DNA of 36,019 nt from Nitrospirota bacterium. GTDB lineage: Bacteria; Nitrospirota; Thermodesulfovibrionia; Thermodesulfovibrionales; SM23-35. Of the stretch, positions 1-36,019 are shown in pieces. Location of the stretch: contig JACAEY010000015.1 in NCBI GenBank assembly GCA_013388605.1, positions 1 to 36,019 on the forward strand, in the 5' to 3' direction. The translations under genes and the position numbers were made by a program. Under the pieces are notes generated by a model. The model saw nothing but the letters and a program-made list of their open reading frames with translations, ran no database searches and was not told where the DNA came from. Positions within the stretch are counted from its first letter, which is position 1. Every line of letters begins with the position of its first letter.

Positions 1-122
1 CCAAAGATTATTAATAGTGATTAAAGTCAGGTGAAGGTTTAAACATAATTGGAGGTAGTTTATTTTGGTTCTAAAATCGGGTCTCATAACTCTTATATAG
101 AATATTTTGGACAGCAATGATT
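1..122 (-). mobile_element. MITE-like inverted-repeat element, copy 1 (cut by window start)
   Basis: Read on the minus strand, this segment matches the left half of the copies at 9384-9610 and 23345-23715. The shared order is a GCTGTCCAAAATATTCTATA end, a TATGAGACCCGATTTT block, ACCAAAATAAACTACC, then TATGTTTAAACC and GACTTTAAT. The element continues past the window edge, so its other end is not visible. Its outer end points toward the gene starting at 262, about 140 bp away. No coding sequence is seen in it. Confidence 0.7.
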
Positions 123-201
123 CATTTTAAAAGCACACTCTCGAGGACTATATTTCTTGCCTTTCTTACAAACAAAAAATATATTAAGCATCCGTTTAAA
201 A

Positions 202-230
202 ATTTGTCAATAAGAGTGAGCTTGACAAAT
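202..230. promoter_or_regulatory. Inverted repeat overlapping the -35 box
   Basis: Perfect 9-bp arms, ATTTGTCAA (202-210) and TTGACAAAT (222-230), are separated by 11 bp. The right arm contains the TTGACA -35 element of the promoter at 222-249. A symmetric site there could be an operator for a dimeric regulator. That is an inference, because chance AT-rich symmetry is possible and no regulator gene is adjacent. Confidence 0.4.
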
Positions 231-249
231 ATTTATGTGAGTATATAAT
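222..249 (+). promoter_or_regulatory. Consensus sigma-70 promoter for the RDD gene
   Basis: TTGACA at 222-227 and TATAAT at 244-249 are exact consensus boxes with a 16-bp spacer. Transcription would be expected to begin near 256, only about 5-6 nt before the ATG at 262. The message would then be almost leaderless. No convincing Shine-Dalgarno sequence precedes that ATG. Confidence 0.75.
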
Positions 250-261
250 TGTAGTGCCAGG

Positions 262-1791
262 ATGTTGAGAGAACCTCTAAATTTAGAGAAGGAAAAAAAG
301 ACAAACCTTAAGCTTGCACTTGCAGTAGCTTCTATTATTGTATTATGTTTTTTTTCTTTATATGTTATCTTCTTTTTAACCATGTTTTTTTCTCCTTTTT
401 TATTATTCAGCTTTTTTCCTTTCCCTACATTTTCAGAAAATGTTGTTGGGCTTGATGGGAATCTCTTAATTTTCTCTGAGACAGTTGATTTTAAAGGGGC
501 AACCCGCGATAATCCACCTCAAAAAAAGATTGTAATGAGGATTTATAATGGTGAATCAATATCAGAACCTGAAGAAGTTAAATCTTTTATATCAGTTTAT
601 GCAACGGGAAGTAAAGTCTATTTTTTTGATAAAGGGCTTTATAGAACATTTGATAATGAAAAGTGGGAGGAGTTTAAAAACCCTGAAATAGGAAATAATC
701 CTATAGGGGCAGTTGGAGTTGATGGGATATATGTATTTAGCACAGTTATAAATAAGCCCTCACTCAAACTTATTAAAGAAAATGAAATAAAGGAGCTTCC
801 CCTTCCTGATATTAATTCTGACAATCCCAATATCTCATCTTCACAGCTTCTTTATTCAGCAAATGAACTCCATTTATTCTGGGCAAATAATAATAACCTT
901 TTATGGACCAGATACAACGGCAGACAATGGAGTAAACCAGAAATCTTTGATAAAACTGAAAAAACTAAAGCAATTGTTTTTCAAGATAAAATAATACTCA
1001 TTGGTTTTAAAAATGTTTGTCAACAGACTCGGATAACACTCAGGACTTTTGATAGTAACTCGTGGTCGGAGCCAGAGGAAATGAATATTCAGGGAAGTTT
1101 CTTCAATATAATACCGGCTGTTTTAAATGGCAGACTTATTGTTTTTCAACAAGGATTTTTTACTGAAAAATACTCTTTAATTGACAGAGGAAAACCTGAA
1201 GGACCTTTCAAGATAAGTAGATTATCTGTTCCTGCAGATTTTTTATGGAAAGGTTTTTTAGTTTTAATTATTGTCAATATCATTCTATTTCTTTTTGTTT
1301 TTCTCTTATCGTTTGTGATAAGAAAATATAAATTGAGAACATGGAGAATAGACACGGTGGAATTTGAGTTTGCCAGTTTATTCAGGAGGTTTCTTGCAAA
1401 GTTTTTAGATTCCCTAATTATATTGATACCTACCTGCATACCATCATATTTTGCCTTTAGAGATGACCTCTTTCTTGAAAATCCTTTTAAACTCATGGAA
1501 TTATTTTTTTACTCTCTTGGAGTAATAGTGTTAGGTGGCTACCTTTATCACTCGTTACTGGAAGGCATATGGGGAAAGACAGTTGGGAAAAAGATATGTG
1601 GTATTGTTGTTCTAAAAGAGGATTTTACAAAATGCACAATAGGGGGAGGATTTCTGAGAAATCTCTTGAGGATTGTGGATAATTTTTTCTACTATTACTT
1701 AATTGGTGTAATAGCAATAACAGGCACCTTAAAATGGCAGAGACTCGGAGACCTTGTAGCAGGGACGATCGTTGTAATAGATAAGAGATGA
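262..1791 (+). CDS. RDD-family membrane protein with large extracytoplasmic domain
   Basis: Integral membrane protein of unknown function, 509 aa. Residues 14-55 are a long hydrophobic stretch, probably one or two membrane segments. Residues about 60-320 are a soluble, beta-rich region with repeated W/Y-G-R/K-W-S-x-P-E patterns (NGRQWSKPE, SNSWSEPEE), reminiscent of propeller or sialidase-like blades. A second membrane segment lies at 328-353. An RDD domain (about 373-505) follows, with RFLAKFLDSL, GKTVGKKICGI, LRNLLRIVD and QRLGDLVAGT. RDD domains are usually about 130 aa and often stand alone; some are linked to ion or compatible-solute transport, but no substrate can be read here. The ATG at 262 was chosen because no good downstream alternative exists. 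It sits just behind a consensus promoter. The stop overlaps the next gene by four bases, so the two are probably co-translated. Confidence 0.75.
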   Translation: MLREPLNLEKEKKTNLKLALAVASIIVLCFFSLYVIFFLTMFFSPFLLFSFFPFPTFSENVVGLDGNLLIFSETVDFKGATRDNPPQKKIVMRIYNGESISEPEEVKSFISVYATGSKVYFFDKGLYRTFDNEKWEEFKNPEIGNNPIGAVGVDGIYVFSTVINKPSLKLIKENEIKELPLPDINSDNPNISSSQLLYSANELHLFWANNNNLLWTRYNGRQWSKPEIFDKTEKTKAIVFQDKIILIGFKNVCQQTRITLRTFDSNSWSEPEEMNIQGSFFNIIPAVLNGRLIVFQQGFFTEKYSLIDRGKPEGPFKISRLSVPADFLWKGFLVLIIVNIILFLFVFLLSFVIRKYKLRTWRIDTVEFEFASLFRRFLAKFLDSLIILIPTCIPSYFAFRDDLFLENPFKLMELFFYSLGVIVLGGYLYHSLLEGIWGKTVGKKICGIVVLKEDFTKCTIGGGFLRNLLRIVDNFFYYYLIGVIAITGTLKWQRLGDLVAGTIVVIDKR

Positions 1792-2237
1792 GTATGAAAG
1801 ATGAGGATTTATATTCGGAAATTGCCAAGATAGCATCTGAACTCTATGAAAAGAGTGGTAGAATTGAGGGTCGTGATTTAGAGAACTGGCTTGAGGCAGA
1901 GAAGATTGTAAAGTCTAAATACAGGGGAGAAGAAAGACGTGAATATGAGAGACACCCTTTTAAAAAGGTTATAAGATACTCTCCTTTTTATTTATCAGAA
2001 AAATCATTCAAAATTTCTCATGAAGGTATCATAGTTGACATTAGCAAAAAAGGGCTTGGAATGATAACAGATATTCCACTTGAAAAAGGGAGTATTTTGT
2101 TTTTTGATCCCGACATTGTTCTCAATGATTCAATTGCAATAGTCTCAACAGTTAAATGGGCAAGCGAGGTCGAGAAAGATCTATATAGAGTAGGATTAAA
2201 GATATATACAAAAGAACTCTTTACAGCAGATTATTAA
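1788..2237 (+). CDS. DUF2934-PilZ domain protein, probable c-di-GMP receptor
   Basis: Small cytoplasmic protein of 149 aa. Residues 7-42 (LYSEIAKIASELYEKSGR followed by EGRDLENWLEAE) match the DUF2934 helical motif. The rest is a PilZ domain with both c-di-GMP-binding signatures: RxxxR at R51-R55 and DxSxxG at D84-G89 (DISKKG). PilZ proteins bind cyclic di-GMP and pass the signal to motility, secretion or polysaccharide systems. The target here is unknown, although polysaccharide and T2SS genes lie downstream. Its ATG overlaps the preceding stop (ATGA), indicating translational coupling with the RDD gene. A second ATG at 1794 is an alternative start. The gene ends 6 bp before a convergent gene, with no clear terminator hairpin. 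Confidence 0.85.
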   Translation: MSMKDEDLYSEIAKIASELYEKSGRIEGRDLENWLEAEKIVKSKYRGEERREYERHPFKKVIRYSPFYLSEKSFKISHEGIIVDISKKGLGMITDIPLEKGSILFFDPDIVLNDSIAIVSTVKWASEVEKDLYRVGLKIYTKELFTADY

Positions 2238-2243
2238 AAACTG

Positions 2244-3203
2244 TTAGGCTTCAGCCTCTGCCGTATAAATTCCTTCTGTTTTTGAAAATGCTAACATCCC
2301 AAGAAATACAATGTTTACTATTGGTATTAACATCAAAAGTCCAAGCCATTTATTTCTGCCAAGATTTTCTGTTATCAACATCCATAGATAAATACCTATA
2401 ACAAAGTTTATTATTGGCACGAGCAATAGCAAAATCCACCACCAAGGTTTTCCAGCAGAAGCCACAATAGTCCATATTTGAACAATTGGAATCCATGCTG
2501 TCCATGGAGCAGTCACATTTAGTTTCTTTGCAATAATGTAAAGACATGAGGAAAAAAAGATATAAATAGCTATTTCAATAAGAAACAAAATCGTTATAAT
2601 CCAAACGGACAGTATTGAAGCTCCCATAGGAGGAAGTGGCATCTTTCTTACAGGTTGTTTAGGAAACATAACAGGGGGTGAAGTATCATCTGATTCTTGA
2701 GGTTCTTGTAAGGAGGGTTTTTTCTCAGGAGTTAATGCAGGTTTCTGGGTCTCGACAGGTTTTATATCTTCCAGATGTCCTTTTTCGGTAATAGGCTCTG
2801 GTCCTTCCCCAGTCTGTTCAGCTTTGATTTCAGCAGAGGGCATATCATCTTTTAAAAGAGCTTTTTTGCGGGGTTTTGATATCCTTTTCATATCTTCAGG
2901 TAATTCAGGGAGCCCTGTCTTCTGTGGAGAAAAAACAGGGTCAACGAGATATGTTATTTCAAAATATTTACTTGCTTCATCAAATTTTTTGAGTTTATAT
3001 AAAGCATATCCTATTCGATAATATGCTGAGGGCTCGGGTATCTTTGTAACATAAACCTTAAGGAGATTGATAGCCTCTCTGTATTCTCCATTATTGTAAT
3101 ATTGAATGGCAGTATCATATTCTTTATCAGTATCTGCGAATGTATTGTGGAGGATATTCAATGCAAAAAAGACCGAAATGATGATAAAAAAAATTTTTTT
3201 CAT
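2244..3203 (-). CDS. TPR protein with C-terminal DUF5684-like membrane domain
   Basis: Hypothetical envelope protein of 319 aa. A signal peptide (MKKIFFIIISVFFALNIL...) is followed by two TPR-like helical pairs at about 25-95 (YNNGEYREAINLL, YKLKKFDEASKYF). A charged, proline-rich linker follows (about 110-200), then a C-terminal membrane region of about three segments. That region carries the W-x-AWIPIVQIW, AGKPWWWILLLLVPIIN and WLGLLMLIPIVNIVFLGML pattern of the DUF5684 family. I chose the ATG at 3203 because GGAGG (3210-3214) lies 5 nt upstream. The ATG at 3206 would be only 2 nt away, and an upstream TTG at 3215 would include the Shine-Dalgarno sequence itself. A TATAAT box on the minus strand (3253-3248) is a possible -10, but no good -35 accompanies it. 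Function is unknown; the TPR module suggests a protein-binding role outside the cytoplasm. Confidence 0.7.
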   Translation of the reverse strand: MKKIFFIIISVFFALNILHNTFADTDKEYDTAIQYYNNGEYREAINLLKVYVTKIPEPSAYYRIGYALYKLKKFDEASKYFEITYLVDPVFSPQKTGLPELPEDMKRISKPRKKALLKDDMPSAEIKAEQTGEGPEPITEKGHLEDIKPVETQKPALTPEKKPSLQEPQESDDTSPPVMFPKQPVRKMPLPPMGASILSVWIITILFLIEIAIYIFFSSCLYIIAKKLNVTAPWTAWIPIVQIWTIVASAGKPWWWILLLLVPIINFVIGIYLWMLITENLGRNKWLGLLMLIPIVNIVFLGMLAFSKTEGIYTAEAEA

Positions 3204-3492
3204 CATTGCCTCCAAAAATAAAAATTTTCAAGATTTAATAAGTGACCATTATAATTTGAATTGATAATTGTAAGATGGTTTAATAGGAATATAAAAGTCC
3301 TTAGGTGACTAATCACCTTTGGATACTCCATGGTGCTCTACTGCAATTGCGACCTTCAATATCCTCAGTAATATACCTTTTTCTAAAGCAAAGATCAAAT
3401 TTCAAATAATAAATGCCATTATTTATTTAAATACCTCATCAAGTCATTTGGGAAACTGGAAACAAGTCTGATTGTTAAATAAATGAAAAAGG

Positions 3493-4260
3493 TCAATGAT
3501 CTTTCTCCTTTGCCTCATCCCATAGTTCGTCCATTTGCTTTAATGTCATCTCCGAGAGTTTTTCCCCTTTATCTGAAGCCTTCATCTCAATATAACGAAA
3601 GCGTGATATGAATTTAGAAATTGTCTTTCGTAAAGCATCCTCTGGATTAATACCAGTAAACCTAGATAAATTTACAAGCATAAATAATATATCACCGAGT
3701 TCTTCACTGATTAGATCCTTCTCCTTTATCTTTATTGCATTTTTGAACTCCTTAAGTTCTTCGTCGAGTTTCTTCAGTGCATCATCAATATTGTCCCAGT
3801 CAAAACCAACACCCGCTGCCCTGTTCTGAAGACGATATGCCCGTAAGAGAGAGGGTAATGCTTCGGGAACTCCTTCAAGAATAGATTCCCTTCTTCTGCC
3901 TTCAAGTTTCTTCTGTTCCTCCCACTGAATAATAACCTCATCAGAGGTTTTGCACTCTGCATAACCAAAAACATGAGGGTGCCTCTTAGTTAACTTTTTA
4001 CTAATCATCTCTATAACATCTGATATATCAAACTCTTCTTTTTCCTTTGCTATCTGACATTGAAAGACTATCTGAAACAAAAGATCACCGAGTTCCTCTT
4101 TAATCTTTTCAGGGTCGTGGGACTCGATCGCCTCAACGAGTTCATATGCCTCTTCTATAATAAAAGGCTTAAGTGATTCTCTTGTCTGCTCCTTATCCCA
4201 TGGGCATCCCCTGTCACCTCTAAGTTTTTCCATAATATCTAATAATTTCTGAAAATCCAT
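3493..4260 (-). CDS. mazG: MazG nucleoside triphosphate pyrophosphohydrolase
   Basis: Hydrolyses (d)NTPs to NMP and PPi, a cytoplasmic house-cleaning enzyme. The 255-aa protein has the usual tandem MazG repeat. The N-terminal domain begins DFQKLLDIMEKLRGDRGCPW and carries the Mg-binding EEAYELVEA and EELGDLLFQIVFQ motifs. The C-terminal domain repeats the pattern with DEELKEFKNAI and EELGDILFMLVNLSRF. E. coli MazG is 263 aa. A GTG at 4320 would extend the frame by 20 residues, but that extension is encoded by a dispersed 78-bp repeat and has a twin in front of gatA, so I rejected it. The start is ATG 4260 (or 4263), with GGAAAG from the repeat acting as a weak ribosome site. It is the last gene of a minus-strand run from manC, 90 bp downstream of the DUF2784 start-stop pair. 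Confidence 0.92.
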   Translation of the reverse strand: MDFQKLLDIMEKLRGDRGCPWDKEQTRESLKPFIIEEAYELVEAIESHDPEKIKEELGDLLFQIVFQCQIAKEKEEFDISDVIEMISKKLTKRHPHVFGYAECKTSDEVIIQWEEQKKLEGRRRESILEGVPEALPSLLRAYRLQNRAAGVGFDWDNIDDALKKLDEELKEFKNAIKIKEKDLISEELGDILFMLVNLSRFTGINPEDALRKTISKFISRFRYIEMKASDKGEKLSEMTLKQMDELWDEAKEKDH

Positions 4261-4336
4261 CATAGCTTTCCAAAATATTCTAAAATATTGCTGGATGCAG
4301 AAGAAACACAATAACGACACCTTATAAAATTAATCC
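4259..4336 (-). repeat. 78-bp dispersed repeat (family B), copy 1
   Basis: Read on the minus strand, this stretch is nearly identical to 20297-20374 over 78 bp. Shared blocks are GGATTAATTTTATAAGGTG, ATTGTGTTTCTT, GCATCCAG, ATATTTTAGAATAT and a TGGAMAGC end. The last part resembles the outer end of the larger element (TAGAATATTTTGGACAGC). The repeat ends at the mazG start codon. No reading frame of its own is evident. Confidence 0.8.
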
Positions 4337-4350
4337 AAATATTTATAAAT

Positions 4351-4701
4351 TCATCTCTCCTTTTTCAAATAAAAATATGCTGACACACTAACAAGAATGA
4401 GTGTTAAAATAAATATGACCAAAGGAGACAATTCTACATAAATAAGTTTTTCTGCATAGTGAATAATGAAAGAACCGGTATATGAAAGTGATGGATCATG
4501 CTTCTTTCTTAACCATAGCTCGAGATAGGTCAGTGGACAATACCAACCAAATATCTGCATTATAACTGCAAACCCAAGACCTGTTATGTGGAATGTTTTA
4601 ATAATCCTGTATTTTTTCCCTATAAAAACACCGAATATAAGAAAGAGGATCCACAGAAAATGTATTAAAACTACGACATCTGCCGCTATCTTGTATAACA
4701 T
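4351..4701 (-). CDS. DUF2784 family membrane protein
   Basis: Predicted inner-membrane protein of 116 aa and unknown function. It has the DUF2784 pattern: an N-terminal LADVVVLIH-like segment (AADVVVLIHFLWILFLIFGV), the conserved CPLTYLELWLRKK block after the second segment, a Y-x-G-S-F-I loop, then LIYVELSP and a final hydrophobic helix ending in YFYLKKER. About four membrane helices are likely. The length is normal for the family. It lies 32 bp after algH and 90 bp before mazG on the same strand, inside a probable operon. The ATG at 4701 lacks a clear Shine-Dalgarno sequence. Confidence 0.8.
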   Translation of the reverse strand: MLYKIAADVVVLIHFLWILFLIFGVFIGKKYRIIKTFHITGLGFAVIMQIFGWYCPLTYLELWLRKKHDPSLSYTGSFIIHYAEKLIYVELSPLVIFILTLILVSVSAYFYLKKER

Positions 4702-4733
4702 ATTTATTTGTTGAGCTTTTCATTATAATAACA

Positions 4734-5294
4734 CTACACTCTTCCCTGTTTATCCACAAGTCTTGTCAGGTCAACTCCTATTGAGTCTGCAGCAGCCTTC
4801 CAGCGCTCTTTTACAGGAATATCAAAGATGATCCTTATATCCATTGGAGCAACTAGCCAGCTATCTAACATTAGCTCATATTCGAGTTGTCCTGATGCCC
4901 AACCCGAAAAGCCGAGTGCAAAAAGAAAACTTTTTGGACCTTTTCCATTCGCTAAATCAATAAGTATTTCCTTTGAGGTAGTTAGTGAAAGGGTATCTTT
5001 TATATTTATTGAAGCATATTTCACATCATTAGGTATAAAGAGGATATATCCTTGGTCAGGTTTCACAGGCCCTCCATAAAATACAGGTAGGTCTCTTTTG
5101 ATCTCTTTTACATCAAGCCATTCGATTAAGGGAATAAAGCTATTTAAAAGTATACGATTGATTACAAGTCCAAATGCCCCTTGATCTGTATGGTCGCAGA
5201 TTAACACAACAGTTCTTTCAAAGTTGGGATCTTTTAAACTTGGTGTTGCTATCAAAAACGTACCTGTTAAATTTTTAATCTCTACCTCTTCCAC
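4734..5294 (-). CDS. algH: YqgE/AlgH family protein (DUF179)
   Basis: Cytoplasmic protein of 186 aa in the YqgE/AlgH (DUF179) family. The family has a known fold but no settled biochemical role; algH was named from alginate regulation in Pseudomonas. Signature blocks are GTFLIATPSL, DPNFERTVVLICDHTDQGAFGLVINR, VFYGGPVKPDQGYIL and FALGFSGWASGQLEYEL. Length is typical. The start is GTG 5294, preceded by GAGG about 10 nt upstream. It begins 4 bp after the rnhA stop, so the two are very likely co-transcribed. Confidence 0.88.
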   Translation of the reverse strand: MEEVEIKNLTGTFLIATPSLKDPNFERTVVLICDHTDQGAFGLVINRILLNSFIPLIEWLDVKEIKRDLPVFYGGPVKPDQGYILFIPNDVKYASINIKDTLSLTTSKEILIDLANGKGPKSFLFALGFSGWASGQLEYELMLDSWLVAPMDIRIIFDIPVKERWKAAADSIGVDLTRLVDKQGRV

Positions 5295-5298
5295 TCTA

Positions 5299-5772
5299 TC
5301 AAACCCTCTTCAGCTTACATCTTTTGATTTCACTTTTTGCAATTTTATCACACCTTTCATTTTCAGGATAGCCATCATGCCCTTTTATCCACTTCCATTC
5401 AATCTCATGTTTATTCGAAAGACTCAGTAGTCTTTCCCATAGGTCACGGTTTATTACAGGTTTCTTCTGAGAATTCCTCCAGTTATTTTTGACCCAATTG
5501 GATATCCATAAAGTTATGCCTTGAACCACATAGTTTGAATCGGTTACCATCTTAACCTTACAGGGTTTTTTTAGTGATTCAAGCGCCTTGATTACCGCAG
5601 TAAGTTCCATGCGGTTATTAGTGGTCATAGGGTCACAACCAGAGAGTTCTTTTTCTTTCCCACCCGACTTCAAAATAACACCATATCCACCTACCCCTGG
5701 ATTTCCGCTGCATGCACCATCAGCAAATATTTCGACACAATCTGCTTGAGGTTGGCCACCTTTTCTATTCAT
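5299..5772 (-). CDS. rnhA: Ribonuclease HI
   Basis: Endonuclease that cuts the RNA strand of RNA-DNA hybrids, removing R-loops and primers in the cytoplasm. The 157-aa protein matches the E. coli RNase HI length (155). All catalytic residues are visible: D18 ([11 protein letters not shown]), E56 (TNNRMELTA), D78 (MVTDSNYV), D142 (NERCDKIA), and the assisting H132 ([14 protein letters not shown]). The basic-protrusion region ([20 protein letters not shown]) is present, as in E. coli. The ATG at 5772 is 24 bp after the decarboxylase stop. The ribosome site is weak. It is placed mid-operon between sugar-nucleotide genes and algH. Confidence 0.95.
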
Positions 5773-5796
5773 TTGACCACAAAAATATTAGTTGAA

Positions 5797-6744
5797 TCAG
5801 TGTCTGCCAGACAAGATTTTTTTAAAGTATTCTACAGTTTTTTTCAACCCCTCTTCCAAGCTTGTCTTTGGCAGCCAACCCAGCCGCTTTTTTGCAAGCG
5901 TAATATCAGGACACCTTCTTACCGGATCATCCTGAGGCAGAGGTTTATGTAGTATTTTTGAACGGGACTTTGTTATTTTCAAAACCTTTTCTGCTAAATC
6001 GATAATGCTTATTTCATGAGGATTTCCAAGATTCACAGGTCCTGTAAAATCATCAGCAGAATTCATAAGTTTTATGAGTCCATCAATCATGTCATCTACA
6101 TAGCAGAAACTTCTTGTTTGTGTTCCATCCCCATAAACTGTTATTTCTTTTCCAGTGAGTGCCTGTATAATAAAATTACTCACAACCCTGCCATCATTGA
6201 GGTGCATCCTTGGTCCATAGGTATTAAATATCCTTGCAACCTTGATCCTTAGCTTATGTTGACGGTGGTAGTCAAAAAAAAGGGTTTCAGCACAACGTTT
6301 GCCTTCATCATAGCAACTGCGAATCCCTATTGGATTAACACTTCCCCAATATGCCTCAGGCTGTGGATGAACAGCTGGGTTTCCGTAAATCTCTGATGTA
6401 GATGCCTGGAGTATTTTTATCTTTAATCTTTTAGCAAGACCGAGCATATTAATTGCGCCATGAACAGCTGTTTTGACCGTCTGGACAGGGTCAAGCTGAT
6501 AATGGATAGGAGATGCAGGACAGGCAAGGTTGTATATTTCATCAACCTCCACATAGAGTGGAAAAGTTATATCATGTCTTAATACTTCAAAATAGGGGTT
6601 ATTCATAATATGGGCAATATTGCCTTTTGCACCAGTAAAAAAATTATCTACACATAAAACTTCATTTCCTGCATTAAGTAATTTCTCACAGAGATGACTA
6701 CCTATGAATCCTCCTCCACCCGTTACAAGAATTCTCTTTTGCAT
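5797..6744 (-). CDS. UDP-glucuronate decarboxylase (UDP-xylose synthase type)
   Basis: Extended short-chain dehydrogenase of 315 aa, predicted to convert UDP-glucuronate to UDP-xylose using bound NAD+, giving a precursor for surface glycans. Visible features are the NAD-binding GGGGFIGS near the N-terminus, the VDNFFTG loop, [12 protein letters not shown] (diagnostic of the UXS family), the STSEIYG segment, and the catalytic Y-x-x-x-K in [16 protein letters not shown] and [14 protein letters not shown] are also typical of UXS. Length matches bacterial UXS enzymes. The start is ATG 6744 with GGAGG 5 nt upstream. It follows manC by 41 bp. A generic NAD-dependent epimerase/dehydratase is the fallback call, but the ACPASP motif makes UXS the better one. 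Confidence 0.88.
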
Positions 6745-6785
6745 CCATGCCTCCAGTAAATATTACTTTTTGAATTTAATATCTT

Positions 6786-8204
6786 TTATTCCTCCATCCT
6801 GCCATAAACATCTTCCATTCTAACTATATCATCTTCTTCCACATACTCACCATTCTGAACTTCAATTATTTCTAATTGCACCTTTCCGGGGTTCTCAAGT
6901 CTATGAGGTGTTGATTTAGGGACATAGGCAGACTCATTTTCATGAATATATGTCTCTTTATTACCTATTGTTACCTTTGCCGTCCCTTTTATAACTACCC
7001 AGTGTTCGGACCTATGAAAATGTTTCTGGAGACTCAACCTCTCTCCTGGATTCACTACAACCCTTTTGATCTTATATCTTTGCCCTTCTTCGAGAATCGT
7101 ATAACTTCCCCATGGTCTATATGTTGTTACATGTTCAAGTACCTCCTTACGTCCATCAAGTATCAGCTTATCTACAAGGTTTTTTACCTTCTGTGTCTCC
7201 CCTTTTTGAGCAATAAGTATTGCATCGTCTGTCTCAATAACAAGGCAGTCCTTAAGCCCAATCGTGGCTATCAATCTTTTATCTCCAATAATCATGGTCT
7301 CCTTGGAATCCATTGTAATAACATCCCCTATCTTTACATTTCCATTTTCATCCTTATCAAGGATTTCAAATAAAGAATCCCATGAACCTATATCACTCCA
7401 ATATATCTCAGCAGGAATTGTTACTATCCTTTCTGACCTTTCCATAACAGCATAATCAAAAGATATACTTGGCATTTTTGCAAATCCCTTCATCATATCA
7501 TTAAGACTCAATTCAAGAGTTTTGCCTATTTCTGGAACATATCTCATAAATTCTTCTTCTATTCGACCTATCTTAAAAACGAAAATACCAGAATTCCAGT
7601 AATAGTTCCCATCTCTGAAGTAATTTCTTGCTGACTCAGCATCTGGCTTTTCTGTAAATCTTTCTACTATTAAGTAGTTTCTGCCATCTTCTCCTTTACC
7701 TTTGTTTTTTGCCTTTATGTATCCATAACCTGTTTCTGGAGAGATGGGCTTGATACCAAAAGTTACTATATAGCCATCTTTAGCAATATCTTCTGACCTT
7801 CTGACATACTCGCAGAATTTATCCACGGGCTTGATTATATGGTCACAGGGTGAGATAAATAATACCTCTTCTTTTGGGCATTCGAGTTTCTCCATGCAAT
7901 ATTTAATTCCCAGAGCGATTGCGGGTGCAGTATTCCTACATGCAGGCTCAAGAATAATATGTGGAAAAACAGATGGCTGGTCATCAGAAAGTAAAGAATT
8001 CAGCTCAGATTCAACATAGAATTTATATTCTTTATTAGTAAGGATGATAATATCATCAGGGTTTACAACAGGTAATAACCTTTCAATAGTATTTTGTAGA
8101 AGAGATCGCTTACCATTTACCTTCATGAACTGTTTTGGATAGTTTTTTCTCGATACGGGCCAAAGTCTTGTCCCTGAACCACCTGCAAGGATTATTACTT
8201 TCAT
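6786..8204 (-). CDS. manC: Mannose-1-phosphate guanylyltransferase / mannose-6-phosphate isomerase
   Basis: Bifunctional enzyme of 472 aa for GDP-mannose synthesis. The N-terminal nucleotidyltransferase domain (about 1-340) starts with the signature LAGGSGTRLWPVSRKNYPKQF and includes FTEKPD and NSGIFVFK. The C-terminal cupin (about 350-465) is a type II phosphomannose isomerase with RPWGSYTILEEG, YKIKRVVVNPGERLSLQ and KHFHRSEHWVVIKGTA, holding the metal-binding His residues, then PKSTPHRLENPG. Length equals ManC/AlgA/CpsB enzymes. The start is ATG 8204 with AAGGGGG about 8 nt upstream. A TATAAT on the minus strand (8266-8261) is a possible -10. It is the first gene of the minus-strand operon and lies divergent from the epimerase at 8403. 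Confidence 0.93.
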   Translation of the reverse strand: MKVIILAGGSGTRLWPVSRKNYPKQFMKVNGKRSLLQNTIERLLPVVNPDDIIILTNKEYKFYVESELNSLLSDDQPSVFPHIILEPACRNTAPAIALGIKYCMEKLECPKEEVLFISPCDHIIKPVDKFCEYVRRSEDIAKDGYIVTFGIKPISPETGYGYIKAKNKGKGEDGRNYLIVERFTEKPDAESARNYFRDGNYYWNSGIFVFKIGRIEEEFMRYVPEIGKTLELSLNDMMKGFAKMPSISFDYAVMERSERIVTIPAEIYWSDIGSWDSLFEILDKDENGNVKIGDVITMDSKETMIIGDKRLIATIGLKDCLVIETDDAILIAQKGETQKVKNLVDKLILDGRKEVLEHVTTYRPWGSYTILEEGQRYKIKRVVVNPGERLSLQKHFHRSEHWVVIKGTAKVTIGNKETYIHENESAYVPKSTPHRLENPGKVQLEIIEVQNGEYVEEDDIVRMEDVYGRMEE

Positions 8205-8327
8205 ATACTGTTCCCCCTTTTTTATGTAATCCCTGACTTCAATAAACCAATCATGTTTCTATTATAATTCAAATTTAACCTATTTAATTAATAAAATTAG
8301 GGTGTGATTAATATAGGTTACAGTCTT

Positions 8328-8357
8328 TTGACATATTAGTTATCTCCTTTCTATTAT
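8328..8357 (+). promoter_or_regulatory. Sigma-70-like promoter for the epimerase gene
   Basis: TTGACA at 8328-8333 and TATTAT at 8352-8357 are separated by 18 bp. They lie in the divergent gap between manC and the GalE-like gene, about 45 bp before its ATG. The -35 is exact consensus and the -10 is close to it. Confidence 0.6.
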
Positions 8358-8402
8358 AAAAGTGAAGTAAATATTTAAAGGTAATAATATGGAGGTGTGG
8401 TG

Positions 8403-9368
8403 ATGAAAATTATGGTTACGGGCGGTGCTGGTTTCATAGGTTCTCATGTTGTTGATAAATATATTGCAGAAGGACATAAGGTTACAGTCGTTGACAATCT
8501 TTTCACAGGTGAAGAACAGAATATCAACCCCTCAGCAAAGTTTTATCTTATGGATATCAGATCAAACCTCTTAGAAGAAGTCTTTAAGATTGAAAAGCCA
8601 GAAATCGTTAATCATCATGCTGCTCAGATATCTGTTCCAGCCTCTGTAGAGGACCCTTTATTTGATGCAGGTGTAAATATCTTGGGATTATTAAACCTAT
8701 TGCAGTACTCTGTGAAGTATATGGTTAAAAAAATAATATTTATTTCCTCAGGTGGAGCAATATACGGAGAGGCAGATGTGTTCCCGACACCAGAGGATTA
8801 TCCACTCCGTCCATCTTCTCCATATGCCATTAGTAAATTAATCTCAGAATACTACCTGAATTTTTACAAGAAACAGTACGGTATCGATTTCACTGTCTTA
8901 AGGTATGCAAATATTTATGGGCCAAGGCAGGTGCCCCATGGAGAGGCAGGGGTTGTTTCAATCTTCATAGAGAAACTTTTAAAAGGAGAGAGCCCAACCA
9001 TTTACTTTCATGACGGAGAACCTGACGGCATGACCAGAGATTACTGTTATGTAGAAGATGTGGTCAAGGCAAACCTATTTGCCTTAGAAAAAGGCTCAGG
9101 CGAGATATTTAATATAGGTACGGGAAAAGGGACTCTTACCAAGGAACTTTATAGAAATATCTTAAATCTGATTAGGGTTTCAGGATATGCAAAAGAGGCA
9201 ATCTATGATGAACCTCATAGGGGGCCCGCAAGACCAGGTGACATAAAGAAGAGCTGTATTGATATCAAAAAGGCTCAAAATCTCCTTGGTTGGAAACCTG
9301 AGCATAACCTTTTATCAGGACTTGAAAATACTTTAAAGTGGTTTTTAGCAAAACATAGTACTGAATAG
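8403..9368 (+). CDS. GalE-like NAD-dependent nucleotide-sugar 4-epimerase
   Basis: Cytoplasmic extended short-chain dehydrogenase of 321 aa, probably interconverting UDP-glucose/UDP-galactose or the N-acetylated forms. Visible motifs are MVTGGAGFIGSHVVD (NAD binding), VDNLFTG, NHHAAQISVPASVEDP, the ISSGGAIYGE segment with the active-site Ser region, the catalytic YAISK, YANIYGPRQ and a late GWKPE. The SSGGAIYG form is common in bacterial and archaeal GalE relatives. UDP-GlcNAc 4-epimerase cannot be excluded without substrate-pocket modelling. I chose ATG 8403 because GGAGGT (8391-8396) is 6 nt upstream; GTG 8397 and 8400 are too close to it. It has its own promoter at 8328. The element at 9384 follows it. 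Confidence 0.85.
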   Translation: MKIMVTGGAGFIGSHVVDKYIAEGHKVTVVDNLFTGEEQNINPSAKFYLMDIRSNLLEEVFKIEKPEIVNHHAAQISVPASVEDPLFDAGVNILGLLNLLQYSVKYMVKKIIFISSGGAIYGEADVFPTPEDYPLRPSSPYAISKLISEYYLNFYKKQYGIDFTVLRYANIYGPRQVPHGEAGVVSIFIEKLLKGESPTIYFHDGEPDGMTRDYCYVEDVVKANLFALEKGSGEIFNIGTGKGTLTKELYRNILNLIRVSGYAKEAIYDEPHRGPARPGDIKKSCIDIKKAQNLLGWKPEHNLLSGLENTLKWFLAKHSTE

Positions 9369-9383
9369 TAATTGCGTTACGTT

Positions 9384-9610
9384 ACCGCCAAGAATACTCT
9401 ATAGAATGTATGAGTCTCAATTTCCGAACCAAAATAAACTACCTTTTATTATGTTTAAACCCTTTTCTGACTTAAATTTCTTTCCAAAATTTATAACTGA
9501 GACCTTCACTTCGACTTAGGTCTCATTGAGATTATCCGTGATTTGCTTAGAAAATCGAGCCTTATACCTGCTTTTTTCATAGTATAAAGTATAATTTTGG
9601 ACATATGTGA
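9384..9610 (+). mobile_element. MITE-like inverted-repeat element, copy 2 (about 227 bp)
   Basis: Non-coding element matching copy 3 end to end, apart from an insert present only in copy 3. Imperfect terminal inverted repeats are visible: the left block GTATGAGTCTCAATTTCCGAA (9408-9428) mirrors TTAGAAAATCGAGCCTTATAC (9547-9567), and the outer ends contain CCAAGAATACTCTATA and TATAATTTTGGACA. An internal hairpin GAGACC/GGTCTC (9499-9504 and 9519-9524) is conserved in copy 3. No transposase is encoded. The right end stops about 30 bp before gspE and is rich in -10-like sequence (TATAAT at 9590-9595). Confidence 0.7.
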
Positions 9611-9639
9611 TTGTGTTATAATTTTTAAAGGAGTAATAC

Positions 9640-11163
9640 TTGATAGATAAAATACGTTATTTAAAACCAGAAGAGTTACCAAAGGTTCCTATTGTTCTCG
9701 AGGGCATTTCTTCCCGTTTTATTCGCGAAAATAGAGTAATCCCTTTAGAGCTGAAGAATAGTATATTAAAGGTCTTAATGGCAAATCCGGGTGACAAAGC
9801 CACCATTGATGCACTCAGTGTAGCAACATCAGCAGATATCATAGTGTATAGCACCGATTTAGAGGTGCTTGATGAATATATTTCAAAGTTCTATGGACAG
9901 GAATCACAGAATATTAACAGGATAATCGAGGATATAGGTGAAAGGGGTCTTGAATTCCTTAGGGAGGAAGAAGAAGACATAGGTTATCTCAAAGACCTCG
10001 CCTCAGAAGCACCTATCATCAAGCTCGTTAACCTTTTTATAACAAGAGCTGTTGAGAGTAGGGCAAGTGATGTCCATATAGAGCCCTTCGAAGATGAGCT
10101 GAAGATAAGGTATCGTATTGACGGTGTGCTTCATGATGTCGAAACAGCACCTAAAAAACTTCAGGCTGCGATTGTGTCAAGGATTAAGATAATGGCAAAG
10201 ATGAACATTGCTGAGAGAAGATTACCACAGGATGGACGAATAAGGCTCAAAATAGGGGAAAAAGAGATAGACATAAGGGTCTCAACTATTCCTGTCCTAT
10301 ACGGTGAAAGTGTAGTGATGAGGCTCTTAGATAAGGAAGGGATTGTTATAGACCTTGATCTCCTTGGATTCTCTCAACAGACTCTTTTTGCATTTAACCA
10401 ACTTATCAAGAAACCTAATGGCATAATACTCGTTACAGGACCAACAGGGAGTGGGAAGACCACAACTTTATACGGGGCATTACAGAAGATAAACTCTCCT
10501 GACAAAAAGATAATAACAGTTGAAGACCCTGTTGAATACCAGTTAAAAGGGGTTAATCAGATTCAGGTGAAACCCCAGATAGGACTGAACTTTGCCAACA
10601 CCTTGAGGCATATAGTTAGACAGGACCCTGATATAATTATGATAGGAGAGATAAGAGACCTGGAGACTGCTGAGATTGCAATACAATCGGCCCTAACTGG
10701 ACATCTTGTCTTTTCAACATTACATACAAATGATGCTCCCAGTGCAATAACAAGACTTCTCGACATGGGTGTTGAAAATTTTCTTCTCTCATCAACCATA
10801 AGGGGTATACTTGCTCAGAGGCTTGTCAGGGTTATATGTCCTTCATGTAAAGAAATGGATCCATCAACAGCGGATAAAGAAGAATTAGACATCCTCGGAA
10901 TAGGAAGCGATTCACCCCTCTTCAGAGGAAGGAGATGCGAGAAATGCGCTTTTACAGGTTATTATGGCAGAACAGGAATTTTTGAACTACTCGTTGTTAT
11001 TGATGATATACGCAAATTGATTCTGAAAAAAGCAGATTCTAACCAGATAAGGGAAATGGCAAGAAGACATGGAATGAAGGCCCTACTTGAAGACGGGTCA
11101 ATAAAAGTGAAGACGGGGATAACTACCCTCAGCGAAGTCCTAAGGGTTACACAGGAGACATAG
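9640..11163 (+). CDS. gspE: Type II secretion ATPase GspE
   Basis: Cytoplasmic hexameric ATPase that powers pseudopilus assembly, 507 aa. The N-terminal GspE/MshE-type domain is followed by the arginine-rich RASDVHIEPFEDELKIRYR segment, Walker A GPTGSGKTT (about 267-275), an Asp box around EDPVEYQL, Walker B/His box DPDIIMIGEIRDLETA and TGHLVFSTLHTNDA, and a four-cysteine zinc motif (ICPSCK near 400, CEKC near 433) typical of GspE and PilB. The start is TTG 9640 with AAAGGAG 6-7 nt upstream. It heads the gsp operon; gspF begins on the base after its stop. PilB is the alternative family, but the following H-I-J-K-L-M-C genes make GspE the better call. A TATAAT box at 9617-9622 lies just upstream. 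Confidence 0.93.
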   Translation: MIDKIRYLKPEELPKVPIVLEGISSRFIRENRVIPLELKNSILKVLMANPGDKATIDALSVATSADIIVYSTDLEVLDEYISKFYGQESQNINRIIEDIGERGLEFLREEEEDIGYLKDLASEAPIIKLVNLFITRAVESRASDVHIEPFEDELKIRYRIDGVLHDVETAPKKLQAAIVSRIKIMAKMNIAERRLPQDGRIRLKIGEKEIDIRVSTIPVLYGESVVMRLLDKEGIVIDLDLLGFSQQTLFAFNQLIKKPNGIILVTGPTGSGKTTTLYGALQKINSPDKKIITVEDPVEYQLKGVNQIQVKPQIGLNFANTLRHIVRQDPDIIMIGEIRDLETAEIAIQSALTGHLVFSTLHTNDAPSAITRLLDMGVENFLLSSTIRGILAQRLVRVICPSCKEMDPSTADKEELDILGIGSDSPLFRGRRCEKCAFTGYYGRTGIFELLVVIDDIRKLILKKADSNQIREMARRHGMKALLEDGSIKVKTGITTLSEVLRVTQET

Positions 11164-12357
11164 TTGGCTATATTTTCATATAGGGCTACTACACTTGAAG
11201 GGACAATTGTTGAGGGGGTTATAGAAGCAATTGATGAGAAGACCGCTATTGAAAGACTGAAAAATACAGGTATAATCCCTTTAAAGGTTTCTGCACCCAA
11301 AGAGGGCTTTGGGAGAAGGCTAACATTCAGGTCAGCAAAAAATGACCTTTTGACATTCACAACAGAACTATCAGCACTTCTTGGTGCTGGACTACCAATA
11401 GATAGAAGCCTTAATATCCTTTCTGAGATATCCGAAAGTAGAGAAATCAAAGAGATTATCCAATCCATTCTAAGGTCGATAAGAGAAGGCAGTTCTTTTT
11501 CCGATGCAATCGCTAAACATCCGAAATTATTCCCGAGACTTTATGTAAGTATGATAAGGGCTGGCGAGGCTGGCGGAGTTCTTGATGTTGTTCTGGACAA
11601 ACTGAATGAATTTCTTGAATCGAGTAAAGAATTAAAAGAGCATATTTTTTCAGCAATGATCTATCCAATAATACTGACTGTAGCAGGTGGAATATCTATC
11701 ATTATTTTGTTAACTTATGTTCTTCCAAAATTTTCAGCTATCTTTGATGAACTTGGAGGCTCACTGCCACTTTCAACACAAATCATCCTTACTTTCAGTA
11801 ATACCCTGAAGTCATACTGGTGGATTGCATTACTATCCATAATCGCATCCTGGCTGTTTTTTAAGAACTATATAAAATCTGAAAGAGGAAGATATAAGTG
11901 GGATTCTTTAAAACTCAAGTTAATGGGGGATGTTATTAAGAAGCTTGAGACAGCAAGGTTCTGTAGGACACTCGGGACACTATTAAAAAGTGGTGTCCCG
12001 CTTCTTCAGGCATTAAGTAATGCCAAAGAGGTTATCAGCAATCAGATAATCGCCTCTGCTATCGATGGTGTTCTGAAAGGTGCAAAAGAAGGTAAGGGGA
12101 TAACAATCCCATTGTCTAATGCAAATGTCTTCCCACCACTTGCACTCTCTATGATAAAAGTAGGAGAAGAAACAGGACAACTGGACACCATGCTTATGAA
12201 AGTCGCAGTAACGTATGAAAGAAACCTTAGGGTCGCAGTTAAGAGGTTAATGGGACTATTTGAGCCTGCCCTTATTCTTACAATGGGGCTAATTATTGGT
12301 TTCATCGTTATCTCTATGCTTATGGCAATCTTCACTATGACAGAACTTCCATTTTAG
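11164..12357 (+). CDS. gspF: Type II secretion inner-membrane platform protein GspF
   Basis: Polytopic inner-membrane protein of 397 aa that anchors the GspE motor and the pseudopilus base. The N-terminus (IFSYRATTLEGTIVEGVIEA) is typical. Two T2SF domains are seen: about 65-190 (TTELSALLGAGLPIDRSLNIL) and about 265-390 (CRTLGTLLKSGVPLLQALSN). Membrane segments follow each, including MIYPIILTVAGGISIIILL and the C-terminal ALILTMGLIIGFIVISMLMA. The start is TTG 11164, directly after the gspE TAG, with AGGAG about 7 nt upstream. Length is normal for GspF. Confidence 0.93.
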   Translation: MAIFSYRATTLEGTIVEGVIEAIDEKTAIERLKNTGIIPLKVSAPKEGFGRRLTFRSAKNDLLTFTTELSALLGAGLPIDRSLNILSEISESREIKEIIQSILRSIREGSSFSDAIAKHPKLFPRLYVSMIRAGEAGGVLDVVLDKLNEFLESSKELKEHIFSAMIYPIILTVAGGISIIILLTYVLPKFSAIFDELGGSLPLSTQIILTFSNTLKSYWWIALLSIIASWLFFKNYIKSERGRYKWDSLKLKLMGDVIKKLETARFCRTLGTLLKSGVPLLQALSNAKEVISNQIIASAIDGVLKGAKEGKGITIPLSNANVFPPLALSMIKVGEETGQLDTMLMKVAVTYERNLRVAVKRLMGLFEPALILTMGLIIGFIVISMLMAIFTMTELPF

Positions 12358-12366
12358 TGATGGTTG

Positions 12367-12807
12367 ATGAGAATTGAGGATAAATCAGGGTTTACGCTTC
12401 TTGAGGTAATACTTGTGCTATTTATAATTTCTCTTGTATTCGGAATGGCGACCATATTTTTTAGTAATACGATGCCTTCAAATAAGCTCAATGCGACAGC
12501 AAGGGAGATATCAGCAGCAATAAGGTATGCCAGAACTCTTGCGCTTGTTAACAACGAAAAACAGACACTCACAATAGACCTCGATTCAAGATTTTATGGG
12601 ATAGAAGGCAGTTTGGGTAAAAATATTCCCAATGATATAAATATCAAGATAATAGACCCATTATTAGGAGACGTTGTTAAAGGAAAATATTCTTTCTCCT
12701 TTTACGAGAGCGGTGGGATAGAAGGTGGAACAATTGTCCTCTCTATAAAAAAGAAGATAGTAAATATTGAGCTTGACCCAGTTGTCGGCTCAGTGATCAT
12801 AAGATGA
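12367..12807 (+). CDS. gspH: Minor pseudopilin GspH
   Basis: Pseudopilin of 146 aa. A short leader ends in KSG, followed by the prepilin peptidase site and FTLLEVILVLFIISLVFG, with Glu at mature position 5 and one membrane helix. The stretch ISAAIRYARTLALVNNEKQT resembles the GspH/FimT pattern (IRYARSLALxxxxPVTL). The protein is far shorter than GspK and lacks the GspG C-terminal Gly/Asp calcium-site pattern, so I call it H rather than G. A TTG at 12364 is an alternative start one codon earlier. It overlaps gspI by four bases. No gspG lies between gspF and this gene, which is where it would normally sit. Confidence 0.8.
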   Translation: MRIEDKSGFTLLEVILVLFIISLVFGMATIFFSNTMPSNKLNATAREISAAIRYARTLALVNNEKQTLTIDLDSRFYGIEGSLGKNIPNDINIKIIDPLLGDVVKGKYSFSFYESGGIEGGTIVLSIKKKIVNIELDPVVGSVIIR

Positions 12808-13187
12808 AAAATAAGGGCGGATTCACACTTCTCGAGATTCTTGTAGCCCTTTCAATACTTGGTATTGCAATAACAGTATTGCTTCAGCTATTTTCTGCAA
12901 ATCTAAGATCTCTTTCTGCTTCAGAAGAATATGTCTTTGCTGTTTCTAAGGCTGAAGCGAGAATGAGAGAGATACTTGACGATAAAGACTTATCGGAGAA
13001 AACATGGAGTGAGATAACCGATGATGGATACAGGATAGATGTATCAATAACCGAAGGACTTAAAGACAGGACTGACAACCTGCAGGTCAGGGTATTTGAA
13101 GTTATATTAACTGTTTCATGGGCAAAGAATACTAAGAATAAGTCTATGACACTGAGGACAATGAAGGTTATGAATAAAAAGATATGA
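12804..13187 (+). CDS. gspI: Minor pseudopilin GspI
   Basis: Pseudopilin of 127 aa with the leader MKNKG, the cleavage site before FTLLEILVALSILGIAITVL, and Glu at mature position 5. Length and the alanine-rich early helix fit GspI, a component of the pseudopilus tip complex with J and K. The ATG overlaps the gspH stop (ATGA). gspJ begins 1 bp after its stop. The assignment within the pseudopilin set rests mainly on gene order and size. Confidence 0.8.
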   Translation: MKNKGGFTLLEILVALSILGIAITVLLQLFSANLRSLSASEEYVFAVSKAEARMREILDDKDLSEKTWSEITDDGYRIDVSITEGLKDRTDNLQVRVFEVILTVSWAKNTKNKSMTLRTMKVMNKKI

Positions 13188-13188
13188 A

Positions 13189-13884
13189 ATGCTTAATTTA
13201 AGATTCAAAGTTCAAAATTCAAAATTAAAAAAATATTATCCAATTTGTGATTGCAATAGGGGGCTTACACTCCTTGAACTTCTTATCTCTATTGTAATCC
13301 TCGTTATAATAATATTAATTATAGCCGGCGCAATGAGGCTGGGGTTCCGTTCTGTTGACGCAGGTGAAAAAAAGACAGAGTCTCTCGAGAGGTTCAGGAC
13401 ATCTTTAAATATTATTAACTCTCAGATTCAGTCTCTCCTTCCAATCACCTATAGTGAAGAAGGTACCCAGGAATCCAATTTCACTGGAAGCAGACAATCA
13501 ATGCACTTTACTACTAACTATTCACTCTGGGGTATTCAGAAAGGCTCTGTAGAGGTCTCATATGATATCTCTTCTGAAGAAAATGGTAAACAAGTTTTAT
13601 CAGCTTCTGAGAATATTATGGTAACGGAAGGCAGTACAACAGAAGAGAGTAAAGTTGTAAAACTTTTAGACGCTTTTGATGAGATATATTTTGATTATTT
13701 TTACAAAGACCCTACTAAAGAAGAAGGTGAGTGGGTTGAGGAATGGACAGATACCTTAAATCTACCAGAAAAAATACGTCTCCATCTTGTCAATGGCAAA
13801 AGAGATTTTGCCTTTATAATCCCCATTCGGGTGAGGGTATCAATTGCACATGCAAAAACAGAACTTTCTGAAGGTGAAGAATAA
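13189..13884 (+). CDS. gspJ: Minor pseudopilin GspJ
   Basis: Pseudopilin of 231 aa. The class III signal is CNRG before LTLLELLISIVILVIIILII, with Glu at +5. The larger size and RFRTSLNIINSQIQSLLPI region fit GspJ of the tip complex. Odd feature: the leader is about 25 residues, much longer than in H and I, and part of it (RFKVQNSKLK) is encoded by a simple repeat of TTCAAARTTCAAAATTC units. There is no other start codon between the ATG at 13189 and the cleavage site. The ribosome site is weak, and the gene begins 1 bp after gspI, so coupling is likely. Confidence 0.82.
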   Translation: MLNLRFKVQNSKLKKYYPICDCNRGLTLLELLISIVILVIIILIIAGAMRLGFRSVDAGEKKTESLERFRTSLNIINSQIQSLLPITYSEEGTQESNFTGSRQSMHFTTNYSLWGIQKGSVEVSYDISSEENGKQVLSASENIMVTEGSTTEESKVVKLLDAFDEIYFDYFYKDPTKEEGEWVEEWTDTLNLPEKIRLHLVNGKRDFAFIIPIRVRVSIAHAKTELSEGEE

Positions 13885-13885
13885 G

Positions 13886-14857
13886 ATGAGATTAATTTCT
13901 CAGAAAGGAATAGCACTTCTAATGATTCTCTGGATAATGACAATCCTTATGGTAATCGCAATGTCTTTTTCATCCATGACAAAGACTGAGACTTATTCCA
14001 CACTTTCTTTTAAAGAAGGAGCAGAAAAGAGATTTCTTGCAGAGGCTGGTATTGAAAGAGCCATAATGGAGCTATTTTACAGAATACAGAATATCGGTAT
14101 GATGGTAACCTTTGAAGGAAGTGAGTTATGGAAAATAGATGGAACTCTCTATAAAGGTCAGTTAGGAGATGGGAATTATTCAGTCAGGATAATGGATGAA
14201 TCAGGAAAAATCGATATAAACATAATAACAGATGCTAACTCAGATATCTTAAGGAATCTTCTAAAGAATCTGGAGATTCCTGAAGATGATGCTAATACAA
14301 TTGTAGATTGTATACTTGACTGGAAAGATGCAGATGACCTGCTTCATCTCAATGGTGCTGAGGATGATTATTATATGTCTTTACCAAATCCATATAAAAC
14401 AAAAAATGCAAATTTTGATACATTAGAAGAACTTTTACTCGTTAAAGGAATCACACAGGAGATATTATATGGGGATAAAGAGCGAAGGGGGTTAATAGAG
14501 TTTATTACAATCAATTCAAACAGAAGTCAGATTAACATTAATGCAGCTCCAAAAGAGGTTCTTATGGCACTCCCCGGAATGACCCCTGAAATTGCAGATG
14601 CCATAATAGATTATAGGGGAGAGAAAGAGATTTTAAACATAGCAGAGGTTCAGCCGATACTCGGTGCAAACTATAGTCTTATATCACGTTATATCAGTGC
14701 AGGAAGCTCAAATACCTTTAGCATAGATTCTGTTGGTTACAAGGAAAATGAAAAAGCAGGCTTTGGAATTAAATCAATTGTTATAATTGAGGGGAATAAT
14801 CAATATAGATATATTTATTATAAGAGTCCTGCTATCATAAAAAAATGGCAGCAATAA
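13886..14857 (+). CDS. gspK: Pseudopilus tip protein GspK
   Basis: Largest minor pseudopilin, 323 aa from the ATG at 13886. The N-terminus MRLISQKG precedes IALLMILWIMTILMVIAMSF and lacks the Glu at +5, as usual for GspK, which caps the pseudopilus. A central helical domain holds DWKDADD-type and helix-hairpin-helix-like segments, then ININAAPKEVLMALPGM and IADAIIDYRG, all typical of GspK. The in-frame extension to 13844 was rejected because it overlaps gspJ and the ATG at 13886 has AAGGTGA about 9 nt upstream. It overlaps gspL by 13 bp. Confidence 0.88.
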   Translation: MRLISQKGIALLMILWIMTILMVIAMSFSSMTKTETYSTLSFKEGAEKRFLAEAGIERAIMELFYRIQNIGMMVTFEGSELWKIDGTLYKGQLGDGNYSVRIMDESGKIDINIITDANSDILRNLLKNLEIPEDDANTIVDCILDWKDADDLLHLNGAEDDYYMSLPNPYKTKNANFDTLEELLLVKGITQEILYGDKERRGLIEFITINSNRSQININAAPKEVLMALPGMTPEIADAIIDYRGEKEILNIAEVQPILGANYSLISRYISAGSSNTFSIDSVGYKENEKAGFGIKSIVIIEGNNQYRYIYYKSPAIIKKWQQ

Positions 14858-16401
14858 CAACCATTAAGAAATTTGTTTCAATCACCTCTGATTCTGCTAC
14901 AAAACTGAAGAGGATTGGAAAGCCTCTCTGGCATGTCCTTACCTTCAGTCCTGCTGATGAGAGGATTTTACCTCAAAAAGCTATTTGTGCTAACATTGAA
15001 AAAGGAAAACTTTCAGTTCTCTATGCATCAAGACTCCTCTCTAAGATTAAAATAAAAGGGTACATAAAATATCCATTTGAAGAAGACAGGTACCCTACTC
15101 CTGAGGGATTTGCTTCCTCCCTATCTTTAGCGATTAATAACTTGGATGCAAGAACTGCTTATGTGGTTTTGAGTATTCCAAAGGCATGGGCTGTTATAAA
15201 GACTGCGGAGTTTCCTTCAACTATAAGAGAAAATCTTTCTAATGCTGTCTCTTATGAGTTGGACAGGCTTACTCCATTCAATATAGATGATGCTTTATAC
15301 GACTTTAGGATATTAAAGGAGGATACAGATAAACTTACCCTTCTAATAATGGCTGCTAAGGTCGATTTAATAAAACCTTATATAGATGCTCTCAAAGAAA
15401 GAGGTATTGATATCAAAAGGGTTACTGTCAGTCTTTCATCTATAGGAACCCTATGTAGCTACTTTTATGAAAAAGGAGATATCATCTTTATTGAAGTTCA
15501 TAAAAATGAATATGAAGGTGGTTTTTTAAATAATGGTTCAGTTGTTGAGACATTTACAGGTAGTTTTTCTACAAAAGATGAGAAATTGAAACCTGATATA
15601 ATTTTGTCAGAAATTACTCCGTTAGTAGATACCTTTAAAAATGAAGGGAAAAGACCACAGATCGTCATTCTTATAAAAGGAAATAGTTTTGATTTTGAAA
15701 ATGAATTAAAATCAAAGCTAAATCTACCGATAAAGATCTTAACTGAGAAAGACCTCAAGATCAAATCTTCAGAGCCTTTGAAAGATATTTCTTATGCATC
15801 ACTCGGAGGCATAATAGAATCTCTCTGGCCAAAATCCAAGGGATTAAACCTCCTGAAAAAAGGAATCCATGAAAGGCAGAAGACACCTTTTGTTCTAACA
15901 GCATTACTTATTCTAATAATCTTGGGCATGTATGCCCTTTATATGCTTGCCCCTTTACGGATAGAGAAGAAAAGGCTTGAAGAGATTGATTACCAGATAA
16001 GTCTTAGAAGAGAGGATGTCAAAAAGATTGAGGCACTGAAAAAAGAGATAGATTCGATTAACGAGGAAGTCTCAACAATAAGAAATTTTAAGAGGAATAA
16101 GCCTTTAGTTTTGGATATACTTAAAGAGCTCACAAATATACTACCTGAGACTGCCTGGTTGACGAGGGTCAGGATTATAGAATCCGCAGTTGAGATTGAG
16201 GGATATGCAAGCTCAGCAACAGGGCTTCTTTCAAAGCTTGAGGCTTCTAAGTATTTCAGGAGGGCTGAATTTGCATCTCCTACTTTCAGAGATACAAGAC
16301 AGAATGCTGACAGATTTATAATAAAGATGGAGATAGAAGGTATTAAAAAGGAAGTGATAAAAAAGCCATCTCTTGAAGAGCCGGAAGATGAAGAAGAGTA
16401 A
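14845..16401 (+). CDS. gspL: Type II secretion protein GspL (PilM-PilN-like fusion)
   Basis: Inner-membrane scaffold protein of 518 aa that links GspE to GspM and the pseudopilus. Residues about 40-335 resemble the actin-like PilM/GspL cytoplasmic domain (AYVVLSIPKAWAVIKTAEFP, LSNAVSYELDRLTPFNIDDA). One membrane helix lies at about 350-372 (FVLTALLILIILGMYALYM). A coiled-coil follows (EEIDYQISLRREDVKKIEAL), then a PilN-like ferredoxin-fold periplasmic domain (VLDILKELTNILPETAWLTR to SKLEASKYFRRAEF). Such a fused PilM/PilN arrangement is the usual GspL architecture. It overlaps gspK and gspM at its ends, implying translational coupling. Confidence 0.88.
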   Translation: MAAITTIKKFVSITSDSATKLKRIGKPLWHVLTFSPADERILPQKAICANIEKGKLSVLYASRLLSKIKIKGYIKYPFEEDRYPTPEGFASSLSLAINNLDARTAYVVLSIPKAWAVIKTAEFPSTIRENLSNAVSYELDRLTPFNIDDALYDFRILKEDTDKLTLLIMAAKVDLIKPYIDALKERGIDIKRVTVSLSSIGTLCSYFYEKGDIIFIEVHKNEYEGGFLNNGSVVETFTGSFSTKDEKLKPDIILSEITPLVDTFKNEGKRPQIVILIKGNSFDFENELKSKLNLPIKILTEKDLKIKSSEPLKDISYASLGGIIESLWPKSKGLNLLKKGIHERQKTPFVLTALLILIILGMYALYMLAPLRIEKKRLEEIDYQISLRREDVKKIEALKKEIDSINEEVSTIRNFKRNKPLVLDILKELTNILPETAWLTRVRIIESAVEIEGYASSATGLLSKLEASKYFRRAEFASPTFRDTRQNADRFIIKMEIEGIKKEVIKKPSLEEPEDEEE

Positions 16402-16939
16402 GATATTCATTTTTTCCGTACCTCTTATGATTATCCTTGCTGGATTCCTCATATACCAGTATGGGTATCTAAGGATACAATCAGAAATAGCCTCTATTAA
16501 AGAGGAGCAGGAAATCAAGACAAGGACACTCGAAAAATATATCAATCTTATCTCGGAGAAGCCCCAACTTGAAAAGAGATTTAGTGCGCTGAGGGATGCA
16601 AGAAAAGCTGATGACTCAAAACTAATAGAGGGACAAACCCCTTCTCTCGCAGCAGCCCAGTTACAAGAGATAGTCAAAAGCTCCATTACAGGAAGAGGTG
16701 GAACAATATCGAGCGAAAGAGTCGGAAAACAGGAAGACCTCGGTAAATTCAAGGTAATAAGCGTAAGTGTGGATTCTGTTATACATGATTCAAGGGCACT
16801 AAGTGAAATAATCTATTCAATCGAAACACGCACCCCTTATCTTGTTATCAAAGAACTTGATACAAGGATAAAAAATTATAGGGATCCGAGGGATCTTATG
16901 GTAAAATTAGATGTAGAAGCATTAACAGCAGGAAAATAA
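16388..16939 (+). CDS. gspM: Type II secretion protein GspM (PilO-like)
   Basis: Inner-membrane protein of 183 aa, the partner of GspL. One N-terminal membrane helix (IFIFSVPLMIILAGFLIYQY) is followed by a coiled-coil (SEIASIKEEQEIKTRTLEKY) and a PilO/GspM-like ferredoxin fold containing AAAQLQEIVKSSI and LSEIIYSIETRTPYLVIKEL. I chose ATG 16388, with GAAGAG about 7 nt upstream; a TTG at 16373 would add five residues. It overlaps the gspL end by 14 bp and is followed by gspC after 1 bp. Confidence 0.85.
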   Translation: MKKSKIFIFSVPLMIILAGFLIYQYGYLRIQSEIASIKEEQEIKTRTLEKYINLISEKPQLEKRFSALRDARKADDSKLIEGQTPSLAAAQLQEIVKSSITGRGGTISSERVGKQEDLGKFKVISVSVDSVIHDSRALSEIIYSIETRTPYLVIKELDTRIKNYRDPRDLMVKLDVEALTAGK

Positions 16940-16940
16940 G

Positions 16941-17582
16941 ATGAATAGACTTAAGTCTCTTTTAAGAAACATTAATCTCCTTAATATTATTCTCGTAGTC
17001 ATAGCTCTCCTTATAGCTAATTATGTAGTACTTCCTTTACTTGATATAAAGATAAAGTTTAACCCGGCTAATCCTAAAAATATCCATGAAATAAAAGATG
17101 AAATAATTTCTGATGTCCCTTCACAATCTCCTTCAGATTATATGGTAATAGCAGAACATAATCTATTTCATCCTCAAAGAATAATTCCACCTGAGAAAAA
17201 AGAAGATCAACCCCTCCCAAAACCTGAATTTGTTCTATACGGCACATTGATTTCAGATGATATAAGCATTGCCTATATGGAAGATAAAAAATCACCCCGT
17301 TCAACACCTGGAAGGGGAAAGAGGCAGACAGTCCTGAAAAAGGGTGACACAATGAGCGGTTATACATTAAAGGAGATAGACCATGAACATGTGGTTATGG
17401 TGAAGGGAGAGGAATCTCTTATAGTCAAGGTAATTGATCCGGGCATAAAAAAGGATAGGGAAGGTAGTGGTTCTACACCAGTAACCCAACCACAGGTCTC
17501 TCCTCAGCAGAAGACCCCAACTCCGCAAAGAGGGGAACAGGGTGTAACACCAGCAAGAAAAACGCCGTATAGACCTCAATAG
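16941..17582 (+). CDS. gspC: Type II secretion protein GspC-like
   Basis: Inner-membrane protein of 213 aa that connects the inner platform to the secretin. It has one N-terminal membrane helix (LNIILVVIALLIANYVVLPL). A short linker leads to an HR-like domain at about 70-165, beginning MVIAEHNLFHPQR (the NLF signature), then FVLYGTLISDDISIAYM and LKKGDTMSGYTLKEID. The tail from about 172 is proline/glutamine-rich, and there is no PDZ or coiled-coil domain, so it is a short form of GspC; GspN is the alternative name in some systems. It is the last gene of the operon and ends 11 bp before the convergent gspD stop. Confidence 0.78.
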   Translation: MNRLKSLLRNINLLNIILVVIALLIANYVVLPLLDIKIKFNPANPKNIHEIKDEIISDVPSQSPSDYMVIAEHNLFHPQRIIPPEKKEDQPLPKPEFVLYGTLISDDISIAYMEDKKSPRSTPGRGKRQTVLKKGDTMSGYTLKEIDHEHVVMVKGEESLIVKVIDPGIKKDREGSGSTPVTQPQVSPQQKTPTPQRGEQGVTPARKTPYRPQ

Positions 17583-17593
17583 GAATATAAAAT

Positions 17594-20134
17594 TTATTTT
17601 TCCTTTATTAATTCTTTTATTGTTTTATCTTCTGTGGTCTTTACAAACCTATCAATATAATCAGTTGTTACAATCTTTGATTCTTCTATGGTCTTCATAA
17701 CATGGGGTGTAAGGAGAATAATCAGTTCGTTTCTCTGGGTTCTTTCTAATGTGCTACCAAAGAGATAACCGATAACGGGAATCTGGCTTAATAGTGGGAT
17801 TCCGGTGCGGGATTTAGTCGTATCTTCTCTTATAAGCCCACCTATTATAATTGTCTGTCCATCCTGCGCAACGAGGTTTGTTTTTGCTTCTGTTTTTGTT
17901 ATTGATGAATATTGTTGTCCTGCTATTACTGTTGCTTCTCCAAGAGATGAAATCTCCTGTGATAGTTCGAGTGAAACGAGTCCACTTTCATTAACCTGTG
18001 GCTTAACCTTTAATATAATCCCAATGTCCTTGTACTGAACAGAGGATGTAATTGTACTCGTTACCTCAGCGCCTGTAATAGGGGTAACAGCTGTCTGTGT
18101 TGCGAGAGGGATTTGTTGACCAACCTGGATACTCGCCTCACGATTATCTGATACAAGAATATGAGGGGTTGCAAGAAGTTTTGCCTTAGATTCCGTAACA
18201 AGTGTCTGTATAAAAGCCCTGACAGTACCTGTTGGATCTGTACCCACAAAAGTAAAACCACTTCCAAGCCCCGCTTTTGCCAGTGTATCGGCATTTTGTC
18301 CCATTTCTCCAGACAATCTTGCGCCTTTTTCATTCACAATTTCTGCACCTCTTCTTTCAACAGTTCCTTCAAATGGCCAGCTTGTTATCTTTATATGAGA
18401 CCTCAATGACCAAGAGACCCCAAGGCTCAATTCATCACTTAAGGTTACCTGTGCAATGAGCCCTTCAATCACTACCTGTCTCGGGACAATATCTATCTTC
18501 TTTATGGTCTCGGCAATGGTCTTAAAGTCTTCAGGTGTAGCAAGTATAATTATAGAATTTGTTACCTCGTCAGCAAATATCCTTGTTGCTTCAGATACTA
18601 AAGCCTCTGCTCCTTCAGCACCAGTAACAGGGGGCTGGGCTGGCGATAGCGCAGGAGACGGGGTCTTGGTAGTCGTTGTTTTTGCTGGTGTTGGCGGTGT
18701 CGGCTTTTGACCGAGGAATATCTGTTGAAGCATTGTTGCAACATCTTTTGCCTTACTATTCTGAACAGGGTAGACAAATACCTGTGGCATAGCAAGCATC
18801 AGTTTTTCACTATCGAATATTTCCACAAGCTGTAACAGTCTTTTTACATTTGCATCAGTGTCTGCAATTATTATGAAACTTGGAGGCACTTCAAGAATAG
18901 CACCTCCTTGCGAAAGCATAGGTGTAAGAATTTTAGACATTTCAGAAGAAGTTACATATTTAAGCTGTATTACCTGGACAATTGCGATACCTTTTAATTC
19001 TACTGTTTCAGGCTCTCTCCCAAAACGTATGGGTGAAGGCTCCTTTGGGATGTCACTTATTGAGATAATTCTATAAAGACCTCTTTCTTCAACAACAGAT
19101 ATGCCATTCAGTCTAAATATAATCTCCATCACTGTAAGTACCTCAGACCTTGGGATAGGAGTCGTTGTTCTGAAATTAACCCTGCCTTTTATCTTTGGAT
19201 CCACAATGTAATTGACTTTTAGTATCTCACCAAATACTGTTTGGATTACTTCATAGACATCAGCATCATCAAAAAAGAAACTTATATCTGCAGTTTTCTT
19301 TTCTATTTTTGGTTGTACTGGCATAACAGGAATCTCTTCTTTTTTCTCTGGTGGCTTTAACTCCAATGGTTTTTCCTCAGCAGGTTTTACTTGAATAGCA
19401 GGTGCAGGAGGTGAAGGGACTGGCAATGGCTGAGGGGGCTGAGTTTGAGGCGTTGGTAGTATCTGTTGTTTTGGAGGTATTGGTTGAGCAGGTAATGCCG
19501 GCTGCTCTGTTAGTTCTTCTTCCAGCCCTTCCTCGTTTGCTTCCTCTTCTTCTGCCTCCATAACAGCCTTTTTTATCAGACCAGTATCCACTTTTTTTTC
19601 TGGAACGATTCTTACAGAATCATAAATGTCTTTTCCTCTTTTTATACCGGTATGATTTGCAGAAGTTGATGGAACATTCTTTTTAGCTTCCTGAATATCA
19701 AATACAAGTCTTGATGGAGAATAGAACCTCGAGAACTTTACCTCCCTTTCATCACCAAGATTAATTTCCAATAATTTGTTTAGAAGTGCAAACCTGAATG
19801 GAAACTTCTGCGGAGCCTTCAGGTCTAATTGCTCAGGGAGCTCTATCTTAAGCTTAGAGGGCAGTATGATAAACTTCGTTGCATTTATGATAGACTCTCC
19901 TGACTCAAGAACAATCCTTTCAAATCCAACATGTTTACCATATCTCAGTATAATATCTCCAGATTGTCCAGCATAAGGAGTAGGATCATTTTGTAAAATA
20001 AAGCATGAAAGGTTAATAATAAAATATATAAAGATAAGTAAAAGGAAACCTTTAAGTTTCCTGCTTATATGGCTTTTCATAGATGTTCTAAGATAATTTA
20101 TTTCCCTATCTATGTCAATAGAAGGAAAATACAT
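17594..20134 (-). CDS. gspD: Type II secretion outer-membrane secretin GspD
   Basis: Multimeric outer-membrane channel, 846 aa from the ATG at 20134. An ATG at 20080 (828 aa) places the signal anchor closer to the N-terminus and is equally plausible; neither has a clear Shine-Dalgarno sequence. Order: signal segment (about 28-48), AMIN-like domain (about 58-148, ending SPSRLVFDIQ), acidic then proline/glutamine-rich linker (about 190-275), N0 (about 283-360), N1-like (about 385-442), N2-like (about 450-548) containing a Pro/Thr/Ala-rich insert at about 476-510, and the secretin core (about 550-812). The core has VIEGLIAQVTLSDELSLGVSW, TPHILVSDNREASIQVGQQI, IIIGGLIREDT and IPVIGYLFGS. AMIN domains are usual in PilQ rather than GspD. 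It faces the gspE-C operon tail to tail, so it is transcribed separately. Confidence 0.9.
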   Translation of the reverse strand: MYFPSIDIDREINYLRTSMKSHISRKLKGFLLLIFIYFIINLSCFILQNDPTPYAGQSGDIILRYGKHVGFERIVLESGESIINATKFIILPSKLKIELPEQLDLKAPQKFPFRFALLNKLLEINLGDEREVKFSRFYSPSRLVFDIQEAKKNVPSTSANHTGIKRGKDIYDSVRIVPEKKVDTGLIKKAVMEAEEEEANEEGLEEELTEQPALPAQPIPPKQQILPTPQTQPPQPLPVPSPPAPAIQVKPAEEKPLELKPPEKKEEIPVMPVQPKIEKKTADISFFFDDADVYEVIQTVFGEILKVNYIVDPKIKGRVNFRTTTPIPRSEVLTVMEIIFRLNGISVVEERGLYRIISISDIPKEPSPIRFGREPETVELKGIAIVQVIQLKYVTSSEMSKILTPMLSQGGAILEVPPSFIIIADTDANVKRLLQLVEIFDSEKLMLAMPQVFVYPVQNSKAKDVATMLQQIFLGQKPTPPTPAKTTTTKTPSPALSPAQPPVTGAEGAEALVSEATRIFADEVTNSIIILATPEDFKTIAETIKKIDIVPRQVVIEGLIAQVTLSDELSLGVSWSLRSHIKITSWPFEGTVERRGAEIVNEKGARLSGEMGQNADTLAKAGLGSGFTFVGTDPTGTVRAFIQTLVTESKAKLLATPHILVSDNREASIQVGQQIPLATQTAVTPITGAEVTSTITSSVQYKDIGIILKVKPQVNESGLVSLELSQEISSLGEATVIAGQQYSSITKTEAKTNLVAQDGQTIIIGGLIREDTTKSRTGIPLLSQIPVIGYLFGSTLERTQRNELIILLTPHVMKTIEESKIVTTDYIDRFVKTTEDKTIKELIKEK

Positions 20135-20296
20135 AAAGATGTATAATTAATCATACTTGTGCAAAATAAGAGACACACTATGGCTGGATACCTCATAAAC
20201 ACAATGAATCTACAGGATAATTGTATGGCAGACCCCTTTCTGTTAATGTATGATATCTGGATTACGCTCATATATTCTTTTAAGGAAGAATGATAT

Positions 20297-20374
20297 GGAT
20301 TAATTTTATAAGGTGCCGTCATTGTGTTTCTTTGGCATCCAGTCATATTTTAGAATATCCTGGACAGCAGCGAT
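20297..20374 (+). repeat. 78-bp dispersed repeat (family B), copy 2
   Basis: Same length and about 85-90% identical by eye to the minus-strand copy at 4336-4259. It sits between gspD and gatA, 43 bp before the gatA start. It is open in the gatA frame from a GTG at 20313, producing a spurious N-terminal extension ([12 protein letters not shown]) that mirrors the one in front of mazG (LCFFCIQQYFRI). Confidence 0.8.
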
Positions 20375-20417
20375 AATTAATCAATTTGCAAAATTATGGT
20401 CTTGGAGAAATATAAGA

Positions 20418-21869
20418 TTGGAACTTTATAGTCTAACTATTTCAGAAGCAAGGTCTCTCCTTGACAGAAGAGAAATAACTGCAAAAGAGCTGGTCAATTC
20501 CATTACAGCAAGAATAGATACGGTTGAGGATAGAATAAAATCATTCGTCACTGTTACAAAAGAACATGCTTTTCATGCCTCAGAAGAGGCACAGAAGAAA
20601 ATCGGGAAAGAAACGAAAATGCTCCTCGGTATTCCCTTTGCCATTAAAGATAACATCTGCACAAAAGATATCCTTACAACCTGCTCATCTAAGATACTTT
20701 TTAACTTAATGCCTCTTTATGAAAGTACTGTCACATCAAGGCTTAAAGAGGAAGGTTATATCCTTATTGGAAAAGCAAATATGGATGAATTTGCAATGGG
20801 TTCATCAACAGAAAACTCAGGGTTCCATATAACAAGAAATCCATGGGACATTGAAAGGTCACCCGGAGGCTCGAGCGGAGGACCTGCTGCAGCAGTTTCT
20901 GCTGATGAGTGCATAGCAGCATTAGGCTCTGATACAGGAGGTTCTATAAGACAACCTTCTGCCTTTTGTGGGGTAGTCGGTTTAAAGCCAACATATGGAA
21001 GGATATCAAGATACGGCCTAATTGCCTTTGCATCTTCTTTAGACCAGATAGGTCCTATCACAAAAGATGTTAGAGATTCAGCAATCCTTATGAATATTAT
21101 CTCAGGTCATGATCCTCTTGATTCTACCTCAGCACCTATTCAAGTTCCTGATTTCACATCTATCCTTGGCAAGGATATAAAAGGGTTAAAAATAGGGGTA
21201 CCAAAAGAGTATTTCATTAAAGGTATTGATAGTGAGGTAGAGATTTTGGTTAAAGATGCGATCAGACAGCTTGAACTCATCGGGGCAATTCCTATTGAAG
21301 TATCACTTCCACACACAGATTACGCAATTTCAGCATATTACATTATAGCCACATCTGAAGCATCTTCTAACCTTGCTCGATATGACGGAATGAAATACGG
21401 TCTTAGGACAGAAGGGAAAGACCTAATAGATACATATATGAAGACAAGGGCTTATGGATTTGGTGCAGAGGTCAAAAGAAGAATAATGCTCGGCACTTAT
21501 GCACTCTCGGCAGGTTACTATGAGGCTTATTATAAGAAGGCACAGCAGGTAAGGACACTCATAAAGGAGGACTTTGACAGAGTATTTAAGAAAGTAGATA
21601 TTATTGTTACCCCTACAACCCCAACTCCACCTTTTAAGCTGGGAGAAAAGATTGAAGATCCCCTTCAGATGTACCTATCAGATATCTTTACAATATCTGT
21701 CAATCTTGCTGGTGTCCCCGCCATTTCTATACCATGTGGATTTACAAAAAATGATCTACCTGTTGGATTGCAGATAATAGGTAAACACTTTGATGAGGAG
21801 ACCATTCTTAAAGTTGCATACGCCTATGAACAGAGTACAGAGTGGCATAAGAGGAAACCTAATCTATGA
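20418..21869 (+). CDS. gatA: Asp-tRNA(Asn)/Glu-tRNA(Gln) amidotransferase subunit A
   Basis: Glutaminase subunit of GatCAB, which releases ammonia from glutamine so that misacylated Glu-tRNA(Gln) or Asp-tRNA(Asn) can be amidated by GatB. The 483-aa protein has normal GatA length. Amidase-signature residues are visible: the Lys of GIPFAIKDN (about K77), the cis-Ser in [14 protein letters not shown] (about 152-153), and the nucleophile Ser in [11 protein letters not shown] (about S176). The start is TTG 20418 with GGAG 10 nt upstream. A GTG at 20313 gives a longer frame, but those 35 residues are read from the 78-bp repeat. Its stop overlaps gatB (ATGA). gatC is not in the window and must be elsewhere. 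Confidence 0.95.
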
Positions 21870-23296
21870 AATACGAAGCAGTAATCGGACTTGAGGTACA
21901 TGCGCAGATGTTGACAGATGCAAAGATATTCTGCGGATGTTCAACAAAATTCGGATCAGAACCTAACACACAGACCTGTCCTGTATGTATAGGGATGCCG
22001 GGTGTTCTTCCTGTCTTAAATAAAAAAGCACTTGAATTTGCTATCAAAACAGGGCTTTCTATGAATTGCAATATATCACAATATAGTAGGTTTGCAAGAA
22101 AAAATTATTTCTACCCCGACCTACCAAAGGGATACCAGATCAGCCAATATGAACTTCCGATATGTGAAAAAGGATATATAGAGATAATTGTGGAAGGAGA
22201 AGTTAAAAAGATTGGTATAACCAGAATCCACATAGAAGAAGATGCGGGCAAGAACATACATGGAGAAGATGGAAACTACAGTTTTGTAGATTTAAACAGG
22301 GCGGGTGTTCCACTTATGGAGATTGTTTCTGAGCCTGATATAAGAAGCCCACGAGAAGCCGTCGAATTTATGAAAAAGCTCAGGACCATTCTCAGATATC
22401 TTGGTGTAAGTGATGGAAATATGGAACAGGGGTCGTTGAGATGTGATGCAAATGTGTCAGTGAGACCCATTGGACAAAAAGAATACGGGACAAGGACTGA
22501 GGTGAAAAACATTAATTCATTTAGATTTGTAGAAAAAGCGCTTGATTATGAGATAAAAAGGCAGATAAAGGTTCTGGAAGAAGGCAGAAAGATTATTCAA
22601 GAAACAAGGTTATGGGACTCTGATAAAGGCATTACAGAATCCATGCGTGGGAAGGAAGAGGCACATGACTACAGGTATTTCCCTGAGCCTGATCTTGTGC
22701 CCATTATGGTTGATCAGAGATGGATTGATGAGATAAGAAAGTCTCTTCCGGAACTTCCTGATATAAAGAGAAAACGTTTTGTTTCTGAATGTTCACTTCC
22801 TGATTACGATGCAGATTTTCTCACTTCAGAGAGACAACTGGCTGACTGGTTTGAAGAAGCAGTGAAACTTGGCGGGCAACCTAAGATTGTCGCAAACTGG
22901 ATACTGGGCGATCTGTTGAGATTACTAAATGAAGAGAATAAATCAATAGAAGAAAGCCCTTTGAAGCCGAAGCAACTTGTTGGTATGTTAAGACTTATAG
23001 AGAATGGAACAATCAGTGGCAAGATAGCAAAGACTGTATTTAGCGAAATGTATAAAACAGGTAGAGATGCTGAGATTATTGTAAAAGAAAAGGGGCTTTT
23101 ACAAATAAGTGATAAAGGAGAAATAGATATATTAATTGATGAGGTTATTGCAAAACATCCAAAGGAGGTAGAGAGGTTCAAATCAGGAGAAGAAAAGCTC
23201 TTAGGATTTTTCGTTGGACAGGTAATGAAATTGACCAAAGGAAAGGCAAATCCTCAGATGGTAAATGAGATATTAAAGAAGAAACTGTCACACTAA
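21866..23296 (+). CDS. gatB: Asp-tRNA(Asn)/Glu-tRNA(Gln) amidotransferase subunit B
   Basis: Kinase/amidotransferase subunit of GatCAB, 476 aa, cytoplasmic. The N-terminal catalytic cradle opens with [20 protein letters not shown] and has the Cys pairs CGCSTKFG and [10 protein letters not shown] that bind zinc, then [39 protein letters not shown] and DANVSVRP. The helical and YqeY-like tail domains (KVVANW-type region near [13 protein letters not shown], and [20 protein letters not shown] at the C-terminus) bind tRNA. Length is typical. It is translationally coupled to gatA by a four-base overlap. A repeat-rich 711-bp gap follows. Confidence 0.96.
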
Positions 23297-23344
23297 ATAA
23301 GGAATACCGTCTCTGTCCGCCTGAGTTAGATTATAATCGGCAAC

Positions 23345-23715
23345 ATTGCTGTCCAAAGTATTCTATATAAGTATGAGACCCGATTTTCGAACCAAAATAA
23401 ACTACCACTTATTATGTTTAAACCCGAATTAAGCAAGGCTTACTATAAAGCCTTGTAGCCGCAGGCTTTAGCCTGCGTTTTAAATCGCATAAAAGTGATT
23501 TAAAGTTGTATAAATTCACGCAACCTAAAGGTTGCGGCTATACCCTTGTGTAATACGGGTTAAACTTTTCTCTGACTTTAATATCTTCTCAAAACTTTTA
23601 GCTGAGACCTCTGCTTCGACTCCGGTCTCATCGAGGTTACCCGTGATTTTGCTTCTAAAATCGGTTCTCATACCTGTCTTTCTAAGAGCATGAAGTATTA
23701 TTTTGGACAGATGTG
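23345..23715 (+). mobile_element. MITE-like inverted-repeat element, copy 3 (about 371 bp, with insert)
   Basis: Fullest copy of the element. The outer ends are mirror images: GCTGTCCAAAGTATTC at the left and GAAGTATTATTTTGGACA at the right. Inner blocks GTATGAGACCCGATTTTCGAA (23371-23391) and TTCTAAAATCGGTTCTCATAC (23653-23673) are inverted copies with 19 of 21 positions matching. The internal GAGACC/GGTCTC hairpin (23604-23609 and 23624-23629) is shared with copy 2. Between TTTAAACCC and GGGTTAAAC lies an insert of about 130 bp, absent from copy 2, that holds two inverted REP hairpins. There is no transposase gene, so mobility would depend on an enzyme encoded elsewhere. Confidence 0.75.
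23455..23541. repeat. REP doublet (BIME-like) nested in element copy 3
   Basis: REP 1 (23455-23477, plus) is GTAG followed by the hairpin CGCAGGC-TTTA-GCCTGCG. REP 2 (23519-23541, minus) is CGCAACC-TAAA-GGTTGCG followed by GCTAT. In the same orientation they read TAGCCGCAGGCTTTAGCCTG and TAGCCGCAACCTTTAGGTTG: the stems differ by paired, compensating changes and the loop is the same. The GTAG head plus palindrome is the known REP form moved by REP-associated tyrosine transposases. No such transposase gene is in the window. Confidence 0.75.
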
Positions 23716-23717
23716 AA

Positions 23718-24007
23718 TCGTCAAGATAATTTATGTCTAATTAAAAAATTTGTTGGTTTAAGGTGTAATTTCGAGTAAAACATAGCAACCTCACATTACT
23801 TAGAAAGAGATTGCTTCACACCCTTTGGGTTTTTGCTATAACAAATAGTCATAGGATTTGTAAGATTTTTCGAGAAATATTAGGATTATATGTGTCTTGA
23901 TTTTATCTTATGTTTTTCATTAATCTTAAATGTCTACTGTTATTCTTAATTCGTTTTATTTTTACTCGTTACGAATTACTTATTAAGCATAAAGAGAAAA
24001 GACAACT
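23718..24007. other. Non-coding gap before tRNA-Ser with degenerate repeat
   Basis: No supported gene. Around 23793-23840 there is TAGCAACC, GAGATTGCTTCACACCC and GGTTTTTGCTA, a degraded inverted structure related to the GAGATTGCTTC repeats scattered through many genomes; a similar string on the minus strand lies at 29690-29680. The rest is very AT-rich and should contain the promoter of the tRNA gene, but I see no clear -35/-10 pair. Confidence 0.4.
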
Positions 24008-24101
24008 GGAGAGATGTCCGAGAGGCCGAAGGAGCACGACTGGAAATCGTGTGTGGGGTCTAAAAACCTCACCGAGGGTTCAAATCCCTCTCTCTCCGCC
24101 A
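24008..24101 (+). tRNA. tRNA-Ser (anticodon GGA)
   Basis: Complete cloverleaf of 94 nt including an encoded CCA. The acceptor stem GGAGAGA pairs with TCTCTCC. The anticodon stem CACGA/TCGTG encloses CT-GGA-AA, with the anticodon at 24042-24044, reading UCC/UCU serine codons. A long variable arm (GTGGGG...CCTCAC) and the T arm GAGGGTTCAAATCCCTC confirm a class II serine tRNA. It is followed 19 bp later by the 4.5S RNA gene and then dnaX, a neighbourhood found in many bacteria. Confidence 0.96.
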
Positions 24102-24119
24102 TCTCTTGTATATTTTTGC

Positions 24120-24230
24120 GCAGTCAGGAAAGGGCACTATGCAGCAGATTGATGTGAACCCCGTCAGGGCCGGAAGGAAGCAGCGGTAAGCATTTTATCT
24201 GTGTGACATAGGATGTCTTTTCCTGGCTGC
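24120..24230 (+). ncRNA. ffs: Signal recognition particle 4.5S RNA (small bacterial type)
   Basis: RNA scaffold of the signal recognition particle, which binds Ffh and targets membrane proteins. The conserved apical region is unmistakable: GTGAACCCCGTCAGG followed by GCCGGAAGGAAGCAGC, containing the GGAA tetraloop and the asymmetric loop, then GGTAAGC. The terminal stem pairs GCAGTCAGGAAAG at the 5' end with CTTTTCCTGGCTGC at the 3' end. Length of about 111 nt is the small, Alu-less form. There is no obvious U-tract terminator after it. It lies between tRNA-Ser and dnaX. Confidence 0.95.
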
Positions 24231-24285
24231 TAAAAGTAACATCAAATAATGCTTATTTAAAAATTTTGACTATTGAATAAAATTT

Positions 24286-25935
24286 ATGAGCTATTTAGTA
24301 CTTGCAAGAAAATGGAGGCCACAGGGTTTCGATGAGGTTATAGGACAGGAACCTATAATCCGAATCCTGAAAAATTCAATAGAACAAGGAAAGGTTGCCC
24401 ATGCTTACCTTTTCTCTGGTCCGAGGGGGGTAGGCAAAACCTCTACAGCGAGGATACTCGCAAAGGCTCTGAACTGTGGAAATGGTCCTACATCTGCTCC
24501 ATGCGGAACATGTGCATCTTGCAAAGCTATTACAGATGGTTACTCCCTTGATGTTATGGAGATAGATGGTGCGTCGAATACAAGTGTAGATGATGTAAGA
24601 GACCTTAGAGAAAGAATAAAATATATGCCCTCAGGCGGAAAATACAAGGTATACATAATCGATGAATCCCACATGCTTTCTAATGCTGCATTCAATGCAC
24701 TCCTTAAGACCTTAGAAGAACCTCCACCACATGTCATATTTGTCCTTGCCACAACAGCACCCAAAAAGATACCCCTGACTGTACTATCCCGTTGCCAGCA
24801 TCTGCCTTTCAGAAGAATACCGACTCAGGAGATAAAGGCATTTTTGAAAAAGATATCTAATGAAGAGAATATAAATATCTCAGCTTCTGCAGTCGAATTA
24901 ATTGCAAGGGCTTCTGATGGAAGCCTCAGGGATTCACTTACAATACTTGATCAACTATCCTCTTTTTCATCAGATATAAATGAATCTGATGTAAAAGACC
25001 TCCTTGGCTTGACAGACTTCAGTCTCCTTTCAAAGACATCTATTGCCCTTATTGAGGGGAAAAGAGAAGAGATACTAAAGATTATTGATGAACTTGTTGA
25101 AAGAGGCACTGATATAAGGTCTTTTACCAAAGAGCTTGTTCATTTCTTTAGAGATCTCTTGATTGCAAAAGTTGTAAAAAAACCAGAAGATGTCCTTGAT
25201 TTTGATAAAGACGATTTAGAATCGATAAAAGATATCGTAAGTAAGACCTCAGAAGAGGTGCTCACATTACTTCTTTCAGAGACAATGAAGGCAGAGCTGG
25301 ACATAAAAAATGCATCTTCACCTCGCGTCGCTCTTGAAATCTCTCTTATAAAAGCGAGTTTCTTGAGTGATATGAAACCTCTGAAGGAGATTTTAAAAAA
25401 TATAGAGGATTATGTCAGGGATACTAAAGAAGCCTATCAGAATGAGTTTCTTAAGGATACCGCTGAAGAGGTTTCTTTGCAAGTTTCAAACAGCACTTCC
25501 GAAGTTAAAGATGACAATCCTCCTGCGGAGAAAGATACTACCGAAATCCAGACCGATACATTATTATCTGCTAAGCCTGTAATAGAAGATTTCTGGGAAA
25601 GGGCTATAAAAAAGATGGAAACCCCTCTTGCATCAAAACTGTCAAGAGCAGAGTTTAAACTGAATGATAATGAACTGAAAATATTTTTAAATGGTGGCGA
25701 TTCAGTTTTTGCTGACTCTATAAGAAAAAATCTGAAAATATTAGAAAAGATTTTTTCCGAAGAGATCGGTTCGAGGGTGATTATAAAGATTGAGACCTTA
25801 AAGGAAAAAGAAAAGAAGATAAGCAAAAAAGAGTTAAAGGAAAAAATAATGGGTGAGCCTATTATCAAAGAGGCTCTTGAGCTCTTTGACGGAAGAATCG
25901 TGGATGTGATACCAATAAAGGAGGATAATAATTAG
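24286..25935 (+). CDS. dnaX: DNA polymerase III subunit gamma/tau
   Basis: Clamp-loader ATPase of the replisome, 549 aa for the full tau-like product. Residues 1-12 SYLVLARKWRPQ are diagnostic. Walker A is GPRGVGKTSTAR (about 45-56), a zinc module lies in CGNGPTSAPCGTCASC, Walker B is YIIDESHM, and sensor motifs follow (LKTLEEPPPHVIFVLATT, PLTVLSRCQ, GSLRDSLTILDQL). Domain III runs to about 370, then a variable acidic region and a C-terminal domain. The ATG at 24286 has no clear Shine-Dalgarno sequence. An E. coli-type slippery heptamer A AAA AAG in the zero frame at 25608-25614 suggests a second, shorter gamma form of 457 aa. It sits in the common order with ffs upstream and ybaB-recR downstream. 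Confidence 0.95.
   Translation: MSYLVLARKWRPQGFDEVIGQEPIIRILKNSIEQGKVAHAYLFSGPRGVGKTSTARILAKALNCGNGPTSAPCGTCASCKAITDGYSLDVMEIDGASNTSVDDVRDLRERIKYMPSGGKYKVYIIDESHMLSNAAFNALLKTLEEPPPHVIFVLATTAPKKIPLTVLSRCQHLPFRRIPTQEIKAFLKKISNEENINISASAVELIARASDGSLRDSLTILDQLSSFSSDINESDVKDLLGLTDFSLLSKTSIALIEGKREEILKIIDELVERGTDIRSFTKELVHFFRDLLIAKVVKKPEDVLDFDKDDLESIKDIVSKTSEEVLTLLLSETMKAELDIKNASSPRVALEISLIKASFLSDMKPLKEILKNIEDYVRDTKEAYQNEFLKDTAEEVSLQVSNSTSEVKDDNPPAEKDTTEIQTDTLLSAKPVIEDFWERAIKKMETPLASKLSRAEFKLNDNELKIFLNGGDSVFADSIRKNLKILEKIFSEEIGSRVIIKIETLKEKEKKISKKELKEKIMGEPIIKEALELFDGRIVDVIPIKEDNN
25608..25648 (+). promoter_or_regulatory. Candidate programmed -1 frameshift signal in dnaX
   Basis: The heptamer A AAA AAG (25608-25614) is in the correct frame after codons GCT AT(A), the same sequence used by E. 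coli dnaX. A purine-rich GGGAAAGGG (25595-25603) lies just upstream, although closer than in E. coli. Ten bases downstream a hairpin is possible: CTCTTG (25625-25630) with CAAGAG (25643-25648). A -1 shift after residue 443 would add 14 residues and stop at the TAA at 25656-25658. The proposal is inferred from sequence only. Confidence 0.5.
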
Positions 25936-25967
25936 ACTCGAATTCCAAATCTTGGGTTATAAACCCT

Positions 25968-25990
25968 GTAGCCGCAGGCTTTAGCCTGCG
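25968..25990 (+). repeat. REP element downstream of dnaX
   Basis: GTAG at 25968-25971 is followed by the hairpin CGCAGGC (25973-25979), loop TTTA, GCCTGCG (25984-25990). It is identical to REP 1 at 23455-23477 over the whole motif. It lies 33 bp after the dnaX stop, a typical extragenic position, and could stabilise the 3' end of the message. Confidence 0.75.
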
Positions 25991-26035
25991 ATACTGAACA
26001 ATAGAATTAACTTTAATTCACAAATTTATGGTTTA

Positions 26036-26140
26036 TTGGCAGATGCAGTATTTGAGAAGGTTTATCCTGAAAGCTTTTGGGATACCTCAGAGTCATGATC
26101 TTATCAGGGCGAGAATGAGCGAGAATACTGCATCTGCCAA
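26036..26140. repeat. Large perfect inverted repeat between dnaX and ybaB
   Basis: The arms TTGGCAGATGCAGTATT (26036-26052) and AATACTGCATCTGCCAA (26124-26140) are exact reverse complements over 17 bp and enclose 71 bp. Inside are smaller pairings: TATCC with GGATA and CCTGA with TCAGG. The right arm is followed by AAAAA rather than a T-tract, so it is not a standard terminator on the plus strand. It could be a folded leader or small RNA, or a small non-autonomous element. No reading frame fits it. It ends 43 bp before the ybaB start codon. Confidence 0.75.
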
Positions 26141-26183
26141 AAAATTCATGAATAATATAAGCTAAGTTAAGAGGGAGGACAAA

Positions 26184-26525
26184 ATGTCAAAGAAGATGCT
26201 TGGAAATATAATGAGAGAGGCGCAGAAGCTTCAAGCAGAAATGATAAAGATGCAGGAAGAGGCAAAGACAAAGACTGTTGAAGCAACTGTTGGTGGTGGA
26301 ATGGTTACAGCTATTGCTAATGGTGGGGGTGAAATCGTATCTTTAAAAATTGAAAAGGAGGTAGTGAATCCTGAGGATATTGAGATGCTACAGGACCTCG
26401 TTGTCGCTGCAGTAAATGAGGCATTGCGCCGTGCACAGGAAATGGTCAATACTGAGATGTCAAAGCTCACAGGGGGTCTTCAGATTCCAGGACTTGGTGG
26501 ATTAGGAAACCTTTTTGGAAAATAA
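26184..26525 (+). CDS. ybaB: YbaB/EbfC nucleoid-associated protein
   Basis: Small DNA-binding protein of 113 aa (YbaB/EbfC family), thought to coat the nucleoid as a dimer. It shows the typical layout: a basic N-terminal helix (GNIMREAQKLQAEMIKMQEE), the strand region VEATVGGGMVTAIANGGGEI, the VNPEDIEMLQDLVVAAVNEA helix, and a flexible C-terminal tail rich in Gly and Met (LTGGLQIPGLGGLGNLF). GGAGG lies about 6 nt before the ATG. It sits directly upstream of recR (6 bp), the conserved order in many bacteria. Confidence 0.95.
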   Translation: MSKKMLGNIMREAQKLQAEMIKMQEEAKTKTVEATVGGGMVTAIANGGGEIVSLKIEKEVVNPEDIEMLQDLVVAAVNEALRRAQEMVNTEMSKLTGGLQIPGLGGLGNLFGK

Positions 26526-26531
26526 TCAGCC

Positions 26532-27125
26532 ATGTCACAGAACATCATTGAAAAACTCATAACAGAGCTTATGAAGCTTCCAGGTATTGGGAGGAAGACA
26601 GCACAGAGACTCGCATTCTTTATATTAGCCATGCCCACTGAAGAGGCAAAAGAGATTTCAAGAGCAATAAATGAAGTTAAAGATAAGGCGAGGTTTTGCA
26701 CTAAGTGTTTCAATATAACTGAGGATAATCTATGTAGTATATGTAAAAATAGTTACAGGGATAGTAGTAAGATCTGTGTTGTAGAAGAACCGAGCAACAT
26801 CCTTGTTATAGAGAGGTCAGGTAGTTTTAAAGGTCTCTATCATGTCCTACTCGGAGGACTTTCTCCATTAGATAATGTGACACCTGAGAAATTAAAGATA
26901 AAGGAACTCTTAGAAAGGGTTGCAAAGGATGGCATTAAAGAGGTTATACTCGCAACAAATCCAAACACAAAAGGTGAGATGACCGCTAAATATATAAGGG
27001 AACTTTTGAAACCTTATGATATTAAGGTAACGCGGATTGCTTACGGACTACCTATGGGAAGTGATATTGAGTTTGCAGATGAAGTGACTCTCAGTAAGGC
27101 ACTTGAGGGCAGGAGAGAGATGTAG
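26532..27125 (+). CDS. recR: Recombination mediator protein RecR
   Basis: Cytoplasmic ring-forming protein of 197 aa that works with RecO (and RecF) to load RecA at single-strand gaps. The order is a helix-hairpin-helix (ITELMKLPGIGRKTAQRLAF), a four-cysteine zinc finger (FCTKCFNITEDNLCSICKN), then a Toprim domain starting ICVVEEPSNILVIE and ending with TRIAYGLPMGSDIEFADEVT and the SKALEGR tail. Length matches the family. Its last 35 bp overlap, tail to tail, the end of the minus-strand deaminase gene. Confidence 0.96.
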   Translation: MSQNIIEKLITELMKLPGIGRKTAQRLAFFILAMPTEEAKEISRAINEVKDKARFCTKCFNITEDNLCSICKNSYRDSSKICVVEEPSNILVIERSGSFKGLYHVLLGGLSPLDNVTPEKLKIKELLERVAKDGIKEVILATNPNTKGEMTAKYIRELLKPYDIKVTRIAYGLPMGSDIEFADEVTLSKALEGRREM

Positions 27126-28431
27126 AAATCTTTTCATTCCACATCCTTGCCTTAAAAAGAATCTCTGATTCATCAGCAGTTGTCAATTTTCCATCATTAA
27201 TAACTATTTTTCCGTTAACCATTACCATCTCAACATCTGAAGAGAGCATCGAGTAGACAATATGAGAATAAATGTTATAAATTGGCATAAGATGTGGTTT
27301 TTTGAGGTTAGCAATAACAATATCTGCTGATTTTCCCTCCAAAATGCTTCCTGTAATATTTCCGAGACCCAAGACCTCTGCCCCCCACCTCGTTGCCATA
27401 AGAAGTGCTGTCTTTGCATCAAGTGCGGTAGGGTCTTCTGCATAAGTCTTGTGAACCTTTGCTGCTGTGGACATCTCACTCAAGATATTAAGGTCATTAT
27501 TGCTTGCAGCCCCATCCGTTCCAAGACTTACCTTCACTCCAGCTTTCAGCATCTCTACAACAGGGGCGATTCCTGAGGAAAGCTTCAGGTTGCTCTCAAT
27601 ACAATGAGAAATACCCACTTTTCTCTTGGCAAGTATCTCAATCTCACTGTCATCCAACCATACACAATGTGCAGCAACCACCCTTTCATCAAGAAAACCT
27701 ATATCCTCAAGGTATTCTACAGGGCTCATACGGTGCCTTCTTTTAATTTCTTCCACCTCCCATCTCGTCTCTGATAAATGGATATGTATAGGAACATTCA
27801 TGAAATCAGCAACTTTTCTAACCCTTTTTAATGTCTCTGAACTACATGTATAAAGAGCATGAGGTGCAATACATGGGATTATCAGGCTATCTCCTTGCCA
27901 GTCCTTTATAAATACCTCTGCATTGGAAAAGTATTCATCTGATGTGCTGGCAGACTTTGTTGGGAAGTCGAGAATACCAACACCTAAAACAGCCCTCATC
28001 CCAATCTTTTTAGTGACCCTGGCTGCAGCGTCCTCAAAAAAATACATATCATTATATGTTGTTATCCCTCCTTTCAGCATCTCAACGCAGGCAAGCTCAA
28101 CTGCATCTGTTATGAATTCAGGACTGAGCCATCTATTCTCCACAGGCCATATGTGATTTTCGAGCCACTCTTTTAATGGTAGGTCATCAGCGATACCTCT
28201 GAAATAGACCATTGCAGCATGTGTGTGGGTATTAATGAGTCCAGGAAATACTACCTTACTTTCTCCATTAATAATATTACTTGCTATATATCTCTTGAAA
28301 ATCTCATCTTTTGCGCCAACTCCGACTATGCTTGGACCTTTTACTGCAATAGCACCGTTTTTAATAATGCTAAGGCTTTCATCCATTGGAAGGATATAAT
28401 CAGCATTAATAATATAGTCAACACTAATCAC
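27091..28431 (-). CDS. mtaD: 5-methylthioadenosine / S-adenosylhomocysteine deaminase (MtaD-like)
   Basis: Metal-dependent amidohydrolase of 446 aa, predicted to deaminate SAH and/or MTA to the inosyl forms in S-adenosylmethionine salvage. Metal ligands are visible: H69 and H71 in NTHTHAAM, a His in VPIHIHLSE, a His in VVAAHCVWLDDSE, and the Asp of LGTDGAASNNDLN. SHCIESNLKLSSGIAPV is diagnostic for the MtaD/SsnA group. A related chlorohydrolase or guanine deaminase is less likely given that block. The start is GTG 28431 with a weak ribosome site. It begins 12 bp after the asd stop, so it is probably co-transcribed with asd. The C-terminus overlaps recR antiparallel. Confidence 0.88.
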   Translation of the reverse strand: MISVDYIINADYILPMDESLSIIKNGAIAVKGPSIVGVGAKDEIFKRYIASNIINGESKVVFPGLINTHTHAAMVYFRGIADDLPLKEWLENHIWPVENRWLSPEFITDAVELACVEMLKGGITTYNDMYFFEDAAARVTKKIGMRAVLGVGILDFPTKSASTSDEYFSNAEVFIKDWQGDSLIIPCIAPHALYTCSSETLKRVRKVADFMNVPIHIHLSETRWEVEEIKRRHRMSPVEYLEDIGFLDERVVAAHCVWLDDSEIEILAKRKVGISHCIESNLKLSSGIAPVVEMLKAGVKVSLGTDGAASNNDLNILSEMSTAAKVHKTYAEDPTALDAKTALLMATRWGAEVLGLGNITGSILEGKSADIVIANLKKPHLMPIYNIYSHIVYSMLSSDVEMVMVNGKIVINDGKLTTADESEILFKARMWNEKISTSLSCPQVPY

Positions 28432-28443
28432 TTTCTTTAGGTC

Positions 28444-29457
28444 TTATGAAATCAACCGCTCAGCTATCTGGACTGCGTTAAGTGCTGCACCTTTTCTAAG
28501 GTTATCTGCGACTATCCACATATTTATACCATTTTCAATAGATTCATCCTCTCTTATCCTTCCAACATATGTCTCATCCCTTCCAGCTACATTAATAGGA
28601 ATTGGATATACGTTTTTATGAGGGACATCAAAAACGATTATTCCAGGTGCTCCTGAAAGGATTGCCCTTACTTCATTCGCTGTAAGCTTTCTCTCTGTTT
28701 CTATATTTACACTCTCTGAATGTCCTCTGAATACAGGCACTCTTACAGTCGTGGCTGTTACCCTAATTGAATTATCTCCCATAATCTTCTTGGTCTCATT
28801 TACCATCTTCATCTCCTCTTTTGTATAACCATTTTCAAGAAATTTATCTATATGGGGAAGGACATTAAATGCTATCTGATAAGGATAGACATTGCATTTT
28901 ACATTCTTGAAATTGAGGATATCGGTTGTCTGCTGGAGAAGCTCATCCATTGCCTTCTGTCCTGTACCGGAGACAGACTGAAATGTTGTAACAACAACCC
29001 TTCTAATCTTTGCAACATCATGTATTGGTTTTAAGACAACGACCATCTGGATTGTTGAACAGTTAGGATTTGCTATTATTCCTTTATGCCACTTAATGTC
29101 ATCAGGGTTAACCTCAGGCACAACAAGAGGGACATCAGGATCCATCCTCCACTGACTTGAATTATCAATTACAACACACCCTGACTTGACTGCTACAGGT
29201 GCCCATATCTTTGACCTTTCTGCACCTGCTGAAAAGAGGGCTATATCAATACCTTCAAAAGAATCATCTTTAAGGACTTCAACTGGAATATCTTTGTCCT
29301 TATACTCTATCTTTTTTCCTTCAGAACGTTCTGATGCAAAGACCCTCAATTTTTCAATTGGAAATTCTCTCTCCTCGAGTGTCTGGACCATCTCCCTTCC
29401 AACAGCACCTGTTGCCCCTACAACAGCAACGATATATTTTTCCTTTTTCTTAAGCAT
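28444..29457 (-). CDS. asd: Aspartate-semialdehyde dehydrogenase
   Basis: NADPH-dependent enzyme of 337 aa converting aspartyl-4-phosphate to aspartate semialdehyde, the branch point to lysine/diaminopimelate, threonine and methionine. The N-terminal VAVVGATGAVGREM binds NADP. The nucleophile is C133 in ANPNCSTIQ. The GTGQKAMDEL loop and the base His in RVPVFRGHSES are present, and the C-terminus IVADNLRKGAALNAVQIAE is typical. Length matches the usp-type family. ATG 29457 is preceded by AAGG 6 nt upstream. It is first of two genes with mtaD. A 27-codon open frame ends 21 bp upstream of the start. Confidence 0.95.
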   Translation of the reverse strand: MLKKKEKYIVAVVGATGAVGREMVQTLEEREFPIEKLRVFASERSEGKKIEYKDKDIPVEVLKDDSFEGIDIALFSAGAERSKIWAPVAVKSGCVVIDNSSQWRMDPDVPLVVPEVNPDDIKWHKGIIANPNCSTIQMVVVLKPIHDVAKIRRVVVTTFQSVSGTGQKAMDELLQQTTDILNFKNVKCNVYPYQIAFNVLPHIDKFLENGYTKEEMKMVNETKKIMGDNSIRVTATTVRVPVFRGHSESVNIETERKLTANEVRAILSGAPGIIVFDVPHKNVYPIPINVAGRDETYVGRIREDESIENGINMWIVADNLRKGAALNAVQIAERLIS

Positions 29458-29478
29458 ATAGAGAACCTTCTTTCTATT

Positions 29479-29562
29479 TTAGCAATAATTTATCATAAAT
29501 CTTTCTGAAAGTTCTATTTTGTCCAAAAATTCGTAAGCATCACCTCCTCCATGATAAAGCAT
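29479..29562 (-). CDS. Possible 27-aa leader ORF upstream of asd
   Basis: Open frame from ATG 29562 to TAA 29481-29479, starting MLYHGGGDAYEFLDKIEL and ending in Cys. Its composition is protein-like, and the frame stays open for ten more codons upstream of the ATG. There is no good Shine-Dalgarno sequence. It ends 21 bp before asd, so it could be a leader peptide or a tail remnant of a lost gene. It has no run of Lys, Thr or Met codons that would indicate classical attenuation. I do not recognise it. Confidence 0.2.
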   Translation of the reverse strand: MLYHGGGDAYEFLDKIELSERFMINYC

Positions 29563-29725
29563 TTTTAAAGGTTGGAGAAATGCTATTGAGCAACTTTATG
29601 AAATCTCTGGTTATCAAAGATGCTTCTCCAGAATTACTGATAGAAGGGATCTTTGCTGGTCTTCCGCCTCAGCATAGGACGAAGCAATCTCTTATTTGGC
29701 ATTAACGGACTGCTATGAATTTGAA

Positions 29726-30439
29726 CTATATCCTTCCTACAAAGAGCGCCAGACGGACAGGGATGATAGTCCATAAGCGATCAAAGAACCTTTCCACATT
29801 TGCTATCTCACTAACAGGTACATAAATAATGTCACCATGCCTCAATAAAACATTCTTGCTCATATCTCGTTCTTTCAATGTCTTTTCTAAGTTTAAGACT
29901 GTATAATTAGGATTTGGATTTGATGCCCCGCCTCTTATTAATAAGACATTTTTTATCTTTGCATCCTGTGTAAAACCCTCAGCCTCAGAAATTGCTTCTA
30001 CTATGGTTTTAGGTCTGTCGAGCAGGAAAGCACCGGGTTTGTTAACTTCTCCCAAGACAAAGACCTTCTGGCTACTAATAGTTGTTACAATAACACTTAC
30101 CTGTGGCTCAACATAGTATTTGAGTAAGCCCTCCCTTAGCTTATCTCTGAGCTGATTTACACTGAGTCCCTCAGCCTTGATATCACCAACAAGGGGATAG
30201 TGAATCTTCCCATCTGGCAGGATTCGGACCTTTTTGCTCAAATCATCATGTCTAAATACTGATATCTCTAATTCATCTTCTGAACCAAGGATATATTCAG
30301 ATATCTCAATAGGTGGTATCTCTTACGTTTCAGGAGGCAATTCATTTTTTAATAATGGTTTATTGGGAGAACACCCGATCAAGCTAAAGAGTATTATCAG
30401 CGCTGAATAATAAATAAGAATCTTTTTGATCGAAACCAT
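29726..30439 (-). pseudogene. Wza-like polysaccharide export lipoprotein, interrupted by one in-frame stop
   Basis: One continuous frame of 238 codons from ATG 30439, with a single TAA at codon 39 (30325-30323). Before the stop: a lipoprotein signal (KKILIYYSALIILFSLIGC) with lipobox LIGC, C23 becoming the lipidated residue. After it: EIPPIEISEYILGSEDELEI, the beginning of the poly-export (Wza) domain, then DGKIHYPLVGDIKAEGLS and SLBB-like repeats (VFVLGEVNKPGAFLLDRP, LLRHGDIIYVP). The C-terminus (IIPVRLALFVGRI) resembles the end of short export proteins. A TTG at 30241 could restart translation but would lose the signal and the first part of the domain. A sequencing error, a recent nonsense mutation or readthrough all fit. 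A good promoter lies upstream (30489-30461), so loss is probably recent. Confidence 0.8.
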
Positions 30440-30460
30440 TTTTATCTAAGAGTCAGTTCT

Positions 30461-30489
30461 ACTATACCTAATTTTATACTCCAATGCAA
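30461..30489 (-). promoter_or_regulatory. Promoter of the Wza-like gene
   Basis: On the minus strand TTGCAT (30489-30484) and TATAGT (30466-30461) are spaced by 17 bp. Transcription would start near 30454, about 15 nt before the ATG at 30439. The boxes are each close to the sigma-70 consensus. Confidence 0.55.
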
Positions 30490-30533
30490 GAAAAATACCC
30501 CTTCTCTGCTCATTCTGCTAAAATAAAATAGTT

Positions 30534-31502
30534 ATGGATAAAAAAATCTCGATAATTATCCCTACATTTAATAGCGCAGGAAAACTTATAAGATGCCTCG
30601 AGTCCTTTAAAACACAGACAATCAATAATAAAGAATATGAAATATTGGTTGTAGATGATGGAAGTAATGATAAGACTAAAGAAGCTGTGACAAATTATCC
30701 CATTAGATACATTTATCAAAAGAATCGCGGACCTGCATCAGCAAGGAATAACGGTGCCATTCAAGCAGAAGGCAATATTATTCTTTTCACCGATGCGGAC
30801 TGTGAGCCACAACCCAACTGGATTGAAGAGATGATTAAGCCCTTCAATAACCCAGAGGTTATCGGAGTTAAGGGTGCATATAAAACCAGACAGAAAGAAC
30901 TAATAGCACGCCTTGTCCAGGTTGAATATGAGCATAAATATGAAAGGATGAAGAAGTTTAAATATATAGATTTTATTGATACCTATTCTGCTGGATACCT
31001 CAAAAATATATTTCTGAAATATAATGGATTTGATGAAAGATATCCAAAGGCATCAGTAGAAGACCAGGAATTCTCTTTCAGGCTTTCTCAAGACGGGCAT
31101 AAGATGGTCTTCAATCCCGATGCAATAGTTTTTCATGAGCACTCAGATAATATCATAGACTACCTAAAGAAGAAATATAAGATAGCCTTCTGGAAGGCAT
31201 TCCTTCTTAAACGCCACCCTAACAAGATCAAAACTGACACCCATACACCACAAAGTTTAAAGATTCAGATGGTTTTATCCCTTCTTGTGCTCCTTGGAGT
31301 TACAGCTCCGGTTTATCAACCGATGTATTATGTATCAGCATTATCTCTACTAATGTTTCTTTTAAGTTGCATCCCATTTGTCTTATTTGCCCTGAAAAGA
31401 GACCAAACTGTTGCCTTGATTTCGCCTGTCATCCTATTTTTAAGGTCCCTTGCCTTATCGCTTGGCTTGAGTGTGGGAATGGTCAAACATCTGAGAAGAT
31501 GA
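30534..31502 (+). CDS. Family 2 glycosyltransferase with C-terminal membrane segments
   Basis: Membrane-linked GT-A glycosyltransferase of 322 aa, probably adding a sugar to a lipid-linked polysaccharide precursor. The N-terminal catalytic domain opens ISIIIPTFNSAGKLIRCLES, has EILVVDDGSNDKT, RGPASARNNGA, the metal-binding DxD in FTDADCEP, and the SVEDQEFSFRL acceptor/catalytic Asp region. The C-terminus has two or three hydrophobic helices (MVLSLLVLLGVTAPVY, ALSLLMFLLSCIPFVLFAL, VILFLRSLALSLGL). The ATG at 30534 lacks a clear ribosome site. It is divergent from the broken export gene and overlaps the radical SAM gene tail to tail by 48 bp. Donor and acceptor cannot be read from sequence. Confidence 0.88.
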   Translation: MDKKISIIIPTFNSAGKLIRCLESFKTQTINNKEYEILVVDDGSNDKTKEAVTNYPIRYIYQKNRGPASARNNGAIQAEGNIILFTDADCEPQPNWIEEMIKPFNNPEVIGVKGAYKTRQKELIARLVQVEYEHKYERMKKFKYIDFIDTYSAGYLKNIFLKYNGFDERYPKASVEDQEFSFRLSQDGHKMVFNPDAIVFHEHSDNIIDYLKKKYKIAFWKAFLLKRHPNKIKTDTHTPQSLKIQMVLSLLVLLGVTAPVYQPMYYVSALSLLMFLLSCIPFVLFALKRDQTVALISPVILFLRSLALSLGLSVGMVKHLRR

Positions 31503-32984
31503 GTTAGCATTACTTCCTTTAAGTAGATACTTAAAAAAGGTCCTGGTAGCTTTTATAATACGCTTGCTCTCCGAAGGATGAACAATCATCTGGGATATTT
31601 TTGAAAAGATATAGGAAGCCCTCAAATAGAATGACCTTCTGGCATAATCACAGAAATCAACGAGCTCCTTATTTGAAAGAACAGGGGTAGATATAATACA
31701 ATTATGGAGTCCCTCCTCAGTTATCCACTGAGAATAATCTGTTGTTGTCAGATATCCATACCCTTTAGCCCAATTATAAGCCTCAGTGCCTGGATAGACC
31801 ATAAGAGGAAAGAATTGGGCTGTATCGGGCTTTAGCCTTTTAGCAAAATTGAGCGTCTCTTTCATAGTATCCTTTGTCTCACCTGGATTTCCTACCATAA
31901 AACATGCGTGGATTAAGATTTTAGCCTTTCTAGCACTCTTCATAAACTCCTGAACCTGATGAAGCTTTAATCTCTTATTTATATTATCCAGTATGCGCTG
32001 ATTACCGCTTTCAACCCCTATACAGAGGAGCCTGCACCCTGCTTCCTTCATTAATTTGAGCGTCTCAAAATCAATATCTGCACGGGAGTTTGCAGTCCAT
32101 GTCATTTCTATCCCTTCTTTTATAAGGAGCTTACATACATCCTGGCAATATTTCCTGTTAACTGTCATGGTATCATCTTCTATGAATATCTCTTTAACCT
32201 GCGGGAAATTCTCTTTTATATACCTGAATTCCTCAACAACATTTTCTGGACTCCTGTGCCTGAAAACATGTCCAAACATAGTTTGTGGATAGACGCAATA
32301 TTTACAATGATGTGGACAACCCCTTCCAGTTACTATTGTAATCTCCGGATATCTTGTAATAGAGTAAAAATAGTTTTCTACCTTGAGATGTTTTTTATAA
32401 ACCATACTCACAAATGGTATTTCATCAAGATTCTTAATAAGTGGTCTATCCTGGTTATGAATAATCTTGCTATTAGACCTAAATGAGATTCCAAGAACGG
32501 ATTTTAGTTTCTTTTGAGATGGTCTCGGACCCTCAGACTTTATAATATTTGCTAACTCAAGAAGAGTATAATCATATTCTCGCCTTGCAATCGCATTTAT
32601 AGATTCTGATAGATTTAGTGATTCTTCAGGAGTTGCAGAGACATGTGTTCCTACAAGAACAAAAAAAGATTCTGAGTGAATCTCCTTCAAGGCCTCTGCT
32701 ACTCTGATATCTGAAAAAATACTGGGTGTGCTTGTATCTACCACTATCATTGATGGTTTAAAATCTCTAACTATATCCTTTACCGTATCTATCTCATATC
32801 CCTCAGCAGGGGCATCAATCAGCTTTACTTCATACCCCCCTTCTTCGAGGACACCAGTCGCATATGAAAGCCAGATTGGATAGTAAAGGGTTCCGCTCTT
32901 TATTACTGCTGGACTTCTCTGTGGACGGGAAAATCTCGGTAAGAATGGCGGGTTAAGAAGCAGTATCTTTAAATTAGTATCCAT
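31455..32984 (-). CDS. B12-binding-domain radical SAM protein
   Basis: Class B-type radical SAM enzyme of 509 aa. The N-terminal cobalamin-binding-like domain (about 1-150) begins KILLLNPPFLPRFSRPQRS and has the Rossmann pattern TGVLEEGGYEVKLIDAPAEG and IVVDTSTPS. The radical SAM core carries the Cx3Cx2C cluster motif in GRGCPHHCKYC (about residue 218), then IFIEDDTMTVN, GCRLLCIGVESGNQRILDNI and MVGNPGETKDTMKETLNFA. Such proteins methylate or rearrange unreactive carbons, often in lipid, hopanoid, cofactor or glycan pathways; the substrate is unknown. The lack of a DxHxxG-type motif in the first domain makes true B12 binding uncertain. The start is ATG 32984 with AGGT about 6 nt upstream. It neighbours a glycosyltransferase, which suggests a lipid or glycan role. 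Confidence 0.85.
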   Translation of the reverse strand: MDTNLKILLLNPPFLPRFSRPQRSPAVIKSGTLYYPIWLSYATGVLEEGGYEVKLIDAPAEGYEIDTVKDIVRDFKPSMIVVDTSTPSIFSDIRVAEALKEIHSESFFVLVGTHVSATPEESLNLSESINAIARREYDYTLLELANIIKSEGPRPSQKKLKSVLGISFRSNSKIIHNQDRPLIKNLDEIPFVSMVYKKHLKVENYFYSITRYPEITIVTGRGCPHHCKYCVYPQTMFGHVFRHRSPENVVEEFRYIKENFPQVKEIFIEDDTMTVNRKYCQDVCKLLIKEGIEMTWTANSRADIDFETLKLMKEAGCRLLCIGVESGNQRILDNINKRLKLHQVQEFMKSARKAKILIHACFMVGNPGETKDTMKETLNFAKRLKPDTAQFFPLMVYPGTEAYNWAKGYGYLTTTDYSQWITEEGLHNCIISTPVLSNKELVDFCDYARRSFYLRASYIFSKISQMIVHPSESKRIIKATRTFFKYLLKGSNANSSSQMFDHSHTQAKR

Positions 32985-33130
32985 AAATTACCTATTTAAG
33001 AGACCCCTTAATATCTTTACGAGATACAGATTCCCTCTTTTATCCTTCTTCCTTTAAGTATCCCTTTTTTTTAAAATATTTCCTTGCTAAAGTGTAACTT
33101 TTTAATGAATTCAATGAATTCATAGAAATC

Positions 33131-33352
33131 TTAATTTCCATAAATTTCTTTATAAAGTTTCATTTGTTTAAATATAGCACATATAATCTTTTCAGAGGAA
33201 GAGAGGATCAAAATTTTATTTATATCCCCAAAATCAAATAGATTTCTTTTACTATTTTTTTCTAACTTTGATTCAACCGAATTGTCAAACCAGTCTGCTA
33301 TGCATTGAGAAAACGCACATAGGATAGTCGAATTATATTTCTGAAGAACCTT
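33131..33352 (-). pseudogene. Gene remnant of about 70 codons without a start
   Basis: Minus-strand frame open for more than 70 codons and ending at TAA 33133-33131, with no ATG, GTG or TTG near its beginning; the frame runs on into the end of vapC. It reads like protein (ADWFDNSVESKLEKNSKRNL, FDFGDINKILI, then ICAIFKQMKLYKEIYGN). The W-x-x-x-S-V-E...FDFxxINKIL...IYG pattern is loosely like the C-terminal end of asparagine-synthase-type proteins found in polysaccharide loci. That match is by eye only. The rest of the 366-bp gap (32985-33130) is AT-rich and holds nothing else I can support. Confidence 0.35.
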
Positions 33353-33743
33353 ATAAGTTATATAATTGTAGTCCTATCTCTTTTTTCAGAATATCAAAAT
33401 GCCTGTCAAGTGTTATAAGTCTTATATTATTTGATTTTGTAAGAATCCCTATATAGCAGTCTGAAAGCCCAACCGCCTTTCCTTTTCGCTTTAAAGTATA
33501 AGCCAATTCCCCGGCTTTTCGCCAAGATTCGATGGGCTCGGGAAGAAAATCAAAGACATGCAAAAACTCTTTTATCGTATTAAGTTCTTTCTCTGACTTT
33601 GCACCTTGCAGTAGTTCCGCAAAAATGATTCCAATACAGCACACCCTGTCATTATCTACTAACTCCAGAATGGTAGAGTAGTAAGGTTCCTTTTTCCGAA
33701 AAAACTCAATCCATGCCGAAGAATCAATTAAAACCTTATCCAA
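33351..33743 (-). CDS. vapC: VapC-type PIN domain ribonuclease toxin
   Basis: Toxin of a type II toxin-antitoxin pair, 130 aa, predicted Mg-dependent endoribonuclease. PIN-domain acidic residues are visible: D7 (VLIDSSAWIEFF), E43 (IIFAELLQGAKS), D95 (AVGLSDCYIGIL) and D113 (LITLDRHFD). Length is normal. It overlaps the upstream antitoxin by 8 bp and is translated with it. The target RNA is not predictable from sequence. Confidence 0.9.
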   Translation of the reverse strand: MDKVLIDSSAWIEFFRKKEPYYSTILELVDNDRVCCIGIIFAELLQGAKSEKELNTIKEFLHVFDFLPEPIESWRKAGELAYTLKRKGKAVGLSDCYIGILTKSNNIRLITLDRHFDILKKEIGLQLYNL

Positions 33744-33945
33744 GCCTTCTGTCCTTATGTCTTAATTCATCGGCAGATATTGTGAATTCCATTTTACCAG
33801 CCATGCTTTTAATCTTTCTTTTTTTTTGAGCCCGTATCTCGTCTTTGATGGCCAGTATTACAGCTTCAGTCTTACTTTTTGCCTTTACCTCTAACATAAG
33901 TTCTTCCACTAACGAACCAGGCAAGGTTATGGTCGTTCTTGGCAT
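33736..33945 (-). CDS. vapB: VapB-like ribbon-helix-helix antitoxin
   Basis: Antitoxin of 69 aa for the adjacent PIN toxin. The N-terminal MPRTTITLPGSLVEELMLEV is a short strand plus helix typical of ribbon-helix-helix DNA-binding dimers, followed by KAKSKTEAVILAIKDEI as the second helix. The C-terminal tail (MEFTISADELRHKDRRLG) would wrap the toxin. Such antitoxins repress their own operon. GGAGG precedes the ATG at 33945 on the minus strand, and the stop overlaps vapC. Confidence 0.85.
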   Translation of the reverse strand: MPRTTITLPGSLVEELMLEVKAKSKTEAVILAIKDEIRAQKKRKIKSMAGKMEFTISADELRHKDRRLG

Positions 33946-34040
33946 AAATAACCTCCATAAATTAATTACATAAAAATCATACTATTTTTTGTGCTATCTT
34001 TTCAATATAATTTTTTGATAGATCCTTCCTCGAGAATTTT

Positions 34041-34071
34041 CATTTTACCTATTCATTTACTAAGTAAAATG
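34041..34071. promoter_or_regulatory. Nested palindrome upstream of the MNT/HEPN pair
   Basis: CATTTTAC (34041-34048) and GTAAAATG (34064-34071) are perfect 8-bp inverted arms with a 15-bp spacer that ends within a second palindrome, TTACTAAGTAA. The site lies 22 bp before the nucleotidyltransferase start. Its position fits an autoregulatory operator for the toxin-antitoxin operon, by analogy only. Confidence 0.4.
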
Positions 34072-34092
34072 ACATATGTTATAGTTGCGTAA

Positions 34093-34455
34093 ATGAATAC
34101 AGGAAGAAAGTTAACTACACCCCTAGAAGACATATTAATAGCTAAGCTTATAAATAGGATAGAACTGATAGAAGGGGCGATAGCCCTTATTCTTTTTGGC
34201 TCAAGGGTTAGTGGATTCTCAAATGAATACAGCGACCTCGATATAGCCCTCATAGTAAAAAGACCTTTACTACACTATCAATTAGATAAGATTAAAAATG
34301 AGGTTATGGAAGAAATGGATATAGTGGGAGAGTTAAGGATTGATTTATTTAGCTTTACAGAAGATGAGGTAAAACATCTTCCAATTGGTAAGGAGATAGA
34401 AGGAAAGGGGGTTATTTTATGGAAGAAAGATTTGAGTTCGCAAAGGGCTTTGTAG
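34093..34455 (+). CDS. MNT-type minimal nucleotidyltransferase (antitoxin-like)
   Basis: Small nucleotidyltransferase of 120 aa of the MNT family, usually the partner and neutraliser of HEPN toxins, in some pairs by AMPylating them. Catalytic features are present: the helix-loop G36-S37 in LILFGSRVSGFSNEYSDLDI, metal-binding D48 and D50, and the third Asp D84 in LRIDLFSF. All three acidic residues are intact, so it should be active. The ATG at 34093 has no strong ribosome site. It overlaps the HEPN gene by 37 bp. Confidence 0.88.
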   Translation: MNTGRKLTTPLEDILIAKLINRIELIEGAIALILFGSRVSGFSNEYSDLDIALIVKRPLLHYQLDKIKNEVMEEMDIVGELRIDLFSFTEDEVKHLPIGKEIEGKGVILWKKDLSSQRAL

Positions 34456-34856
34456 ATCTGGCACTCACAGAACTGAAGAGCCTCAAGGGCAACGTTAGAG
34501 AATCTATATGGAGAAAAAGTGTATCAAATATCTATTATGTCTTTCTAAATTTGTTCAGAGCTGTCCTTGCAGAGAAAAGTATCTATCCGAAAACCCATGA
34601 AGGTGTTGAAAGAATGTTTGCTCTTCATTTTGTAAAAGGAGAGGCTTTTCCAAAGAAAATCTCAGCATATTTTTCAAACTTGATGGCAAGAAGGTCAGAG
34701 GCAGATTATAAGTTTTTTATAGATTTTTCAAAAGAGGATGTCCAGGAATATTTAACATGGCTTGAAGAAGCCCTCCCTTACTTCAAGAGTGCAATAGGCG
34801 AGGCATGGAATCCTGAGATAGATGAAATTGTTAAAGAAATTACCGAATCTCTTTAG
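34419..34856 (+). CDS. HEPN domain protein (UPF0332-like), partner of MNT
   Basis: Predicted HEPN protein of 145 aa, usually the toxin of MNT/HEPN modules. Family features are the helix with IYYVFLNLFRAVLAEK, YPKTHEGVERMFALHFVKGE, and LMARRSEADYKFFIDFSKED, the UPF0332 pattern. The usual His of the YYAxFHAxRAL block is replaced (Asn or Leu here). An R-x4-H string exists at R65-H70 (RMFALH), so RNase activity cannot be excluded. The start is ATG 34419 with AAGGGGG 8 nt upstream. It overlaps the MNT gene. Confidence 0.85.
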   Translation: MEERFEFAKGFVDLALTELKSLKGNVRESIWRKSVSNIYYVFLNLFRAVLAEKSIYPKTHEGVERMFALHFVKGEAFPKKISAYFSNLMARRSEADYKFFIDFSKEDVQEYLTWLEEALPYFKSAIGEAWNPEIDEIVKEITESL

Positions 34857-34895
34857 AAGTAAGGAGTTTTTCAGTCTCTACTATAGACCCCTTCG

Positions 34896-35000
34896 TTCAT
34901 TGACCAATGGTTCTCACTCACGACCTCTGGCAGAGAAGAGGCATTAGAAACGATAGTTGGAACCCGTTGTCCTGATAAAACTTCGACCTGCTGTCTGAAA
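34896..35000 (-). pseudogene. Remnant of a GT4 glycosyltransferase
   Basis: The minus-strand translation contains VEVLSGQRVPTIVSNASSLP followed by EVVSEN. This closely matches the donor-binding segment of family 4 glycosyltransferases (E-A-x-A-x-G-x-P-x-I-x-S-N-x-x-S-x-P-E-V-x-G). Flanking residues do not continue the family, the open frame around it (34871-35059) is only 62 codons, and it overlaps the beginning of the PIN gene. I read it as a decayed fragment of a polysaccharide gene. Confidence 0.55.
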
Positions 35001-35031
35001 TAAATATCAACTTTATGATATATTGATTCGT

Positions 35032-35496
35032 ATGATCCCAAGAGTGTACATTGATACATCCGTTATTGGAGGTTGTCTTGACGAAGAATTTATCTCGTGG
35101 TCAAGATTACTTTTTGATGAGTTTCGCTCAGGAATCAAAATTGCTGTAATATCGGATCTTACACTTCGGGAGCTTGAAGAGGCACCTCAAGAAGTGAGGC
35201 AGATTTTGTTTGAATTGCCTCCAGAATTTATTGAGTACGTTTTCCTAACTGAAGAAGCAATATCGCTAGCCGATACTTATATCAAACACGGTGTTGTTAG
35301 TGAAAAATATTTTATTGATGCTCAGCATATTGCAATTGCCACGATTGAACGGGTCGATGTTTTAGTAAGTTGGAATTTTAAACAGATAGTAAATTTAGAA
35401 CGTATTAGAAAATTCAACGCAGTAAACCTTATGCAGGGGTATCATCTTTTAGAGATAAGGAGTCCGATGGAGGTTTTATATGGAAAAGAGATTTGA
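35032..35496 (+). CDS. PIN domain protein, probable toxin
   Basis: PIN-domain protein of 154 aa. MIPRVYIDTSVIGG holds the first catalytic Asp (D8), LTLRELEEAP the Glu, and IDAQHIAIATIERVDVLVSW the second Asp cluster, followed by NFKQIVN. This layout is the large stand-alone PIN group found with a small downstream partner. I prefer ATG 35032 over a TTG at 35023. Its end overlaps by 17 bp a 48-codon gene with a strong ribosome site, so toxin precedes antitoxin, the reverse of VapBC. Confidence 0.82.
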   Translation: MIPRVYIDTSVIGGCLDEEFISWSRLLFDEFRSGIKIAVISDLTLRELEEAPQEVRQILFELPPEFIEYVFLTEEAISLADTYIKHGVVSEKYFIDAQHIAIATIERVDVLVSWNFKQIVNLERIRKFNAVNLMQGYHLLEIRSPMEVLYGKEI

Positions 35497-35626
35497 TTCT
35501 GTCAAGTTAATGAGAGAGATAAGACTAAAATTAAGTGAGAAATATTTGAAGGCTCGTGAAACGGAATTGCAAGAGTTAAAAGAAAAGTACGGTCATCTCA
35601 AAAAGAAGAAGGTTAGCTTCAAATAA
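35480..35626 (+). CDS. 48-aa protein, probable antitoxin of the PIN toxin
   Basis: Short gene starting MEKRFDSVKLMREIRLKLSE and ending KKKKVSFK. It is highly charged and predicted all helical. GGAGG sits 7 nt before its ATG, and the start lies inside the last codons of the PIN gene, so the two are translationally coupled. The K-F/D-S/A-V-x-x-M-R-x-I-R start resembles small partner proteins recalled downstream of PIN genes in other genomes. That is from memory, not a search. The likely role is to mask the PIN active site; unlike VapB it shows no DNA-binding fold. Confidence 0.7.
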   Translation: MEKRFDSVKLMREIRLKLSEKYLKARETELQELKEKYGHLKKKKVSFK

Positions 35627-35744
35627 TACTTTCAAGGAACCGACCTGTCAAGTCCTAATTCTTCGAAACTTATTCTCACCACTCTCCTTATAAACGTTTA
35701 TATGCTTTCACTGACAAACTGGCAAAAGGTTGAAATATGATAAC

Positions 35745-35843
35745 AAAAATCCAGGATGAGTTCTTTAATTTATAATTCCCTGTGGCCTGCAGGCTGTCAG
35801 GTAAATTGTCATCCCGGACTTGTTTCGGGATCCTGGGGTTTTT
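35745..35843. repeat. Inverted-repeat element with inner hairpin
   Basis: AAAAATCCAGGAT (35745-35757) faces ATCCTGGGGTTTTT (35830-35843), imperfect inverted ends. Inside the right end is ATCCCG (35811-35816) with CGGGAT (35826-35831), a hairpin of the CATCCCGGACTTGTTTCGGG type that recurs in many bacterial genomes. There is no coding sequence in 35627-36019. Confidence 0.5.
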
Positions 35844-35864
35844 ATAACTACTTGAAACTTTAAG

Positions 35865-35909
35865 ATTCTGAAACGCCCCATTAAACAAGTTCAGGGCGTG
35901 GTTCAGAAT
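35865..35909. repeat. Hairpin repeat ATTCTGAA/TTCAGAAT
   Basis: Arms ATTCTGAA plus CGCCC (35865-35878) pair with GGGCG plus TTCAGAAT (35894-35909), with small bulges. It follows directly on the element at 35745-35843. It is likely part of the same dispersed intergenic repeat type. Confidence 0.5.
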
Positions 35910-35937
35910 GACAAACAACGCCAATTACATATTATCG

Positions 35938-35963
35938 AACAACCTGCTTGCCGCAGGGTTCTT
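35938..35963. repeat. Short GC-rich hairpin near window end
   Basis: CCTGC and GCAGG enclose TTGCC, with outer GAAC/GTTC pairing. Downstream, 35993-36009 reads ATTAAAGACCTGACCCC, a string I recall beside REP-type transposase loci. No gene is visible before the window ends. Confidence 0.35.
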
Positions 35964-36019
35964 CATTAAAATGAGAACCAAAGAGCAAGATTAAAGACCT
36001 GACCCCCAAACCACTATCG

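Follow-up and report, generated by a model that had tools for sequence, protein, structure and literature searches.

The stretch of DNA analysed here (the window) is 36,019 nucleotides long and constitutes one entire contig (C122) of a draft host genome of 1.675 Mb in 156 contigs. Named MAGs with contigs that match genomes of the host's own family place the host in the order Thermodesulfovibrionales of the Nitrospirota. It contains three copies of a gene-less repeat with a consensus of 233 bp, termed element A, which have in common their ends, an inner inverted block and a GAGACC/GGTCTC hairpin, all of them features described in an earlier sequence-only reading. Copy 2 (9380–9609, forward strand, 230 bp) is older and diverged, and is flanked by ATTGCGTTA (9371–9379) and ATTGTGTTA (9610–9618), which are identical at eight of nine positions. 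Copy 3 (23344–23715, forward strand) measures 372 bp including a nested repeat and lies between AATCGGCAA (23335–23343) and AATCGTCAA (23716–23724), also identical at 8/9 positions. These 9-bp duplications correct the limits of the earlier reading (9384–9610 and 23345–23715), while its count of three copies stands. Copy 1 (1–119, reverse strand) had been placed at 1–122 as a truncated element; since the window is the whole contig, the copy is cut off by the contig start and is not itself a truncated element. No open reading frame fits within the 233-bp consensus, in agreement with the claim that no transposase is encoded.

In the orientation of the insertion sequence (IS) described below, element A consists of an IS 5′ end, a core and an IS 3′ end. 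Alignment, covariation and the score of covariance model R1 (149.7 bits) place the structured core of copy 2 at 9405–9569 (forward strand), with a closing stem (P1), a hairpin (P2; 9498–9525, forward strand; TGAGACC TTCACTTCGACTTA GGTCTCA) and a conserved 3′ link. The core of copy 1 matches R1 with 62.1 bits, its 3′ end being cut off. The sequence-only reading addressed neither the independent history of this inner block nor the cause of the greater length of copy 3, which is longer only because a second repeat (B) is nested at its TTTAAAC. Repeat B occupies approximately 23424–23559 (forward strand), has ends CCGAATTA..CAAGG and CCTTG..TAATACGGG, and contains two inverted GTAG-tagged palindromes. 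It is ∼147 bp long and stands alone at C116, C131, C85 (two), C98, C30 and C125; it is common elsewhere in the genome, with CCCGAATTACGCAAGG-type ends, and a partial copy is also present in the window at 25961–25990. Repeat B looks like a REP doublet, its palindromes resembling the known GTAG-tagged REP palindromes (PMC3733652), a likeness that concerns B and not element A.

The window also contains a second family (D), which the earlier reading missed. Its complete copy (20152–20372, no strand assigned) has IS4Sa-type ends, a different interior with inner inverted arms (20179–20207 and 20319–20347), and a perfect 9-bp duplication, ATAATTAAT, at 20143–20151 and 20373–20381. A partial copy (4261–4345, no strand assigned) comprises a CATAGCTTTCCAAAATATTC end plus about 80 bp and is 87% identical over 76 nt to 20293–20368. 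The plan of family D, IS ends with its own inner inverted arms, parallels that of element A.

Copy number and insertion footprints

The abundance of element A was derived from sequence searches of the host genome. The copy 2 query matched 41 places and the copy 3 query 59, a figure that includes places with only the nested repeat. Counting the 12-base end CTGTCCAAAATA gave 78 occurrences, versus one for the reversed control. When merged, the element A places form 85 clusters, 40 of which lie within 130 bp of a contig edge; since two edges may represent one copy, we lower the estimate to a total of at least about 65. The high copy number predicted from the window is thereby borne out, and element A accounts for about 40 of the contig edges of this draft genome. 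The youngest copies are 96–98% identical to the consensus. Element A is also intergenic in a sample of 25 copies, except for one 90-residue open reading frame call that coincides with a copy; the repeat is thus neither rare nor confined to a gene or RNA. Searches of plasmids gave no match to element A.

Insertion footprints provide the evidence for movement. Flanking 9-mers were compared at the consensus boundaries of 28 complete copies, among which L017 and L027 were read on both strands and so each count twice, and matches at seven or more positions were counted. A target duplication of exactly 9 bp was found in 17 of the 28, compared with 1.1 expected from shuffled flanks, while duplication lengths of 5–8 and 10–13 bp gave nothing above the null in the same copies. 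Derivatives without the core, of 57, 119, 129 and 145 bp, also exist in the host; all are single-copy and flanked by a perfect 9-bp duplication. Two loci, L005 (C46) and L029 (C112), have an identical left flank and different right flanks, reflecting either recombination between copies or assembly overlap.

An IS with the ends of element A

An order-wide search for an IS4-family transposase that lies next to element A-type ends in reference genomes (see below) found this transposase in 26 of 176 genomes of the Thermodesulfovibrionales. One genome (G030) holds complete IS copies, of which L224 is 1,392 bp long, has ends CACATCTGTCCAAAATAA before the gene and CACTGCTGTCCAAAATAAT behind it, and is flanked by the 9-bp duplication ATTTAAAAT. 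The ends of element A equal those of the IS, CATTGCTGTCCAAAATA corresponding to the end behind the transposase gene and CACATCTGTCCAAAATA to the one in front. The G030 transposase matches NF033592 (IS4_1) with 279 bits against a cut-off of 115, as well as DDE_Tnp_1 and DUF4372, and its YREK residues are found in YkdRwqiEvffktiK. The IS4Sa subgroup is characterized by ends of the form CA------T, repeats of 8–10 bp and lengths of 1150–1750 bp (PMC2266710). Judged by its sequence, the partner is an IS4-family, IS4Sa-type IS because the ends, the size and the repeat length, together with the YREK motif, agree with the table in that paper, and this assignment supplies the named family to which the earlier reading could not match the element. 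The MITE reading itself is upheld by an element that is short and lacks a transposase, with terminal inverted repeats, 9-bp duplications, many intergenic copies and, as an autonomous relative, an IS with matching ends. Elsewhere in the order, full-length partners have terminal repeats that differ in part, and only one of those inspected has a clean 9-bp duplication.

In a scan of reference genomes, the same 20-base ends were found around unrelated short interiors in Smithella, Acidobacteria and another Nitrospirae MAG, and in two cases the element end lies directly behind the C-terminus of an IS4-family transposase. A Persicobacter plasmid carries a complete IS with ends CAGTAGTGTCCAAA and duplication ACCTTAATT.

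The transposase with matching ends that the sequence-only reading had proposed to look for is therefore present in a related genome; the host assembly yielded no IS4Sa transposase gene. A trace of the IS does occur in the host, where the alignment of 52 bases at the edge of contig C84 to the G030 and G133 copies extends well past the repeat that they share, and none of 2000 shuffles aligned equally well with the IS 5′ end. By this alignment, contig C84 begins inside an IS4Sa-type IS. Being repeats, the host's own IS copies probably collapsed during draft assembly and were lost from it.

Two other candidates for an autonomous partner were rejected. A 606-residue IS1634-like transposase on C96, the sole DDE_Tnp_1 match in the host, has its own, different ends, GTGTAGGCACAC. 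A fragment at the edges of C38, C47, C104, C116 and C156 is in fact a third repeat (C), AGTTGAGCGATT..AATCGCTCAATT, inserted in element A ends. An IS1634-like transposase gene (606 residues, ends GTGTAGGCACAC) at L076 (2300–4120) adjoins an element A copy. Repeat C, with ends AGTTGAGCGATT and AATCGCTCAATT and variable inner hairpins, is seen at L185 (4258–4433), L184 (1–118), L186 (1598–1750) and L187 (G003); it is inserted into element A ends at several contig edges and is also found in another genus.

Structure, distribution and origin of the core

The inner core of element A is ∼165 bp long and consists of the 28-bp closing stem P1, the P2 hairpin and conserved loops. In an alignment of 33 cores from five genera (166 positions), the 28 pairs of P1 are 90.6% paired and 24 of them have changed on both sides; none of 500 shuffles reached the observed covariation and slid controls were far lower. 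The two sides of P2 change together in several lineages (GAGACC/GGTCTC, GAGGCT/AGCCTC, CTCGGC/GCCGAG). Among the unpaired parts, conservation is highest in the P2 loop (88%) and the 3′ link (90%), versus 78% for the P1 arms. At five loci in G007 and G017 (L096, L099, L111, L094 and L102) a CCCGAAAGGC..GCCTATTCGGG hairpin takes the place of the 3′ side of P2, in every case at an identical position.

A covariance model search recovered the core from 29 of the 176 Thermodesulfovibrionales genomes, in three families and with many copies in some; it was absent outside the order among the 396 Nitrospirota genomes sampled, and viral contigs gave no match to the core pattern. IS ends are visible around the core in the host, in genus g8 and in some members of f1 and f12, and are not visible around the cores of family f2, genus g12 and genus g50. 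In a tree f2 is separate, and the IS-bearing lineages group with the other IS-less ones with moderate support; from this topology, gain or loss of the IS ends probably happened repeatedly. Within f2 some species have the core at a locus where their sisters lack it, so that it moved or was lost there. At such empty sites of cores without IS ends presence and absence are clear, and the intergenic stretches are too rearranged for a duplication to be read.

At sites shared by two species conservation is higher in the core than in the flanks (94% versus 82–88%, 99% versus 85–92% and 85% versus 75–80%); a site shared by G041 and G050, a pair with an IS end, gives 97% versus 88–94%. The core also lies inverted at two shared sites. 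At the murA site it has opposite orientations in G043 and G153, and at a second shared site its orientation in G043 differs from that in G150 and in a truncated G032 copy. In G011, two of about a dozen cores are inverted relative to a common flanking repeat. Opposite orientations in sister species were recorded at L302 (635–813) versus L272 (228–405) and at L303 versus L320, and of the inverted-core sites one is upstream of murA and the other beside the gene for a MinD-like ATPase.

We consider it highly probable that an IS4-family (IS4Sa subgroup) transposase mobilizes element A, a MITE, in trans, and that the core is an older, order-level cassette whose stem is kept complementary by arm exchange. 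The IS4Sa transposase would bind the IS-type ends of element A, excise the 233-bp unit and insert it with a 9-bp stagger. The ∼165-bp core would be an older Thermodesulfovibrionales cassette that was bracketed by IS ends, or shed them, in different lineages. Exchange of the P1 arms at the DNA level most likely keeps the 28-bp stem complementary; we prefer this process since it would account for the inversion of the core as well as for arms that stay complementary while their sequence is left unconstrained. Arm exchange does not account for the conserved P2 and loops, and the latter point to a further function of the core, for transposition or for the host. More tentatively, the core may be an invertible DNA cassette, specific to the order and not described before (or else an RNA gene of the opposite strand), that has its own host or mobility function, predates the IS4Sa ends and was repeatedly bracketed by them.

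A rather doubtful alternative is that the core is needed for transposition, the folded inner arms joining the two IS ends so that only copies with an intact stem amplify. The core-less derivatives are all different single copies, whereas full-length copies of 96–98% identity are numerous, and family D has a like plan of IS ends and inner arms. However, unrelated interiors are mobilized by these ends in other phyla, the IS itself is without the core, and in f2, g12 and g50 the core has persisted with no IS ends around it.

We regard it as unlikely that the core serves the host as a structured non-coding RNA or a cis-acting element of an mRNA and is merely spread by the IS ends. The strong covariation of P1, the double changes in P2, the conserved loops and the retention of the core in different genera at orthologous sites, where its conservation exceeds that of the flanks, are what such an RNA would show, and one copy is predicted to fold strongly (z −8.6). 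Yet copy 2 in the window is predicted to fold no better than shuffles (z −1.2), the core is inverted at shared sites, and the Rfam covariance models gave no match to it. Furthermore, G:U is not preferred among the deviations from P1 pairing on the modelled strand (22 G:U versus 36 A:C; 32 versus 85 in a wider set, in which the copies are not independent), and these counts are not those expected from selection on an RNA of that strand. The excess of A:C over G:U on the given strand might be a hint of an RNA transcribed from the opposite one. Nor is there a clear orientation bias relative to genes, the 25 host copies lying along (7), against (5), between divergent (9) or convergent (2) genes or at edges (2), and a terminator or 3′-UTR role was rejected on this ground.

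We regard a coding origin of the core, as a relic or part of a protein gene, as very improbable, and as a general account it has already been refuted. In its favour, several copies have one open frame, and genus g8 has more variable third positions (p 0.024). Against it, third positions show no such excess when all copies are taken together (p 0.30) or within the host (p 0.98), stops frequently interrupt the frame and Pfam gave no match.

Comparison with known elements

The preferred reading, a trans-mobilized MITE with an older core, gives a clear bacterial MITE family in uncultured bacteria, with its driver identified to the subgroup. As the core of element A illustrates, the cargo of a MITE can predate its ends and be more strongly conserved than they are. 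In addition, strong base-pair covariation, which is usually taken as evidence for RNA, may arise in a DNA element with exchanging, inverting arms, a practical warning for covariation-based RNA discovery. We found no paper that joins MITEs with this host group or gives the end sequence in a relevant context.

ERIC and BOX repeats are short and dispersed with a conserved, foldable structure. Element A differs from them in sequence and host group, and in its IS4Sa ends and 9-bp duplications. It resembles IS4Sa elements (De Palmenaer 2008, PMC2266710) in its CA------T ends and 9-bp duplications and, through the 1,392-bp full element in a relative, in the YREK transposase of ∼400 residues; unlike them, element A is without a transposase and its interior is unrelated to the IS. 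Parallels in overall form are found in bacterial MITEs such as QMITE2 of Coxiella (PMC10969869), which are likewise shorter than 300 bp, AT-rich and intergenic, with terminal inverted repeats, repeats of 7–9 bp and an internal core that folds. In contrast to such MITEs, the core of element A can be traced through three families of one order, covaries and exists without the transposon ends.
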